This document shows positions 1-64,000 of a DNA stretch of 64,000 bases, piece by piece; position 1 is the first letter of the stretch; each line of letters starts with the position of its first letter. The translations under genes were made by a program, and so were the position numbers. The notes beneath the pieces are model-generated. The model did not search any database, had not been told where the DNA came from, and was given only the letters and a program-made list of their open reading frames with translations. This stretch comes from an uncultured Ilumatobacter sp. Its GTDB lineage: Bacteria > Actinomycetota > Acidimicrobiia > Acidimicrobiales > Ilumatobacteraceae. The stretch lies in contig CAJQPY010000007.1 of NCBI GenBank assembly GCA_905480335.1, forward strand, positions 1 through 64,000, read 5' to 3'.

Positions 1-141
1 GGCAAAGCTGTGAACGTCGCGTCACATTTTGAGATCGACGATGTGATCGATCCGGTCGACACACGACGGTGGTTGAGCACGCTGCTCGATGCCGCTCCTA
101 TCGCCCCGTTGGGTCACCGACCTCAGGTCGACACTTGGTGA
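1..141 (+). CDS. Acyl-CoA carboxylase carboxyltransferase subunit, C-terminal end (partial)
   Basis: The reading frame is open from the first base and stops with TGA at 139-141, giving the last 46 residues of a protein that begins outside the window. The stretch DDVIDPVDTRRW is the typical C-terminal signature of the carboxyltransferase (beta) subunits of acetyl-/propionyl-CoA carboxylases, where it closes the crotonase-fold domain that moves CO2 from carboxybiotin to the acyl-CoA. Which acyl-CoA it uses cannot be told from the tail. It is distinct from the complete carboxyltransferase at 14768. Confidence 0.75.
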   Translation, partial: GKAVNVASHFEIDDVIDPVDTRRWLSTLLDAAPIAPLGHRPQVDTW

Positions 142-175
142 GCGCTGCGGCCGCGTCCTCCAAGCCGACAACTGG

Positions 176-1184
176 TCAGTAGTCAGTAGTGAGCACGGCG
201 GTCACCTCTGCGCCGTAGTAGCTGTTGAACGAGCACGCCGGTATCGGTGGCCTCCCAGGCGTGAACGACGAACTCCATGATCCAATCCCCGTTCAGGTCG
301 GCGACGGCGAGTGTGCGGTGAGTCTGGTGCGAGACGCTAGCTGGCTCGGTTGTGAGGCTGGTGTCCGGAGCGATAACGGAAACGTTGTCACGCGCCACGG
401 TCAGTGAGGCGCCGGAGTCGGCATCGATCCGCAGTAGAACAGAAAACCCGATTCCGCTGTAGGCGACAAGTGATCCGTCATCGCCGTCACCGTCGAGATC
501 GGAAACGACGATCTGACGGATCGTGCCCGACGTCGCATCGATCCCGGTGTCTTCGAACGCAGTCCTTCCGGCCGAGAGGCACGAGTCGACCTGAGCGGTG
601 ACAAGTGCGATGGGCCGCGGTTGGGTCACCCGTTCGGCGGCTAAAGCAATCGCACGGTACCAGCGGCCGGGATCCGCGGGTGCTCCGGGCTTCGGCGAGA
701 TCACCAGGCCGACTCGTCCGTCTCAACACGCCTCTGCAGTCGCTCCGACAGCTCCGCCGATCGTATCGACATCGACTTCGTGGATGAGTGCGCCGTTGCT
801 CGCAATTGCAGGTTGACGCGACTGCTGGTTCTCGTCGAGTGCGGACTCCCAAGCGTTTCCAGTCCAGCGGCCCAGGTAAAGCCAACCGTCGGGGTCGCAG
901 CCAGCGAAGAACTGTCACGACGTCGACGAGGGGATTCCAGACGGTGGTGATGGCATCGTTGCTCTCGAGAGGGAGTCCGCCGTCTCTGCTGTAGTCGCGA
1001 CCGGCATTGACTCCGTGGCGGATTCAGTGACAGGCGGCGGAATAGAAGTGGTCGGTGCCGTAGTCGTGGACGGAGGCGTTGGAGCTGGAGTGGCCGGCGT
1101 GACTGACTCCTGCTGTGTACAGGCCGTTCTGGCGAGTATCAGCACATGAAGGAGCAGCGACATTCGACCTAAGCAGGTCGTCAT
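176..1184 (-). pseudogene. Decayed lipoprotein gene with FG-GAP/EF-like repeats
   Basis: One frame runs from ATG at 1184 to 183 but is broken by TGA at 915-917 and TGA at 723-725. The first part has a lipoprotein-type signal ending ARTAC, followed by a Thr/Pro/Ser-rich spacer, as is common for exported lipoproteins of this lineage. After the second stop come two calcium-loop-like repeats, SDLDGDGDD and ADLNGDW, each followed by a beta-strand-like segment as in FG-GAP/VCBS proteins. Near base 230 a one-base shift opens a better C-terminus (FNSYYGAEVTAVLTTDY, stop at 176). Two nonsense codons plus a frameshift mean a pseudogene, or poor sequence, rather than recoding. The original function is unknown. 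Confidence 0.7.
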
Positions 1185-1227
1185 GTATGGTGACCTGGAT
1201 CCCGACGCCGGCTCGGCGTCGGTCTGA

Positions 1228-2277
1228 TCAACCGAGGTCGGGCCAGCGGCGGATGCGGCGTCGACGGATCCCGGCAGTGCTGCCCCGTCGTTTCTCGCCT
1301 AGGCGCCACTGTCGACGCCAGCTGTTGTGGTCGGGTCCCGACAGCTTCGGGCTTCTTCCCGATGCTGCGTTGCGTGTCGCCGTCCACCAGTCGGTCAGTG
1401 TCTCGTCACCAAGGCGGGCGACTGCAGCCTCAATCCGCTCGTTAAAGCGCCTGGTGTTCTCCCCCTCGGCCGCCAGCAGCGGTGTGCCGAAGAGTACCGC
1501 TGTGCGCCCGGGCGACAGCCTGTTGGCGCCTTTGCCGAAGATCTCACCGGTTCCGTCGATGTGCACCGGGATGATGGGAGCACTGGTGCGTGTCGACAGA
1601 TAAGCCGCACCGCCTTTGAAGTCTTGGCCCCAACCGTCCGGCGACCGCCCGCCTTCTGGGTAGATGATCAGGCTGTTACCGTCCGCGATGACATCGCGCA
1701 GTCGATCGAATGTCGCTCGACTCGTTGCACCTCGATCGATCGGAATCGCGTTGAGTGCTAGCGCCGATAGGGCGGCTTTCCAGCGGGCGTCGAAGAAGTA
1801 GTCAGCCGCCGCTGCGACAACTAGTTCGTGCCGCCACGATGCGGGGATCGACCGGATCATCACGCCGGTGTCGATATGACTGTGATGGTTCGGAGCGAAA
1901 ATCACGGGTCTTGGATTGTCAACACGGAGAAGGTCGGTGAGACGGTCGAGCCCGGACACCCGGGGGCTCGCAATCGTGCGGACGGCCAAGCGCATCGGGC
2001 CTTCGATAATCACTCCGCGGAGCGAGCGGGCAAGTGGCTGTCGAGCCCACTCGGTGTCGTAGGTATCACCGAGGCCGTTGGGCTTGCGGGGAACTACGAC
2101 ATGTTTCGGTGCGGTCGGTCGGCGGTACGGGAACCCGTATCGGGCGAGTGGACGAGCAGCGGTACGCACCGCACCCTCGACCATGCTTGCTGCGCGCTGC
2201 GCTACATGGATCGAGCGGTGCGCCCCGTCGGGGCGTTGGCCTCGGCGGATGTACTGGTGCGAGGTGCGTCCGGCCAT
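1228..2277 (-). CDS. 1-acyl-sn-glycerol-3-phosphate acyltransferase family protein (PlsC-like)
   Basis: This 349-residue protein carries the acyltransferase motifs of the PlsC/GPAT family: NHHSHID, which fits HX4D (catalytic His and Asp), and YPEGGRSPDG, which fits the PEGxR acyl-acceptor motif. Family members transfer an acyl chain to lysophosphatidate or a related alcohol at the membrane. The start is set at ATG 2277 because AGGA lies about 8 bases upstream on the minus strand and the previous gene stops 10 bases away. It is the last gene of a four-gene minus-strand operon with a LarA-like protein, an alcohol dehydrogenase and a reductase/HAD fusion, so its acceptor may be a product of those enzymes. 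The tail is Arg-rich. Confidence 0.85.
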   Translation of the reverse strand: MAGRTSHQYIRRGQRPDGAHRSIHVAQRAASMVEGAVRTAARPLARYGFPYRRPTAPKHVVVPRKPNGLGDTYDTEWARQPLARSLRGVIIEGPMRLAVRTIASPRVSGLDRLTDLLRVDNPRPVIFAPNHHSHIDTGVMIRSIPASWRHELVVAAAADYFFDARWKAALSALALNAIPIDRGATSRATFDRLRDVIADGNSLIIYPEGGRSPDGWGQDFKGGAAYLSTRTSAPIIPVHIDGTGEIFGKGANRLSPGRTAVLFGTPLLAAEGENTRRFNERIEAAVARLGDETLTDWWTATRNAASGRSPKLSGPDHNSWRRQWRLGEKRRGSTAGIRRRRIRRWPDLG

Positions 2278-2287
2278 CTGACTCGTC

Positions 2288-3874
2288 CTACTTGACGTCG
2301 GCGACAAGTACGCCGGGGACGTGGAGGTGGCTGATGGTGGGGGAGCGGCCAACGGTGTCGGAGGCGATTTCGAGGGCGTCGTTCATGGTCGACGCCGGCG
2401 TGAAGCCGAGTTTGCGGACCGTCGCGGCGTAGCCGCCAACGATGATCACCTTCCCGGCGTGTTGCTGGCCGTGGGCACCCCAGTACCAAGCGTAGAACGG
2501 GTGCACGCCGTGGTAGGCGTAGCTGGTGCGGTAGAGATGGCGGTACCACTCGTCCTCGGCGTACTTCTTCTCCCACTTTGTCGACATGACTGCCGGATCG
2601 TTGGTGTCGGCGAGGACCTCGTCGAAGAAGTCGATGTAGCTGGGATGGTGGACTGGGTGGAACTCCTCGTAGGTCGGGTGCGTCATGATTACGACGCCGC
2701 CCTCTTTGACTAGTGGTTTACCGCGGTACATGTTGAAGAGGTAACCGAGGCCCATGCACATCACGAGGATCGGGTTCATGATCGACTCGGGGTTGTACGG
2801 GCTGATGAACGGGATGCCCATCGTGAGGATGTCGGTCTGGCCGTCTACCTCGACGAGGTGTTGCTGGTAGACGTTCTCGAGCGTGCGCTCATGGACGGTT
2901 GCGGTGAAGCCAGCCTGCACGCTCGTCGTGCGGTACGGCGCTTCGATTTTGTGGAAGAGTTTCCGTTTGGTGCGGTTTGGCAGCTTGTTCAGCGATTTTG
3001 AGCTGGCGAGGAACAGGCCGCGGTCCCTGGCGGTCCACTCCCATTCCCGCTTGGCGAGGAATTCGAAGGGAGAGGGGAAGGCCTCGGTGTTGATGGTGGT
3101 TTCGACCTGGAAGACCGTGGGTCCGGAGTCGCGCAGGAGTTCGCCCATCCGCCAGATCGACTTGTGGAGTGCGGAGTGGTGTCGATCCATCAAGCTGCGA
3201 GTATTTTGCAGACTGGCGGGATTGTGGTGTTCGGAGAGGCACCGGTAGCTCGCCAGGCCCGTAGTGAGCGACTTCCATCCCCCATCCATGGCTACCTGGT
3301 TGATGTTGGCGTAGACGACCAGGTCTGACTCGGCGGCGCGCTTGTTAATCTCAAGGACTTCGCCCTCGTCTGTGTGGCCGATTTCGGTAATGTTGTCGGG
3401 GTCCTCGGCGTCGTGCTGGTACAAAAATCCTTTGGGGAGAAACGCATCGACGATGCGGTCACCGAGGACGTGGCGGAGTTCGTATTCGTGCATCCGGCGG
3501 TGCAGGCCCAGTGCCGCGATGATGTGCACGTCATCGACTCCGGCCTCCGCTGCCATGTCGAGGACGGCCTCAACGATCCGCTGACGGTTGTCTGGTTGTT
3601 GCATCTTTGGCAGCGACAGGCTTGCGTCGTCGAAGCAGATCGTCAGCTTCATGTCCGGCTTTAACAGCTCGGGAAGCGGATCCATATCGAGCGGGTTCAA
3701 TAGCGCGTCGCGAATGTGTCCGTCGAGGTTGTCGAGGCCGGCCAACGGCTCGGGTGGGTAGATGATCCGGCTGCGGTCGGCGGGGAGACGTTCGAGGCTG
3801 AACCCTTCACCTCGCCAGAACAGCGTGGGAGGGGTGGAGCGGTCGACGTCGAGGACGAATCCGGGTCGTGGCAT
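2288..3874 (-). CDS. LarA-like protein (DUF2088, lactate racemase N-terminal family)
   Basis: The 528-residue protein resembles the nickel-pincer racemase LarA and its DUF2088 relatives. Visible signatures are the nucleotide-binding stretch FDDASLSLPKM (residues 81-91) and ALGLHRRMHEYEL (from about 121), whose histidines match the first catalytic region of LarA, then the conserved GHTDEGEVLEINK segment. LarA acts on 2-hydroxy acids with a pincer cofactor made by LarB, LarC and LarE; none of those genes is in the window. It starts 1 base after the stop of the upstream alcohol dehydrogenase gene. Its substrate is unknown, and the lipid-type neighbours argue against plain lactate. Family assignment is good; activity is not known. 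Confidence 0.75.
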   Translation of the reverse strand: MPRPGFVLDVDRSTPPTLFWRGEGFSLERLPADRSRIIYPPEPLAGLDNLDGHIRDALLNPLDMDPLPELLKPDMKLTICFDDASLSLPKMQQPDNRQRIVEAVLDMAAEAGVDDVHIIAALGLHRRMHEYELRHVLGDRIVDAFLPKGFLYQHDAEDPDNITEIGHTDEGEVLEINKRAAESDLVVYANINQVAMDGGWKSLTTGLASYRCLSEHHNPASLQNTRSLMDRHHSALHKSIWRMGELLRDSGPTVFQVETTINTEAFPSPFEFLAKREWEWTARDRGLFLASSKSLNKLPNRTKRKLFHKIEAPYRTTSVQAGFTATVHERTLENVYQQHLVEVDGQTDILTMGIPFISPYNPESIMNPILVMCMGLGYLFNMYRGKPLVKEGGVVIMTHPTYEEFHPVHHPSYIDFFDEVLADTNDPAVMSTKWEKKYAEDEWYRHLYRTSYAYHGVHPFYAWYWGAHGQQHAGKVIIVGGYAATVRKLGFTPASTMNDALEIASDTVGRSPTISHLHVPGVLVADVK

Positions 3875-3875
3875 A

Positions 3876-5102
3876 TCAGTTGCTTTCTCGCAGGTCGAAG
3901 GCGATCTTTATGGCGCCGCGTCGGCCGGCGGTGGCGGCGTGGTCGATCGCGTCGAGGTGTTCGTCGAGGGAATAGGTAGCAGATAACAGGCGTTCGGCTT
4001 CGACGGCCGTGACGGTGTCAATCGCTAAGTGAAAGGTGTCGGTGACTGTGCCGTCGCTGAGGGTTTCGGTGCCGTAGGTGTACGCACCCTTCAGGTCGAT
4101 TTCACGGTGCCAGAGACCGGTGAGGTCGAGTTCGACGTGCGCCGGCATGCCGAGCAGGACGACTCGACCACGCGGTCGGGTGATGCGGAGGCTGTCGGCG
4201 ATCGATCTGGACGAGCCGACGGCATCGATCGTGACGTCGGCTCCGCTCGAGAGCGCGCCGGATTCGCCACCGCCGAGCATGTGGCAGCCGACTTCTCGGC
4301 GCACGGCCCGATCGAGCTCAGTTGCGGTGACGACGACATCGGCGCCGAAAGCCAAGGCGAGCTCACGTTGGTGGGGGTAACGCGCTCCGACCACGATGCG
4401 AATGTCGGGGATGTAACGGCGCAGACCGGCGATTGCAGCGAGACCCATTGTTCCCGCACCGAGCACAGCAACCACTGGATTGGCGCGACCCTCCACGATT
4501 GGTGCGGCGAGCAGTGCGGCGTGGATTCCACCAGCGAATGGCTCGATGAGCACGGCTCGTTCGTCGGGAAGGTCGTTGATTGGCAGGTTTAGTCGGTGGA
4601 GTTGGGACTCGTGCGCCCAGAACCAGGGGGCCCAGCCGCCACCGGTCGAACAGCAGAAGCCAGTCTGGATGGCGGGTTCGACACCGTCCTGAGAGGTCAC
4701 GGCGAGATGAGCGTAGTCGTCGCCATCGGCTGGACGGGCACCGTCAAACGGCAGCGGAAAGTCGCGGGCGGCATGGCCGAGCACCGGCTCAAGAACAACT
4801 CGCGTTCCGGCTTCGTCGCCGTCGACGAGTTCTCCCACGACTTCGTGTCCGGGAACGAACGGAAAGCTGACCCAGCTCTCGAAATAGGTGGAGGCGCGGC
4901 CACCGATGAGCGAGAGGTCCGAACCGCAGATCCCAGCGAGACGCGTGCGGACGCGGTGCCAGCCGTCGCCGGGGCGCTCAGGGTCCTCAATCGTACGGTA
5001 TTCGAGCGGACCCACCTTTGTTGCGCCCGAGGGTGACACGGCGCCGACGACGCGCGCGGCGCCGAACCTGGCGATGTTGCGCCTGATCTGTAGCGCCTTC
5101 AC
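3876..5102 (-). CDS. Zinc-dependent alcohol dehydrogenase family protein (MDR)
   Basis: The 408-residue protein has the medium-chain dehydrogenase layout. GICGSD (57-62) gives the catalytic-zinc Cys, PGHE (84-87) gives the His/Glu pair, and a central Rossmann motif reads GAGTMG. Members oxidise alcohols or reduce aldehydes and ketones with NAD(P)H in the cytosol. Its ATG overlaps the TGA of the upstream reductase/HAD gene by four bases (ATGA), which implies translational coupling. Coupling to a fatty acyl-CoA-reductase-like enzyme suggests a long-chain aldehyde or alcohol as substrate, which is inference. The usual cluster of four structural-zinc cysteines is not evident. Confidence 0.85.
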   Translation of the reverse strand: MKALQIRRNIARFGAARVVGAVSPSGATKVGPLEYRTIEDPERPGDGWHRVRTRLAGICGSDLSLIGGRASTYFESWVSFPFVPGHEVVGELVDGDEAGTRVVLEPVLGHAARDFPLPFDGARPADGDDYAHLAVTSQDGVEPAIQTGFCCSTGGGWAPWFWAHESQLHRLNLPINDLPDERAVLIEPFAGGIHAALLAAPIVEGRANPVVAVLGAGTMGLAAIAGLRRYIPDIRIVVGARYPHQRELALAFGADVVVTATELDRAVRREVGCHMLGGGESGALSSGADVTIDAVGSSRSIADSLRITRPRGRVVLLGMPAHVELDLTGLWHREIDLKGAYTYGTETLSDGTVTDTFHLAIDTVTAVEAERLLSATYSLDEHLDAIDHAATAGRRGAIKIAFDLRESN

Positions 5103-7459
5103 GCGAACTTCCTTCGCCGCTCACGCTCGGTCATCAGCTCACCGATCGGAAGCAGCGGCTTTGGTGCTCCGGCTGACTTGGACCAATGTTCGACGAGCCA
5201 TCCGCGTTTGCGTGCGATCGTTGCGAGGCGCGTCTCGGGGTTAACGGCGACGGGGAACCCCACTGCCTCAAAAAGCGGAAGGTCCGATGACGAGTCGGCG
5301 TATGCGACCGAATTGGAGATGTCGAGGCCCTCGGCCTCGCAGTAGTCCGTGAGAATCTGCGCCCGCGCCTCGCCGGTGGGTGGGACCGAATGCATCTCTC
5401 CTGACAGCGTTCCGTCAGGGCGCACCGTCATCTGTGCTGCGACGATCTCATCGAACATCGGCCTTAGCCCAGCGACCGCGAAGTCGAGTGCACCGGTGAT
5501 CAAGATCGTTCGATGGCCGAGGGCGCGATGCTCGCGTACTCGCCGAAGCCCCGCAGGAAAGGACTTTGTCAGGATCAGTTGGGTGAGCATCTCCTGGGCG
5601 TCAGTTTCGATCTGCTCCATAGGGGCGTGCTCGTAGCGTCGATAGAAGTGGCGGAGGAAGTCGGTGCGATCTTGGCGATCGAGGCGGAGCAGTCCGGGTG
5701 CTTCAACGATCGTGCGGGCGACGTATCGAATTCGTTCCGGTGTGTCGAGGCGACGGGTCGCAAGCCACGAGAAGCTCTCGACGACATTCGAAGAGATGAG
5801 GGTGTTCTCGAGGTCGAATGCGGCGACATGGCGTTTCGGATCGAGCACTTGCTTGCGCATCCGCCCCATTCGGTCCGTCGACCTTGATGGCCCCGGCGTC
5901 GTCTTCACGCGGGCATGTTTGATGATCGACGGCAGGTGGATGTTGTTGACGTAATGGTCCCAATCGACTGAGCGTGGGTCGATGTTGAAGCCGGCACGAT
6001 CTTGCTCGCCGAGACCATCCCAGATCGCCATCAGGTTGTCGACTTGGTATATCGCTTCGCACTCGGTGTACAGCCCGTACAGTTCGACGTACTCAAGTGC
6101 GGTCTCGACTTCAATGCGCTTTTCCTCGAGCTGTGCCGAGAGTTCGGCCTGCTTGCCACGCAGTGGCAGGGCCTGCAGAACCCGGTCGGCGGTGCCTAGC
6201 GCGGTTCTTGCCTGCATCAGTTGTTTCTGAACCCGTCCCCGACCCGGGAAGCGCCATTCGGGAACTACGATTGGCTGGCCCTTCTGATCGTAGAGCGGGT
6301 TGCGGGTGAACCAGTCGGTGACGTTGTCAACCATCTGGCGGTACTTGAGCGGGTTGACGCTTCCCGATGCGACCTGGGTGATGGCCGGTGCGTCATCTGG
6401 ACCGGCTGCGGCAACTGCAATGATCGCAGCGACGACGATGTCGACCGGAATCACATCGACGGTGCCCTCTGGAACGCCGGGAAATTCCTTGAGAAGTCCC
6501 TTGGCGAAGGAGATGATCACCGGTTCGGCCATACGAAACCCGCGGATCCACCCGGGCTTGGGTTCGGCGAGCGCCGATTCAATGATCGACGGTCGCACGA
6601 TGGAAACAGGGACGTCGCCCTTTACGTCAGTTAAGGCCTGCTCGCCGAGTGCTTTCGTGAAGGCGTAGGCGTCGGGCCAGCCGACACTCGCCGCGCGGGC
6701 ACGGCCGGCCTTGATCAATTCGGACTTCACCCACTTTTGTCGGAGGTCCTCCGTCTTTGCAGCGAGTGCAGGAGCACCCGCGGCACCGATCTCGGCGCGT
6801 GCGCCTTTGCGGAAGATTTTCAATTGGTCGGGTGTTCGACTTAGAGCATCGGTGTCAGAGCGCAACCGCCGAGTCGCCGTGACCTCGGAGCGCCAGTCGA
6901 TGCCGACGTCGAACGGTCCAGCGCTGACGAGTATCTCGGGAGCACTGCCCCGCCGGTTGCCCGCGACGTAGCAGGTGGAGACGGCGACGAGATGCGGTGT
7001 TACGCGTATCTCGTTGGCGAGGTCTGCCAAGCGGGTCGGGCCAAGCAGGTTAATTTCGACGGCCGAGTCCATCGGCGAGTCGAACGACACCGCAGCTGCG
7101 GAGTGGATGATGGTGTCTGCTGTGCCCCAGAGTGCTCGGTCGGCTTCGTTGAGTCCAAGACCGTCGCGTGTGACGTCGCCGGCGACGGTCTGGATGCGCG
7201 ACGCAACCGCCCGGTCGAAATTGTCACCGTGGGTGGCGCGCAGCCGATCAAACGCGTCGTTCTTAAGGATCTCGCGTTGAGTCCGACGAGTTGCCGGGGT
7301 CCGGCGGCCATCGCGAACCAATAGGACCAGGTCACAATCGGGAACGCACCGAAGAAGTCGCTCAACCAGAGCGGTTCCGACAAAGCCGGTTGATCCAGTG
7401 ATCGCAATACGCTTGCCTGCGAGCGAGGCGGGAATCGTGTCGGCCATCACGGTTGACAT
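5099..7459 (-). CDS. Fusion of fatty acyl-CoA-reductase-like SDR and HAD-IB domain
   Basis: This protein of 786 residues joins two enzymes. Residues 1 to about 520 form an extended SDR / NAD-binding 4 domain: TGSTGFVG (21-28) binds the dinucleotide and Y265-AFT-K269 is the catalytic YxxxK pair, as in alcohol-forming fatty acyl-CoA reductases. Residues from about 545 form a HAD-IB phosphatase-like domain. There motif I is FDLENTL (Asp549, with Glu551 where the acid/base Asp is usual), motif II is LITGA, motif III is TGEAR (Arg for the usual Lys) and motif IV is YADSSSD. The HAD activity may therefore be altered. ATG 7459 is preferred over GTG 7468 and ATG 7447. It heads the operon and faces the TetR palindrome. 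Confidence 0.85.
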   Translation of the reverse strand: MSTVMADTIPASLAGKRIAITGSTGFVGTALVERLLRCVPDCDLVLLVRDGRRTPATRRTQREILKNDAFDRLRATHGDNFDRAVASRIQTVAGDVTRDGLGLNEADRALWGTADTIIHSAAAVSFDSPMDSAVEINLLGPTRLADLANEIRVTPHLVAVSTCYVAGNRRGSAPEILVSAGPFDVGIDWRSEVTATRRLRSDTDALSRTPDQLKIFRKGARAEIGAAGAPALAAKTEDLRQKWVKSELIKAGRARAASVGWPDAYAFTKALGEQALTDVKGDVPVSIVRPSIIESALAEPKPGWIRGFRMAEPVIISFAKGLLKEFPGVPEGTVDVIPVDIVVAAIIAVAAAGPDDAPAITQVASGSVNPLKYRQMVDNVTDWFTRNPLYDQKGQPIVVPEWRFPGRGRVQKQLMQARTALGTADRVLQALPLRGKQAELSAQLEEKRIEVETALEYVELYGLYTECEAIYQVDNLMAIWDGLGEQDRAGFNIDPRSVDWDHYVNNIHLPSIIKHARVKTTPGPSRSTDRMGRMRKQVLDPKRHVAAFDLENTLISSNVVESFSWLATRRLDTPERIRYVARTIVEAPGLLRLDRQDRTDFLRHFYRRYEHAPMEQIETDAQEMLTQLILTKSFPAGLRRVREHRALGHRTILITGALDFAVAGLRPMFDEIVAAQMTVRPDGTLSGEMHSVPPTGEARAQILTDYCEAEGLDISNSVAYADSSSDLPLFEAVGFPVAVNPETRLATIARKRGWLVEHWSKSAGAPKPLLPIGELMTERERRRKFA

Positions 7460-7472
7460 GTCTACCACGATG

Positions 7473-7490
7473 CTCTACCAATTGGTAGAG
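7473..7490. promoter_or_regulatory. 18-bp perfect palindrome, probable TetR operator
   Basis: CTCTACCAATTGGTAGAG is its own reverse complement, with 9-base arms. It lies 13 bases upstream of the reductase/HAD start (minus strand) and upstream of the TetR-type gene (plus strand). The half-site TCTACCA is repeated directly at 7461-7467. Position, symmetry and length fit an operator for the adjacent TetR regulator, which would repress both itself and the lipid operon. Confidence 0.75.
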
Positions 7491-7535
7491 AGAGATGGGC
7501 TACGTATCTTCATCACTGCTTTACGAGCCGTCGGC

Positions 7536-8132
7536 GTGACGGCAGGAGTGTCCACGCGGGACCGGATCATCGGCGTCTCGGTTGACTTGTTTGGTTCCCG
7601 CGGCGTCGACGCCGTCTCGCTCGACGAGATTGCCCGCGAGGTCGGCATTCGTAAGCAGACCGTTCTTTATTGGTTCGCATCGAAGGACGCGTTAGTCGAC
7701 GGGGTGCTCGACGCAGTGGCTGCGGAATTGTTCGTGGTGATCGACGCAGCGGTCCGCGCCGCACCTGACGACCCCTTGGAGCGGATCGACAACATCGTGC
7801 GAGCGGTATTCCGGCCCGCCGTTCGGCGTCCTGCTCTCCTTGGATTGTTTCGCGAGGTCAGCCGACTCGACGTCGATCAGGCGGACCGACTGCGATTGCG
7901 GATTGAACCGTTGGTCGAGCGTGCGGTGAGTTATCTCGCCGAGGAAATGGAGGCGGATCGACTTCGGCAGGGAGACCCAGGCCTCGTCGCTGCACTTGGG
8001 TACGCAACTCTGACCGGCATAGCGACGGAGCCGGAAGCGCTCCGGGCGGTCGGCTGGAAACCGACGGCAGCGGGTCTGCGCAAACTCCGGGACGAGCTGC
8101 GGGCGTTTCTTCGGGCGGCGCTCGCTCCCTGA
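7536..8132 (+). CDS. TetR/AcrR family transcriptional regulator
   Basis: About 198 residues. The N-terminal helix-turn-helix reads RDRIIGVSVDLFGSRG, followed by VSLDEIAREVGIRKQTVLYWFASKDAL, the classical TetR DNA-binding domain ending in the YxxFxSKxxL pattern. A helical ligand-binding domain follows. TetR dimers bind palindromes and leave the DNA when a small ligand binds. The gene diverges from the reductase/HAD operon across a perfect palindrome, so that operon is its likely target, with an acyl-CoA or fatty alcohol as a possible effector (inference). The start is uncertain: GTG 7536 and GTG 7548 fit best, and the frame is open back to 7398. Confidence 0.88.
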   Translation: MTAGVSTRDRIIGVSVDLFGSRGVDAVSLDEIAREVGIRKQTVLYWFASKDALVDGVLDAVAAELFVVIDAAVRAAPDDPLERIDNIVRAVFRPAVRRPALLGLFREVSRLDVDQADRLRLRIEPLVERAVSYLAEEMEADRLRQGDPGLVAALGYATLTGIATEPEALRAVGWKPTAAGLRKLRDELRAFLRAALAP

Positions 8133-8144
8133 ACGTCGTTGACG

Positions 8145-8609
8145 TCAGTCGTCGTTTAGGGCGGCGAGGCGCTTGTCGATCACTGCGAGCTCGGAGACGA
8201 CGTCGTCAAGGCGATCGCGGGCGAGACGGAGTTCGGCCCGGAGCTGCACGACGTCGTCGACACTCGCCGCCGGTTCGACGCCGCGCCCAACGAGGATCCA
8301 CGACAGGCTCACCCCGAGGATTCCCGCTAGTTTGCTCACCCGTTGGCCGCGAGGGCTGCGTTCGCCCGATTCCCATCTTGCAATCGTCGACTGCTTCACC
8401 CCGAGATGGTCGGCGAGTTCGCGGGGCGTGAGATCTGCTGCGACGCGAGCCTCGGCCAGCCGCCGTCCGATCTGTCGATCGTCGTCATCCAAGTTGCCGG
8501 GGGTGCCATTGCCGGGGCTTTCCGAGAAGTATCGGGCAAGATCGTCGTCCGCCTCCGTTCGACGTTCTGACGTGGAGTACGAGTCGGGCGTCGGATTGTT
8601 TGCTGGCAT
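8145..8609 (-). CDS. XRE-family helix-turn-helix regulator with C-terminal coiled coil
   Basis: The 154-residue protein has a disordered acidic N-terminus and then an HTH_3 domain: IGRRLAEARVAADLTPRELA, then GVKQSTIARWESGERSP, the typical recognition-helix pattern of Cro/C1-type regulators. The last 35 residues are heptad-rich (LRAELRLARDRLDDVVSEL), suggesting a dimerising coiled coil. ATG 8609 is chosen because GAGGAA lies a few bases upstream; an in-frame ATG at 8636 lacks this. It converges with the TetR gene with 12 bases between the stops. Its target genes are unknown. Confidence 0.85.
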   Translation of the reverse strand: MPANNPTPDSYSTSERRTEADDDLARYFSESPGNGTPGNLDDDDRQIGRRLAEARVAADLTPRELADHLGVKQSTIARWESGERSPRGQRVSKLAGILGVSLSWILVGRGVEPAASVDDVVQLRAELRLARDRLDDVVSELAVIDKRLAALNDD

Positions 8610-8679
8610 GTTTCCTCGCGGGTAGTCGAGACTCAACGGTACCGGTGGAAGTCGACTCCTGGGGTCCGGTTCGGCACGG

Positions 8680-9828
8680 TCAGCGTCTGGTGTTTCGGCG
8701 GCGGCGTCCGTGCCGCTCTAGCGCAAGGCTCACGAGACGGTCGATGATCTGGGGATACGTCACTCCATCGGCGATCCACATCTTCGGGAACATTGAGATA
8801 GGTGTGAACCCCGGCATGGTGTTGACCTCGTTGCACAGGAACCCGCGACCGCAGCCGTCGGCCGGGTCCTCCCAGAAGAAGTCGACGCGGGACAATCCCT
8901 CGCACCGCAGCGCGCGGAAGGTGCGAATTGCCAGTTCCTTCGCCTCGGTCAGCGCATCTTCGCTGATCGGAGCGGGAATGACGGCAAACGACTGGTCGGA
9001 CTCGTACTTGTCGTCGTAGCTATAGAAGTCGTCGCCGGGGACGATCTCGCCGGGGGTGGCAGCTTGAGGGTCGAGGTTGCCCAGCACGGCCACCTCGATC
9101 TCCTTGCCGACGATGGCCTCTTCGACCAAGACCATCTCGTCGTACTCGAGTGCGAGATCGATGGCCGCGCCGAGTTCCTGGATCGTGCCGGCCTTCGAGA
9201 CGCCGACGGACGAACCCATGTTGGCGGGTTTAACGAAGACTGGCAGGCCGAACTCGTTGGCCAGGTTACGCGCAAGATTCGGTGTTATTTCGTGCTCGGC
9301 GAACGCTTGAAATCGCGCTTGAGGGATTCCGGATGCGGTCAGCACCTGTTTAGCCATCGCCTTGTCCATGGCAAGGGCAGACGCGAGCACCCCAGCGCCG
9401 ACGTAGGGGAGATTGGCGAGCTCGACGAGTCCTTGAACCGTTCCGTCCTCGCCCATCGGGCCGTGGAGCAGCGGCATCACGACTGTGGTTGTCGGTTGGC
9501 GCGCCGCAGCAGAGAGCAGCATGCTGGGGGAAACCTCGGATCCGGCCGGGTTGAGTCGTTCAGGGAGCTGCACAGCGTCTGCCTCCAACGCCGCTGCAGC
9601 AGCATCGGCGATTGCCCAGCGACCGTTGGTCGAGATGCCAATCGGCGTGATCCGATATTTGTCCGGGTCGGCTGCAGCGAGGACGTGCGCGGCGGTACTG
9701 CACGACACGTCGTGCTCGGCCGACTCGCCGCCGAAGAGCACGATTAGGTTGATCCGGTGGTCGGCCGCAACGGCGGGGTCGCTGCCGTTGGCATCGTGAT
9801 CGAGGTGTTGCATCCCGGCGCCGGTCAT
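8680..9828 (-). CDS. ddl: D-alanine--D-alanine ligase
   Basis: This 382-residue ATP-grasp enzyme joins two D-alanines for the peptidoglycan stem peptide in the cytosol. The signatures are LIVLFGGESAEHDVS near the N-terminus, PLLHGPMGEDGTVQG, VGAGVLASALAMDK, the ATP-binding FVKPANMGSSVGVSK and the metal-binding end NEVNTMPGFTP. The start at ATG 9828 is supported by a minus-strand TACCGT hexamer ending 7 bases upstream, suggesting a leaderless mRNA; ATG 9813 is an alternative. It diverges from murF, the next enzyme to use its product, and the two share one palindromic promoter. The C-terminus is Arg-rich. Confidence 0.95.
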   Translation of the reverse strand: MTGAGMQHLDHDANGSDPAVAADHRINLIVLFGGESAEHDVSCSTAAHVLAAADPDKYRITPIGISTNGRWAIADAAAAALEADAVQLPERLNPAGSEVSPSMLLSAAARQPTTTVVMPLLHGPMGEDGTVQGLVELANLPYVGAGVLASALAMDKAMAKQVLTASGIPQARFQAFAEHEITPNLARNLANEFGLPVFVKPANMGSSVGVSKAGTIQELGAAIDLALEYDEMVLVEEAIVGKEIEVAVLGNLDPQAATPGEIVPGDDFYSYDDKYESDQSFAVIPAPISEDALTEAKELAIRTFRALRCEGLSRVDFFWEDPADGCGRGFLCNEVNTMPGFTPISMFPKMWIADGVTYPQIIDRLVSLALERHGRRRRNTRR

Positions 9829-9835
9829 GTCCGCG

Positions 9836-9845
9836 ACGGTACCGT
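9836..9845. promoter_or_regulatory. Palindromic bidirectional -10 element for ddl and murF
   Basis: ACGGTACCGT is a perfect 10-bp palindrome. Read on the plus strand, TACCGT (9840-9845) ends 8 bases before the murF ATG (9854). Read on the minus strand, TACCGT (9841-9836) ends 7 bases before the ddl ATG (9828). Both match the actinobacterial TANNNT -10 element at leaderless spacing, and the two hexamers overlap by two bases. No convincing -35 hexamer was seen on either side. Confidence 0.6.
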
Positions 9846-9853
9846 TCGGCGTC

Positions 9854-11152
9854 ATGAAGATGCTGGCATCCGACGCGGCTGAGGGAATCGGTGGACAACT
9901 GATCGGCCCCGACCTTGAATTTGACGGCGTGTCGTTCGACACGCGATCGCTGGCTGCCGGCCAGTTGTTCGTGCCGATCATCGCTGAACGCAACGGCCAT
10001 GAGTTCATCGGCAATGCGTACGCCGCAGGTGCCGCCTTGCATCTGACGAGTGAGCCGGATGATTTCCGCCTCAATCACACGTCGATCGAGGTGGCCGACA
10101 CCGCCGCAGCACTAATGGCGCTGGCCGCGACTGCACGCAATCGCTCGTCGGCACGAGTCGTCGGGGTCACCGGCAGTGTCGGTAAGACCTCGACAAAGGA
10201 CCTCATCGCAGCCGCCTGCGGCACCCACTTTCGGACAGCGGCGAACGAGCGCAGCTTTAACAATGAACAGGGCCTGCCGATTTCGATTCTCAACGCCCCC
10301 GATAACACCGAGGTGTTGGTGCTCGAGATGGGGATGCGAGGCTTTGGTGAGATCAGTTCGCTGTGCGAGGTCGCTCAACCGGAGATCGGTGTCGTGACCG
10401 CAGTGGGCCAATCTCACACCGAGCGTGTAGGGGGAATTGAGGGCGTTGCCACGGCGAAGCGTGAACTCATTGAGGCACTCCCGAAATCCGGAACGGCGGT
10501 GCTGAACGCAGATGATCATCGAGTTGCAGGGATGTCTCGGTACGCGGGAGCATCGGTTCTCACTTACGGCATGACCGGGGAGGTCCGGATCGTCGATCTC
10601 GAACTCGATTCTTTCGCCCGCCCCCGTTTCTCGGTGCAGACGCCGTGGGGTACCGCACGAGTCGAACTGGCGGTCAGCGGAAAACACATGGCGATGAACG
10701 CGGCCGGAGCGATCGCCGTCGCAGGGGCCCTCGGTGTCGACGTCGACGCGGCGGCAGCGGGCCTGGCGGAAGCCGGGATCTCAGAAATGCGCATGGCGGT
10801 CAACGAATTGTCGAGCGGAGCCGTGATCGTCGATGATACCTACAATGCGAATCCCACATCGATGGCAGCGGCGCTGGATGCGGTGATCGCAATGGCTGCC
10901 GAGCGGCGTTTCGCCGTGCTCGGCGAGATGGGTGAACTCGATGACCCAGCGGCAGGACACCGGGAGGTGGCTCGACACGCCGAGGCACTTGGCGTCGAAC
11001 TGGTCGCCGTTGGGACCGACCTCTACGGGGTCCGTCCGACGGCGCATCCGGTCGCAGCTCTGGGCGATCTCGGGCCCGGTGACGTGGTGCTCGTCAAAGC
11101 CAGCCGCTCGGCCGGTCTCGAACGACTCGTTGCCGACCTTGTCAACCGGTGA
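9854..11152 (+). CDS. murF: UDP-N-acetylmuramoyl-tripeptide--D-alanyl-D-alanine ligase
   Basis: The 432-residue Mur ligase adds D-Ala-D-Ala to the UDP-MurNAc-tripeptide in the cytosol. Visible are the N-terminal substrate domain (FDGVSFDTRSLAAGQLFVP), the P-loop GVTGSVGKTSTKD, the MurF hallmark SFNNEQGLP, the Mg-binding EMGMRGFGEI and the C-terminal DDTYNANPTSM. The start is taken as ATG 9854, because TACCGT ends 8 bases upstream and the family usually begins close to this point; ATG 9827 is an upstream alternative. It diverges from ddl, which makes its dipeptide substrate, and converges with an MFS gene. Confidence 0.95.
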   Translation: MKMLASDAAEGIGGQLIGPDLEFDGVSFDTRSLAAGQLFVPIIAERNGHEFIGNAYAAGAALHLTSEPDDFRLNHTSIEVADTAAALMALAATARNRSSARVVGVTGSVGKTSTKDLIAAACGTHFRTAANERSFNNEQGLPISILNAPDNTEVLVLEMGMRGFGEISSLCEVAQPEIGVVTAVGQSHTERVGGIEGVATAKRELIEALPKSGTAVLNADDHRVAGMSRYAGASVLTYGMTGEVRIVDLELDSFARPRFSVQTPWGTARVELAVSGKHMAMNAAGAIAVAGALGVDVDAAAAGLAEAGISEMRMAVNELSSGAVIVDDTYNANPTSMAAALDAVIAMAAERRFAVLGEMGELDDPAAGHREVARHAEALGVELVAVGTDLYGVRPTAHPVAALGDLGPGDVVLVKASRSAGLERLVADLVNR

Positions 11153-11204
11153 GCATTCGTGCAAACGTGTGGACTTCCGTTCTGACGAGCTGATCTCCGG
11201 ATTA

Positions 11205-12512
11205 TCACGAGTTAGGCACAGGTGGCTCGCCGCCGTCTGCCTCCGAGAGGAATGCCGATGGAGGCTGCCGACGAAGGTCGAGCCACCACGCAAGGAACAA
11301 AGCCCACGTGGCACCTGCTCCGAGCACAGCACGCGGTCCGATTGCCTCGAAGAGCACACCGCCGATCAGGTTGCCGATCGGAACCGTGCCGCCGAAGACC
11401 ATGAACCACAACGGCATCACTGAGGCTCGCTCGCCGTCCTTCATGTTGAGCTGCAGCGATGTCGTGATGGCTGTCGCAGTCATGAAGTAAAAGAATCCGA
11501 GCACGAACCCGATAAGGAACGGTGACACTGGGTCGTGCAACTGGGAGAATGCGGCCAGGGCGATCCCGTAGCCGGTGAATCCGCGCACGATCAGCACTCG
11601 TCGGTGGAACCGCGAAAGGAAAGTCCCGACTGAGATGGCTCCGAAGAAGGCGCCGAGCCCCCACGTCGCGTATAGCCAGCGGTAGGTGGACGACTTGGCG
11701 GCAATGTCGAAGTTCAACTCTGCGACGGAAGGAAAGAGTCCGACATAGATCAGGCTGATCAGCGAGAACGAGAACATGCCGATCAGCAGTCGGTGGAGGA
11801 CCAGTCGATGGCGGGCGATACTGATGCCGACACCGAGTTGGCGCCAGCCGCGCACGAGTGTGTCGGCTTTGACGTCGGGCATCTGCACGAGCGCTAGCGC
11901 CGCGATGAAGAACAGGTAGGTAACTGCGTTGATCACGAAGATCCATGACACGGACAATCCGACTGCTGCGAGCACGGCAGCCGCCACAGGTCCGACGACG
12001 CGTGTGCCGTTGATCATCGCAGAATTGAGGCTGATTGCGCCGGGGAGATCGGAGCGGTGGACGAGGAGGGGCATTGATGCTTGAAAGGCGGGTGCGTTCA
12101 AGGCGTTTGCGGAGCCGATGCCAGCTTGGACGATGAATATCCAGACGAGGCTCGCGTCGCTTGCGACAAAATAGGCCGTGCCAAGGGTGAGGAGCGCTGA
12201 GATCGACTGCATCCACAGCATTAACTTCTGCTTGGACACCTTGTCAGCCAGTGCCCCGCCAGGAATCGACAGGAACAGGAGCGGCCCGAGTTGGACTGCG
12301 ATGGTCACGCCCACGAGGGCAGGGCTCCCTGTTCGATCCTGGATGTAGGCGGGCAGCGTGACGTTCTGCATCCACGTGCCGATTTGCGACAGCGCGAGGC
12401 CGATGAAGACGAGACGGAACTTGGGGTAGGCGAGCGCTGCTCGAGCCGTACCCGGCGCGAGCCCGTGCGGCGGGCCTGCGGCGGGTGGAGGAGTGTTCGC
12501 AGCAGTGGTCAT
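11205..12512 (-). CDS. MFS transporter, EntS/DUF894-like
   Basis: The 435-residue membrane protein has about twelve hydrophobic segments and a major-facilitator layout. The N-terminal segment FRLVFIGLALSQIGTWMQNV and the first cytoplasmic loop PGGALADKVSKQKLM are typical of the EntS-like/DUF894 branch, which exports siderophores and other small molecules. The first ~28 residues are Pro/Ala-rich and cytoplasmic. The substrate is unknown. It converges with murF and lies upstream of an epoxide hydrolase on the same strand, but a 106-base gap leaves operon membership open. Confidence 0.85.
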   Translation of the reverse strand: MTTAANTPPPAAGPPHGLAPGTARAALAYPKFRLVFIGLALSQIGTWMQNVTLPAYIQDRTGSPALVGVTIAVQLGPLLFLSIPGGALADKVSKQKLMLWMQSISALLTLGTAYFVASDASLVWIFIVQAGIGSANALNAPAFQASMPLLVHRSDLPGAISLNSAMINGTRVVGPVAAAVLAAVGLSVSWIFVINAVTYLFFIAALALVQMPDVKADTLVRGWRQLGVGISIARHRLVLHRLLIGMFSFSLISLIYVGLFPSVAELNFDIAAKSSTYRWLYATWGLGAFFGAISVGTFLSRFHRRVLIVRGFTGYGIALAAFSQLHDPVSPFLIGFVLGFFYFMTATAITTSLQLNMKDGERASVMPLWFMVFGGTVPIGNLIGGVLFEAIGPRAVLGAGATWALFLAWWLDLRRQPPSAFLSEADGGEPPVPNS

Positions 12513-12618
12513 GAACGGACGCTCGAAACGCTACCGGTGCCGTCGCATGCAATCCGAAACGGCTTAGTACACCGTTCCAAGGGTGCCGACCGGAAGGGTG
12601 TCGGCGCTGCTGGCCGCT

Positions 12619-13782
12619 TCAGCGGAAGTGGCGGAAGAACGTGCGGACCTCTGCGACGAATGTCTCGGGCACTTCGAACGCAGCAAAGTGGCCGCCCTTG
12701 TCGTACTCGGCCCAGTGACACAAACCGGGGTAGATCGGCTCGATCCATTTCCGTACCGGCGGGACAACCTCGCGTGGAAATGACGCGAATCCGACAGGGA
12801 TGTCACTCATCTCGAGCGGTCTCCGCTTCCCGAAGCTCTCCCAGTAGAGCCGAGCCGACGATGCGCCGTTCCCGTTGATCCAGTACAGCATTACATTGTC
12901 GAGTAATTCGTCACGCGTCAGCACGTTCTCTGGGTGGCGGGATTCTTCGGTGCCGGATTCGTCGGCATTGTCGGTCCAGGCCCAAAATTTCTCGACGATC
13001 CATGCCGCTTGGGCGGCTGGGGAATCGACCAGCCCGTAGCCGATTGACTGTGGGCGAGTGGATTGCTGCTTGGAGTAGCCGGAGTCCCATTCCTGGTAGT
13101 AGCCCGCACGCTCAAGTGCGCGGAGTTCGTCGGGCGCAGGATCATCTAGGTCATTCGGTCGGGCGCCCATCGCGAGCGTCATATGGATTGCGGCACAGTG
13201 CTGCGGATCGAGCGCTCCGATCGAGTGGGTGATCGCTGCGCCCCAGTCGCCACCCTGCGCCACATACCGGGAGTAACCGAGCCTGGCCATCAGTGCAGCA
13301 AAGACCTCTCCGATCTTCTCGACACCCCACCCGGGTTCCGTTGGCTTGGCGGAGAACCCGTAGCCGGGCAGCGACGGAGCGACGACGTGAAACGCGTCAG
13401 ATGCCTCGCCACCGAACGAAGTTGGATTGGTGAGCGGCTCGATCACCTTGTGGAATTCGACGATTGATCCCGGCCAGCCGTGGCTTACGATTAGAGGAAT
13501 AGCGTCGTCGTGTGGTGAACGGTGATGGACGAAATGGATGTCGAGTCCGTCGATCTCGGTGATGTACTGGTCGAAGCGGTTGAGTCGCGCCTCGGTCCGA
13601 CGCCAGTCATAGGTGTTCGCCCAGTACGCCGCCAGTTGCTGCGCGTACGAAAGCGGAGTGCCCTGGCTCCAGTCGTCGACGGTCTCGGTTTCAGGCCACC
13701 TAGTGTCAGCAAGCCGTCGGTGGAGGTCGTTGAGAACCTCGTCGGGGACATCAATCGTGAACGGTCGAACCTCGTTATTCAT
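12619..13782 (-). CDS. Epoxide hydrolase, alpha/beta-hydrolase fold (EHN family)
   Basis: The 387-residue protein begins with the epoxide-hydrolase N-terminal domain (FTIDVPDEVLNDLHRRLADT) followed by an alpha/beta-hydrolase core. HGWPGS forms the oxyanion hole, GGDWGAAI carries the Asp nucleophile, and DKGGHFAAFE near the end gives the catalytic His. Such enzymes open epoxides to diols. ATG 13782 is supported by TACTGT ending 7 bases upstream (leaderless pattern); the frame is open further up but without family similarity. Its substrate is unknown, and it may process products of the terpenoid-type genes nearby. Confidence 0.9.
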   Translation of the reverse strand: MNNEVRPFTIDVPDEVLNDLHRRLADTRWPETETVDDWSQGTPLSYAQQLAAYWANTYDWRRTEARLNRFDQYITEIDGLDIHFVHHRSPHDDAIPLIVSHGWPGSIVEFHKVIEPLTNPTSFGGEASDAFHVVAPSLPGYGFSAKPTEPGWGVEKIGEVFAALMARLGYSRYVAQGGDWGAAITHSIGALDPQHCAAIHMTLAMGARPNDLDDPAPDELRALERAGYYQEWDSGYSKQQSTRPQSIGYGLVDSPAAQAAWIVEKFWAWTDNADESGTEESRHPENVLTRDELLDNVMLYWINGNGASSARLYWESFGKRRPLEMSDIPVGFASFPREVVPPVRKWIEPIYPGLCHWAEYDKGGHFAAFEVPETFVAEVRTFFRHFR

Positions 13783-13867
13783 CGCGTTGACAGTACGGAC
13801 TACGTTGTCATGGCTCGAAACCGGACGGCCGTGCACCGCAAGTACGGCTAGCGGCAGGGGTCGGTCG

Positions 13868-14677
13868 TCAGGCGGTCGGGCCGTCTGTCGCAGCGCCGGC
13901 GAACGCCTGGGACTTTGACATCCAGTCATGGGCGTCCTCGCCGCTCACGATCAGGTCGGTGGCGTCGACATGGCGGCATTGCGTGACGACGAGGCAGAAG
14001 TCGACGGCGGGTCCGATGACCGACTGCGGCGCGTCGCCAGGCCCGAACGTCCACTTTCCGCCCGACGGCGCCTGTAGTTCAACACGCACCGTTGTAAGCG
14101 GAACGTCGAGACCGCGATTCAGGTAGGTCCAGTTTCGGGTTATAAATCCGAGTTGGGCGATGTGTTGAAGTCGATCTGATGGCGTCCGCTCTGCCCCTAC
14201 TGCATCGATGACATGTTGGCCGTGTGCCCAACATTCCATGAGGCGGGCGGTGAGGAATGACCGGGCGCCCATCGATGGGCCGTACCAGATCACTCGGGTG
14301 TCGTCGGCGAGCGTCGCTGCCGCATCGGCAAGCAGTTGACGATTAGCCCGCCATGCTGCGAGGAGTTTGTCGGGTTGCATTGCGCGGAACGAGTCGAGAG
14401 TCGCATCGTCGACCGCGGTAGGACCTGCACTCGGGTCGAAGGCGAACGCCAGGTCATCAAGTGAAGCCCGGAATCGGTCCTCGTCGGTAATCGCCCACGC
14501 TGAAGTCTCGTCGAAGAAGGCAAGGTGCGCGATCTGGTCAGCGACCGACCATCTGGGGCTTGCCGTCGCCATTGCCCACTGTTCGTCGGTCAACTCCGAG
14601 ACGATCTCGTCAAGCGCAGTCTGCTCGCTGATGAGGTCACTCCGTACATTTGCCGCAGTCGGTCGTGTCGTCGCCAT
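13868..14677 (-). CDS. TIGR03084 family protein (DinB/maleylpyruvate-isomerase superfamily)
   Basis: The 269-residue protein has the four-helix DinB-like fold signatures of TIGR03084. An N-terminal helix with WSVADQIAHLAFFDE and a later ECWAHGQHVIDA supply the three histidines that bind a metal in this superfamily. Related proteins are mycothiol-dependent transferases or isomerases; the role of TIGR03084 itself is not established. ATG 14677 is supported by TACAGT ending 7 bases upstream. It diverges from the carboxylase/AtuA operon, an association that recurs in actinobacteria, so a step in the same acyl-CoA pathway is likely. Confidence 0.8.
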   Translation of the reverse strand: MATTRPTAANVRSDLISEQTALDEIVSELTDEQWAMATASPRWSVADQIAHLAFFDETSAWAITDEDRFRASLDDLAFAFDPSAGPTAVDDATLDSFRAMQPDKLLAAWRANRQLLADAAATLADDTRVIWYGPSMGARSFLTARLMECWAHGQHVIDAVGAERTPSDRLQHIAQLGFITRNWTYLNRGLDVPLTTVRVELQAPSGGKWTFGPGDAPQSVIGPAVDFCLVVTQCRHVDATDLIVSGEDAHDWMSKSQAFAGAATDGPTA

Positions 14678-14684
14678 GCCGGCG

Positions 14685-14760
14685 ACTGTAGAAGCCGACG
14701 CCCTGGCCGATCGCACCGATAGCGGCGACCACACGCCGTTGGGCGCGGGCGCACTACCGT
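14685..14760. promoter_or_regulatory. Divergent leaderless promoters of the TIGR03084 gene and carboxylase operon
   Basis: On the minus strand TACAGT (14690-14685) ends 7 bases before ATG 14677. On the plus strand TACCGT (14755-14760) ends 7 bases before ATG 14768. Both fit TANNNT at leaderless spacing. Only 64 bases separate the two hexamers, so the two transcripts may be controlled together. No clear operator palindrome was seen between them. Confidence 0.5.
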
Positions 14761-14767
14761 CAGGGTG

Positions 14768-16372
14768 ATGAGCATTGGTACACCGCTTCGTTCGAAGCTG
14801 GACACCAGATCTGACGGCTACCGCCAGAACCTCGCCGAGATGCAGGCGATGTGGGACGAGGTTGCTGCGTTGATGGAAACGGTTCCGACGATTGGTGGGC
14901 AGCGTTACGTCGACCGTCACCGCAAGCGGGGAAAGATGCTGGTCCGCGAGCGGATCGAGGCTCTTGTTGACCGAAACACTCCCTTTCTCGAACTCTCGGC
15001 TCTCGCTGCATGGGGCACCCAGGATCCCGTCGGCGTCGGGATTGTCCAGGGGATCGGCGTTATTGAAGGCGTTGAGTGTGCAATCACCGGAACCGACATG
15101 AGCGTAAAGGGTGGTGCCGCCAACCCGACCACATGGAAGAAAGGCCAGCGCTTCCACGAGATCGCCCGCGAGAACCGGCTGCCGTTGATTAATCTAAACG
15201 AGTCCGCAGGCGCCGACCTCCCGCGACAAGCCGACTTGTTTATCCAGGGTGGTGCAAGTTTCAAAGCGCTGACCAGGCTCTCGAAGGCTGGTATCCCGAC
15301 GATCACAGCCGTATTCGGTCCGAACACTGCCGGTGGTGCTTACACGCCAGGGATGAGCGATTACACAGTCTTCGTCAGAGAGGCTGGAACGGCGTATCTT
15401 GGGGGTCCGCCGCTTGTCAAGATGGCGATAGACGAGATCGTCGACGAGGAGTCGCTGGGCGGCGCCGAGATGCATTCACGCACTTCGGGGCTGTCTGATT
15501 ATCTGGCGTACGACGAGATGGATGCACTTCGGATCATCCGCCAGATCGTGCGGCACCTTCAGTGGAATAAGCTCGGACCCGGCGCGACCGAGTCGGCCGA
15601 TGACCCGCTCTACGACCCGATGGAATTGCTCGGGTGCGCCTCGGCCGACGTCCGTATCCCGTTCGATATTCGCGAGGTGTACGCCCGATTGCTTGACGGG
15701 AGTCGATTCGAGGAGTTCAAAGCGTTATTCGGTGACAAACTCGTCTGTGGATGGGCGTCGATTCACGGTTTTCCCGTGGGATTAATCGGCAACAACGGGA
15801 TTCTCTTTTCCGAGGAAGCAAAGAAGGGCGCTCAGTTTGTCCAGCTGTGTAACAAGATGTCGGTCCCGATCGTCTTTCTGCACAACATCACCGGGTTCAT
15901 GGTCGGCTCAAAGGCCGAGCAGGGTGGCATTATTCGCAACGGAGCCAAGATGATCAACGCGGTGTCGAACTCCGAGGTGCCGCACTTCAACTTGATGGTC
16001 GGAGCGAGCTACGGCGCCGGCAACTACGGGATGGCCGGCAAGGCCTATGACCCCCGCTTCATATTTACGTGGCCGAACCATCGCATTGCAGTGATGGGTC
16101 CGAAGCAACTCGCTGGGGTCATGGACATCATTGCGCGCAACTCAGCGGCGGGACGAGGCATTGAAGTGGACGAGGAGATACTGAAGGCGCAGACAGGAGC
16201 TCTCGAAGCCCAGATTGAAGGGGAGTCCACAGCGTTGTTCTCGACCGGGCGACTGTGGGACGACGGAATCATCCATCCTGGCGATTCGCGGACTGTGCTA
16301 GGGATCGCCTTGTCGGCGGCGCACAGCAACGTGGTGCAAGGCGCCACCGAGTACGGCGTTTGGAGGCACTGA
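14768..16372 (+). CDS. Acyl-CoA carboxylase, carboxyltransferase subunit (MCC/geranyl-CoA type)
   Basis: The 534-residue protein is a carboxyltransferase beta subunit. GGQRYVDRHRKRGKMLVRERI at the N-terminus, GADLPRQADLF, FGPNTAGGAYTPGMSDY, GGPPLVK and NITGFMVGSKAEQGG match the methylcrotonyl-CoA / geranyl-CoA carboxylase branch. It transfers CO2 from biotin to a branched unsaturated acyl-CoA. Its partner biotin carboxylase follows with a TGATG overlap, and an AtuA-like gene comes third. That order favours a terpene-derived acyl-CoA (Atu pathway) or methylcrotonyl-CoA as substrate; the choice is inference. ATG 14768 is set by TACCGT seven bases upstream. Confidence 0.9.
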   Translation: MSIGTPLRSKLDTRSDGYRQNLAEMQAMWDEVAALMETVPTIGGQRYVDRHRKRGKMLVRERIEALVDRNTPFLELSALAAWGTQDPVGVGIVQGIGVIEGVECAITGTDMSVKGGAANPTTWKKGQRFHEIARENRLPLINLNESAGADLPRQADLFIQGGASFKALTRLSKAGIPTITAVFGPNTAGGAYTPGMSDYTVFVREAGTAYLGGPPLVKMAIDEIVDEESLGGAEMHSRTSGLSDYLAYDEMDALRIIRQIVRHLQWNKLGPGATESADDPLYDPMELLGCASADVRIPFDIREVYARLLDGSRFEEFKALFGDKLVCGWASIHGFPVGLIGNNGILFSEEAKKGAQFVQLCNKMSVPIVFLHNITGFMVGSKAEQGGIIRNGAKMINAVSNSEVPHFNLMVGASYGAGNYGMAGKAYDPRFIFTWPNHRIAVMGPKQLAGVMDIIARNSAAGRGIEVDEEILKAQTGALEAQIEGESTALFSTGRLWDDGIIHPGDSRTVLGIALSAAHSNVVQGATEYGVWRH

Positions 16373-18459
16373 TGAGTTCGACGGCACCGCTACCCGGATC
16401 AACGGGACGCGCGATCACGAAGTTGATGATTGCGAACCGCGGTGAAATTGTGGTGCGCATCGCGCGCACAGCGCATCGGCTCGGCATCTCGACGGTTGGG
16501 GTGTTCTCCGAACCAGACGCCGATGCAATGCATGCCGACGCAGTCGACGTTGCCGTTGCGCTGGGCGGCTCGACGCCCGCAGAGTCGTACCTGCGCGCCG
16601 ATGAGGTCATCGAGATAGCGCTGCGCCATGGCTGCGATGCTCTTCACCCCGGCTATGGATTCTTCGCGGAGAATGCCGACGTCGCTGAGCGCGTTGTGGC
16701 GGCTGGATTGATCTGGGTGGGCCCGACCGCGGATCAGATTCGGACTCTTGGCAACAAGGTCGCTGCAAAGCGGCTCGCCATCGAGTCCGACGTCCCAACC
16801 GCACCATTGTTTGAGATCGTGGCAGGATCCGCTGGCGCAGTAAAGATCCCCGCCGGTATCCCGATGCCTGCCCTTGTTAAAGCGGCGGCTGGTGGTGGTG
16901 GCCGCGGCATGCGTGTGGTTCGTCGTGCCGACGAACTCGCCGACGCCGTCGCAGCCGGGTCGCGGGAGGCTGCCTCGTCGTTTGGCGACGGCACGGTCTT
17001 CATCGAACCATTCATTGATCGAGCTCGTCACGTCGAGGTCCAGATCATCGGCGATGCCTATGGCAATGTCGTCCACTTGGGTGAGCGCGAGTGCTCGATT
17101 CAGCGGCGGAATCAGAAGATCATCGAGGAATCGCCGTCTGCCGGCATAACACCGGAAACGCGCGAGGCGATCTGTGACGGTGCGGTGGCTCTCGCTCGCT
17201 CCGTCGGCTATCAGGGCGCAGGCACTGTCGAATTCCTTGTCGACGAAGTGGGGAGCGTTGACTCGATCAACTTCCTTGAAGTCAACACGCGGCTTCAGGT
17301 CGAACATCCGGTGACCGAAGCAGTAACCGGTGTAGATCTCGTCGAGCTCCAGCTTCGTGTGGCTGCCGGTGAGGTATTGCCGCTAAAGCAACAATCCGTG
17401 ATTGCGCAGGGGCATGCAATCGAGGTTCGTCTGGTGGCCGAGGATCCCGTCGCAGGATGGCTGCCGTCAACCGGCACAATTACGGCATTTGATCTCGACG
17501 GTGGTGGCGACTTGGTCCGGGTCGACACCGGTTTTCGCCGCGGCGCAGTGGTGTCGCCCGATTACGACTCGTTGCTCGCCAAGGTCATTGCCCACGAAGC
17601 CACCCGCGCCGAGGCAGCAGCGAAGTTGAGTCGGGCACTCCGCGCCGCCGAAGTCGCTGGGGTGACAACGAACCTCGCTGCCCTCGCAGAGATTCTCGGC
17701 GAATCCGACTTTCTTGCGGCGCGAACGTTGACGTCCTACCTGGTTGAGCACCCGGAAGTCGTTGCGGCCATGGGGCCATCCGGAGATGATCGAGTAGCGC
17801 TGCTGCTCGCTGCGGTGTTTGCCACCGAGCGCTCAGCGCGCCGCACTGACGCGGTGACTAGTTTTGCCCCGTCTGGATGGCGAAACCTGTGGACACAAGG
17901 TCAACGCGAGGTGTGGTCGGCGGTTGGGAGCGAGTGGACTGACCCGGTTGAGTACACGGTGTGTGGAGACGCAGCAGATGTCCGCCTTGGGCCGTGGCCG
18001 CAGCCGGACGAGGACGGAGTGATAGCCGACGATGAACGCCGTCGTGTTGCCATCCGCTTGTTGTCGGTTACTGACGAGCGACTAGCAATCGAGGTTGACG
18101 GCGTTCGTCGAGTTGTCCAAATTCAGATCGACTCGACTGGGGGGCTGGAGAAGGTGCGAACGCGAAGTGCCGCCGGTGCACTGGCCTGGGAGCTTCAATC
18201 GCAGTTCGTCGACCGCCGTGAAGAGGCGGAAGGGGGGGGTCCGGTCTGCCCGTTGCCCGGTACCGTCACAGCGGTCAGTGTCGTTGCGGGCGACCATGTC
18301 GAGCCGGGGGCATTGTTGATGGTCGTGGAGGCGATGAAGATGGAACACAAGATCACTGCGGCGCGCGCGTCGACGGTGGCCGAGGTGCACTTCAAGGTCG
18401 GGTCACGAGTCGACCAGGGAGACCTGTTGGTGAGCTTTGCGACGACTACCGATGAGTGA
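16372..18459 (+). CDS. Acyl-CoA carboxylase, biotin carboxylase/biotin carrier subunit
   Basis: The 695-residue alpha subunit has the biotin carboxylase N-domain (KLMIANRGEIVVRIARTA), the ATP-grasp loop KAAAGGGGRGMRVV, the catalytic region FLEVNTRLQVEHPVTE and a C-terminal biotinyl domain with the attachment motif EAMKMEH. It carboxylates its own biotin with ATP and bicarbonate and passes CO2 to the beta subunit. Its ATG shares the last base of the upstream stop (TGATG), so the two subunits are translationally coupled. A run of eight G residues near 18233 lies inside the frame. The length matches AtuF and MccA proteins. Confidence 0.93.
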   Translation: MSSTAPLPGSTGRAITKLMIANRGEIVVRIARTAHRLGISTVGVFSEPDADAMHADAVDVAVALGGSTPAESYLRADEVIEIALRHGCDALHPGYGFFAENADVAERVVAAGLIWVGPTADQIRTLGNKVAAKRLAIESDVPTAPLFEIVAGSAGAVKIPAGIPMPALVKAAAGGGGRGMRVVRRADELADAVAAGSREAASSFGDGTVFIEPFIDRARHVEVQIIGDAYGNVVHLGERECSIQRRNQKIIEESPSAGITPETREAICDGAVALARSVGYQGAGTVEFLVDEVGSVDSINFLEVNTRLQVEHPVTEAVTGVDLVELQLRVAAGEVLPLKQQSVIAQGHAIEVRLVAEDPVAGWLPSTGTITAFDLDGGGDLVRVDTGFRRGAVVSPDYDSLLAKVIAHEATRAEAAAKLSRALRAAEVAGVTTNLAALAEILGESDFLAARTLTSYLVEHPEVVAAMGPSGDDRVALLLAAVFATERSARRTDAVTSFAPSGWRNLWTQGQREVWSAVGSEWTDPVEYTVCGDAADVRLGPWPQPDEDGVIADDERRRVAIRLLSVTDERLAIEVDGVRRVVQIQIDSTGGLEKVRTRSAAGALAWELQSQFVDRREEAEGGGPVCPLPGTVTAVSVVAGDHVEPGALLMVVEAMKMEHKITAARASTVAEVHFKVGSRVDQGDLLVSFATTTDE

Positions 18460-20224
18460 GCCGATTCGGATTGCGAACTGCTCAGGTTTCTTTGGGGACC
18501 GGCCGTCAGGAGCAATTGAGATGGTCGAGGGCGGCCCGATTGACGTGCTGACCGGTGACTGGCTTGCCGAGCTGACGATGTTGATCCTGAGCCGGATTCA
18601 GGCGAAACGCCCGGGTCAAGGGTTTGCTCGGACGTTTGTGTCCCAGATGGAGCAGGTCATGGGTACCTGTCTCGATCGTGGCATTAAAGTGGTGTCGAAC
18701 GCCGGAGGGCTCAACCCTGACGGGTGCGCCGAGGCGGTTCACGAGGTTGCGGAAAAGCTTGGCCTGACGCCAAATATCGCCTACATCGACGGTGACGATC
18801 TGTTGCCCCGCATCGCGGAACTGGCCGAGTCGGGAGCGCTGCATCCGTTTGGGGAGGGCGGAGCGCTCGGCGACGTGTCGAGTTTCGTGAGCGCCAATGC
18901 TTACTTCGGTTGCTTTGGAATCGTCGATGCGCTCACGGCTGGCGCTGACATCGTCATCACCGGCCGAGTTACGGATGCCGCCGTGGTGTGTGGGCCGGCG
19001 GCCTGGCACCACCGCTGGGCACGTGACGACTTTGACCAGCTCGCCGGCGGTGTCGTCGCTGGCCATGTGATTGAGTGCAGCGCGCAGGCCACCGGCGGCA
19101 ACTACTCGTTTTTTGACGAGATCGACGGCCGCATCGAGGTCGGCGGTCGTGCCCGGTTCGGATTCCCGTGGGCTGAGGTCGCAATGGACGGATCATCGGT
19201 CATTGGTAAGCACGACGGGACCGGCGGAGCAGTCACGGTAGGGACCGTGACGAGCCAGCTGCTTTATGAGATTGGCGGCCCGCAGTATCTCGGCCCTGAC
19301 GTGACCGCTCGTTTCGACTCGATCGAACTCGAACAGGTCGAGCGCGACCGTGTACGGATTAGCGGCGTGGTCGGAGAGGCGCCACCGTCGACGCTGAAGG
19401 TGGCAATGAATGAAATGGGCGGCTTTCGGAACTCGTTTTCGGTGGCGCTGACGGGGCTCGACATTGAGGCCAAGGCGGAGCTCGCTGCTGCCACGTTCTG
19501 GGATGCCTGTACCTTCGCGCCCGGCGACTTCGATGCCATCGACAGCCGCGTGATCCGGACCGACAAAGAGGACCCGGTGACACAGGAGGAGGCAACTGCG
19601 ATTTGGCGGGTCACCGTCAAGGATGCCGACGAGCGCAAGGTCGGCAGAGCGTTCGCCGATGCGAACGTGCACACGGCGCTGGCCAGCATTCCCGGTATGT
19701 ACGGGTTGGGTGGTGGACCGTCTGGCGCGACCCCCTTCGGCATTTATAGGCCAGCGAACATTGATGCGGGGTTGGTCCCGCAGTACGTGCATGCGCTCGG
19801 GGGGGGCACGAGTCAGATTACTTCTGCTGCGCCGTCGGGCGCGCCGGTTGAGATCCAATTCATGGCGCCTGTTGGAGTGGTGGACGCTGCGACGAAGCGA
19901 GCCCCACTCGGCTTGATCGTCGGAACGCGATCTGGTGACAAAGGTGGCAATGCAAACCTTGGCGTGTTCACACGCTCGTCCCATGCGTTCGCATGGCTGG
20001 ATGATTTCCTCACCATCGAACGGCTTGTTCGGCTTCTGCCTGAAGTTGCGGAGTTGGAGGTCAAACGCTTCCGATTTCCGAAGATCTGGTCGCTCAACTT
20101 CGTCATATATGGGCTCCTCCAAGAGGGCGTCGCAGCGTCAACCCGCCAGGATGCGCAGGCCAAGGCCGTCGGTGAATGGCTACGGGCACGGCTGGTCGAC
20201 ATTCCCGTTGACCTGATCGCCTAA
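18452..20224 (+). CDS. AtuA-like protein (DUF1446, acyclic terpene utilisation family)
   Basis: The 590-residue protein matches the AtuA/DUF1446 family: IRIANCSGFFGDRPSGAIEM at the start, VVSNAGGLNPDG, ITGRVTDAAVVCGPAAW, HVIECSAQATGGNYSFF and, in the C-terminal domain, GTRSGDKGGNANLGVF. AtuA is needed for growth on citronellol and geraniol in Pseudomonas, but its reaction is not settled. ATG 18452 overlaps the biotin-carboxylase stop by eight bases. The genetic order carboxyltransferase-biotin carboxylase-AtuA is the reason for proposing an acyclic-terpene or leucine-like catabolic branch here. Confidence 0.85.
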   Translation: MSEPIRIANCSGFFGDRPSGAIEMVEGGPIDVLTGDWLAELTMLILSRIQAKRPGQGFARTFVSQMEQVMGTCLDRGIKVVSNAGGLNPDGCAEAVHEVAEKLGLTPNIAYIDGDDLLPRIAELAESGALHPFGEGGALGDVSSFVSANAYFGCFGIVDALTAGADIVITGRVTDAAVVCGPAAWHHRWARDDFDQLAGGVVAGHVIECSAQATGGNYSFFDEIDGRIEVGGRARFGFPWAEVAMDGSSVIGKHDGTGGAVTVGTVTSQLLYEIGGPQYLGPDVTARFDSIELEQVERDRVRISGVVGEAPPSTLKVAMNEMGGFRNSFSVALTGLDIEAKAELAAATFWDACTFAPGDFDAIDSRVIRTDKEDPVTQEEATAIWRVTVKDADERKVGRAFADANVHTALASIPGMYGLGGGPSGATPFGIYRPANIDAGLVPQYVHALGGGTSQITSAAPSGAPVEIQFMAPVGVVDAATKRAPLGLIVGTRSGDKGGNANLGVFTRSSHAFAWLDDFLTIERLVRLLPEVAELEVKRFRFPKIWSLNFVIYGLLQEGVAASTRQDAQAKAVGEWLRARLVDIPVDLIA

Positions 20225-20225
20225 G

Positions 20226-20440
20226 CGACGTATCTCCCGCAAGCGTTTCGAGCGGGGCGCAGATTGCCCGCTTCGAAGATTCTGATTTGCTCGTCAACAA
20301 TTGACTGTGCTGCATGCACGGTTTCGAGGTTTGGCCCCGTTGTCAACGATCACCCCGGTGAATTCAGGCGAATTGGGCACTCCTCGGAGCAGCGTCTCGA
20401 TAGCTAGCACCTCGTCGGAGCAGGGGACCATGACACTCAG
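20226..20440 (-). pseudogene. Relic of a family-2 glycosyltransferase
   Basis: On the minus strand from 20440 the frame reads LSVMVPCSDEVLAIETLL, then RGVPNSPEFTGVIVDNGA. This closely resembles the N-terminus of GT2 enzymes of the dolichyl-phosphate mannosyltransferase type (SVVVPC.NE..TIETLL, then VVVDDGS). After a frame change the stretch DEQIRIFEAGN and ARNACGRYVA (20295-20226) resembles the next GT2 segment (N.G.AAARN.G). There is no usable start, the frame is broken and everything after is missing. It lies just past the 3' end of the carboxylase operon. The 209 bases from 20441 to 20649 hold no recognisable gene. Confidence 0.5.
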
Positions 20441-20649
20441 CCATCAGGGCGAATCCTGCGCTAGTGCTCACAGCCAAGATTCGGTCGAATTTCCCGCTTC
20501 AGTTGAGTGCCAACACACGGGATCATCACTTTGGGTTCCCATTGCGTCAGGTACTGGAGTTTGAGAGCCGCAATGTTCTCGAGAGCGGTACGACGTTTTG
20601 CCGCAACGGATTAGGCGGGTGTTGCCGAGGTCCAAAGATCGCCCGCCGG

Positions 20650-23040
20650 TCATCCCACGATGCGATCAATGGTGGCATTGTGCCCGCGGATTTTGCCGGG
20701 CTTAGCGTCGCGGGCAGTCTGAGGGAACGCGCCCACCGACACCGCAATCAGTGCCGTGCTGTCCGTAGTGTCGAGCACTTGGACGTCGCTTCCGCTAGTT
20801 AATGCTCCCGTGTGCAACGTCCCCCACTTGCCCGCTGGGAGCACACGCACGCCTTTGCCGCCGCGGTTTTGTTCGGGTAGATCAGCCGGATCGATCCGCT
20901 TCCCCATCCCTTTCGTGGTGGCGAGTAACAGCACGTCATCGTCGGCCGGGATTCCAGCGAAGACCACGGTTGCATCGGTTTTGATGCCTCGCACACCGGC
21001 CGCTGCGCGGCCCAATGGGCGCAGACCGTCGGTGGTGAAGCGGATGCCTTGCCCGTCCGAGGCAGCGACGATGACGGGAGCATCGACTGCGAAGGGCTCG
21101 ACCGCCACGACGCGGGTGTCTGCGGCAAGTTTGACTATCGAGATCCCGCCCTTGCGGTCACCTCCTTCGCAGTCTGCAGTCGCAATGCGCTTCACCTGGC
21201 CGTCCGACATTGCGAGCAGCAAGTCGGTCGGCAGGTCAGGCTCAAGCCACCAACGAATCGGTTCGCCCATCAACCCCGGGAACACACTCGCTGCAGCGGT
21301 CGGTTTCTCGCCGACACTCGCAACGAGGATGCGAAAGAGATGGCCGCTGTTGGTGACTGTGACGAGCGTTGTTGCGGTCGTGGTGTCGAAGGTGTGAAGC
21401 GGGATGAGTTTCGGTTTGGCCTTCGAGCCTTGACCGATCGCTTGCATCCATCCGGCGCCATCGAGGTAGAGGGTGGTCGGGACATCGAGGACCATCTGTG
21501 CTCTGGACACCTTCGGAGCGCTCTCGGTGGTGATCGTCGTTACCCGCTGCGGGAGGTCATCGAACGTGTCCATCGTGGACTTCAGTTCCCGAGCGACCTG
21601 TGAGCGCTGTCGGGTCTCCGACGACAGCAGCCGTTCGAGCTTCTGCTGTTCTGCTTCGAGTGCCGTCGCCTCGGTCCGGAATTCGATGACAGCATCTTCG
21701 GTGAGTTGGCCGAGGTTCAAGTCAAGAACGGCGTTGGCCTGCGACTCGTCGATCGAGAATCTTTCGATCAGGCGCTCGCGGGCGATGGGTCGACTCTTTG
21801 AGGTGCGCACGATCGCGATCGTCTTGTCGATGTCCACGAGAACGGCGAGGAACCCCCGGAGTCGGTGAAGGCGTTCAGCAATTTTCGTGAGGCGGGACTT
21901 GGAGCGGGCAACGACGACGCGGATGCGGTGTGCGACCCATGCCTGCAGTGCGCTGCGCAGGTTGTAGAGGCGTACGGTGTCGTTTTCGTCCAGAAAGTGC
22001 ATCTGGACCTTGTTGGTCACCTGCAGGTTCGTGAAGCGCAACAGACCGGGAATGACCATGTCGGCGCTCACGCCTGCGGCGAGTTCAACCGATATGCGGG
22101 TTCGGCCGTTCGATGATTCGTCGTTGAACCTGGTGATCCCGGCGAGATCGCCGTTGTCGAGTGCATCACCGAGTTGGGCGATGAACTTCTCGACAGAGCC
22201 GAGGGTCGTGTCGGCGTACGGCAGCGAGGTAACGATGATCTGTTCGCGCCTGCGACCGACGGGCTCGACGAGCCATGCACCGCGCACCATGATGCGGCCC
22301 TGGCCGGAGCGATAGATGTCGTTGAGTTCGTCACCGTTGGTGACGGTGCACTCGGACGGAAAGGACGGGCCAGGCAGCACGGCCATTAGTTCGTCGACGC
22401 TGGCCGACTTGCGGTCGAGGAGCATCAACGCCGCCCGGCACACCTCGCGAGGGTCATGGGGCGGCAGGTAGGACGACAAGCCGACGGCGATGCCGTTGGC
22501 TCCGTTGACGAGGAGGTTTGGGTAGGCGGCGGGGAGCACGGCCGGCTCGACGGTCGAGCCTTCATAATTTTCGACCATCGTCACAACGTTTAGATCGATC
22601 TCGTCGAGGAGCATGACCCCAAATTGACCGAGGCGAGTTTCGGTGTAACGGGGCGCCGCTGGCGAGAAGTCGGGTGAGCCGACATTTCCGTGGAAGTCGA
22701 GCAGCGGCACCAGGTTCGAGAACGGCTGAGCGAGGCGAGCAAGTGCGTCGGCAATTGATGCGTCGCCGTGCGGGTGGAACAAGGCCATCGTGTCGCCGAC
22801 GACGCGAGCGGTCTTCACGAATGGCCGGTCAGGCAGAAGCCGCTGGGTCCACATATCCCACAGGATTCGGCGGTGGACCGGCTTGAGCCCGTCAGCAGCT
22901 GCAGGGATTGCGCGGTCTTCGACCACAGCTTGGGCGTAGGCGAAGTAGTCTCGGTCAAGCTGATCACCGGCGGAGAGTTCGACGATCGTCTCGGTGAACT
23001 CGAATAGGTCGGCGGTCTTCTTCTTGGTCGTGCGGGCCAT
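20650..23040 (-). CDS. Type IIA topoisomerase subunit A (ParC/GyrA-like)
   Basis: The 796-residue protein is the DNA-cleaving subunit. DGLKPVHRRILWDM is the N-terminal signature, VVGDTMALFHPHGDASI lies in the quinolone-resistance region and AAPRYTETRL contains the catalytic tyrosine that forms the covalent DNA link. A coiled coil (EATALEAEQQKLERLLS) and a C-terminal beta-propeller with GKGVRV- and VKRI-type repeats follow. The subunit-B gene precedes it with a 1-base overlap. No GyrA-box (QRRGGKG) is evident, which favours a ParC/topoisomerase IV-like decatenase, but the window does not show whether a separate gyrase exists. Confidence 0.88.
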   Translation of the reverse strand: MARTTKKKTADLFEFTETIVELSAGDQLDRDYFAYAQAVVEDRAIPAAADGLKPVHRRILWDMWTQRLLPDRPFVKTARVVGDTMALFHPHGDASIADALARLAQPFSNLVPLLDFHGNVGSPDFSPAAPRYTETRLGQFGVMLLDEIDLNVVTMVENYEGSTVEPAVLPAAYPNLLVNGANGIAVGLSSYLPPHDPREVCRAALMLLDRKSASVDELMAVLPGPSFPSECTVTNGDELNDIYRSGQGRIMVRGAWLVEPVGRRREQIIVTSLPYADTTLGSVEKFIAQLGDALDNGDLAGITRFNDESSNGRTRISVELAAGVSADMVIPGLLRFTNLQVTNKVQMHFLDENDTVRLYNLRSALQAWVAHRIRVVVARSKSRLTKIAERLHRLRGFLAVLVDIDKTIAIVRTSKSRPIARERLIERFSIDESQANAVLDLNLGQLTEDAVIEFRTEATALEAEQQKLERLLSSETRQRSQVARELKSTMDTFDDLPQRVTTITTESAPKVSRAQMVLDVPTTLYLDGAGWMQAIGQGSKAKPKLIPLHTFDTTTATTLVTVTNSGHLFRILVASVGEKPTAAASVFPGLMGEPIRWWLEPDLPTDLLLAMSDGQVKRIATADCEGGDRKGGISIVKLAADTRVVAVEPFAVDAPVIVAASDGQGIRFTTDGLRPLGRAAAGVRGIKTDATVVFAGIPADDDVLLLATTKGMGKRIDPADLPEQNRGGKGVRVLPAGKWGTLHTGALTSGSDVQVLDTTDSTALIAVSVGAFPQTARDAKPGKIRGHNATIDRIVG

Positions 23041-25022
23041 CAGATGTTTCCTCCAACGGCGAGAGATTCACCGGATCGTTCGAGGTACCAGGTCCTACGC
23101 AGTTCGGACTTTGGGCCGAAGAGTCGCTCGGCTAGGCGCGCAACGTATGCCGGGTCCTCGATGTGGACGATGCCGATCCTGCGGTTCGGTCCCATAACGG
23201 AACGAAGCTCGACAGCGTCCATCTCGCCAAGACCCTTCAGGCGACCCATATGAGCTTTGTGCGTTGGGTTCTCTGTCCGCCATGCGCGCATTGCTGCGTC
23301 GTCTTCAAGGTAGATGCGCTCCCCCTTGTGGATGGTTGTCCAGAGCGGTGGCAGCGCATAGAAAAGTCGCCCGGACTCAACGAGGCCGGGGCACCATGAG
23401 TACAAGAAGGCCAGGATGAGGGCGCGGATATGAAGTCCGTCGTCGTCGGCGTCGGCCAGCACAACGAGGCGGTCGTAGCGGAACTTTTCAAGTTCGAAGT
23501 CGTCGCCGATTCCGCATCCCATCGACAGGATGAGGTCGGCCATCGACTTGACGACTCGGCTGATCGACTCGCGGTACGAGTTCAGGGGTTTACCGCGGAG
23601 CGGAAGGATTGCCTGGAATGACGGATCGCGGGCATCGATGGCGGTGCCGCCCGCGGACTCGCCCTCAACGAGGAGTAGCTCGGTGGGTCGGTCGGTTTTA
23701 AAGGTGCAGTCTCGCAGCTTCGCAGGAAGTCCGTTGCGGGACTTGTTGCCTTTGCCGAGCAGCGCACGCACGGCTGCCTGCTCGGCATTCGACTTCGTTC
23801 GGGACCGCATCGAGGCGATGGCCAACTCGCCGATCTTTTTGGCCGATTCAGGGTGCTCCTCAAGCCAGCGGGACATGGCAGGCGCAACGATTGCGCGCGT
23901 CCGCGACGTGGCCTCGGTGTTCATCAGTTTTGATTTTGAGTTCCCGGCGAATTGTGGACCGGGAAGCATGATGGAGGCGACCATGAGGGCGGCTGCGAAG
24001 ATGTCGCGGGTGTTGGGCGCTGCTTCTTTGTCCTTCAACATGTTGCGGTCGCCGATGTACTTCTGGATTGACTCGGTGACCGCAGTTCGGAATCCGTTGA
24101 TGTGGGTGCCGCCCTCGGGCGTGGCTACACCGTTCGCGAATCCAATGCTGGTGTCGCGACCCTCGACGGTCCAGGCGATCGCTGCGTCGACGGTGATGTC
24201 GCCATCGACGCCCTGGAACGACACCACTGGCGCAACGAGACCGGTGTCGGCGGTCATCTCCGTTACAAGATCGGCGACACCGCCGTTCGAGCACCACTCG
24301 AACAATTCTTTGACGCCCTCGCGGTCGTCGACGACGGCGAACGTGACGCCAGGGTGCACGAAACTTTTGTGGCGAAATCGATCGGCGATGACGCGCATCG
24401 ACCATTGCGGCGAGTCGAAGGGGACGCCGTGCTCATCGTGGAACAGATCGAGATCGGGCCAGAACCTGATTTGGGTTCCGGTGTCGCCCTTGGCGCACTT
24501 GCGGATGGTGTGGATCGGCTCGATCGTGACGCCTGGTTCGACGTCACCGTTGCGGCTCCTGGTGGCTTCGAGGACGAGCCGGTGAACGTGCCCGTCTCGC
24601 CGTACGTCAGCGGTGATTCGGCTGGACAGCGCGGTCACGACGGATGCACCGACGCCATGCAGACCGCCGGACACCTTGTAGCTGTCGGAGTCGAATTTGC
24701 CGCCGGCGTTGGTTTCGCAGAGCACCACCTCGAGCGCTGAGCGGCCTTTATGGGGGCCATCGCCCATCTTCCCGACGGGGACGCCTCGTCCGTTGTCGGT
24801 GACAGAGACAGAGCCGTCGGCGTGGAGGGTTGCCTCGATACGACTGCCGTATCCGGCCATTGCTTCGTCGACGGAGTTATCGACGATCTCCCAGATGAGA
24901 TGGTGAAGTCCGGCGACGCCGACGCCCGCAGAACCCAAGTACATGAGCGGCCTGGCCCTAACGTGACGGAGGCCGCTTAGGGCCTGGATCTGGTCGGCCT
25001 CGTACGCGCTGGTAGTGTTCAT
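23040..25022 (-). CDS. Type IIA topoisomerase subunit B (ParE/GyrB-like ATPase)
   Basis: The 660-residue ATPase subunit carries the GHKL motifs EIVDNSVDEAMAG, TDNGRGVPVG and GGLHGVGASVV, a transducer domain and the TOPRIM motifs EGESAGGTA and DADDDGLHI that hold the catalytic Mg ions. It pairs with the A subunit that follows, overlapping it by one base. On the minus strand TACTCT lies about 11 bases before the ATG, a plausible -10 with a very short leader. ParE-like and GyrB-like roles cannot be separated with certainty from the sequence. Confidence 0.9.
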   Translation of the reverse strand: MNTTSAYEADQIQALSGLRHVRARPLMYLGSAGVGVAGLHHLIWEIVDNSVDEAMAGYGSRIEATLHADGSVSVTDNGRGVPVGKMGDGPHKGRSALEVVLCETNAGGKFDSDSYKVSGGLHGVGASVVTALSSRITADVRRDGHVHRLVLEATRSRNGDVEPGVTIEPIHTIRKCAKGDTGTQIRFWPDLDLFHDEHGVPFDSPQWSMRVIADRFRHKSFVHPGVTFAVVDDREGVKELFEWCSNGGVADLVTEMTADTGLVAPVVSFQGVDGDITVDAAIAWTVEGRDTSIGFANGVATPEGGTHINGFRTAVTESIQKYIGDRNMLKDKEAAPNTRDIFAAALMVASIMLPGPQFAGNSKSKLMNTEATSRTRAIVAPAMSRWLEEHPESAKKIGELAIASMRSRTKSNAEQAAVRALLGKGNKSRNGLPAKLRDCTFKTDRPTELLLVEGESAGGTAIDARDPSFQAILPLRGKPLNSYRESISRVVKSMADLILSMGCGIGDDFELEKFRYDRLVVLADADDDGLHIRALILAFLYSWCPGLVESGRLFYALPPLWTTIHKGERIYLEDDAAMRAWRTENPTHKAHMGRLKGLGEMDAVELRSVMGPNRRIGIVHIEDPAYVARLAERLFGPKSELRRTWYLERSGESLAVGGNI

Positions 25023-25583
25023 TTCACTAGAGGAGAGTACGTCGCATTCTTCGCTTCTGGAACGATGGTGCCCGACGGATGTGCGTTCGGCAGGTGCTCA
25101 ATGGTCGCTCTCACTTCCGTACAACCCGTCCAAGCCATCGATCCGATCTACTCGCTGATTACGATCAACTGCGCACGGGAATCGGATGCATGGGCGAATC
25201 GATGCATCAGTAACTTGGAAGGACAACGCGGCCCTCGGTTCGCTGTCTCCTGATGAGGCCGCGTGCCATTTCTCGCTGGCAAGTCAATCGCGACGGGGCT
25301 GGCTCAGGCGCCCGGCAAGAGAGGGCGATCGGCGGGCTGAAAGTGACCGTCGAGTCGGCCAGGCTTGCGGCGCATTCGTCCGGCTCGGCTGAGCTCCAAG
25401 GTCTACGCTGAAAGTATCTAGCGACTCTCATCTTGGCTGGATTGAAGACGGGACTCGCGACCTGGTGATCTCGGCGCTTTCCGCCGAAAGCTGAGCGGCT
25501 TGGCCCCTGCGGCAGTCAGGTGGAGTCGCAAGCTTGCTGTCGGGGAGCTGGAACCCTGGGTCGTGAGACCGACACCGAACCCG
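25023..25583. other. 561-base intergenic region without a recognisable gene
   Basis: Only short overlapping open frames with skewed composition are present, none with family similarity that I can see. The region upstream of parE (from 25023) should hold that operon's promoter (TACTCT on the minus strand near 25034-25039). No tRNA cloverleaf, long inverted repeat or mobile-element end was seen. Confidence 0.5.
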
Positions 25584-26075
25584 TTAAGAATGCGTTTCGT
25601 TTGGGTTGGACGCTGGGTCGTCGTCCGATGTCATCAGGGTGGGGCTCGCCGTTTCGATCCGATCGAGGCGGGTTGCGATGTTGTCCACAGAGGCAATGAG
25701 ACGCTCCATCAATTCTTTCTGCTCGTTCCGTTGCGACGTTGACCGTTCGGATCGTGCCGCCTCGACGAAGACGGATGTGATCGCTGCGGTGACGACGGTG
25801 ATTAATCCGATCGCAGTGATCATCACCACTGCGGCGACCGCTCGACCCATGAAGTTGTCGGGCGTGTTGTCGCCGTAGCCGACGGTCGTGACCGTCTGGA
25901 GAGTGAACCACACCGCTTCCGCAAACGTTGGGTACTCCTCTTGGTCGAAGACCCTGACGACAACGGCTCCGATGACCACGACCATGACTGTTGTGCCCAT
26001 GATCGCGCCCGTCGATTTTCGTATCGAGGCGGGGTCTTGGCGGAATCTGGTGAAGCTCCGTTCGATAATGCTCAT
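25584..26075 (-). CDS. Two-TM potassium channel (ion_trans_2)
   Basis: The 163-residue protein has a first membrane helix (TTVMVVVIGAVVVRVF), a pore helix and the potassium selectivity filter TVTTVGYGDNTP, then a second membrane helix (AAVVMITAIGLITVVTAAI) and a charged C-terminal coiled coil (QKELMERLIASVDNIATRLD). This is the minimal KcsA-like channel topology, assembled as a tetramer in the cytoplasmic membrane. No RCK domain is attached; a separate TrkA-C protein lies at 32590. It has its own transcription unit between the topoisomerase and amidase genes. Confidence 0.9.
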   Translation of the reverse strand: MSIIERSFTRFRQDPASIRKSTGAIMGTTVMVVVIGAVVVRVFDQEEYPTFAEAVWFTLQTVTTVGYGDNTPDNFMGRAVAAVVMITAIGLITVVTAAITSVFVEAARSERSTSQRNEQKELMERLIASVDNIATRLDRIETASPTLMTSDDDPASNPNETHS

Positions 26076-26127
26076 TTCACATCATCCATGACCAGGCGTC
26101 CTTCGGGCAACTGCGAGATCCTCTCGC

Positions 26128-27603
26128 TCATGTAGTCACGATGGGCGGTGGTGTGAAGTGCTGACCGAGGACCGACGAGATCTCTTCGCCGATGCTCAAA
26201 ATCTTGTGGTCCGACCACTTCGGACCAATCAGCTGCATCCCGACCGGCAACCCATCTGAGGTCTGCCCGATCGGAATCGCTACCGATGGAAGGTGAGGCA
26301 TGGTTGCGAGTCCGGCCCAGAACAAGATGCTCCAGTACGGGACGTCTGCACCGTTGACGTCGAGGGTGCGCTTACCATAGGGCCGCTCAGTATCGTGGGG
26401 GAACGCAGCCACAGGTTGCACCGGGGCGAGCACGACATCGACATTGTTGAACAGATCGGACCAGGCTCGCTGTGCGTGGGCTCGTCGCTCGTTGGCGCTC
26501 AGCCAGTGCCGATGCGCGATCGTGGTGTCCCGAGCAAAAATTGCAGCGAAATTGTCGGTGTCGGCTGGAGCGCTCTCGGCTTTCTCGATCAACTCGTTCC
26601 AGATGCGCCCTGGCGTTCCTGGTGACAGTGCAGCATTGAGAAGCTGCATGTACGTTCGGTGGAGATCATGTGCGGAAATTGCGGGACGGATCTCCGGATC
26701 GATTTTCGCGCCTGCGTCGCCGAGGAGCGTCGCGGCGTGGTCAATGAGGCCTGCCACTGCGCTGTCGACCGGAGCGATTGAGTCGTCGGACCACACGCCA
26801 ATCCTAAGATTTTTGATGTCCGGCTGCGTTTCGAAGCGGGGGAGTTCGGCGCCGGGCACCCCACCGAAGGCGGAGCCGGAGTTGGTCAACACCTCCAGCA
26901 GGATTCGGAGGTCGCCACATGACCGCCCAAGGGGGCCGAATACTGCGAGGTCACCCGACGTCAACGATCCGGGTGGGCTGGGGATGTGGCCACGACCCGA
27001 CACGAGACCGTGTGTGGTCTTGAGTCCGAATACGCCGTTGACTGCGGCCGGTTGGCGAATAGAGCCGCCGATGTCGCTCCCGACTTCTGCCGTCGTGAAT
27101 CCACAGGCAACAGCAGCCGCGGCACCACCTGAAGACCCGCCTGCTGTGTGCGTCAGCCTCCAGGGATTGTTCGTGCGGCCATGCACGTCGTTGTACGTCT
27201 GATGGTCGCCGGCGTAGTACGGAACGTTCGTTTTCGCCCAAACTACTGCACCAGCCCGGCGGAGGAGCCGCACGACATCGGCATCACGACTCGCCATATG
27301 CCCGGCAAGTTCCGGCGCCCCCGCCGTCGTCGCTAGATTGAGCGTCTCAAAGCAGTCCTTGATTGTCATGGGCAGTCCGTGTAGCGGTCCGCACGGATCA
27401 CCTGCTTCACGCGAGTTGTCAGCGGCGGTTGCCTCGGCGCGGGCCCGCTCCATGTCCATTGACACGACGGCGTTGACGGCAGGATTCGTCCGTTCAATGT
27501 TGGCAAGCATTGCATCGAGCAATTCGGAGCTTGAGACATCTCGTCGCTCCAGCGCGATCAAAAGTTGCATCGTGGTAGCGCTTTTAAGGTCTGGCGTCGC
27601 CAT
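26128..27603 (-). CDS. Amidase (amidase signature family)
   Basis: The 491-residue protein has the amidase-signature catalytic triad: Lys in PMTIKDCFE, the first Ser in TAGGSSGGAAAAVACG and the nucleophile Ser in GSDIGGSIRQPA. It hydrolyses an amide bond, and the substrate is not predictable from sequence. ATG 27603 is supported by TACTCT ending 6 bases upstream on the minus strand; an in-frame start at 27690 would add a Cys-rich stretch with no family match. It lies downstream of, and in the same direction as, the P450 gene, but has its own promoter. Confidence 0.92.
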   Translation of the reverse strand: MATPDLKSATTMQLLIALERRDVSSSELLDAMLANIERTNPAVNAVVSMDMERARAEATAADNSREAGDPCGPLHGLPMTIKDCFETLNLATTAGAPELAGHMASRDADVVRLLRRAGAVVWAKTNVPYYAGDHQTYNDVHGRTNNPWRLTHTAGGSSGGAAAAVACGFTTAEVGSDIGGSIRQPAAVNGVFGLKTTHGLVSGRGHIPSPPGSLTSGDLAVFGPLGRSCGDLRILLEVLTNSGSAFGGVPGAELPRFETQPDIKNLRIGVWSDDSIAPVDSAVAGLIDHAATLLGDAGAKIDPEIRPAISAHDLHRTYMQLLNAALSPGTPGRIWNELIEKAESAPADTDNFAAIFARDTTIAHRHWLSANERRAHAQRAWSDLFNNVDVVLAPVQPVAAFPHDTERPYGKRTLDVNGADVPYWSILFWAGLATMPHLPSVAIPIGQTSDGLPVGMQLIGPKWSDHKILSIGEEISSVLGQHFTPPPIVTT

Positions 27604-27797
27604 CTGCCGAGAGTAGTGATTGGAACATTCGTTGCAGCAACAGTTGGCGCCGCGCCGATCCAGATGCGATCCGTAGGATTGGTCTTTCAAGTCGCAGTCT
27701 CCTGCGTCTGTGACGCGCTGCTCGCAGTAAAGCCGTCACAGCTCGAAGTCAACCCACCCGTCGACGATTCGAGTGACTTCAGCTCGAGCTCTTCCGC

Positions 27798-29072
27798 TCA
27801 GACAGGTGGATCGAAATCGAGGTCGAGGGTTTTCAGCCCACGCAAGATGAAGCTGTCCTCGTACGCCATCTCGTGTCGTGCCGCGTGCCGGAGTCCCGGC
27901 ATGTAGTCGAGCATTGTCTCGACAGCCACCTGGGCCTCCGAGCGAGCCAATCCGGCCCCGATGCAGAAGTGCTCGCCGTTTCCGAACGATAAGTGCTCGC
28001 GGGAGTTGGGGCGCAATGGTTTGAAGTCGTTGGGACATTCGAACTTGTCGGCGTCACGATTGCCTGCGGCGTAGACGACCCACACGTGATTCCCGGCTGG
28101 AATCGTGACCCCGTCGACGCTCACGTCGCGCTTCGCCTGCCGATAGAGACCCTGAACAGGTGCCTCGAAACGAAGTGATTCTTCGACGAATGGCGCAATC
28201 AACGAGCGGTTGGAATCTATCGCCTGCTGGAGTCCTGGTTCAGCTGCAAAGCGGTTCGCCATGTTCGTAATGAGCTTCGTCGTGGTCTCGTTGCCGGCAA
28301 CGAGAAACTGCTGACACATCGAGATCTGCTCGGCGTGCGTCAGCCGCTCGCCGTCAAGTTCGGCATTTGCGACGTCGGAGACGAGGTCATTTTGCGGCGT
28401 CCGGGAGCGCTGCTCGAGCTTGTCGGAGAAGTAGTCAGAGAAGGCCTGCGTGCTCATGATGAAGTCACGAACTTGGTCGACCGATGGCGCTGCGTTGCCA
28501 ATAGGGATCACGAGGTCATCAGACCACTTTTTGAACATCAACAGGTCATCGTCACCCACGCCGAGGGCATCGGCAATAATGCGCATTGGCAACAGCACGG
28601 CGTATTCCGACACGAATTCGACGGTGCCCCTACCGGCGAATTCCGCCACCAGCTCATCCGAGCGTTGTCGCACCGTGGGTTCCAGCGCACGGATCCTCGC
28701 AGGTCTGAATGCAGCGTTGACTACCCGCCGCTGCCGGACGTGCTCTGGTGGGTCAGCATTGAGCAGGACTGCAGCGGTTCTGCGGCCGCTGAGCATTTTC
28801 TCGAACGCCTCGGCCATCGCCGGCTCCTTGCTCAGCGTCGCCATGGCCGTTGTCATCGCTGACTCGCGAGGGCCGGGGGACGTGGGGGACAGTGACGACC
28901 AGTTGTCCGTGTCGCGCAGGATTGTGCGCACTGCGTCATACCCGGTCGCGATCCATGCGCCGAGGCCATCGTGATACACCACTGCAGCGTCGGCGCGAAG
29001 TTCGTCGAAGATCGGGTAAGGACACCTCAGTGCCTCCTGATCGCGATTGAACAACGCACCGAGCATTCTCAT
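27798..29072 (-). CDS. Cytochrome P450
   Basis: The 424-residue soluble P450 shows the I-helix oxygen-activation motif AGNETT, the K-helix EESLR and the haem-binding loop FGNGEHFCIGAGLARSE with its Cys ligand. It would hydroxylate a small lipophilic substrate using ferredoxin partners not encoded here. ATG 29072 is preferred to TTG 29081 because TACGTT ends 7 bases upstream. It diverges from an acyl-CoA ligase gene across an 11-base-arm inverted repeat, and a fatty-acid-hydroxylase-type gene follows that ligase. Joint action on a fatty or terpenoid acid is a reasonable inference. Confidence 0.95.
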   Translation of the reverse strand: MRMLGALFNRDQEALRCPYPIFDELRADAAVVYHDGLGAWIATGYDAVRTILRDTDNWSSLSPTSPGPRESAMTTAMATLSKEPAMAEAFEKMLSGRRTAAVLLNADPPEHVRQRRVVNAAFRPARIRALEPTVRQRSDELVAEFAGRGTVEFVSEYAVLLPMRIIADALGVGDDDLLMFKKWSDDLVIPIGNAAPSVDQVRDFIMSTQAFSDYFSDKLEQRSRTPQNDLVSDVANAELDGERLTHAEQISMCQQFLVAGNETTTKLITNMANRFAAEPGLQQAIDSNRSLIAPFVEESLRFEAPVQGLYRQAKRDVSVDGVTIPAGNHVWVVYAAGNRDADKFECPNDFKPLRPNSREHLSFGNGEHFCIGAGLARSEAQVAVETMLDYMPGLRHAARHEMAYEDSFILRGLKTLDLDFDPPV

Positions 29073-29155
29073 GTTATTCAACGTAGAGAGTGCACCGTCA
29101 TCGGTCGGAGTCGGACACGAGGTTGCCCTGCCGCGTCTAATGCGAATTTTGGGCA

Positions 29156-29180
29156 GATCGTGATGGAAGCCATCACGATC
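29156..29180. promoter_or_regulatory. Inverted repeat with 11-bp arms, candidate operator
   Basis: GATCGTGATGG (29156-29166) and CCATCACGATC (29170-29180) are exact reverse complements separated by AAG. The repeat sits in the 210-base gap between the divergent P450 and acyl-CoA ligase genes, about 85 bases from the P450 start and 100 from the ligase start. The position favours a regulator binding site over a terminator, since no gene ends here. No regulator gene is adjacent, so the binding protein is unknown. Confidence 0.6.
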
Positions 29181-29244
29181 TAATAGAAATTGCTCAGGCG
29201 CGTCACTTGATACCTGGCTTGACGAGTCAGCGACGTCGCTCCGC

Positions 29245-29250
29245 TACTGT
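29245..29250 (+). promoter_or_regulatory. Probable -10 element of the acyl-CoA ligase gene
   Basis: TACTGT fits the TANNNT consensus and lies 32 bases upstream of ATG 29283, so transcripts would carry a short leader. That leader contains GAAGGA, a good ribosome-binding site. A TTGACG at 29219-29224 could be the -35 element, although the 20-base spacer is long. Confidence 0.4.
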
Positions 29251-29282
29251 CGCTGCGCACCCCGATCCGAAGGACTGTCATT

Positions 29283-30830
29283 ATGATCATTCACTCAAGC
29301 CCGCTGCCCGACGTCGAGATCCCGAACATCACGATCACCACCCACGTCCTGCACCTGGCCGACGAACTTCCCGATCGGATTGCCATCCGTGACGCCGCCG
29401 GCACAAGCTCCTACACCTTTGCCGAACTGAGCTCCGCGATTCACTCCTTGGCCGGCGGGCTAAAAGCTCGCAGTGTCGCACCGGGGACGGTCGTTGGCTT
29501 GATGGCGCCGAATGTCCCCGAGTACGCCGTCGTGTTCCATGGCGTAGCGGTCGCTGGCGCAGCGGTCACCACGATCAACCCGTCCTACAGAGCAGAAGAG
29601 GTCCGTCACCAGCTACAGGACGCGGGTGCGACGATGTTGATCACGACCGGCATGTTTGCTGAGACTGCCGTCACCGCAAGCGAGGGCACCGATGTCGCCG
29701 AGGTGATCGTGATAGGCGATGTTGCCCCCGGAACCACGGCGCTGGCGGAGGTTTTCGGTGGCCCGATCGAACAGGTTGCCGTCGATCCGGCCACCCACAC
29801 CGTGGTGCTGCCGTACTCATCCGGCACTACAGGGCTTCCGAAAGGCGTGATGCTGACTCATCGCAACCTGGTGGCGAATATCGAGCAGTGTCGCCATACG
29901 CTGAGATACGGCGACGATGAAGTTGCTCTTGCAGCACTCCCATTTTTCCACATCTACGGTATGCAGGTCCTGATGAATGGTCTGCTCGCCAACGGAGTCA
30001 CAGCGGTCTCGATGCCCCGCTTTGACATGGTGGAGGCCCTCACTGCAGTGCAGGAACTGAAGATCACCCGATTTTTTGCCGTTCCGCCGATCATCCTTGG
30101 CCTGGCCAACGCACCGATCGTAGATGAATTCGACACCTCGTCGGTTCGCCAAATCTTCTCGGGTGCTGCCCCGCTCGGTGCGGAGCTAGCAGCGAAGGCG
30201 GGGGGCCGGCTCGGCTGCGAAGTGGTGCAGGGCTTCGGGATGACCGAGCTCAGCCCGGTCAGCCACTGCACAGCGGAAGGTGACTATCGGCCAGGCACAA
30301 GCGGCGTGACGGTCTCTAACACTGAGAGTCGTATCGTCGACCCGGACACCGGCGAGGACCGCGGTGTCGGCGAGCGTGGCGAACTGTGGGTCAAGGGCCC
30401 TCAGGTGATGGTCGGCTATCTCAACAACCCGGATGCGACAGCGGCGACGATCGATGAAGATGGGTGGCTCCACACAGGCGACATTGCGATCATCGACGAG
30501 TTCGGCCACATGACGATTGTCGACCGGATGAAGGAACTGATTAAGTTCAAGGGATTCCAGGTGGCGCCTGCGGAGCTCGAAGCGCTACTAGTCACCCACC
30601 CGAAAATTGCGGATGTGGCCGTGATCGGTGTTCCCGATGACGAGGCAGGTGAGGTTCCCAAGGCCTTTGTGACTGTGCTGCCGGGAGTGAGCGTGACGAT
30701 CGAGGAACTCCAGGAGCTGATCGCCGAACACCTCGTCAGCTATAAGCAGATCAAGCGCCTTGAAGTGGTCGACGCCATTCCGAAGAGCGCCGCCGGCAAG
30801 ATCCTGCGCAAGGAATTGCGCCTGCGCTGA
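29283..30830 (+). CDS. AMP-forming acyl-CoA synthetase (4-coumarate-CoA ligase-like)
   Basis: The 515-residue adenylate-forming enzyme has the AMP-binding core PYSSGTTGLPKGVMLTH, the GFGMTEL motif, the hinge region DRMKELIKFKG and the C-terminal catalytic lysine in PKSAAGKILRKELR. It activates a carboxylic acid with ATP and joins it to CoA. The sequence is closest to 4-coumarate / medium-chain acyl-CoA ligases; the acid is not known. A GAAGGA ribosome-binding site precedes ATG 29283. It is probably co-transcribed with the hydroxylase gene 51 bases downstream and faces a P450 gene. Confidence 0.92.
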   Translation: MIIHSSPLPDVEIPNITITTHVLHLADELPDRIAIRDAAGTSSYTFAELSSAIHSLAGGLKARSVAPGTVVGLMAPNVPEYAVVFHGVAVAGAAVTTINPSYRAEEVRHQLQDAGATMLITTGMFAETAVTASEGTDVAEVIVIGDVAPGTTALAEVFGGPIEQVAVDPATHTVVLPYSSGTTGLPKGVMLTHRNLVANIEQCRHTLRYGDDEVALAALPFFHIYGMQVLMNGLLANGVTAVSMPRFDMVEALTAVQELKITRFFAVPPIILGLANAPIVDEFDTSSVRQIFSGAAPLGAELAAKAGGRLGCEVVQGFGMTELSPVSHCTAEGDYRPGTSGVTVSNTESRIVDPDTGEDRGVGERGELWVKGPQVMVGYLNNPDATAATIDEDGWLHTGDIAIIDEFGHMTIVDRMKELIKFKGFQVAPAELEALLVTHPKIADVAVIGVPDDEAGEVPKAFVTVLPGVSVTIEELQELIAEHLVSYKQIKRLEVVDAIPKSAAGKILRKELRLR

Positions 30831-30881
30831 TCAAGTGCGCAGCTGGTATGGCGGTACCGGTCTGCGGCAGACTGAGGCTGG

Positions 30882-31835
30882 ATGAAGAAACTTGCTTCAC
30901 GCCCTATCGACTCTGTCGACCTGCTGTCGGTTCCGTTCTTCGCCGGAACGATGATCTGGGAGTCGCGAGTGCTGGCCAAACGCGAGCTCCGCGAGGAGGG
31001 CGATCTCGACGACGTGGCGCATGATGAACTAGGTGCCCTGTCGTTGCCGGCCGACCCGCTGGTGCCAGTCGGCTACGAGCCTCGTGACACGAAGGCCAGC
31101 CTGAAGATGCTTGGTGGAAACATCATCGTGAATCTGGCGATGGCCGGTGCCGTTGGAGCGGTAAACAAGTTCGTGTTCAAGCGGCGGATCCTTAATCTCG
31201 GTGCAACGAGGTGGTCGTTGCCTGCGGCGATGGTTGCGTGGGACTTTCTGTACTACTGGGACCATCGGTGGATGCACGAAGTCCGGCTCCTTTGGGCTAA
31301 CCATGTCACTCACCATTCGAGTGAGCGGTACAACCTGTCAACAGCGCTTCGTCAGCCATGGTCGGGATATCTCACCGCGTGGGTGTTCCTCCCGATGCCC
31401 CTGTTGGGGATTCCTGCCCACCACGTCGCCAAGGCGGGTCAGCTGAACCTCCTCTATCAGTACTGGATCCACACCGAGACCGTCGACAAGTTGCCGATGC
31501 CAATCGAAGCCGTTTTTAACACGCCGTCGCATCATCGAGTCCACCATGGAGCTAACCCGCAGTACCTCGACAAAAATTACGGCGGAATCCTGATCGTTTG
31601 GGATCGGCTATTTGGCACGTTCGAGCCCGAGGTCCGCAGGATCAAATACGGGCTCACAAAAAACATCGACACTTTCAAGCCGATGAGCATCGGGTACCGC
31701 GAGTTTGCTGATCTCGCGCGTGATGTCCGCAGAGCGGTGGGCTGGCGCAACAAGCTTGGTCATGTGTTCCGGCGCCCTGGTTGGCAGCCCGTAGAGCAAT
31801 CAACGCACCAACTGGCAGGAGGCCGGGACTGCTGA
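30882..31835 (+). CDS. Sterol desaturase / fatty acid hydroxylase family protein
   Basis: The 317-residue membrane protein has the histidine boxes of the di-iron FA_hydroxylase family: DHRWMHEVRLLWANHVTHHS in the first membrane-proximal loop and SHHRVHHG further on. Several hydrophobic helices surround them. Members insert oxygen into, or desaturate, fatty acyl chains, sterols or carotenoids. It follows the acyl-CoA ligase by 51 bases with no separate promoter seen, so both may act on one lipid. The last ~50 residues are polar and not conserved. Confidence 0.9.
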   Translation: MKKLASRPIDSVDLLSVPFFAGTMIWESRVLAKRELREEGDLDDVAHDELGALSLPADPLVPVGYEPRDTKASLKMLGGNIIVNLAMAGAVGAVNKFVFKRRILNLGATRWSLPAAMVAWDFLYYWDHRWMHEVRLLWANHVTHHSSERYNLSTALRQPWSGYLTAWVFLPMPLLGIPAHHVAKAGQLNLLYQYWIHTETVDKLPMPIEAVFNTPSHHRVHHGANPQYLDKNYGGILIVWDRLFGTFEPEVRRIKYGLTKNIDTFKPMSIGYREFADLARDVRRAVGWRNKLGHVFRRPGWQPVEQSTHQLAGGRDC

Positions 31836-32589
31836 AGCGGGGGTCGGTGCTGTGAGAGCTTGCGAGGTCCGGACAGGTCGATTTTTTGTCGATCAGCAAG
31901 CATGCGTCGCGAGTCGCATTCATCTGCTCCGGAGTCGCGGTAATTCCGCCGAATGAGGTCTCCGCTCGCTGCTACGTCCAGAGAAAAGTCAAACAACTTG
32001 CGAGAACCGGCAATCAGAACGCCGCCCGTCGGAGATCGAAATTCCAGCATCGAGCTCGAATTCTGTCGGCGCCGCAAGCCAACGTTGTTTCAAGCGACAG
32101 AATGCTTGGGGGAACGAGTGCGGGGCTTCCCCCTTTCAATAGCCTCTTGACGGAGTCATCGTCGTCCGGCTAGATGTCCTTTCGCAGGCGAATGCGACGG
32201 CCATTGAGAATCGGCTGTGGGGCGAGACTGCGAGATGGTCCGACGCCCGCCTGTGTTTGGCGCTGTCGGTTGACCAGCTTGAGACCACCCACGAGCCAGC
32301 GGACTTTCCTCGTAGCGGGCGCCATGGGTTCGCAGCGAGCGTCTCTCAGTGTGTGCGGGCCACTCGGCATGGCGCCGGATTTAAGAGTGAGCAACTGGTG
32401 TTACGTCACAATCGGGCGATACTTGACAATGACTCGACCGCTTCTAAGGGCGTGCCTATCTCCGACGAAGATGAGATCAAGGTGTTTGGTAAGAACGAGT
32501 CAAGCGACCACCAGGGAAGGGCGCCGCATTGACCCGTCTCGTGATCCGTGAAACACCTCGATGGGGCTTGAACGTGGAAACATCGAGAG
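31836..32589. other. 754-base region with no supportable gene
   Basis: Several open frames overlap on both strands, including a plus-strand frame open from about 32140 to 32532 that lacks an early start codon and resembles nothing I recognise. Codon usage differs from the neighbouring genes. The region may be the remnant of lost genes. No repeat or mobile-element boundary was seen. Confidence 0.4.
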
Positions 32590-33264
32590 ATGTATGCGAT
32601 TGCAACGTTCTTCGTCGTGGCCGTGCTGTCAATTGCGTTCACTCGCATGGCAGCTGGTGCGCTGATTGCAACAGGTCTGCCGCCCGAGGTGGCGTCCTTC
32701 CAGGCGCGATCAGCCTTCAGCGGGGCCGGATTTACGACTACCGAAGCCGAGAACGTCGTGAACCATCCGGCGCGCCGAAAAATTATTGGCACCACAATGT
32801 TCGTCGGCAACCTGGGCACGCCGACGCTCGTCGTGACAGTGTTAGTGGGCTTCTTGGCTCCGGGGCCCGGGAACACCGTTGAGCGCACGATGGTCACCCT
32901 CTCCGGCTTGGCGTTGCTCGTCATGCTCGTCGCCCACCGTCCGGCGCAGCGCGCGCTGGTCCGAATCGGACAGGAGCAGGCTCGGAAGCGTCTGCTCCCG
33001 CATTTTGATCAACACGTCGCTGAGCTGTTTGAGGTGTGTGGTGACTTTGTAATCGGGTCCGTGCGCCTCGCCGATCAGCCTGGGGAAGGGGTCAGGAGTC
33101 TGCGCGGGATCGACGACGCACTTCCGGCGGTAAGTGTGCTCGGGGTTCGACATGACGGCGGATATCTTGGACGTCCGCCGGTTGATGTCGATCTCGTTGC
33201 CGGTGACGAGATCATCGTCTACGGTCGACGGCGTGATCTCAAGAAGTTCGAGATCGCCGGCTAG
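32590..33264 (+). CDS. Membrane protein with C-terminal TrkA-C (RCK-C) domain
   Basis: The 224-residue protein begins with a membrane helix (FFVVAVLSIAF) and then has ARSAFSGAGFTTTEAENVVN, a stretch resembling the pore/filter region of Trk/Ktr-type transporters. Two more hydrophobic segments follow (FVGNLGTPTLVVTVLVGFLA and MVTLSGLALLVMLVA), and the last ~75 residues look like a TrkA-C ligand-binding domain ending VDLVAGDEIIVYGRR. Proteins of this build are common but uncharacterised, and a role in ion or osmotic sensing is inferred. The start is uncertain, with only GAGAG immediately before ATG 32590. Confidence 0.7.
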   Translation: MYAIATFFVVAVLSIAFTRMAAGALIATGLPPEVASFQARSAFSGAGFTTTEAENVVNHPARRKIIGTTMFVGNLGTPTLVVTVLVGFLAPGPGNTVERTMVTLSGLALLVMLVAHRPAQRALVRIGQEQARKRLLPHFDQHVAELFEVCGDFVIGSVRLADQPGEGVRSLRGIDDALPAVSVLGVRHDGGYLGRPPVDVDLVAGDEIIVYGRRRDLKKFEIAG

Positions 33265-33399
33265 GCGTGCCGCCGAGAGCGGCGCGTGTGGCAGCCGTGG
33301 TCGGTTCCTGCCGCGAGCCTCGACGCAGGGGCCGGCGGCTTACGCAGGGTCCGAGCGCGCCCGGTCGGGGCGTGGCAGCATGCAGTCGTGGCCACCAGC

Positions 33400-33818
33400 A
33401 TGATTTCCCCCGAGTATCGCATTAATTTGCCTGATCTGATGCCGCACGCTGAAGGTCGACATTTCGCCGAGTCGGAGTGCTCGTTTATCGATGGGGGACA
33501 TGCAAGTGGGACCGCAATCCACTTCCCCCTCCGAGCGGGTGGGGTATCGCACCGGCATTGGTTCGACAGCGTCGAGACCTGGCACCACTATGCGGGTGTG
33601 CCGCCTACCTTAAATAGACGTTGCGATAGCAAGGTAGTGGCGAGCCGCCCGCTCGGAACTGACGTGTGGGCTGGTGACAGTCTGCCGTTCGACGTTGCGC
33701 CGGGGGAGTGGCTGTCGACTCGGACGCTCAGTGAGTGGGCCGTGGTCGGCACCCCGTGTGGCCGGGTTTCGAGTTCAGTCCCTCAAATGCGCCGAATTTA
33801 GATGGGCGCCCCCAGTGA
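33400..33818 (+). pseudogene. Frameshifted cupin of the DUF985 family
   Basis: From ATG 33400 the frame reads MISPEYRINLPDLMPHAEG, then FPLRAGGVSHRHWFDSVETW, then FDVAPGEWLSTRTLSEWAVVG, which follows the DUF985 cupin family closely, including the metal-binding His region. The frame then continues with an unrelated tail to 33801. The expected ending, VWPGFEFSPSNAPNL, is found in another frame from 33756 and stops at 33816-33818. A single-base shift between about 33745 and 33756 therefore truncates the barrel. The middle, around residues 70-80, also looks disturbed. Either the gene is decaying or the sequence carries an error. Confidence 0.65.
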
Positions 33819-33831
33819 CCGAGCCGACACT

Positions 33832-35895
33832 ATGAAGCCTCCGCTGCCGTCACCGCTTCCGATCGATCGCCCGGCCGCTTCTTGGCGACTTGCACGCATG
33901 GTGGTCCTGGGTGTCGTCCAGGCGGTCGTGTTGCTGCCCGTATCGGTCGGGCTTAACGGGCTGACAATCACCGGGCTCGGCGCCGCGCTCGGGATGGTGC
34001 TGGCCCTCGGCGTCCTGAATGCCCTCATCTGGCCGCTGGTTATCAGAGTGACCCTGCCACTGGTCATGTGGTCCGTTGGGCTGTTTACGTTCGTACTCAA
34101 CGCGTTTTTCGTGTGGGCTGCTGCTGCCGCATTCGGTGGTGTCGAGATTGCGTCGTTCTGGACCGCACTGGCCGTCGCAATGATCTTGACGGTTGTCAAC
34201 TTGACGGTGGGCGGAATGCTCAACGTCGACGGTGATCACGTTTGGCGAAGCAAGGTTGCTCGCCGGGTGTTGAAGCGCCAGGGCAAACTCGAATTCAACG
34301 AGGACCCCGGCTTCCTTTTCATTCAGATCGATGGGTTAGGCCATGACGTGTTGGCTGACGCAATCGAGTCTGGCCATGCCCCGTTCTTGGCTCGGCTGGT
34401 CGCCGGTGGGACGCACTTGCTGCATCGTTGGGAGTGCGATCTGTCATCGCAAACAGGTGCAATGCAGGCGGGGATCCTTCTTGGTGACAACCACAACATG
34501 CCGGCATTTCGTTGGTACGAGAAGGACACTGGAAGGGTCATGGTCACCAACCGGCCCCAGGACGCGGCCGATATTGAGCAGCGCCAATCAACCGGGACCG
34601 GCCTGCTCGTCGGTGGCGGAGCGTCGCGAGCCAACGTGTTCACAGGTGACGCCGGTGACTCGATGTTGACGTTCAGTTCGGTCAAAAATCAGTCACACCC
34701 GAGCGCTGGTTTCCTCTATGTCGTGTCGACGCCGTACACGTTGTTTCGTGTCGTGGCATTGATGGTCGCCGACATCGTCCGTGAGAAGCGCGCCTACCGG
34801 CGTGCACGCCGCGACGGCATCCAACCGCTTGGCCGCCGTGGCGGCGTGTATCCACTCTTGCGTGCCGGCACGACGGTCGCTCTTGCAGAGATTACGTGGG
34901 CGATCCTCGTGTCCGACATCGCCCGCGGTGTGCCGGCCGCCTACGTCGACCTCGTTGGGTACGATGAGGTCGCGCATCACTCTGGCATCTATGCCCCCGA
35001 CGCACTCGACACGCTCCGCCGCACCGACGATCAACTCGAGCGTCTTCTCACGACGCTGGAGGCGGCGCCTCGCCCGTATCACGTCGTCGTGCTGGCCGAT
35101 CACGGCCAGACCCAGGGGGCGACCTTCGAACAACGCTACGACGAGACTCTTGATTCAGTGGTCCAGCGGCTTGCGAATGCGACGGTGGCAGCGCCTGTGT
35201 TGAGCGGAGAAGGGTGGAATAACGTCAATGGCTTACTGACCGACGCTGCCAGCGACCCGTCACCACTCGGGCAGGTTGTCAAGCGAGCCACTCAGGGCCG
35301 AACCGCCGACGGCGAGGTGGTCGTCGGCCCTCAAACGCAACGTACCCTTGACGGGGACCGAGATGCTGAAGTGATAGTTCTCGCATCAGGCAACCTCGGG
35401 CTCGTATCGTTTGCGGCATTAGCGGGCCGGGCGACGAGGCAGCAGATCGAGACGGATCATCCAGGGCTGATCAATGGGCTTCGGACCCACCCTGGAATCG
35501 GAATCGTGTTGGTGCGTGATGAAGTCGATGGCGACGTGGCACTCGGCCCGGCCGGTGCTCATTATCTAGCCGACGGTCGCACCGAGGGAGTCGACCCGTT
35601 GCTCGTCTTCGGTCCGAACACTGCCGATCATCTGCGGCGGACGAGCGCGTTCGACAATTGTCCCGACCTGTTGATCAATAGCTTTTACGACCCCGTCGCC
35701 GACGAGGGTGCAGCGTTCGAGGACCTCATAGGATTTCATGGCGGGCTTGGCGGCAAGCAGAGCCATCCGTTTGTCCTCGCCCCGGCTGGACTTACGCAAC
35801 CGGGTACCCCGCTGGTGGGGGCACGATCGATCCACGAACTCCTAAAGTCGTGGCTTCGGGAATGTGGTCACGACGAAGCGGGTACGGTCAGTTGA
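33832..35895 (+). CDS. Fusion of holin-like membrane domain and alkaline-phosphatase-superfamily phosphodiesterase
   Basis: Of 687 residues, the first ~130 form four hydrophobic helices of the mycobacterial-type phage-holin-IV family (PF04020-like). The rest is a type I phosphodiesterase / alkaline-phosphatase domain. Metal and catalytic residues appear in order: IQIDGLGHD, the Thr nucleophile in SSQTGAMQAG, DLVGYDEVAHHSG, VLADHGQTQG and, near the end, GGKQSHPF. It probably cleaves a phosphodiester or phospholipid head group, anchored in the membrane; the substrate is unknown. ATG 33832 is chosen because the helix starts soon after; ATG 33802 is an alternative overlapping the cupin relic. Confidence 0.82.
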   Translation: MKPPLPSPLPIDRPAASWRLARMVVLGVVQAVVLLPVSVGLNGLTITGLGAALGMVLALGVLNALIWPLVIRVTLPLVMWSVGLFTFVLNAFFVWAAAAAFGGVEIASFWTALAVAMILTVVNLTVGGMLNVDGDHVWRSKVARRVLKRQGKLEFNEDPGFLFIQIDGLGHDVLADAIESGHAPFLARLVAGGTHLLHRWECDLSSQTGAMQAGILLGDNHNMPAFRWYEKDTGRVMVTNRPQDAADIEQRQSTGTGLLVGGGASRANVFTGDAGDSMLTFSSVKNQSHPSAGFLYVVSTPYTLFRVVALMVADIVREKRAYRRARRDGIQPLGRRGGVYPLLRAGTTVALAEITWAILVSDIARGVPAAYVDLVGYDEVAHHSGIYAPDALDTLRRTDDQLERLLTTLEAAPRPYHVVVLADHGQTQGATFEQRYDETLDSVVQRLANATVAAPVLSGEGWNNVNGLLTDAASDPSPLGQVVKRATQGRTADGEVVVGPQTQRTLDGDRDAEVIVLASGNLGLVSFAALAGRATRQQIETDHPGLINGLRTHPGIGIVLVRDEVDGDVALGPAGAHYLADGRTEGVDPLLVFGPNTADHLRRTSAFDNCPDLLINSFYDPVADEGAAFEDLIGFHGGLGGKQSHPFVLAPAGLTQPGTPLVGARSIHELLKSWLRECGHDEAGTVS

Positions 35896-36293
35896 CTGAC
35901 CGATCGGAAGATGCACCCCGGGGCGGTGACGGCACCTCATGGCGGCAGCGGCGACTCTTTGGGGATAGGTCTCATCCGAAAGAGATGAAAGGATTTGCCA
36001 CTGAGGGTGTGGTGAATGAACTGGAAGTACCTCGTAGGCGGATCGGGACAATGCATCGAGAACGAAATTGATCGTGCTGACCGCGACACCGGGTTTAGCG
36101 GAATGGCCCGCACGAGCCAACCGGTCGGCAACAACGTGTGGTCGGTCGTGAGGGAGCGAACGCGAACCTCGGAGACGAGAGTGTCGCCACGGTTCAGCCA
36201 GTGAGTTGGTGGCACGCTAGGCGGAACCTGTCGGCGTCAAGGTCAATTTGACTGCGATAGGCGTTGCGAGCTGAGGTAGCGGCGATGCTGCCG
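35896..36293. other. 398-base intergenic region
   Basis: The space between the phosphodiesterase gene and the small minus-strand gene contains only short shadow-like frames. I looked for a tRNA and for strong inverted repeats and found neither. Confidence 0.45.
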
Positions 36294-36566
36294 TCAACGG
36301 TTGGCTTTGGCAGCCTGCTTCGCCAACCGCTTGGCCGTGCGACCGATCGGCTCAATGTTGCGATGGTCGCAATCGCCGATCTCTGCACCGTTCTCGAACA
36401 GGATGCGGTAGCGCTGCCAGTTGAAGCCGTTGGCCAGGATGACCTTGCCCTCAGTCCCGACTGGGACACCATGAATTTCCTCAGTGCTACGCACTTTGTC
36501 ATTCATCTTCAATGAGATCTGGCCATCGTGCGGTGACGCCAGCTTGTGCGGCTTCCAGTACTCCAT
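36294..36566 (-). CDS. Small conserved hypothetical protein, SH3-like
   Basis: A 90-residue protein whose core, MNDKVRSTEEIHGVPVGTEG, then KVILANGFNWQRYRILFENG, looks like a compact beta-barrel of the SH3 type found in small actinobacterial proteins. The C-terminus is Lys/Arg/Ala-rich. I do not know its function. The start may be ATG 36566 or the internal ATG at 36506, where the recognisable core begins. It diverges from trigger factor with about 120 bases between the two starts. Confidence 0.6.
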   Translation of the reverse strand: MEYWKPHKLASPHDGQISLKMNDKVRSTEEIHGVPVGTEGKVILANGFNWQRYRILFENGAEIGDCDHRNIEPIGRTAKRLAKQAAKANR

Positions 36567-36686
36567 CGGCCCCAGTCTGTCGGATTGGGCGCTCGATGCG
36601 CGATTCAGGCGGCTTTGCGTCGGTTGTTTCTGATGCGGTGACGTCGTCGCGGTCGAATCAACCAGAGACAGATAGCCTTGAGTCCC

Positions 36687-38060
36687 GTGAAGAGTTCGGT
36701 TGAAGTTCTCGAGGACAACAAGGTCAAGGTGTACGTCGAAGTTGAGGAGACTGAATTCGACAAGGACATCGACAAGGCCTTTAAGGTGCTGGCGAAGGAG
36801 GTCAATCTCCCGGGGTTCCGTGCGGGTAAGGTTCCGCGCAAGGTGCTTGAGGCTCGCGTCGGGCTCGGTCCGGCACGCGAACAGGCGCTCCGTGACGCTG
36901 TTCCCGAGTATTTATCTCGTGCCGTCAGTGAGAACGATGTGGACCTGATCGCCACGCCTGAGGTGGAGATTACTGATGGCGAGACATCCGGACCGGTTGA
37001 GTTCGAGGCGACCTGTCAGATCCGTCCCGTTATCACAGTTTCTGGGTACGACGCGCTCCGAGTTGAGTTGCCCGGGGTTGAGGTCGACGATTCCGATCTC
37101 GCCGAGGCGCAGGATGCAGAGCTCGCTCGTGATGCTTCGCTGAGCGATGTCGACCGGCCGGCCGCAAGTGGGGACTTTGTTGTAATCGATATGCGTGCCA
37201 TGCGCGATGACGAAGAAGTGCTTGGACTCAATACCGAGGATTGGTCGTACGAGATCGGACAGGGTTGGGTCGCCGACGACTTCGACGACAAGTTGGTGGG
37301 TGCTACGGCCGGTGACGTCCTAGAGTTTGTCGCCGTGCCGAAGGGCACCGAAGACGAAGCTAATTTCTCCGTCACGGTGCAGTCGGTGCAAAGCCGTGAG
37401 TTGCCCGAGCTTACTGACGAGTGGGTCGACGAAAATGTCGGTGAATTCGACACCGTCGAGGCGTGGACTGCAGATCTCCGTCAAACGCTCTCGGAGCGAA
37501 AGCTCAGCACCGCTCGTCAGCAGGCCGGTACGTCCTTAAATGACGCTGTTGCCAAACTTGTCGAGATTGAGGTGCCCGAGCCGATGGTTGCAGCGGACCT
37601 CAACCAACGAGTGCAGGGTACGATCCAACAATTCCAGGCGCAGGGCATCGACTTCGAGCAGTGGATGCAAGCCACAGGCCAAGACCCTGAGGGCTTCGTC
37701 GAAGGAATGCGCGGACAGTCCGAGCAAGCCGTCAAGGTCGATCTCGCATTGCGTGCGATCGCCGTTGCCGAGAACATCGGCGTCACCGACGACGAACTCG
37801 AGCGCGAGTACGCCCGCATGGCGATGCAGCACGGTCAGAAGGCGAAGGACATCCGCAAGGCCTACGAGCAGAACGATGCCGTGTCCGAGCTGATCGGCCA
37901 GATCAGCAAGTCGAAGGCGTTCGACCTGCTGGTGCACGGCGCAACATACGTCGACGACACCGGAGCCGAGATCGATCGCGATGAGCTGATCGGACACGAC
38001 CGCGATCTCGCCGATGAACCCGAAGCAACCGACACCGAAGCCACGGAGGATGATGACTGA
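36687..38060 (+). CDS. tig: Trigger factor, ribosome-associated chaperone and peptidyl-prolyl isomerase
   Basis: The 457-residue protein has the N-terminal ribosome-binding domain ([17 protein letters not shown], matching the GFRxGKxP signature), an FKBP-type isomerase domain (about 160-245) and the helical C-terminal chaperone domain. It shields nascent chains at the ribosome exit. The tail is strongly acidic ([14 protein letters not shown]). GTG 36687 is preferred over TTG 36678 because TAGCCT (36673-36678) ends 8 bases before it, a leaderless pattern. clpP follows with a 1-base TGATG overlap, the usual tig-clpP-clpX order. Confidence 0.95.
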
Positions 38061-38710
38061 TGGAACTCGATGCCCAAAGCCTCTACGGAGCGCGCAACTA
38101 CATGGTCCCGAACGTCGTTGAACAGACGAGTCGCGGTGAGCGCTCCTACGATCTCTATAGCCGCCTACTCAAGGAGAACATCATCTTCTTGCAGACACCG
38201 GTCGACGACACCGTTGCGAGCCTCATTTCGGCGCAGTTGATCTTCCTTGAGTCGGAGAACCCTGACAAGGACATCAACATCTACATCAACAGCCCCGGCG
38301 GTGACATCACTGCGCTATTTGCAATCTACGACACGATGCAGTTCATCAAGAACGAAATCGCGACGATCTGCCTTGGCCAGGCCGCATCAGCCGCCGCCGT
38401 CTTGCTCGCCGCTGGCACGAAGGGAAAGCGGCTCGCGCTCCCACATGCCCGCGTGCTGTTGCACCAGCCTTCAGGTCAGGTCGGATACGGGCAGGTCACC
38501 GACCTAGAACTTGCCGCTGCTGAGATTCAGCGAATGCGCGAGATTCTTGATGGCATTTTGTCGGAACATACGGGTCAGCCAATCGAAAAAATCAACGTCG
38601 ACACCGACCGCGACTTCGTCATGGAGGCTCAGGAGGCTCTCGAATACGGCGTCATCGACCAGGTCATCACGTCGCGTGAGGCGGTCGATCGAGCAGCTCC
38701 GATCCGCTGA
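38060..38710 (+). CDS. clpP: ATP-dependent Clp protease proteolytic subunit
   Basis: The 216-residue serine protease has its nucleophile in [14 protein letters not shown] and its His in [12 protein letters not shown], with the conserved YINSPGG strand upstream. It forms the 14-mer barrel fed by ClpX or ClpC. The ATG overlaps the tig stop by one base, so translation is coupled. Only one clpP copy is present here, although actinobacteria often have two. clpX follows after 126 bases. Confidence 0.97.
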
Positions 38711-38836
38711 ACTCGAGGTTCGACTGAACCGATGTCGGCTCGGTCCTCGCATGCTGCGACGAGATGTTGCACAATGGGGTGCCGTCGCGTGAGTGCAACG
38801 TGCACGATCGGGAACTGAGTTGAGGGAGATTCGACA

Positions 38837-40117
38837 GTGGCGAAATTCGGTGACACCGGCGAACTCCTGAAGTGCTCGTTCTGCGGCAAGTCGCAGAAGC
38901 AGGTCAAAAAGCTGATCGCCGGTCCCGGGGTCTATATCTGCGATGAGTGCATTGACCTGTGTAACGAAATCATCGAAGAGGAACTAACAGAGACTGCTGA
39001 CGTCAGCTTCGAGACGCTCCCAAACCCGCGCGAGGTACGTGCCTTCCTCGACGATTACGTCGTAGGTCAGGACGACGCAAAGAAAATCCTCTCCGTCGCC
39101 GTGTACAACCATTACCGTCGAATTCAGCACCAGGCCGATTGCGAGGCCACTGTCGGTTGCCGGGACGAAGTCGAGCTCGCAAAGTCGAACATCTTGTTGT
39201 TGGGACCAACCGGGTGTGGTAAGACCCACCTGGCGCAGACGCTGGCACGCCAGCTCAACGTGCCGTTCGCCGTCGCCGACGCAACGGCGCTTACCGAGGC
39301 CGGCTACGTCGGTGAAGACGTCGAGAACATCCTCCTCAAGCTGATTCAGTCGGCCGACTTCGACGTCAAGCGGGCTGAAACAGGCATCGTTTACATTGAC
39401 GAGATCGACAAGGTCGCACGTAAGAGTGAGAACCCGTCGATCACACGCGATGTTTCCGGTGAGGGCGTTCAACAGGCGCTGCTCAAGATCCTCGAAGGCA
39501 CGCAGGCGTCGGTGCCGCCGCAGGGTGGACGCAAGCATCCGCATCAGGAGTTCATCCAGATCGACACCACCAACGTTTTGTTCATTCTCGGCGGCGCGTT
39601 CGCCGGACTCGACGACATCATTGAACAGCGGATCGGTCAGAAGGGAGTCGGCTTCAACCATACGGTGCGAAGCCACGTCGACCGCGACCCGGGTGAACTC
39701 TTTGCTCAGGTGCTCCCCGAAGACCTCGTGAAGTTCGGCATGATCCCCGAATTCATCGGCCGCCTGCCGATGGTCGGCGCAGTCCGATCGCTCGACAGGG
39801 AGGCGTTAATTTCGATCCTGATCGAGCCCAAGAACAGCCTGGTCAAGCAGTACGAGAAAATCTTTGGGTTCGAAGACGTCGAGTTGGAGTTCACCCCTGA
39901 CGGTCTGACAGCGATCGCCGATCAGGCGATCCTCCGCTGCACCGGAGCGCGCGGTTTGCGCGCCATCCTCGAAGAGGTCCTTTTGGAGACGATGTACGAC
40001 CTTCCTGGGCGGACCGACATTGGTAAAGTAGTCATCGACGAGAAGACCGTGACAGAGAAGGTCAACCCGACGCTCGTTCCACGCAAGGCGCCGCGGCAGC
40101 GTAAAGCCGCCTCCTGA
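38837..40117 (+). CDS. clpX: ATP-dependent Clp protease ATP-binding subunit ClpX
   Basis: The 426-residue AAA+ unfoldase has the N-terminal zinc finger [10 protein letters not shown] ... CDECIDLC, Walker [13 protein letters not shown], Walker B VYIDEID, the sensor/arginine region and the pore loop GYVGEDVE. It unfolds tagged proteins and feeds ClpP. Translation starts at GTG 38837, supported by GAGGGAGA at 38822-38829. The 126-base gap after clpP holds a loose inverted repeat (GTTGCAC/GTGCAAC), so clpX may also be expressed separately. Confidence 0.97.
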
Positions 40118-40179
40118 TTCATTGGGTGTCAGACAGCCGGAGAATCCCGCCCCACTGCTCACAACGACCTGAGGAATTC

Positions 40180-41469
40180 ATGGACTTCCAAGAGGCGCTC
40201 GCGTACCTTGACGAGCACACGTCGTATCACAAGACTGGGCGGATCGACTCGCCTTCGGTAGCACCGATCACGGCGATCTGCTCGGCACTAGGAGACCCGC
40301 ACCTGGCTGCTCCCGTCATTCATGTCACGGGCACGAATGGCAAGGGGTCGACGGTTCAGATTATCTCTCGACTGTTGGCAGCTCAGGGCCTGACCGTCGG
40401 GACCTACACGAGCCCTCATCTCGAGCATGTCACCGAGCGATTCAAGCGCAACGGCGAACGGATCACGGAACAAGAACTCGCGGAGCAAATCAGCGCTGTT
40501 GCTGAAATTGCTGCGTTGCTAGGAGCTAACCCCGGATACTTCGAGATCCTTACCGCTGCGGCCTTTCGTTGGTTTGCCGACATCGCCGTCGACGTGATGG
40601 TGATCGAAGTCGGGCTGCTCGGCCGGTGGGACGCAACGAACATAGTCGACTCCCAGGTTGCGGTGATTACCAACATCGGAATGGACCACAATGAGTTTGC
40701 CGGCCCGTCGATTCGCGATGTCGCTGTTGAGAAGTCTGGCATCGTGAAGCCCGGCTCTGCCGTGATCGTGGGGGAAACCGACCCCGACTTAGTCGAGATC
40801 TTTCGTCACGCTGGCGGAGCGACGACGTTCGTGCGTGACGAGCATTTCTCGATCCTCAGCAATTCACTCGCTGTAAACGGCAGGTTGCTTGATGTTCGGA
40901 CGCCGACCACGATCTACACCGACGTCTTCCTCCCGCTGAACGGTGCCCATCAAGGCGACAATGCGGCATTGGCCCTGACTGCAGTCGAGACATTCTTTGC
41001 CGCGCCGCTTCCTGAGGACATGGTCGTCGAGGGATTTGCCGAGGTTGTGATGCCAGGCCGGTTCGAGGTCCTCGGTAGACAACCGCTAGTGGTCATCGAC
41101 GGCGCTCATAATGCCGTCGGCGCAGACACCTGCGCGTCGGTGTTCTTCGGCGACTTTCACCCAGATGGGCGGCGGATACTGGTCGTCGGGACTACGCGCG
41201 ATGCTACGGAGATGTTGTCGGCGTTGCGTGCGGACGAATTCGACATTGTATTCGTGGCAACGGCACCGACACCCAGAGCAGTTCCGGCGTCTGAGCTCGC
41301 TTTGGCGGCGGCCGAACTTGGCTGCGACCACGTTGTTGCGTTTGACGATGTCCAATCTGCCTGCAGTCGCGCTGTGAAGTACGCCGATGGTGACGATGCA
41401 ATCCTCGTGTCCGGCAGCCTGTACACAGCTGGAGCGGCCCGCTCGGCTTTGCAACGCAGGGTCAACTGA
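40180..41469 (+). CDS. folC: Folylpolyglutamate synthase / dihydrofolate synthase
   Basis: The 429-residue Mur-ligase-like enzyme has the P-loop VTGTNGKGSTVQI, TYTSPHLEHVTERF and the C-terminal DGAHN motif (VVIDGAHNAVGADT). It adds glutamate to folates. The start is ATG 40180 with GAGGAA seven bases upstream; an in-frame start at 40126 lacks a ribosome-binding site and family match. It lies between clpX and ndk, as in other actinobacteria, but valS, often found here, is absent. Confidence 0.93.
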   Translation: MDFQEALAYLDEHTSYHKTGRIDSPSVAPITAICSALGDPHLAAPVIHVTGTNGKGSTVQIISRLLAAQGLTVGTYTSPHLEHVTERFKRNGERITEQELAEQISAVAEIAALLGANPGYFEILTAAAFRWFADIAVDVMVIEVGLLGRWDATNIVDSQVAVITNIGMDHNEFAGPSIRDVAVEKSGIVKPGSAVIVGETDPDLVEIFRHAGGATTFVRDEHFSILSNSLAVNGRLLDVRTPTTIYTDVFLPLNGAHQGDNAALALTAVETFFAAPLPEDMVVEGFAEVVMPGRFEVLGRQPLVVIDGAHNAVGADTCASVFFGDFHPDGRRILVVGTTRDATEMLSALRADEFDIVFVATAPTPRAVPASELALAAAELGCDHVVAFDDVQSACSRAVKYADGDDAILVSGSLYTAGAARSALQRRVN

Positions 41470-41573
41470 ATTCGCCCAGACGTTTGGCCCTGAGCGGGTG
41501 AAGAATCTCACCGTGTGCTGCGCCACAACGCCACCGACCGCGGCAGCTGCGGTGCGAGATAGACTGAGGCGCC

Positions 41574-41984
41574 ATGTCTGACCGCACGCTCGTCCTGCTC
41601 AAGCCCGATGCCGTGGAGCGCAAGCTTGTCGGCAAGATCGTTGCTCGTTTCGAGGCCAAAAACCTTGACGTCGTTGCCATGGATCTCCGCCGCCTCAGCG
41701 CCGAAACCCTCGCCAAGCATTACGAGGAGCACGTCGGCAAGGGCTTCTACGGCGAACTCGTCGAGTTTATGAGCCGCGGGCCCGTTGTCGCTCTGGTGAT
41801 CGAAGGACCCGAAGACACATGGCAGGTCGTGCGCACAATGATGGGGACCACCAACCCGCGCGATGCTGCCCCCGGAACGATACGCGGTGACCTCGGCATC
41901 TTGTTCACCGAAAACCTCGTACACGGAAGCGATTCGCTCGAATCAGCGACCCGTGAGATCGCGATCTTCTTCCCCGATCTGTAA
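41574..41984 (+). CDS. ndk: Nucleoside diphosphate kinase
   Basis: The 136-residue enzyme balances nucleoside di- and triphosphates. It begins RTLVLLKPDAVERKLVGKI and contains the catalytic His in NLVHGSDS, with the conserved PRDAAPGTIRGDLG segment. Length and motifs are complete. TAGACT (41560-41565) ends 8 bases before ATG 41574, which suggests a leaderless mRNA, although GAGG also lies in the gap. A perfect palindrome follows 25 bases after the stop. Confidence 0.97.
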   Translation: MSDRTLVLLKPDAVERKLVGKIVARFEAKNLDVVAMDLRRLSAETLAKHYEEHVGKGFYGELVEFMSRGPVVALVIEGPEDTWQVVRTMMGTTNPRDAAPGTIRGDLGILFTENLVHGSDSLESATREIAIFFPDL

Positions 41985-42008
41985 CATTTCGATACGGCGG
42001 GACACAGC

Positions 42009-42035
42009 GTCCGGTTAACCGGACTAGTTTCTAGT
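42009..42035. terminator. Palindrome pair between ndk and mreB (terminator or operator)
   Basis: GTCCGGTTAACCGGAC (42009-42024) is a perfect 16-base palindrome and is followed by ACTAG-TTT-CTAGT (42023-42035), a small hairpin. It lies 25 bases after ndk and about 76 bases before mreB. It could fold as an ndk terminator, although no U-tract follows, or bind a regulator of the elongasome operon. Confidence 0.4.
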
Positions 42036-42111
42036 TCGCAGTCGGGCACGGCGCCATTGGGAGTGTCCGCACGACGACACCAGCACAGCTTGCGAAGGGA
42101 GGGTCAGCATC

Positions 42112-43146
42112 ATGGCCCGCAACAACCCACTCAGTCTGGGGCGTGACCTCGCCATTGACCTCGGTACGGCGAACACCCTCATTTACGTTCGCGGTCAAGG
42201 CGTCGTCCTTGACGAACCCTCTGTCGTTGCGATCAACGTGAACGACGGACGACCGGTTGCTGTCGGTATGGAGGCGAAGCGGATGATGGGGAGAACCCCC
42301 AACCACATTAAGGCCATCCGCCCGCTCAAAGATGGGGTGATTGCGGACTTCGAGGTGTGCGAAAAGATGCTGCGGTACTTCATTCAGAAGGTCCACGCAT
42401 CCAAGTGGAGTAAACCGCGGATGGTCATTTGCGTGCCCTCTGGGATCACCGGGGTCGAGCAGCGTGCCGTGCAGGATGCAGCCGAGTATGCCGGTGCACG
42501 CAAGCCCGTGCACATCATCGAAGAGCCGATGGCGGCGGCGATCGGGGCCGACCTCCCGGTTCACGAGCCATCGGGGAACATGATCGTCGACATCGGCGGT
42601 GGCACGACCGAGGTAGCGGTTATCTCGCTCGGCGGCATTGTCACGGCTCAGTCCGTGCGCGTCGCAGGCGACGAACTTGATGACGCCGTTCTTCAGTACG
42701 TCAAGAAGGAATTCTCGCTGGCGATCGGCGAGCGCACCGCCGAGGAGATCAAAATCCAGATGGGCACCGCATGGCCGATGGAAGAGGAGCTAACTGCGGA
42801 CATCCGCGGCCGGGACCTCATCTCGGGTCTGCCACGCACCATCCAGTTGACGACAGAACACGTTCGTGAAGCATTGGCTGAGCCGATCTCTGCCATCGTT
42901 GATGCCGTGAAGACGACACTTGATAAGACCCCGCCCGAGTTGGCAGCCGACATCATGGAAGATGGAATCACCATCACCGGTGGCGGCGCGCTGATAGGTG
43001 GCCTCGACGAACGGCTCACCCACGAGACCGGCATGCCGATCAGGGTTGCCACCGAGCCGCTATACAGCGTTGTCATCGGATCAGGTCGTGCACTCGAGAA
43101 CATCGATGCAATGCGCGGCCTGATGTCGATGGGCGGCGAAGACTGA
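42112..43146 (+). CDS. mreB: Rod-shape-determining actin-like protein MreB
   Basis: The 344-residue actin homologue has phosphate-1 motif DLAIDLGTANTLIYV, phosphate-2 IVDIGGGTTEVAV and adenosine motif TGGGALIGGLDE. It polymerises under the membrane and directs lateral wall synthesis. ATG 42112 has AGGGAGGG upstream. It is the first gene of mreB-mreC-mreD-mrdA-rodA, all in the same direction, which is the complete elongasome set and implies a rod-like or elongating cell. Confidence 0.97.
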   Translation: MARNNPLSLGRDLAIDLGTANTLIYVRGQGVVLDEPSVVAINVNDGRPVAVGMEAKRMMGRTPNHIKAIRPLKDGVIADFEVCEKMLRYFIQKVHASKWSKPRMVICVPSGITGVEQRAVQDAAEYAGARKPVHIIEEPMAAAIGADLPVHEPSGNMIVDIGGGTTEVAVISLGGIVTAQSVRVAGDELDDAVLQYVKKEFSLAIGERTAEEIKIQMGTAWPMEEELTADIRGRDLISGLPRTIQLTTEHVREALAEPISAIVDAVKTTLDKTPPELAADIMEDGITITGGGALIGGLDERLTHETGMPIRVATEPLYSVVIGSGRALENIDAMRGLMSMGGED

Positions 43147-43171
43147 ACAAGGCAGGCTTCGCAGCGTTCCC

Positions 43172-44407
43172 ATGGCTATCTACACAGTCGGTCGTCGACG
43201 AGTCATCATTGCGCTACTTCTGACCGGAGCGTTGCTCCTCACACTTGACCTGCGCGGCAATTCGGTCCTCGACACCGTTCGCGACGGTTTCTCGCGTGCG
43301 ATGGCACCGGTCGAACAGGCGACTGATGTCGTCACGACACCGGTCCAGCGTGCGTGGAGTTCGTTCTCCAACTACGACGATCTGGAGCGGGAGAACCAGG
43401 CGCTGCGTGACGAGATTGACCGACAGCGGGGCACTCAGGCGGCTGCGGAGGCGAGCATCATCGATTACCAGTTGCTGCTTGCGCTCAACAACCTCCCATC
43501 GCTGTCTGGCATCGAGACTGCCAAGGCGCAGGTCGTGGGCGGGGCAACCAACAACATCGATCAAATCGTCGAGATTAACAAGGGCAGCGACAGCGGAATT
43601 TCTATTGGGATGCCCGTGGTGAATCAGGCGGGATTGATCGGCAAGATCACCCAAGTGAACGCCACGACGTCGAAGGTGATGCTGATCAGCGATCCGCGGT
43701 ACTCGATTCCGGTCGAGATCCTCGGAGGAACCGGAGACCGCGACGAAGGCCGAGAGCCGACCAACACCACGCCGTCAGGTAAGACCGAAGAAGAACTCGA
43801 CGAAATTATCAGCCAGTCCATTGCTGACGCCGAGGCTGCAGGTACTGCCGAAACAGCCGATGACCCGGCGGGCACCACGGATTCTGGCGCATCCGGCGGC
43901 ATCGACGGGCTTACCCCTGCTGACATGTTTGAGGATGACGTTGCGTTGCCGCAAGCAGGCGACCCCAACGAAGCGACCACGACCACGACGACCACGATGC
44001 CCGAGGCAATTTCCGCTGATAACGAACTGCCGACACTTACCGACGCCGAGGGGAGTCCAATCGAGCCGTCGAGCAGCACCACGACGACGACCTTGCTTCT
44101 CAATCCGGATCAACTGGAGAAGGAGTACGGGGTTCTTCGGGGACGCGGTCAGGGTCGGCCGCCCCAAGTTCGGTTCCTTCAAGACATCCCGTCGCTCGCT
44201 GTGCTTCAGGTCGGAGACCTCATTGAGACCGCTGGTGGCTCCCGAAGTCTTGCGCCACCGAACATCCCCGTTGGACGCGTGATCAACAGGGCTGACAGGC
44301 CAGGGGTTGCGGGTCCACTTCTCGAGATTGAGCTCAACGCCGACCTCGACAAGCTCAACTTCGTTCGTGTCGTTCTCTTTCAGCCCTTGACTGAAGTCGT
44401 CGAGTAG
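43172..44407 (+). CDS. mreC: Rod-shape-determining protein MreC with long acidic Thr-rich insertion
   Basis: The 411-residue protein has one N-terminal membrane helix (about 10-26), a coiled coil (YDDLERENQALRDEIDRQRG) and the two-barrel MreC domain outside the membrane. Between the barrels, residues about 186-318 form an acidic, low-complexity insertion with TTTTTTT and SSSTTTTT tracts, so the protein is over 100 residues longer than typical MreC (about 280-300). The second barrel resumes at LRGRGQGRPPQVRFL. MreC links MreB, MreD and PBP2; the insertion would be exposed outside the membrane. Confidence 0.9.
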   Translation: MAIYTVGRRRVIIALLLTGALLLTLDLRGNSVLDTVRDGFSRAMAPVEQATDVVTTPVQRAWSSFSNYDDLERENQALRDEIDRQRGTQAAAEASIIDYQLLLALNNLPSLSGIETAKAQVVGGATNNIDQIVEINKGSDSGISIGMPVVNQAGLIGKITQVNATTSKVMLISDPRYSIPVEILGGTGDRDEGREPTNTTPSGKTEEELDEIISQSIADAEAAGTAETADDPAGTTDSGASGGIDGLTPADMFEDDVALPQAGDPNEATTTTTTTMPEAISADNELPTLTDAEGSPIEPSSSTTTTTLLLNPDQLEKEYGVLRGRGQGRPPQVRFLQDIPSLAVLQVGDLIETAGGSRSLAPPNIPVGRVINRADRPGVAGPLLEIELNADLDKLNFVRVVLFQPLTEVVE

Positions 44408-44425
44408 TCGTCGTCCTCCGGTCCG

Positions 44426-44965
44426 ATGTTTGCCGCGTTCGCTCAAGGCTCGCTGATCCGCCTTATTCCGGTCGGCATGGTGATGCTTGCCCTGCAACGA
44501 ACCGTTTTCGTCGACATCAAGGTCGCCGGTGTCACCGTGCAGGTGGTCTTGGCACTCGCTGCTGCCGCCGGGGCGAGCGGCGGTTCCGAACGCGGCGCAG
44601 TGGCCGGATTCGTGCTCGGAGCGATGTTCGATCTCGTTGAGGGCACCCCGCTTGGTTCAACGGCGATAGCGTTCACTATCGCGGGAGCAGTTGCGGGGCT
44701 GTTGGCCGTGATCACCGCCGAACCGCAGTGGTGGCTGAAGGCGCTTTTCGTTGGCCTTGGGTGTGCTGCCGGTGAGGCGCTGCTACCGGTTGTCCGTGTT
44801 TTTATCGGCGAGGAGAGTCCTTGGCCGGCGAACATGCTCAAGGTCATCCTGGTCGTGGGTCTGGCGGGTGCCTTGATGTCGCCGGTTTTGGTGCCCCTCA
44901 GTCGCTGGTGTCTGAAGATTCGTGGCCCCGCATGGACGGCACCGGTAGAGCAACAGCCGATCTGA
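44426..44965 (+). CDS. mreD: Rod-shape-determining membrane protein MreD
   Basis: The 179-residue protein is almost entirely hydrophobic with five or six helices, as expected for MreD. Its position directly after mreC and before mrdA, 18 bases after the mreC stop, supports the call more than sequence motifs do, since MreD is poorly conserved. It is an integral membrane part of the elongasome. Confidence 0.85.
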   Translation: MFAAFAQGSLIRLIPVGMVMLALQRTVFVDIKVAGVTVQVVLALAAAAGASGGSERGAVAGFVLGAMFDLVEGTPLGSTAIAFTIAGAVAGLLAVITAEPQWWLKALFVGLGCAAGEALLPVVRVFIGEESPWPANMLKVILVVGLAGALMSPVLVPLSRWCLKIRGPAWTAPVEQQPI

Positions 44966-45072
44966 CCTGGTTTCGTTTGTGCCACGCTGCAACGGTCGGT
45001 GCGTGACGAACAACTCTCAACTTCTCACAGCCATGACCGACATGACGGTTGTGTGACAGGCAAACTGTCCCG

Positions 45073-47283
45073 ATGGCTCTCGACAAACGTGCCACGCGAC
45101 TCGGCGTGCTCGCACTCGTGGGAACGATGCTGTTTGGATTGGTCGGCACGCGATTGTGGTTTCTGCAGACCGTTGAGCAAGCCGGGCTCCAGGAAGAGGT
45201 CGAGCAGACTAAGCGACGCACAGTTCCGTTGTTGCCCGAGCGCGGCCGCATCTTCGACGCCGAGGGTCGAGTCTTGGCTGACAACGAACGGGTACTTACC
45301 GTGGCGGTTGACTGGGACGTCATCCGACGAAGCAGCGATCGAGCAGAGATCTTCCGTCGCCTCTCCGGATGGATCGACGTGCCTATTGAAGACATGGAGG
45401 CTCGCTTTGACAGTCAGGTGTACAGCCCGTTTTTGCCGATGCCCGTGGCCGAGGACATTGACGAGCCAACCGCTGCGGCGATTCTTGAACGCGTCGAAGA
45501 TCTACCTGGCGTCCAGATCCTTGAGGAGTCCCGTCGCGTGTACCCGTTCGCGCCGCTAGCGAGTCATATCGTGGGCTACATGGGCCGCATCACCGCGGAG
45601 ACCAAGGATACCTACCTTGACCAGGGGTATCAGCTGAACGAACGCGTCGGAAAGTTCGGCATCGAATTGTCGATGCAGGACGAGTTGCATGGATCGGCCG
45701 GCTACATAACCTACGAGGTCAACAAGTCGAGCCAAATCGTCCGCGAGATCGAAGTCGTTCCGGCGGTCAACGGGCGAGACATCCAGCTGACCATTGACCT
45801 TGATCAGCAGCAGTTCGCCGAGCAAGCGCTCGAGACCCAACTTAAGCTTCGGCGGTTTCAGTACGCGAAGAACGGGCTTGATCCCGAGACAAACTTCGAG
45901 ACCCGTTTTTTCACCGATTTTCCGGAACAGGTGCCGTTTAAGGCCCCGGCAGGTGCGGTGGTTGTTCAGAATCACGAGAATGGGCATGTCGTAGCGATGG
46001 CCAGCTACCCGACTTTCGACAACCGGTGGTTCGAGTCCGACTTAGGCGACGGGCGCTTCGAGGAGCTGTTCCCGTCGACGAATCCTGATGGGGACCCAAT
46101 TGACCCGGACGAATCAATTCTTGTCAACCGGGCCATCCAAGGGCGCTACAACCTCGGGTCGACGTTCAAGCCGTTCACGGCCTATGCCGCCCTAAACACC
46201 GGGCTCTTGGGCACGTCGGACTACTACGTCGACCGCGGCACCTACCGGATGGACTCGATTGATGATAACCGCTGCAACTCCGGCCTTGTTCGTTGTGTAT
46301 TCAAGAACGCCACGTGCTCAGGTACCGGCCAGCCGTGTGTGTACGGGGCGGTCGATGTCGAAACTGCGCTGGCTGTATCGAGCGATGCGTTCTTCTATCG
46401 CATCGGCGAGCAGATCATGGTTGAGAACGACTTCGAACCGATCCTACAAGAGCAGGTGCGGCTCTTTGGGTTCGGCGCGGACACCGGAATCAACTTGCCG
46501 TTTGAGTTCGACGGCACTGTGCCCGACAAAGAACTTAAGGCCCGGTACGCCGAACTCGGCGTGATCTCCGAGGATGAAGGTTCGGGTTATTTCACCGGCG
46601 ACAACGTGCAGCTTGCGATCGGCCAGGGTCTCTTGTCGGCGTCGCCGATTCAGCTCGCCAACGGATACGCAGCAATCGCAAATGGGGGCTTCGTGCTCCG
46701 GCCCGAGATCGTTAAAGCCATCTACGAGCCCGGCGTGCCCGATGCGGCGCAGCCCGGGTACGCCGATCTTTCGCAGGCCCGTTTCGCCGCGGAGCCGAAC
46801 ACTCGCGGCGACCTGGTACGGCAAGTTCCCTTGTCCGAAGAGATTGGTGGCGAGATCACTCGTGGTTTGCGGAGGGTGATCACGGGCCCCGGTACCGTCA
46901 GCGACTACTACCATTCGACGACCGGGGAGAAGCTCTTCTACAACTACCCGTCGGCGGCTATCCCGGTTGCCGGAAAGACTGGCACGGCACAAGGCGCCGG
47001 CAACTATCCGTGGAACGACTCGTCAGCGTTTGCTGCGTACAGCACCGATCCGGAACGTCCATTCACCGTGTCGGCTTATCTCGAGAAGAGCGGATACGGC
47101 TCTCAGGCAGCGGGCCCCGTCGTCAAGTGCATCTTCCTGCAGCTCTCTGGGATTGCCCCCGCTGACCCGGTCACACTGTCTGATCCGCTTGACACAACGG
47201 AGCTGATTACGGCGGAGTCGCAGCTGCTGGCAGATCAATCGTGCTATGCAGGGCGTTTCTCGCCGACCCGTGGCACCGAATGA
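45073..47283 (+). CDS. mrdA: Penicillin-binding protein 2, elongasome transpeptidase
   Basis: This class B PBP of 736 residues has an N-terminal membrane helix (GVLALVGTMLFGLVGTRLWF), a PBP-dimer domain (ERGRIFDAEGRVLADNE) and a transpeptidase domain with STFK (active Ser), SSD in the place of SxN, and AGKTGTAQG. It cross-links lateral-wall peptidoglycan with RodA. Between STFK and SSD lies a Cys-rich insert with four cysteines (CNSGLVRC ... CSGTGQPC) likely to form disulfides outside the membrane. ATG 45073 is preferred over TTG 45049. Confidence 0.93.
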   Translation: MALDKRATRLGVLALVGTMLFGLVGTRLWFLQTVEQAGLQEEVEQTKRRTVPLLPERGRIFDAEGRVLADNERVLTVAVDWDVIRRSSDRAEIFRRLSGWIDVPIEDMEARFDSQVYSPFLPMPVAEDIDEPTAAAILERVEDLPGVQILEESRRVYPFAPLASHIVGYMGRITAETKDTYLDQGYQLNERVGKFGIELSMQDELHGSAGYITYEVNKSSQIVREIEVVPAVNGRDIQLTIDLDQQQFAEQALETQLKLRRFQYAKNGLDPETNFETRFFTDFPEQVPFKAPAGAVVVQNHENGHVVAMASYPTFDNRWFESDLGDGRFEELFPSTNPDGDPIDPDESILVNRAIQGRYNLGSTFKPFTAYAALNTGLLGTSDYYVDRGTYRMDSIDDNRCNSGLVRCVFKNATCSGTGQPCVYGAVDVETALAVSSDAFFYRIGEQIMVENDFEPILQEQVRLFGFGADTGINLPFEFDGTVPDKELKARYAELGVISEDEGSGYFTGDNVQLAIGQGLLSASPIQLANGYAAIANGGFVLRPEIVKAIYEPGVPDAAQPGYADLSQARFAAEPNTRGDLVRQVPLSEEIGGEITRGLRRVITGPGTVSDYYHSTTGEKLFYNYPSAAIPVAGKTGTAQGAGNYPWNDSSAFAAYSTDPERPFTVSAYLEKSGYGSQAAGPVVKCIFLQLSGIAPADPVTLSDPLDTTELITAESQLLADQSCYAGRFSPTRGTE

Positions 47284-47307
47284 TCCCCTTCAGGTGAACT
47301 TCCTCAG

Positions 47308-48459
47308 ATGACAACCTCGTTCCTCTCCCGGAAACCCGACTCCGGTCTCGGCAACATCAGAGCGAGTCCGGCCGATCCGACGCGAAATATTGACTGGGTG
47401 TTGCTGATAGCTCAGGCCTTGCTGACGATCATCGGCTGCTTCATCGTCTTCTCGACCTCGCGAACGCGGCTCGACGATGAGTTCGGATTCGCAACTCGAC
47501 AAGTGGTGTTCGCAATCGCAGCATCGGTCGTGATGGCGATCGTGATGAGCGCCGACTACGAGTTCTGGAAGGACCGGGCCCGCTCTCTCTACATCGTCAC
47601 TATTGTCAGCCTCGTTTTCCTGTTTCTTCTCGGGGTAGCGAGTGGGCAGGACCGAATCTCGTTCGACCTCGGCATTATTAACATCCAGCCGGCCGAATTA
47701 GCGAAGTTCACCACCCTGCTCTTCCTAGCTGCCTTTCTGGCAGAGGAACGCAGTGACGAGGTCTCGTATGCGCGATTTCTCGGCGGGCTGATCATCGTGG
47801 GCGTTCCCGCTGTACTGGTGATCATCCAGCCGGACCTGGGATCGGCATCAGTGATCGTCTCAATCGCAATGGGTGTTCTGCTCGTGGCTGGCGCCAAGAT
47901 TCGATACATCTTTTTGATCTCGTTTCTCTCCGTTGTGACGGTTGCCGCCGCATTCGTCGGACGATTTGTTAACTCATATCAAGTCGCCCGGATCCGAGCG
48001 CTCTTGAATCCTGAAGCGGCCGGGGCTGACGACAAATACCAGGCCGACAACGCGATGCGCGCACTCGGCACGGGGGGAGTCTGGGGGAAAGGCTGGCTCA
48101 AGGGCCCGCTGACCAATGACGGCGACATCCCGGTCATGTGGGCCGACTTTCCATTTGCGGCGATTGGCGAACAGTTCGGGCTGGTGGGATGCACTGTCGT
48201 GCTCGGCCTGATTGGTGTATGTCTCGTGAGGATTTGGCGGATCGCCCATCTGTCGCGTGACCTGCTTGGCACGTACGTTTGCGCCGGAGTGTTCGTGATG
48301 TTGCTATGGCAGACCTTCCAGAACGTCGGGATGACGCTCAAGATCATGCCTGTCACCGGCTTACCGTTGCCCTTTATCAGCTATGGCGGATCGGGTCTGA
48401 TCGTCTACTTTGCGATGTTCGGTCTCGTGCAGAGCGTTCACATGCGTCGAATGCGATGA
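47308..48459 (+). CDS. rodA: Peptidoglycan glycosyltransferase RodA (SEDS family)
   Basis: The 383-residue membrane protein has about ten helices and SEDS-family motifs: INIQPAELAKF, the large loop with DNAMRALGTGGVWGKGW, PVMWADFPFAAIGEQFGL and the C-terminal TGLPLPFISYGGSGL. It polymerises glycan strands from lipid II together with PBP2, whose gene ends 24 bases before. The N-terminal ~30 residues are cytoplasmic and polar. It closes the mre operon. Confidence 0.96.
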   Translation: MTTSFLSRKPDSGLGNIRASPADPTRNIDWVLLIAQALLTIIGCFIVFSTSRTRLDDEFGFATRQVVFAIAASVVMAIVMSADYEFWKDRARSLYIVTIVSLVFLFLLGVASGQDRISFDLGIINIQPAELAKFTTLLFLAAFLAEERSDEVSYARFLGGLIIVGVPAVLVIIQPDLGSASVIVSIAMGVLLVAGAKIRYIFLISFLSVVTVAAAFVGRFVNSYQVARIRALLNPEAAGADDKYQADNAMRALGTGGVWGKGWLKGPLTNDGDIPVMWADFPFAAIGEQFGLVGCTVVLGLIGVCLVRIWRIAHLSRDLLGTYVCAGVFVMLLWQTFQNVGMTLKIMPVTGLPLPFISYGGSGLIVYFAMFGLVQSVHMRRMR

Positions 48460-48763
48460 CCCGTAACTTGCGTTGTCCGGGGAACAGCGACTCATTGGTG
48501 GGCGTGAGGTCTATCACGGCGGGTCCATCGGACGTGACTGTGGGCCCAGTAAGCTTTCATGCAAGTGATCGACATTGATGAATACACCCCCGTGCCAGCG
48601 CAGTTTGCTCGCACGGCGCCGGTGGTGTCAGCACGGACGACCCGTCCCATCAGCCGATGCGGCGGTACCAACACGACTGCCGGGGCCCGCCCGCTGAGCG
48701 GCCCGACCCTGGTGACGGAACGTCGGCTTGGACCGATGTTCCCGAGAAGGGATCCCAATAGCC
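48460..48763. other. 304-base leader region before the RNase E/G gene
   Basis: No convincing gene lies here. A plus-strand frame from ATG 48559 runs into the RNase gene in another frame, but its composition is not protein-like. The stretch is GC-rich with several short self-complementary segments (for example GGGGCCCG near 48684), so a structured 5' leader is possible. RNase E mRNAs in other bacteria have autoregulated leaders; whether this one does is unknown. Confidence 0.35.
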
Positions 48764-50590
48764 ATGGACAACGATCAGAGCACCGCCTCAGACTTTGAGG
48801 AGAACCTCGATACCGAGTCGAGCGGTTTAGCTGATACATCCGATTCGAGCGGAGCTCGGTCGTCAGCCAGCACTGCGCGCCGCACTGAGAAGCAGGTCGA
48901 ACGTCCGACGGGCGGCGGCGATCGGAACGATGTCGAGCTCCCTAAGAAGATGTCAGAGGGACGACCCTCTGCTGAGGTCTCGGAACGGGCGTTGGTGCGC
49001 AAACCGAAAATTGGCGACACGATGCCCATCCCGTCGTCACTGCCCCCCGTCTCGGGCGACCCAAATGGCGGTGCCCCTGCTGGCGGCAGTAGGCGGCGTC
49101 GGCGAGGCGGGAAGGGTAAGGGTTCTGGTTCCGGCGGTGGTGGTGTTGAGGCACGTGCTTCAAAGGGGGCGAAGGGCGGCGGACGCGACTACGACGTCGG
49201 CGGCAAGTCCGGAGGTCCAAAGAAACAGCGGCGCGGGAAAGGAAAGGGACGTCAACGCAACCCGGCATCGGATGATGTGCTGCTGGAGCAGCGAAGGGGC
49301 CGCGAACGAAATGGCAAGCCCGTTGGTCGGTACTTTATGTGTGTGCAGGTCCGTCCCGGAATGGCGCAGGTGGGCGTGCTTGAAGGTCGCAACCTAATCG
49401 AGCATTATGTCAGCCGCCCCTCCGATGATGTCGCTCAGATCCACGGCAACATATACATGGGCAAGGTCCAGAACGTGCTGCCAGGCATGGAGGCGGCCTT
49501 CGTCGACATTGCGACACCAAAGAACGCTGTGCTCTACCGCAGTGACGTCCAGTACGACCCGGGTGATATCGAGGTGAAGGGTAAGAATCCGCGCATCGAG
49601 GAGATTTTGAAGAACAAGCAGATGATTCTCTGCCAGGTCACAAAGAATCCGATCGCACACAAGGGCGCCCGCCTCACTCAGGAGGTCTCGCTGCCCGGTC
49701 GCTTCGTCGTACTGATCCCAAACTCAAGGACCTACGGCATCTCGAAGCGACTTCCTGACGATGTTCGCAAGCGACTGCGAGGCATTCTTGACCGCGTGAA
49801 GCCCGAACAGCATGGTTTGATTGTTCGAACAGCCGCCGAGCACGCCACAGAATCTGAACTGGTCGGCGACATGACCGTGCTGCTCAAGCAATGGGAAGAG
49901 GTCGAATACCAGGCCGCCAAAACACAACGCCCAGCGTTGCTCTCTCGCGAGCCTGAACTGGCCGTCCGAGTGATCCGCGAGGAGTTCGGCGCCGACTACC
50001 GCGGCGTGATGATCGACGACAGGCGGCTATACGAGGAGGTGCGGGACTACGTCCAGGCGTTCAATCCCGAGCTAGCCGATCGCGTTGAGTACTACAACTC
50101 CGACAAGGAGGGCTTGTCGCTGTTTGAGCGGTTCCACGTCCATGAGCAGGTGCACAAGGCGCTCGACCGCAAGGTGTGGCTGCCGTCGGGTGGCTCACTG
50201 ATCATCGAGCACACGGAGGCGCTTACTGTGATCGACGTTAACACGGGCAAGAACGTCGGTAAGTCGAACCTAGAAGAGACCGTGTTCCACAATAACATGG
50301 AGGCCGCCGAGGAAGTTGCGAAACAGCTGCGACTTCGAGACATCGGTGGCATCATCGTGATCGATTTCGTCGACATGGAGATCCGCGACAATCGGGCCAA
50401 GGTGGTCGGGTTGCTGCGCGAAGCGCTTGCCCGTGACAAGACCCGTTCGCAGGTGTTCGACATTGGTGAATTGGGCCTAGTTGAGATGACCCGCAAACGC
50501 ATCGGCGAGGGTCTGCTGACCGAGTACAGCGAAATCTGCCCCGACTGCGACGGTCGTGGGGTCCAGATCGACTTTTCCATGTTGGAGTGA
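48764..50590 (+). CDS. rne: Ribonuclease E/G
   Basis: The 608-residue endoribonuclease has a disordered, Gly/Arg/Lys-rich N-terminal extension (about 1-190), then the S1 RNA-binding segment (HGNIYMGKVQNVLPGMEAAFVD), the 5'-sensor region and the catalytic aspartates in LTVIDVNTG and IIVIDFVDME. The zinc-link CPDCDGRG near the end joins dimers. The order basic N-terminal arm then catalytic core, with no long C-terminal scaffold, is the actinobacterial arrangement. ATG 48764 has AGAAGG about 12 bases upstream. Confidence 0.95.
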   Translation: MDNDQSTASDFEENLDTESSGLADTSDSSGARSSASTARRTEKQVERPTGGGDRNDVELPKKMSEGRPSAEVSERALVRKPKIGDTMPIPSSLPPVSGDPNGGAPAGGSRRRRRGGKGKGSGSGGGGVEARASKGAKGGGRDYDVGGKSGGPKKQRRGKGKGRQRNPASDDVLLEQRRGRERNGKPVGRYFMCVQVRPGMAQVGVLEGRNLIEHYVSRPSDDVAQIHGNIYMGKVQNVLPGMEAAFVDIATPKNAVLYRSDVQYDPGDIEVKGKNPRIEEILKNKQMILCQVTKNPIAHKGARLTQEVSLPGRFVVLIPNSRTYGISKRLPDDVRKRLRGILDRVKPEQHGLIVRTAAEHATESELVGDMTVLLKQWEEVEYQAAKTQRPALLSREPELAVRVIREEFGADYRGVMIDDRRLYEEVRDYVQAFNPELADRVEYYNSDKEGLSLFERFHVHEQVHKALDRKVWLPSGGSLIIEHTEALTVIDVNTGKNVGKSNLEETVFHNNMEAAEEVAKQLRLRDIGGIIVIDFVDMEIRDNRAKVVGLLREALARDKTRSQVFDIGELGLVEMTRKRIGEGLLTEYSEICPDCDGRGVQIDFSMLE

Positions 50591-50643
50591 GTTCCGGAGA
50601 TGCGAGGCGCCTGCGGCCGGAGAGATTACTTCCCAGACACGCG

Positions 50644-50649
50644 TACGCT
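50644..50649 (+). promoter_or_regulatory. -10 element of the HesB-like selenoprotein gene
   Basis: TACGCT fits TANNNT and ends six bases before ATG 50656. No ribosome-binding site is present, so a leaderless transcript beginning at or near the ATG is likely. The small gene would thus be expressed independently of rne, which ends 53 bases upstream of the hexamer. Confidence 0.5.
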
Positions 50650-50655
50650 GGCCTC

Positions 50656-50967
50656 ATGCAGATCGTGTTCACCGAAGAAGCGCAGAAGTTGCTCCAGAAG
50701 AAGGGCGGGTCGATGTCGATCGACCTTATTAACCCGACCGGTTGAGGCAAAGTCGCTGAGGTGTCGGTCGACACTAACGTTAGAGGCAAGAACCTGGCCC
50801 CGTACCGCAAGCTGCGTCACGACCAGTTCAAGATCCTGATCACGCCGCAACTGATCGGTATGGCCGAGTCGTTGCGGGTTGTCGCGAAGGGCTTCATCTC
50901 GAAGAAGCTAATGGTCGAATTCCAGGCCGTGCCGGGGACCAACGACGGCGGTTGCGAGGTCTGCTGA
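50656..50967 (+). CDS. HesB/IscA-like protein with probable selenocysteine at codon 30
   Basis: The frame from ATG 50656 to TGA 50965 codes 103 residues if TGA 50743-50745 is read as selenocysteine. Before it: MQIVFTEEAQKLLQKKG and SMSIDLINPTG. After it: GKVAEVSVDTNVRGKN ... GMAESLRVVAKGFISKK and a Cys-rich end GGCEVC. In IscA (SGCSGMAY ... CGCG) the first conserved Cys sits exactly where the UGA falls, and the end pair matches the CxC. HesB-like selenoproteins are a known prokaryotic family. A SECIS-like hairpin starts 15 bases after the UGA. The likely role is a Fe-S-carrier- or redox-like protein. Ordinary gene calling would give only a truncated ORF. Confidence 0.82.
50756..50783 (+). promoter_or_regulatory. 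Bacterial SECIS-like stem-loop
   Basis: GTGTC (50761-50765) pairs with GACAC (50770-50774), closing the loop GGTC; a G-U pair (50760/50775) extends it. CTGA (50756-50759) can pair with TTAG (50780-50783) below a 4-base bulge. The loop begins 20 bases after the UGA, within the 16-37 range of bacterial SECIS elements, and starts with G as the consensus requires. The GGUC loop also occurs in the E. coli fdhF SECIS. Confidence 0.65.
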
Positions 50968-50978
50968 CCATTTTCCCA

Positions 50979-51011
50979 CGCCCGGGCGACCGCCGGGACG
51001 AGGCGTCTCGT
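50979..51011. other. Structured spacer before rplU
   Basis: CGCCCGGGCG (50979-50988) is a palindrome and ACGAG-GCGT-CTCGT (50998-51011) is a 5-bp hairpin with a four-base loop. They lie between the selenoprotein stop and rplU. They could end the selenoprotein transcript or form part of an L21 leader. No U-tract is present. Confidence 0.3.
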
Positions 51012-51102
51012 GGCCAAAGCGGAACTTGCGGGCGTGACGTCGGTTGGGACTACTCGCAGAGGTGTCGAGCGATGATTTGAGCCGATAGCGTTGCACATCG
51101 CT

Positions 51103-51414
51103 ATGTACGCAATCATCGCTTCGGGCGGCAAGCAGGAAAAGGTCGCCCAAGGTCAGCATGTCCGTGTCGAAATGCTCGACGGTGACGAGGGCAGCGACGT
51201 GTCGCTGCACCCCGTCATGCTCGTTGACGGCGACACTGTCCTCTCGACCCCTGACGAACTCTCTAAGGTCTCGGTCATCGGCAAGATCGTCGGTCAGACC
51301 AAGGGGCCCAAGATCAACGGGTTCACCTACAAGAACTCGACGACGTACCGCCGTCGCTACGGCCACCGTCAGAAGTACCACATGGTCGAGATCACCTCGA
51401 TCTCTGCGAGCTGA
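51103..51414 (+). CDS. rplU: 50S ribosomal protein L21
   Basis: The 103-residue protein starts MYAIIASGGKQEKVAQGQ and ends with the L21 signature YRRRYGHRQKYHMVEI. It binds 23S rRNA near L20. ATG 51103 gives the canonical N-terminus; a TTG at 51091 is in frame but unneeded. L27 follows by 15 bases, the usual pairing. Confidence 0.98.
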   Translation: MYAIIASGGKQEKVAQGQHVRVEMLDGDEGSDVSLHPVMLVDGDTVLSTPDELSKVSVIGKIVGQTKGPKINGFTYKNSTTYRRRYGHRQKYHMVEITSISAS

Positions 51415-51429
51415 GAAGGGGAGACACTA

Positions 51430-51687
51430 ATGTCAAAGACCAAAGGTGGCGGTTCAACCCGCAACGGGCGCGACTCCAACGCCCAGCGCCTTGGCGTGAA
51501 AGCGTTCGACGGCGAAAAGATTACGGCCGGCTCAATCATCATCCGCCAGCGCGGGACGCGCTTCCACCCCGGCCACAACGTCAAAATCGGTAAAGACGAC
51601 ACTCTGTTCTCAACGATTGACGGAAGCGTCAAGTTCGGTTCGCGCAAAGGCCGCAAGACCGTCGACGTCCTCGAACCCCAGGACTGA
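51430..51687 (+). CDS. rpmA: 50S ribosomal protein L27
   Basis: The 85-residue protein has the L27 signature [14 protein letters not shown] at the N-terminus and [20 protein letters not shown] in the core. The flexible N-terminus reaches towards the peptidyl-transferase centre, and no cleavable leader is present. GGGGAGA lies upstream of ATG 51430. obg, which normally follows rpmA in actinobacteria, is not here; the next gene is pckG on the other strand. Confidence 0.98.
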
Positions 51688-51688
51688 C

Positions 51689-51748
51689 TGCCCTGGCTCG
51701 GGCCAGGTACCTCATGATGTGCCGAAGCCCGGGCTGATGGCCAGGGCA
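51689..51748. terminator. Nested hairpins after rpmA, probable terminator
   Basis: CCTGGC-TCGG-GCCAGG (51692-51707) is a perfect 6-bp stem with a tetraloop. TGCCCTGGC (51689-51697) can instead pair with GCCAGGGCA (51740-51748), and AGCCCGGGCT (51726-51735) is a palindrome inside that loop. The structure lies directly after the L21-L27 unit and before the 3' end of pckG, so it may stop transcription in both directions. There is no U-tract. Confidence 0.5.
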
Positions 51749-51829
51749 CGGTGCGTTTACGGAATCGTGGACGGCTATCTGCCGAACGATTGACAGATCA
51801 CGTTGACGGTCAGGCGTGCAACGCTGATT

Positions 51830-53620
51830 TCACGCTAGAGATGATTCCAGTTTGTCGACGGCGGCGATGAGTTCGTCGGGAAGCTTGTCACCAAAGCGGG
51901 CGAAGTGCTCGCGGATCTGCGGTACAGCTTGCTTCCAGCCGTCGGAATCGACCGTCAGGAGGGCTTCGAGGTCGGCGGCGTCAATTTTGAGTCCGTCGAT
52001 GTCGAGCGATCCAGGAACGGGGAGTTTGCCGATCGGGGTGTCGATGACGTCGCCGTTTCCGTCGCAGCGGTCGAATACGAATTTCAGCACGCGGCTGTTT
52101 TCGCCGAATCCAGGCCAGAGGAAACGACCGTCCTCGTCACGACGGAACCAGTTGACGAAGAAAATCTTCGGCAGCTTTGACCCATCGCTCTCCCCCTTCA
52201 TCGACAGCCAATGGGCGAAGTAGTCTGCGTAGTTGTAGCCGCAGAACGGGAGCATCGCCATCGGGTCGAAACGCAACTCACCCTGGACGCCTTCGGCGGC
52301 GGCGGTCTTTTCAGATGCCATGATTGATCCAAGGAACACGCCGTGCTCCCAGTCGTTGGCCTCGGTTACGAGTGGCACCGTGGTGCGACGCCGGCCACCG
52401 AAGAGAATTGCGGAGATTGGGACGCCGGTCGGGTCCTCCCATTCAGCGCCTATTGAGGGGCATTGTGCCGCCGGAGCCGTGAATCGGGCGTTCGGATGGG
52501 CAGCCGGCGTATCGATCTCCGGGTTCCACGGGTTGCCCCTCCAGTCGGTTGCGCGTGCGGGGGGGTCTTCGCTCATCTCCTCCCACCACACATCACCGTC
52601 AGCGGTGAGGGCAGTGTTGGTGTAGATGGAGTTGCCCCACAGCGTCTCCATTGCATTGTGGTTTGTTGCGTGGCTCGTGCCTGGGGCGACGCCGAAGAAA
52701 CCGGCCTCGGGATTAATGGCGTAGAGACGACCATCGTCGCCAAACTTCATCCAGCAGATGTCGTCGCCGATCGTTTCGGCCTTCCAACCAGGAATCGTCG
52801 GAACGAGCATGGCCAGGTTGGTCTTGCCGCATGCTGAAGGAAATGCGCCGGCGATGTATTTTGACTTGCCGTCGGGATTGGTCAGCTTGAGGATCAACAT
52901 ATGCTCGGCGAGCCAGCCGTCGTCACGCGCCATAACCGAAGCAATGCGCAGCGCGAAACACTTCTTGCCCAGAAGGGCATTGCCGCCATAGCCAGACCCG
53001 TACGACATGATCTCGCGGCTGTCGGGGAAGTGCACGATGTATTTGTTCTCAGCGTCGCACGGCCACGGCACATCGGCCTGGCCTGGCTCGAGCGGAGCGC
53101 CTACTGAGTGAATGCAGGGGACCCAGTCACCGTTGCCTAGTGCGTCGAGTGCGCCTTGGCCCATGCGGGTCATGATCCGCATGTTGGTGGCGACGTAAGC
53201 AGAATCGCTGAGCTCGACGCCGATATGTGCGATGGGTGAGCCGAGCGGGCCCATCGAAAACGGGATCACATACATCGTGCGGCCCTTCATGCAGCCGCGG
53301 TAGAGCTGCATGATTTCGGCGCGCATTTCCCCAGGATCGCGCCAGTTGTTGTTCGGGCCGGCAGCTTCTTGGGTTGCCGAGCAGATGAACGTCCGATCTT
53401 CGACGCGTGCAACATCATCGGGGTCAGAGTGCGCCCAGTAGCTGTTGGGGCGCTTGGCTTCATCCAGCTTGGTAAACGTGCCGGAGTCGACCAGGCTCTG
53501 CGCTAACTGCTCGTACTCCTCGGGGCTGCCGTCGCACCAGAACACTTCGTCCGGTTGCATAATTTCGGCCCACTCGGCTACCCAGTCTGTTAGGCGTTGG
53601 TTACTGGTGGTTCCGCTCAT
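51830..53620 (-). CDS. pckG: Phosphoenolpyruvate carboxykinase (GTP)
   Basis: The 596-residue enzyme converts oxaloacetate and GTP to PEP, GDP and CO2. The PEPCK-specific P-loop reads [13 protein letters not shown], with [11 protein letters not shown] as the metal-binding segment and [19 protein letters not shown] as the guanine site typical of the GTP form. Length and motifs are complete. AGGAG lies about ten bases before ATG 53620. It is a single gene converging on rpmA and marks the central gluconeogenic step. Confidence 0.97.
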
Positions 53621-53825
53621 GATTTGCTGACTCCTGAGATCCGGTGGGGTATGGGTTGCCTACTCCGATGTCACCGTAAACGAGGGCTCACCGAGCGGCG
53701 AAACGGCAACAGACATGAAAATGCTTACATCACAAAGAGCGCTACGTGCATCGAGGACAACGATACGGTCACGGAATACCTCAGCGACGCAAAAGTCGGG
53801 CTCAGCTCGGAGGCGTTTCTGTGGC

Positions 53826-54047
53826 TCAGTACCCGGGGGTGCCCATGTCGACCTCGGATCCCATGTGGAGGCCTGTGGCCCGGCCTGATGTATCGAGGTC
53901 AAACACCACTCGCTGACCTTGGCGTAGCATCCTGAAGATCGAACCCTCGAGTGCGTTGGCCGCAAGCTCGTAGTCGGCCAGGTCAGTGTCGGACATGACG
54001 AGCCCGTTGCCGGTATCTGGATCGTAGGCCTTAATGACGCCCTGCAT
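53826..54047 (-). CDS. Small cold-shock-domain-like protein
   Basis: The 73-residue protein begins MQGVIKAYDPDTGNGLVMSD and continues GSIFRMLRQGQRVVFDLDTSGRATGL, the strand pattern of a cold-shock/OB fold (GxVKxFxxxxGxGxI ... G..V.F......G..A). The aromatic residues of the RNA-binding motifs RNP1 and RNP2 are not kept (GNGLV in place of GFGFI), so nucleic-acid binding is doubtful. It begins 17 bases after the rpmB stop on the same strand, so both may be co-transcribed. Confidence 0.65.
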   Translation of the reverse strand: MQGVIKAYDPDTGNGLVMSDTDLADYELAANALEGSIFRMLRQGQRVVFDLDTSGRATGLHMGSEVDMGTPGY

Positions 54048-54064
54048 GACGAAGTGGCGACGGG

Positions 54065-54256
54065 TCAGCCGGCCTTGACGACTTTGCCAGACTTGATGCA
54101 GCCGGTGCACGCGTTGACGCGCTTGGTTGCGCCATTCACGGACGTCCGGATGCGTTGAATGTTCGGATTCCAACGGCGCTTAGTGCGCCGATGCGAGTGA
54201 GAAACCGACATGCCCCACGAAGGGCCTTTGCCACACACTTCACACTTCGATGCCAT
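54065..54256 (-). CDS. rpmB: 50S ribosomal protein L28
   Basis: The 63-residue protein starts [31 protein letters not shown] after Met and ends [11 protein letters not shown]. It keeps CxxC and CxxC pairs, so it is the zinc-binding (C+) form. AGGAG lies 7 bases before ATG 54256, which decides against the ATG at 54259. It diverges from the FakA-like kinase gene across 124 bases, the usual neighbour arrangement with fakA and recG. Confidence 0.95.
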
Positions 54257-54380
54257 CATCTTCTCCTGGAGAACGTCGCGAACTGCGCTCAGCTGCTCCG
54301 AGTGGGCAGAACCGAGCGGCGATCTGATGCTAGCGCCGCTTTCGTACCGTCCAACCAGGTCGGGCCTACACTCCGATGTC

Positions 54381-56114
54381 GTGCCCACATTGGAACGTTT
54401 CAGCACCACGTCGCTGCGCGAGCTTGTCGTCACGTTTCGCGACATGGTTAGAGAGCATGCTGGCGCACTCAATCGGCTGAACGTGTACCCGGTTCCCGAT
54501 GGTGACACCGGGACCAATATGGCGCGAACACTCGATGCCGTGGTCGCCGAGATGGAAGCCGCCGACGCCGACGATCTAGACGCGACCTGCGATGCGATCA
54601 GTCACGGCTCGCTCATGGGGGCTCGCGGGAACAGTGGGGTGATATTGAGCCAGATCATGCGGGGGTTCGCCTCGACGATGAAGTCGACCCCCTCCGGACC
54701 AGACGAGAGCGGTGCTCGTTTTGCCGATGCGCTTCAGGCAGCGTCGAACGGTGCGTATCAGGCTGTTCTCAAGCCCGTGGAAGGCACCATTCTGACGGTC
54801 GTGCGCGAGAGTGCCGACGCAGCGCAAGCCGCCTCGGATGCGGGGGGATCGCTCATCGACGTCGTACGGTCCGCTCGAGCCGCAGGCAAGGATGCGCTCG
54901 ATAGGACGCCCCAACTTTTGCCGGTGCTGAAAGAGGCCGGTGTTGTCGATGCGGGTGGTGCGGGGTTCCTGCTGCTGCTCGACTCGGCGCTGTACGTCGT
55001 CGACAGGGAGCCTCTCCCTAAGGCGGAGGAGGACGAAGGAACGGGTGGAGCAGCCACAGCGGCATTCGATGCACATCCACTTGGTCGCAGTCATGCTCGG
55101 AAGGTGGGCGGTGCCGACGAAGTCGATGTAGCCGATCAGCGCTACGAGGTGATGTATTTCCTCGACCTTGTTGATGCGCGGATCGAGGACTTCAAGCGAG
55201 GATGGGGAGAGCTGGGCGATTCGATCGTCGTGGTGGGCGGTGACGGCATCTGGAACTGCCACGTCCACACCAATGACGTCGGTGCGGCCATCGAGGTTGC
55301 GCTCGACCTTGGCGGGCGACCGAAACAGATTCGGATCACCGATTTGTTTGAAGAGGTCGACGAAGAGCACGCAAAGCGTGAGGCCCAGATGTCCGATAAC
55401 ACGTCGTCGGCTTTGTCCCGGCGTCCTGCTGCGGCGGGCGCCGGTCTGCCCCCCGTGACGACCGCCGTCGTCGGGGTCTGCGCAGGTGACGGACTGGTCG
55501 AACTGTTTGCCCAGCTCGGGGTCCAGGGCGTGGTGACCGGTGGTCAGACCATGAACCCGTCGACGGCCGAGTTGCTCGACACCGTCGAGCACGTCAACGC
55601 CCAGCAAGTCGTGATCCTCCCGAACAACAAGAACATCACTCCGGTCGCCGAGCAGGTGAACGCGCTGACGACCAAGGATGTCGTCGTTGTGCCGACGCAG
55701 TCGATGGCCGAAGGGCTGGCGGCGCTTATCGTTTACGATCCCGAGGCGTCGAGTGCAATTAACGGTGAGGGAATGGCCAAGGCAGCGACATCGGTTACGA
55801 CGGGCGAGGTTACGCAGGCCGTGCGCGACACCAGTGTCAAAATCGGAGAGGTTCGTAAGGATGACTGGATAGGGATCGTGAAGGGCGACGGCATTGTGTC
55901 GTGCGCCGCCAATCTGCTCGATGCTGTAGTGCAACTCCTCGACGAAATCATTGATGACGAGGCCGAATTGATCACGGTGATCATTGGTGAGGATGCGGAT
56001 GTGGCGACCACCGATTCGGTTACCGGATGGCTCAGTGATCATCACGCCGCAGTCGAGGTCGAGGTGCACGCTGGTGGTCAGCCCCTCTACCCGTACCTCT
56101 TCGGCGTCGAGTGA
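54381..56114 (+). CDS. DAK-domain protein, FakA-like fatty acid kinase subunit
   Basis: The 577-residue protein has an N-terminal DhaL (ATP-binding) domain with [15 protein letters not shown] and [16 protein letters not shown], a central linker and a C-terminal DegV-partner domain ([15 protein letters not shown] and LPNNKNI). FakA phosphorylates fatty acids held by FakB. GTG 54381 gives the usual N-terminus and TACACT ends 8 bases before it; an in-frame ATG at 54327 is less likely. No fakB gene is present here. The place between rpmB and recG is conserved. Confidence 0.9.
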
Positions 56115-56228
56115 GAACGCGCAGGACCCCCGCTGGCTTCGTTGCCCGAGCTTCTCAATGAAAAAATTGGATAGCTGGGATGTCGTCGTGCTGTTGTGTC
56201 CGAGCTTTTTGGGGGAGAATCGTCTGCG

Positions 56229-58364
56229 ATGAGTGAGCCGATCACGCTGAGGGACCTTGTCGACATCCCTGTCGAACGATTGAAGGGTGTTGGGCCCAAG
56301 AAGCAGGCGTCGCTTGTCAAGATCGGGATCACCGACCTGCTTGATCTCGTGACCAACTATCCGCGGCGCTGGGTCGACCGGACGAACGAAGCACGGATTG
56401 CCGATCTGGTTCCCGGCGAGGAGGCACTCGTACTTGTCACGGTCCGGTCGGTCAACAAACGAGCGACCCGAAACCGGCGCACGATCGTCAACGTCAACGT
56501 CGGCGACGGATCCGGCCGAATGGACCTCGTGTTTTTCAACCAGCCATGGCGCGAACGGCAGCTGAAAGAGGGTCTGCAGATCGCGTTGTTCGGCAAAGCT
56601 GATACGTATCGCGGCGGGCTGCAGATGTCGAATCCGATCGTCGATCTGATCGGCGACAGGACTGGCAGGATCGTGCCGATCTACCCGCAGAGCGAAAAGG
56701 CACAAATCAACACCTGGGAGATGGCCAGCTGGATCGAGGAGACACTGCGTCGATGTGAGGAACGTGGTATCGCCGATCCCGTCCCGAGCGCAGTGCTCTG
56801 CGAATACAAGATGATTTCGCGGAGCGACGCTCTCGCCGGAATCCACCTACCAGAGGACATGAAGCAGAAGGAGATGGCGAGGCGGCGGCTCGCCTTTGAC
56901 GAGCTATTGCGCGTGCAGCTCGTCCTCGTGCTCCGCAAGCGCGCGTTGGAGCGCGACCAGCGCGGCTTCAAGCACGCGACCGACGGCGACCTGGTTCGGC
57001 GGTTCTACGACTCGCTTCCGTATCCACTGACCGGCGCCCAGGAACGCGCGATCGGCGAGATCTTTGTCGATCTTGCAAACGGGCACCCGATGCACCGCCT
57101 GCTTCAAGGCGATGTTGGTGCTGGTAAGACTGTGGTGTCGGTTGCGGCGATGCTCGTCGGTGTTCAAAGCGGGCACCAGGCGGCGCTGATGGCGCCCACC
57201 GAGGTTCTTGCCGAACAACACGCCGCAAGTGTGCGGCTCATGCTTGATGGTGTCACGGTTCCTGACCCTGCGAACCTGTTTGGTGACCGGCCGCTCCGTG
57301 TCGAGTTGCTCACGAATCGGGTTACCGGTGCCGCACGCAAGGATATTTTGGAGGGACTGGCTGACGGCTCGGTCGACATTGCCATTGGTACCCATGCGTT
57401 GATCCAGAACGCGGTTGACTTCTCTTCGCTAGGTGTGGTGGTCGTCGACGAGCAGCACCGTTTCGGTGTCGAGCAGCGCTCAGCGCTCCGCGACAAGGCG
57501 GCTGACGGTCAGATGCCCGACACACTCGTGATGACCGCCACGCCGATTCCGCGCACGGCGGCAATGACCGTCTATGGCGATCTTGACGTGAGCGTGCTCG
57601 ACGAACTGCCACCTGGGCGGACGCCGATAGTCACTATGTGGGCGAACGGTCCTTTGATGGAAACCGCAGTGTGGCGTGACATCTGCGATGAGGTGCAGGC
57701 CGGGCGGCAGGCCTACGTCGTCTGCCCGTTGGTGGGGGAGAGCGAAAAACTCGAGATCGCCTCGGCCGAGGAAACGCGTGAGCGGCTAGCGCGCGACGAA
57801 CTCTCGGGACTTCGCCTCGGACTCCTGCACGGCAAGATGCAGTCTGACGAAAAAGAGGCGACCATGGATCGCTTCCGTGCGGGAGAGATCGACGTGCTGG
57901 TGGCGACTACCGTCATTGAAGTCGGGGTCGACGTTCCGAACGCCACCGTGATGGCGATCCTTGACGCCGACCGGTTTGGCATCGCGCAGTTGCATCAGCT
58001 GCGCGGGCGCGTTGGGCGCGGCGAGCATGCATCGACCTGTTGGCTTATCACGCAGCAACGTGAGGACGGCGACGAAGGCAACCCGCGGGTCGAAGCACTG
58101 GTCGAGACGACCGATGGGTTCGCGTTGGCTGAGGTCGACTTGGAACTCCGCGGTGAAGGCACCCTGATGTCGACGAGCCAGAAGGGTAGGAGTGACCTCA
58201 AGCTGGCCTCGCTTCGTCGTGACCGAAACCTCGTCGAAATGGCCCGTAGGGCCGCGTTCGTGATCGTCGACGCCGACCAAGATCTCGTGAACCATCCGCT
58301 GATCGCCGACGAAGTCGATTTGATGTTCAGCGATCGAGACGAGGAGTTCCTCACCAAGAGCTGA
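56229..58364 (+). CDS. recG: ATP-dependent DNA helicase RecG
   Basis: The 711-residue helicase has the wedge domain, Walker A GDVGAGKTVVSV, the DExH box VVDEQHRFG, TATPIPRT, GLLHGKMQSDEK and the C-terminal QLRGRVGRGEHASTCWL signature. It remodels stalled forks and branched DNA. ATG 56229 is preceded by GGGGGAG; an in-frame start at 56196 is less likely. A 45-codon frame overlaps its stop. rsmD and coaD, which normally follow, are moved about 4.4 kb downstream. Confidence 0.96.
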   Translation: MSEPITLRDLVDIPVERLKGVGPKKQASLVKIGITDLLDLVTNYPRRWVDRTNEARIADLVPGEEALVLVTVRSVNKRATRNRRTIVNVNVGDGSGRMDLVFFNQPWRERQLKEGLQIALFGKADTYRGGLQMSNPIVDLIGDRTGRIVPIYPQSEKAQINTWEMASWIEETLRRCEERGIADPVPSAVLCEYKMISRSDALAGIHLPEDMKQKEMARRRLAFDELLRVQLVLVLRKRALERDQRGFKHATDGDLVRRFYDSLPYPLTGAQERAIGEIFVDLANGHPMHRLLQGDVGAGKTVVSVAAMLVGVQSGHQAALMAPTEVLAEQHAASVRLMLDGVTVPDPANLFGDRPLRVELLTNRVTGAARKDILEGLADGSVDIAIGTHALIQNAVDFSSLGVVVVDEQHRFGVEQRSALRDKAADGQMPDTLVMTATPIPRTAAMTVYGDLDVSVLDELPPGRTPIVTMWANGPLMETAVWRDICDEVQAGRQAYVVCPLVGESEKLEIASAEETRERLARDELSGLRLGLLHGKMQSDEKEATMDRFRAGEIDVLVATTVIEVGVDVPNATVMAILDADRFGIAQLHQLRGRVGRGEHASTCWLITQQREDGDEGNPRVEALVETTDGFALAEVDLELRGEGTLMSTSQKGRSDLKLASLRRDRNLVEMARRAAFVIVDADQDLVNHPLIADEVDLMFSDRDEEFLTKS

Positions 58365-58501
58365 TGGGGCGCCGGCGGCAGAGTCGACGTCGGGGACTCA
58401 AGCTCAGGTTGGGGGCGGATCCGGCACGGCAAGCGGATATCTCGGGCGCAACTCGTGGCGGCGCCATCGATACGGTCGAAGGGGATGGAGCAGAACGATG
58501 A
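58364..58501 (+). CDS. Possible small basic protein coupled to recG
   Basis: ATG 58364 shares its first base with the recG stop (TGATG) and opens a 45-codon frame beginning MGRRRQSRRRGLKLRLGAD and ending at TGA 58499. It overlaps the next gene by 17 bases. Coupling of start and stop is typical of real genes, but the Arg-rich composition is also what chance gives in such DNA. No family is recognised. Confidence 0.2.
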   Translation: MGRRRQSRRRGLKLRLGADPARQADISGATRGGAIDTVEGDGAER

Positions 58502-60551
58502 ATTCCGTTGGCTTGAGGACGTTGAGGGTGGCGACTCGATGGCATGGGTCCGGATAAGAAACGAGCGGGCCGAGTCAGAACTGTTCGACGCAGCGGAGTT
58601 CGACTGGTTGCGCACGTCGGCGCTTGACATCCTCGAAGCAGACGACCGGATCGCATACCCGTCGCGCCACGGGAACGTGGTGCACAACTTCTGGACCGAT
58701 GCCGAACACCGGCGTGGGCTGCTTCGTCGTACGACATGGACGGACTATCGAACCGGTGACCCAAGCTGGGAGATGATTCTCGACATCGATGCGCTCTGTG
58801 AGGAAGAGGATGAGTCGTGGGTCTTTCGTGGCTCATCGGAGCGACGTCCTGGTCGCCGTCGATCGCTCATCGATCTGTCGCCCGGTGGATCCGACGCGAG
58901 CGTCACCCGTGAGTTCGACCTAGTCGACAAGCGCTTCGTGCCGGAAGTTGAAGGAGGCTTCGTTCGGCCGCTCGCAAAGGGTGGTCTGATCTGGATTGAT
59001 GATGACAGCGTTTATGTCACTAGCGACTTCGGTCCGGGCACGCTCACCCGATCCGGGTATCCACGCACCGTGCGGCGGTGGCGACGCGGCACGCCGATTG
59101 ATGATGCCGAGATCGTGTTCGAGGGTGAGGAGTCCGACGTGGCGGTCCGGGCGTCGGTCTCGAACGTCGGGGGCTTCGAACACCACGTGTTCGAGCGGGT
59201 GCCCGAGTTCTTCACGACACAGACATCGATCCTGCGCCGTGGGGTGCTCGTCGATATCGAGGTGCCTGCCGATGCCGAGGTGCGGTTTCATGAACGGTGG
59301 ATCTTCGTGTCGACTCGCTCGGAGCTGCGGCGCGGCGAAGATATCTTCACATCTGGGTCGCTGTTAGTCGCAGATATCGAAGGCTTCCTTGCTGGAACAA
59401 CCGCACTCTCACCGTTGTTCACGCCGACGGAGACTGCATCGCTCGTCGGGTACACGTGCACTCGAACCCGGGTGGTTCTTGACGTGCTTGAGGATGTCCA
59501 CAACGTACTCTCCGTCGCGTCCCCACCAGAGTCGGTCGATGGCCGGTGGGAGATTCGCCCGATGACCGGTCTTCCCGATGTGTGGTCAATGTCGGTGAGT
59601 GCCGTGGATGGTGCCGAATCTGACGACGTCTGGCTCGTCGGCACCGATTTCGTCACGCCCGAAACGCTGTATGTTTTGTCGTTGATCGAAGAAGACAACC
59701 CGCAACTGCTCCGCCAAGCGCCCCATCGATTCGATGCTGCTCAGGTTGCGATCGAGCAACACTTCGCAGTGAGCGCAGACGGGACACGAGTGCCGTACTT
59801 CCTGGTTGGAACGAAAGAGGCACTTGCCGCCACTGACGGTTCCCGACCGACGCTACTCACCGGCTACGGCGGCTTTGGGGTACCTCGGGTTGCGTCCTAC
59901 TCGGCAGTCATCGGCCGATCCTGGCTCGTCGATGGCAGCCTGTACGTCCTTGCGAACATTCGTGGTGGCGGAGAGTACGGCCCCACATGGCATCGCGCCG
60001 GCCTCCGAGACCAACGGGAGCGTGTGTACGAAGACTTCGAGGCCGTTGCGTGTGCGGTGATCGACCGAGGCGCCTCTGTTCCGTCGAAGCTTGGCATTTC
60101 GGGCGGGAGCAACGGCGGCCTGTTGGTGGGCAACATGTATGTCCGCACACCGGAATTGTTCGGAGCAGTGGTCTGCCAAGTACCGCTGCTCGACATGCAG
60201 CGATACCACCTGCTGCTGGCCGGTGCATCGTGGATGGCCGAATACGGCGACCCAGACGACCCAGCCGACTGGGAGTACCTCCGCTCCTATTCGCCGTACC
60301 ACCTTGTTGACCCTCACGCTGAATACCCGCCGATCCTGTTGACCACATCCACGCGCGACGACCGGGTCCACCCCGGCCATGCGCGTAAAATGGCGGCACG
60401 ACTGGAAGCTGCCGACCACGACGTTACGTATTGGGAAAACATCGAGGGTGGCCATGGCGGAGCCGCCGACGCAGCGCAACAGGCCACTATGCACGCACTG
60501 ATCTTCACTTTTCTGCGCAGTCGGCTCGACGGCAGGGGGATCAATAGTTAA
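58485..60551 (+). CDS. Prolyl oligopeptidase family serine peptidase (S9A)
   Basis: The 688-residue protein has the N-terminal beta-propeller (FRWLEDVEGGDSMAWV is the typical opening) and a C-terminal alpha/beta-hydrolase domain. The catalytic Ser lies in GISGGSNGGLLVGN, the Asp in STRDDRVHPGHARKM and the His in IEGGHGG. It cleaves short peptides, probably after proline. No signal peptide is seen, so it should be cytosolic. ATG 58485 is supported by TACGGT ending eight bases upstream. It interrupts the conserved recG-rsmD-coaD order. Confidence 0.92.
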   Translation: MEQNDEFRWLEDVEGGDSMAWVRIRNERAESELFDAAEFDWLRTSALDILEADDRIAYPSRHGNVVHNFWTDAEHRRGLLRRTTWTDYRTGDPSWEMILDIDALCEEEDESWVFRGSSERRPGRRRSLIDLSPGGSDASVTREFDLVDKRFVPEVEGGFVRPLAKGGLIWIDDDSVYVTSDFGPGTLTRSGYPRTVRRWRRGTPIDDAEIVFEGEESDVAVRASVSNVGGFEHHVFERVPEFFTTQTSILRRGVLVDIEVPADAEVRFHERWIFVSTRSELRRGEDIFTSGSLLVADIEGFLAGTTALSPLFTPTETASLVGYTCTRTRVVLDVLEDVHNVLSVASPPESVDGRWEIRPMTGLPDVWSMSVSAVDGAESDDVWLVGTDFVTPETLYVLSLIEEDNPQLLRQAPHRFDAAQVAIEQHFAVSADGTRVPYFLVGTKEALAATDGSRPTLLTGYGGFGVPRVASYSAVIGRSWLVDGSLYVLANIRGGGEYGPTWHRAGLRDQRERVYEDFEAVACAVIDRGASVPSKLGISGGSNGGLLVGNMYVRTPELFGAVVCQVPLLDMQRYHLLLAGASWMAEYGDPDDPADWEYLRSYSPYHLVDPHAEYPPILLTTSTRDDRVHPGHARKMAARLEAADHDVTYWENIEGGHGGAADAAQQATMHALIFTFLRSRLDGRGINS

Positions 60552-60585
60552 TCGAGCGGGCTGTCGGGGGCGCTAAGTTCGGCGC

Positions 60586-61233
60586 ATGCGTCGCCAGGAC
60601 AAGGCTGATCGGATCGGCGTGATACTCGACGAGTTGTATCCCGATCCACCCGTGCCCCTTGACCACAAGGACCCGTACACCCTGCTCGTCGCAGTAGCGC
60701 TGTCGGCGCAGACGACTGACAAGAAAGTGAACGAAGTGACGCCTGGATTGTTTGCGATTGCCGACACCCCAGAGAAAATGGCAGCGCTGGATCCAGATGA
60801 GATCCTCGCGCAGATCAAGACGGTCGGGCTGGCGCCCACCAAAGCGAAGAATTTGTGGTTGATGGCGAATCAGATCATCGACGGTGGTGGCGTGGTGATC
60901 GGCGACTGGGCCTTTCTCGAATCGCTTGCCGGTGTCGGCCATAAGACGGCGTCGGTTGTGATGGGGGGCTGCTTCGGGGTTCCGGCTTTCGCTGTCGACA
61001 CGCATATCCATCGACTCGCCGGCCGCTGGGGACTCTCGAACGGTTCCACCGTCGAACGAACAGAAATGGACCTGAAGGCGGTGTTCCCTGAACACACGTG
61101 GAGCGACCGGCACCTCCAGATCATCTACTTTGGACGCGAGTACTGCCCGGCGCGTCGGCATGATCTCTCGACCTGCCCGATCTGCGGCTGGGCGGCAACG
61201 AAGAAGCGAATTGCTCTCGAGACAGGCGGCTGA
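60586..61233 (+). CDS. nth: Endonuclease III-like DNA glycosylase, variant Fe-S loop
   Basis: The 215-residue HhH-GPD glycosylase has the helix-hairpin-helix LAGVGHKTASVVM with catalytic Lys and AFAVDTHIHRLAGRWGL with catalytic Asp, so it should remove oxidised pyrimidines and cut AP sites. The C-terminal loop reads CPARRHDLSTCPICGW. In E. coli Nth the cluster needs C-x6-C-x2-C-x5-C; here the second Cys is Leu and the fourth is absent, so a normal 4Fe-4S cluster is doubtful. TAAGTT ends 6 bases before ATG 60586. An antiporter gene follows after 3 bases. Confidence 0.92.
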   Translation: MRRQDKADRIGVILDELYPDPPVPLDHKDPYTLLVAVALSAQTTDKKVNEVTPGLFAIADTPEKMAALDPDEILAQIKTVGLAPTKAKNLWLMANQIIDGGGVVIGDWAFLESLAGVGHKTASVVMGGCFGVPAFAVDTHIHRLAGRWGLSNGSTVERTEMDLKAVFPEHTWSDRHLQIIYFGREYCPARRHDLSTCPICGWAATKKRIALETGG

Positions 61234-61236
61234 TCT

Positions 61237-62559
61237 GTGCATCCCATCGAAGTGGCCGCAATCGGTTTGCTGATAGTCGCGTTTGCGGCCGTATCGATGC
61301 GGATTGAGCACTGGCCGCTCACGATGCCGATGGTGTTCGTCGGCGCCGGGATGCTCACGGAGGCGATTGGGGTGGTTGACCTCACGCCGGATACCGAGGC
61401 AATCAGTTTGATCGCCGAGGTCACACTCGCCGTGATCCTGTTTAGCGATGCAGTGCGCATCGACATGAAGCGTCTCCGTCGACAACTTGAGATCCCGCTG
61501 CGGTTGCTTGCAATCGGTATGCCGTTGACGATCATTCTGGGAACGGTCCTCAACTCGTTGTTGTTTCCTGAATCGGGTTGGGTGACCGTAGCCCTGCTCG
61601 CTGCTGTCTTGGCGCCGACGGACGCGGCGCTGGGTTCAGCCGTCATTGAGGACGAGAGTGTGCCTGTTCGCGAGCGGTTGGCGTTAAATGTGGAGTCAGG
61701 TGTGAACGACGGGCTGGCAGTGCCAGTGGTCACCATCCTCACAGCGCTGCTGCTCCAGGAGAGCCGGTCAACCGCCCAGTGGGGGTGGTTTGTGATTCAA
61801 CAAATTGGATTCGGCGTGGCGATCGGTGCAGCCATCGGCGGCGGGACTATCGCCGTGTTGCGCTGGTCGAATGGGCGTGGCTGGTCTGACACGCGCTACG
61901 AGCAACTCGCCACGTTTGTCGTGCCACTTGTAGCGCTCTTCGGCGCCGAGGTCGTCTCAGGGAACTCGTTCATCGCTGCGTTCGCAGCAGGGCTTGCGTT
62001 CGGCTCGTTTCGGTCGCCTCATGACGAGCCGCCGCCGATTCTCTCGGTCCGCCTCGGGGAATTCACCGAGGACGCCGCCCAGCTGTTCGGGATCGCTGCG
62101 TTCTTCGTGTTTGGCAACGTGCTTTTGGCTGAGGCCCTGTCGCAGCTCACTGTCCCGGTTGTATTCTGTGCTTTGGTTACGTTGACGGTGGGGCGGATGC
62201 TTCCGGTGTGGGTCGCACTGATCGGGACCGACCTGCGTCCCAGGTCACGACTTTTCCTCGGATGGTTTGGGCCTCGCGGGCTTGCCTCAATCGTCTTCGG
62301 ACTACTGCTGCTGGAGGACACCGAAGCCCTAAGCGACGTGGGGGAGCAGATTTTTGGCGTGATTGCGCTCACTGTCGCTGCATCAATCCTGTTGCACGGT
62401 GCCACAGCGGCGCCAGGCGCAGGGGCGTATGGAAGATGGGCAGAGCGAACGGTGCAAGCGGGCGATGAGGCTGAACGCAGATCCATGGTGATGGAGTCTG
62501 AGCTCACCGACGAGCAGCGTAAGCTGATCCCAAAGAGTCGGTGGTCGGCGCGTAACTAG
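61237..62559 (+). CDS. Cation:proton antiporter, CPA1 family
   Basis: The 440-residue membrane protein has about twelve helices and the Na+/H+ exchanger motifs LAPTDAALGSAVIEDESVP and LNVESGVNDGLAVPV, in which the ND pair carries the ion-binding Asp. FGPRGLASIVFGLL near the end is also typical. It exchanges sodium or potassium for protons. The C-terminal ~50 residues are polar and cytoplasmic. The start GTG 61237 lies 3 bases after the nth stop, so the two are probably co-transcribed. Confidence 0.92.
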   Translation: MHPIEVAAIGLLIVAFAAVSMRIEHWPLTMPMVFVGAGMLTEAIGVVDLTPDTEAISLIAEVTLAVILFSDAVRIDMKRLRRQLEIPLRLLAIGMPLTIILGTVLNSLLFPESGWVTVALLAAVLAPTDAALGSAVIEDESVPVRERLALNVESGVNDGLAVPVVTILTALLLQESRSTAQWGWFVIQQIGFGVAIGAAIGGGTIAVLRWSNGRGWSDTRYEQLATFVVPLVALFGAEVVSGNSFIAAFAAGLAFGSFRSPHDEPPPILSVRLGEFTEDAAQLFGIAAFFVFGNVLLAEALSQLTVPVVFCALVTLTVGRMLPVWVALIGTDLRPRSRLFLGWFGPRGLASIVFGLLLLEDTEALSDVGEQIFGVIALTVAASILLHGATAAPGAGAYGRWAERTVQAGDEAERRSMVMESELTDEQRKLIPKSRWSARN

Positions 62560-62574
62560 ACGTTCCCGGCGGTG

Positions 62575-62766
62575 TCACCAGTCCGGGCGGCCATCGTTTT
62601 CGATGTCGCTGTCCTCAAGAACCAGATCCCAGCGATCGAGACAATCCTCGCAGCGGTAGGCGACGGCATCTCCCGATTCCCATGTGCCGTCCTCGCGCGG
62701 CATGGTGAGCAAGAAGCACCGGCCACCGCAATCGATGCAGGTGATCTGAGGCGGGGGCGCGAACAT
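62575..62766 (-). CDS. Small zinc-ribbon protein of unknown function
   Basis: The 63-residue protein has two CxxC pairs, ITCIDCGGRC and RCEDCLDRW, which fit a zinc ribbon. The acidic C-terminus ends DSDIENDGRPDW. Such small proteins occur next to rsmD in related actinobacteria, but the function is unknown to me. Its ATG lies 38 bases from the rsmD start on the opposite strand, and its stop converges with the antiporter gene. Confidence 0.75.
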   Translation of the reverse strand: MFAPPPQITCIDCGGRCFLLTMPREDGTWESGDAVAYRCEDCLDRWDLVLEDSDIENDGRPDW

Positions 62767-62804
62767 TGTCCCATTCTGGCTTGGGATCCTCGTACAGTGC
62801 GCCA

Positions 62805-63323
62805 ATGCGAGTCGTTGCGGGAGAACTTGGCGGTCGGAAACTTGTGTCGCCGGAGGGGACCTCGACGCGCCCAACGACCGATCGTGCACGTGAGGCGATT
62901 TTCAATGCGCTCGGCTCTGCTGGCTTGATCGACGGCGCGCTCGTCGCCGATCTCTTCGCCGGAACCGGTGCGGTGGGCATCGAGGCCCTATCCCGAGGGG
63001 CGGCGCACTGCACCTTCGTGGAGCGGGATCGGAACGCGCTCCGAGCGCTCGAGGAGAATGTCGACACACTCGATCTGGCTCAGAGGACTCGTATCGTGCG
63101 TTCGGATGCCGGCCAGGCCGCTGCAACCCTTGATGTCGATATCGCATTTATCGACCCGCCTTACGATTTCGACGGCTGGAGCCAATTGCTAGTCATTGTT
63201 CGGGCCCCATTCGTGGTGGCCGAGTCGGGGCGGACGATCGATCCGGTTGATGGGTGGAACATCACCCGCTCGAAGCGGTATGGACGGGCGTGGGTCAGCT
63301 TTCTGGAACGCTCCGGAGACTAG
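62805..63323 (+). CDS. rsmD: 16S rRNA (guanine(966)-N2)-methyltransferase RsmD
   Basis: The 172-residue SAM-dependent enzyme starts MRVVAGELGGRKL and has TRPTTDRAREAIFNAL, the SAM-binding DLFAGTGAVGIEALSRG and the catalytic FIDPPYDF, the N2-guanine methylation motif. It modifies 16S rRNA in the small subunit. ATG 62805 is decided by TACAGT (62793-62798) ending 6 bases upstream; an in-frame start at 62766 would overlap the zinc-ribbon gene. coaD follows by 12 bases, the conserved pair. Confidence 0.95.
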   Translation: MRVVAGELGGRKLVSPEGTSTRPTTDRAREAIFNALGSAGLIDGALVADLFAGTGAVGIEALSRGAAHCTFVERDRNALRALEENVDTLDLAQRTRIVRSDAGQAAATLDVDIAFIDPPYDFDGWSQLLVIVRAPFVVAESGRTIDPVDGWNITRSKRYGRAWVSFLERSGD

Positions 63324-63335
63324 CGTTCGACGCGT

Positions 63336-63857
63336 ATGAGCGCTGACCCGACACTCACCGCGCACCCCAGCAAGGTGCTCTACCCCGGCAGCTTCGACCC
63401 GCTTCACCTAGGCCACCTGGATGTGATCAAGCAGGCTCACGAACTGTTCGGCGATGTTGTCGTCGCAGTGATGTACAACTTTGCCAAGCCGGGTGGAATG
63501 TTCGACGTCGACGAGCGAGTCGCATTGATTGAGCTGGCGGTCGACGGATTCGCGCAGGTCACGGTCGAGAAGTACACCGGTCTTGCCATTCATGCAGCCG
63601 CCGAAGCTGGCGCCGACTTTGTCGTCAAGGGGCTCCGAACACCCGGCGATTTTGAGATAGAGCAGCAAATGGCCCACATGAACCATTCGGTTTCAGGGAT
63701 GCGCACGGTCTACCTGCCGGCGCGTCCCGACCTCGGATTCGTGAGTAGTCGCTTCGTGCGGGAGATCGCCAACTACGGTGGAGACGTGTCCCATCTGGTG
63801 CCACCGGCCGTCGCTGATGCGCTGGTTTGCCGGGTGGCGCAACGAGAAGAGAACTGA
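63336..63857 (+). CDS. coaD: Phosphopantetheine adenylyltransferase
   Basis: The 173-residue nucleotidyltransferase makes dephospho-CoA from 4'-phosphopantetheine and ATP. VLYPGSFDPLHLGHLDVI contains the HxGH-type nucleotide motif (here HLGH), and VYLPARPDLGFVSSRFVREI contains the ISSTxVRE-like end motif. The N-terminus is about 12 residues longer than usual; a start at 63336 is kept because no later ATG precedes the conserved core. It is 12 bases after rsmD. Confidence 0.96.
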   Translation: MSADPTLTAHPSKVLYPGSFDPLHLGHLDVIKQAHELFGDVVVAVMYNFAKPGGMFDVDERVALIELAVDGFAQVTVEKYTGLAIHAAAEAGADFVVKGLRTPGDFEIEQQMAHMNHSVSGMRTVYLPARPDLGFVSSRFVREIANYGGDVSHLVPPAVADALVCRVAQREEN

Positions 63858-63862
63858 GCCTG

Positions 63863-64000
63863 ATGACCTACGACCAGCACCACGACGACCGTTACGACCA
63901 GCGGCAAGAACCCGATCGAAGGTACGACTACGACGATGATGTCGATGACGCAGTGGAGGGCGCACCGGCCAACTACGTCGGTGACGCAGAAACACTGCTC
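63863..64000 (+). CDS. SepIVA-like / DivIVA-related protein, N-terminal part (partial)
   Basis: ATG 63863 lies 5 bases after the coaD stop and opens a frame to the end of the window (46 codons). It starts MTYDQHHDDRYDQRQEPDRRY, a strongly acidic Tyr/Asp/Arg-rich stretch, and ends NYVGDAETLL. In mycobacteria coaD is followed by sepIVA, whose coiled-coil protein acts in septation, and DAETLL fits the start of that coiled coil. The call rests mainly on position. Confidence 0.5.
   Translation, partial: MTYDQHHDDRYDQRQEPDRRYDYDDDVDDAVEGAPANYVGDAETLL

Follow-up and report, generated by a model that had tools for sequence, protein, structure and literature searches.

A very probable selenocysteine form of an iron-sulfur carrier-like protein in Ilumatobacter, with an apparent second selenocysteine in distant relatives

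Two described groups of selenoproteins lie closest to the gene reported here. The HesB-like selenoproteins (TIGR01911), which carry the motif UxGP (PMC13188914), include a Methanococcus maripaludis protein that has been labelled with 75Se and whose function is unknown (PMC11097638); the CC/Se motif family (NF041239) has a single selenocysteine (Sec) in a CxxU arrangement (PMC13188914). Bacterial SECIS elements have been described as hairpins with a loop of 3-9 nt bearing a G in its first two positions, a stem of 4-16 bp, a distance of 16-37 nt from the UGA, and an MFE of -7.5 or lower (PMC13188914). Our literature search found no paper linking Ilumatobacter to selenoproteins. Here, we describe a small, overlooked gene between rne and rplU in a 64,000-nucleotide stretch of DNA from an uncultured Ilumatobacter sp. 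(the window) that very probably encodes a protein resembling iron-sulfur (Fe-S) carriers, with Sec at the key Cys of its relatives; some distant relatives appear to carry a second Sec near the end of the protein. The features are collected in Table 1.

Table 1. Features of the gene in window coordinates, and homologous loci with a candidate second selenocysteine
Feature	Position	Strand	Basis or remark
Predicted selenoprotein gene, 103 aa	50656..50967	+	UGA as Sec30; stop UGA 50965-50967
UGA codon 30, predicted selenocysteine, IscA Cys35 column	50743..50745	+	TGA at 90/90 loci; TGC/TGT in L143-L145; hhalign column match
C-terminal C100-E-V-C103	50953..50964	+	C100 invariant in alignment A5, where the aligned position is C or U in relatives; Sec/Cys exchange
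-10-like box TACGCT, putative leaderless promoter	50644..50649	+	Six bases before ATG; TANNNT in 24/75 distinct homologues
Putative SECIS hairpin G-GTGTC-GGTC-GACAC-T, within the EVSVDT codons	50760..50775	+	Wobble-level conservation; compensatory changes; loss in Cys homologues; bacterial SECIS criteria
Double-selenoprotein candidates, mostly U-x-H-stop	Chloroflexi-labelled bins: L058, L062, L073, L074, L077, L091		
Double-selenoprotein candidates, mostly U-x-H-stop	Acidimicrobiia and relatives: L024-L027, L029-L031, L034, L036, L037, L064, L071		

The frame translates as MQIVFTEEAQKLLQKKGGSMSIDLINPTG-U-GKVAEVSVDT...GGCEVC-stop. To understand whether the part after the UGA is maintained as protein, we compared the window gene with two of its close relatives, which belong to the Ilumatobacteraceae: L020 and L039, the latter from Ilumatobacter nonamiensis and 77% identical. 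Because synonymous changes predominate after the UGA in the three pairs of close relatives that these form (dN 0.10-0.13, dS 0.49-0.80, ratio about 0.15-0.27), this stretch is maintained as protein. The comparison thus indicates that coding continues past UGA-30 under purifying selection, in line with the initial annotation, which had noted coding similarity on both sides of the codon. Ordinary gene calling would cut the members of this group short at the UGA.

Homologues were collected by two routes. In a protein search of the class, 20 of 296 genomes proved to carry the gene, and every match contained one TGA. A pattern scan of contigs that omitted codon 30 returned 72 loci, drawn from Acidimicrobiia, Nitriliruptoraceae, and bins labelled Chloroflexi, Acidobacteria, and others. 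Together these provided 90 readable loci, some from the same genome, and 80 are distinct. Codon 30 is TGA in all 90, in Actinomycetota, Chloroflexi-labelled and other bins alike; because the pattern behind the 72 loci left that codon free, sequence conservation of the TGA goes beyond chance. The scan pattern was EVSVDT, and the invariance of this motif in the scan set is therefore partly by construction; the motif also holds in the pattern-free protein search, where the single exception is QVSVDT in L029.

A contig scan with a pattern requiring Cys at codon 30 gave no match, as the codon is TGA. Three close homologues with Cys were found by a search of the phylum with the alignment as query: codon 30 is TGC or TGT in L143 and L144, and TGC in L145. 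In the first two, the hairpin described below is replaced by GAG GCC GCG/GCC ATC GAC ACC (EAAIDT), and L145 reads EIAFDT; where Cys takes the place of Sec, therefore, neither the hairpin nor the EVSVDT wording survives. Two of the three genomes with a Cys homologue lack selA (G428 and G467), and the third has it (G448). A further protein without a stop at the site, L146, is a more distant CC-motif protein. Across the homologues, then, codon 30 holds Sec or, in three cases, Cys, and never an unrelated residue.

The initial annotation had pointed to a stem-loop with a GGUC loop starting 20 bases after the UGA, and this hairpin is present (core GTGTC-GGTC-GACAC at 50761-50774, loop at 50766-50769) and falls within the published bacterial description, with its GGUC loop, 6 bp stem, 20 nt distance, and MFE of -12.3 for 48 nt. 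Its folding-energy z-score in the window is by itself unimpressive (z = -1.0; that of L108 is stronger, z = -3.5); support for the hairpin comes from comparison. Specifically, the six codons GAG GTG TCG GTC GAC ACC are almost fixed at their third positions, with a codon entropy of 0-0.35 bits and a top codon at 94-100% in 72 dereplicated sequences, compared with 0.58-1.76 bits in the other conserved columns, the UGA column aside. The hairpin DNA is identical, wobble positions included, in 73 of the 80 distinct sequences (GTGTCGGTCGACAC), and the remainder read GTGTCGGTCGATAC, GTGTCAGTTGACAC, GTGTCAGTTGATAC or GTATCAGTTGATAC, with the stem kept in every one. Two of these pair through compensatory changes, GTATCAGTTGATAC altering both sides of one pair, and the G-C flanking the loop GU becomes A-U in 5 of the 20 rows of alignment A4. 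Altogether, 99.3% of the hairpin cells are paired, and 7 cells are changed on both sides compared with 1.9 after shuffling.

The initial annotation had also required SelA, SelB, SelD, and a tRNA-Sec, and all four are found in the genome (G000, Ilumatobacteraceae; 2.95 Mb, 94% complete). The tRNA-Sec scores 66.5 bits, above its cut-off, and ARAGORN agrees; selB (275 bits) adjoins selA (399 bits) on contig C6. The selD gene (366 bits) has an in-frame UGA of its own (SHGAG-U-GCK), and its product is probably itself a selenoprotein. A hairpin, AGCTCGCC..GGCGAGCT, follows the UGA of this selD (L017, G000:C31:56738-57658). Among the genomes of the class, selA is above its cut-off in all 20 that carry the homologue and in 200 of 296 overall, the 20 being related and hence not 20 independent cases. 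Because selA is this common and the window-type gene occurs in only 20 of the 296, other selenoproteins probably maintain the Sec trait in the class.

These observations bear on the simplest alternative, in which UGA-30 is an ordinary stop and the locus is a pseudogene or a 29-residue open reading frame. The genome does use UGA as a normal stop, and the gene itself ends in one; however, an ordinary stop would sit badly with TGA at every homologous locus, the low dN/dS that follows it, the wobble-frozen hairpin, the complete Sec machinery, and the existence of Cys homologues. We reject this alternative on the comparative data and consider its probability next to nil. We are instead highly confident, from the sequence comparisons, that the gene encodes a stand-alone 103-residue selenoprotein of the HesB/IscA fold in which UGA-30 is read as Sec, a confidence that concerns its identity and does not extend to the metal role. 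Comparative evidence supports the selenoprotein, the SECIS, the fold, the equivalence of the ligand position, and the exchange of Sec and Cys at both of the sites discussed here, and from it we infer that Sec is actually inserted in cells.

The initial annotation had proposed a HesB/IscA-type protein, with the UGA on the first conserved Cys of that family, and structure prediction agrees. The AlphaFold2 model, built with 68 homologues (pLDDT 85, pTM 0.74), has the order strand-helix-strand-strand-strand-strand-helix-strand-strand; its last five residues are unconfident (pLDDT under 50). When compared with the PDB by VIA-align, its best matches are to IscA/SufA (Z 8.8 and 8.7; for 1x0g_C, Z 8.8, rmsd 3.5, 93 residues aligned), and the top ten entries, Z 8.8 to 5.8, are nearly all of IscA/SufA type or from Fe-S biosynthesis, with the next unrelated entry at Z 3.1. 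Profile matches to IscA are moderate (75-88%); the hhalign comparison with an IscA/ErpA alignment reaches 88% (E 3.5e-6) and pairs codon 30 with Cys35, the Cys of GCSG. Alignment A3 combines two E. coli rows (IscA and ErpA) with eleven rows translated from loci.

Placement in a known family is another matter. Pfam gives no match for the window protein (Fe-S_biosyn matches one member only, E 0.02), and a search of PDB by sequence gives none. The initial annotation had called this a HesB-like selenoprotein of an established family; the HesB/IscA fold with Sec stands, and membership in that family does not, as TIGR01911 (cut-off 66.35 bits) has no match at E up to 1 among the 19 rows of alignment A1 or at E up to 0.1 among the 68 rows of A5. 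We therefore reject it; a search of the window's own genome likewise found no TIGR01911 member. The sole NCBIfam match of the window protein is NF041239, at 26.0-26.1 bits (E 7e-6) and thus below the cut-off of 40 bits; 67 of 68 relatives match this model at E up to 0.1. Judged by these profiles, the group is a HesB-fold selenoprotein group adjacent to NF041239 and distinct from the established HesB-like family. A Cys-form NF041239 member that is over the family cut-off occurs in the same order (L111, genome G083; NGCCGG).

What is new here is the behaviour of a second position. Each of the 68 proteins in the alignment has one C-terminal residue, C or U, in the column of the window's C100, and among homologues this predicted ligand position alternates between Cys and a second UGA that is accompanied by a hairpin in the 3'UTR. 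The codon there is TGA in 24 loci, of which 18 are distinct, with x-His-(x)-stop after it and a longer tail in L077. The hairpin after this second UGA usually has a GGUC-like loop, as in L029 (GGAGCACC-GGTC-GGTGCTCT), and reaches 13 bp in L030. Of the 18 distinct UGA members, 17 have a stem of at least 6 pairs at a loop distance of 16-25; the same criteria pick out 5 of the 21 distinct Cys members (Fisher 1e-5) and 6 of 31 members that have an ordinary TGA stop (Fisher 4e-7). With the loop required to be exactly GGTC and the stem to have at least 4 pairs, the counts are 8 of 18 UGA members and none of the 21 Cys members. On the tree, the C-terminal Sec/Cys label requires 5 changes, at least 3 of them forced by supported branches. 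These patterns suggest that the relatives with a second UGA are probable double selenoproteins with two SECIS elements.

Could the window's own terminal UGA at 50965 also be read as Sec, which would make this member a double selenoprotein too? The aforementioned relatives, with their second near-C-terminal UGA and its own hairpin, provide a precedent, and the last codon is UGA in most close relatives. However, the downstream length and sequence differ even between relatives that are 78-79% identical, and C100 already occupies the second site; the window clade has CxxC or C-x-x-stop here, the window member having CxxC. Because comparison with relatives finds neither conserved sequence nor a GGUC hairpin 3' of this codon in the window, we take it to be read as a stop and reject Sec at this position as very improbable.

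The gene also seems to have a promoter of its own. The initial annotation had suggested a leaderless start on the basis of the box upstream of the ATG, and 24 of 75 distinct homologues likewise have TANNNT 5-7 bases upstream of the start, compared with 1.8 expected and a maximum of 6 in 500 shuffles, with a spacing of 6 the commonest. Shine-Dalgarno-like motifs are modestly above shuffles (18 versus 10). Neighbours are clade-specific, with rne and rplU in the Ilumatobacteraceae and other genes elsewhere, and among the homologue neighbourhoods there is no constant neighbour that points to Fe-S assembly or to an operon partner. Because the spacing of the box recurs, and in agreement with the changing neighbourhood, the gene is probably transcribed leaderless from its own promoter. 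Downstream, at 50965-51025, a GC-rich inverted repeat (CCCGG..CCGGG) 3' of the stop is a possible terminator that is not kept in relatives.

These results have mechanistic implications. We propose that SelB and tRNA-Sec would decode UGA-30 by means of the GGUC-loop hairpin that overlaps the EVSVDT codons, and that Sec30 and Cys100 (with Cys103) would form a chalcogen site on a fold like that of the A-type carriers, which might bind and then hand on a metal ion or an Fe-S cluster. Relatives would use Sec for the second ligand as well (U-x-H-stop), and Sec-x-His with a nearby HxH would fit metal ligation. Because the C-terminal residues of the model are unconfident, the geometry of this site is only predicted. 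We put a metal or cluster role for the protein at a little short of an even chance. A more specific version, in which selenols stand in for thiolates at one ligand position of the IscA fold or at both, a metal ion or Fe-S cluster is held by Sec, and the window gene is the single-Sec form of a family whose full form is the double selenoprotein with two SECIS elements, is more tentative and, in our view, somewhat unlikely.

The main rival to a metal or cluster site is a redox pair, in which the same selenoprotein would use Sec30 and Cys100 (or Cys103) as a couple on an IscA-like scaffold, as a selenenylsulfide oxidoreductase or a peroxide scavenger. Most selenoproteins are redox proteins (PMC13188914), the two conserved chalcogen positions each exchange Sec and Cys, and most clades do not keep IscA's CxC pattern. 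In contrast, the fold is that of Fe-S or metal carriers, and many members have a His close to the second site (HxH..U-x-H), as metal sites do; we consider a redox couple somewhat unlikely. If metal ligation by Sec were true, the group would offer a natural Sec-ligated cluster carrier.

Independent of its function, this group adds selenoproteins that lack a model to Actinomycetota and Chloroflexi-labelled bins. With both ligand positions of the IscA fold swapping Sec and Cys, it is a ready test set for asking whether a carrier protein can use Sec to ligate a metal or an Fe-S cluster; with SECIS DNA that hardly varies even between distant clades, and hairpins whose presence or absence tracks that of the UGA, it is also a natural test set for bacterial SECIS rules.

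How does the group compare with known systems? The double-UGA relatives resemble UXX-star and other C-terminal-Sec selenoproteins in placing Sec two or three residues before the stop codon, and for this reason their second SECIS lies in the 3'UTR; none of the corresponding NCBIfam models matches. The NF041239 family (Moorella type) is of similar size, its profile matches the window protein over nearly its full length, and one double-UGA relative from a Chloroflexi-labelled bin (L077) is over its cut-off at 41.8 bits; however, the window protein has no Cys directly before Sec, as the Cys-form member has in NGCCGG, and the group has G-U-G plus a second Sec/Cys site. The TIGR01911 proteins are HesB-related and contain Sec, and the M. 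maripaludis protein is, by name, the nearest experimental case, although they have one Sec only and UxGP where the window group has UG[KG]. Finally, the A-type carriers IscA, SufA, and ErpA (PF01521, TIGR00049) differ in their C-terminal CGCG motif, which is CEVC in the window protein and CRH or UxH in its relatives, and in sequence, identity being about 10%; the genome's own Cys-type TIGR00049 protein is encoded elsewhere (G000:C6:25447). Despite these differences, the window protein shares their predicted fold, places Sec30 on Cys35, and carries a C-terminal Cys around the position of Cys99/101.
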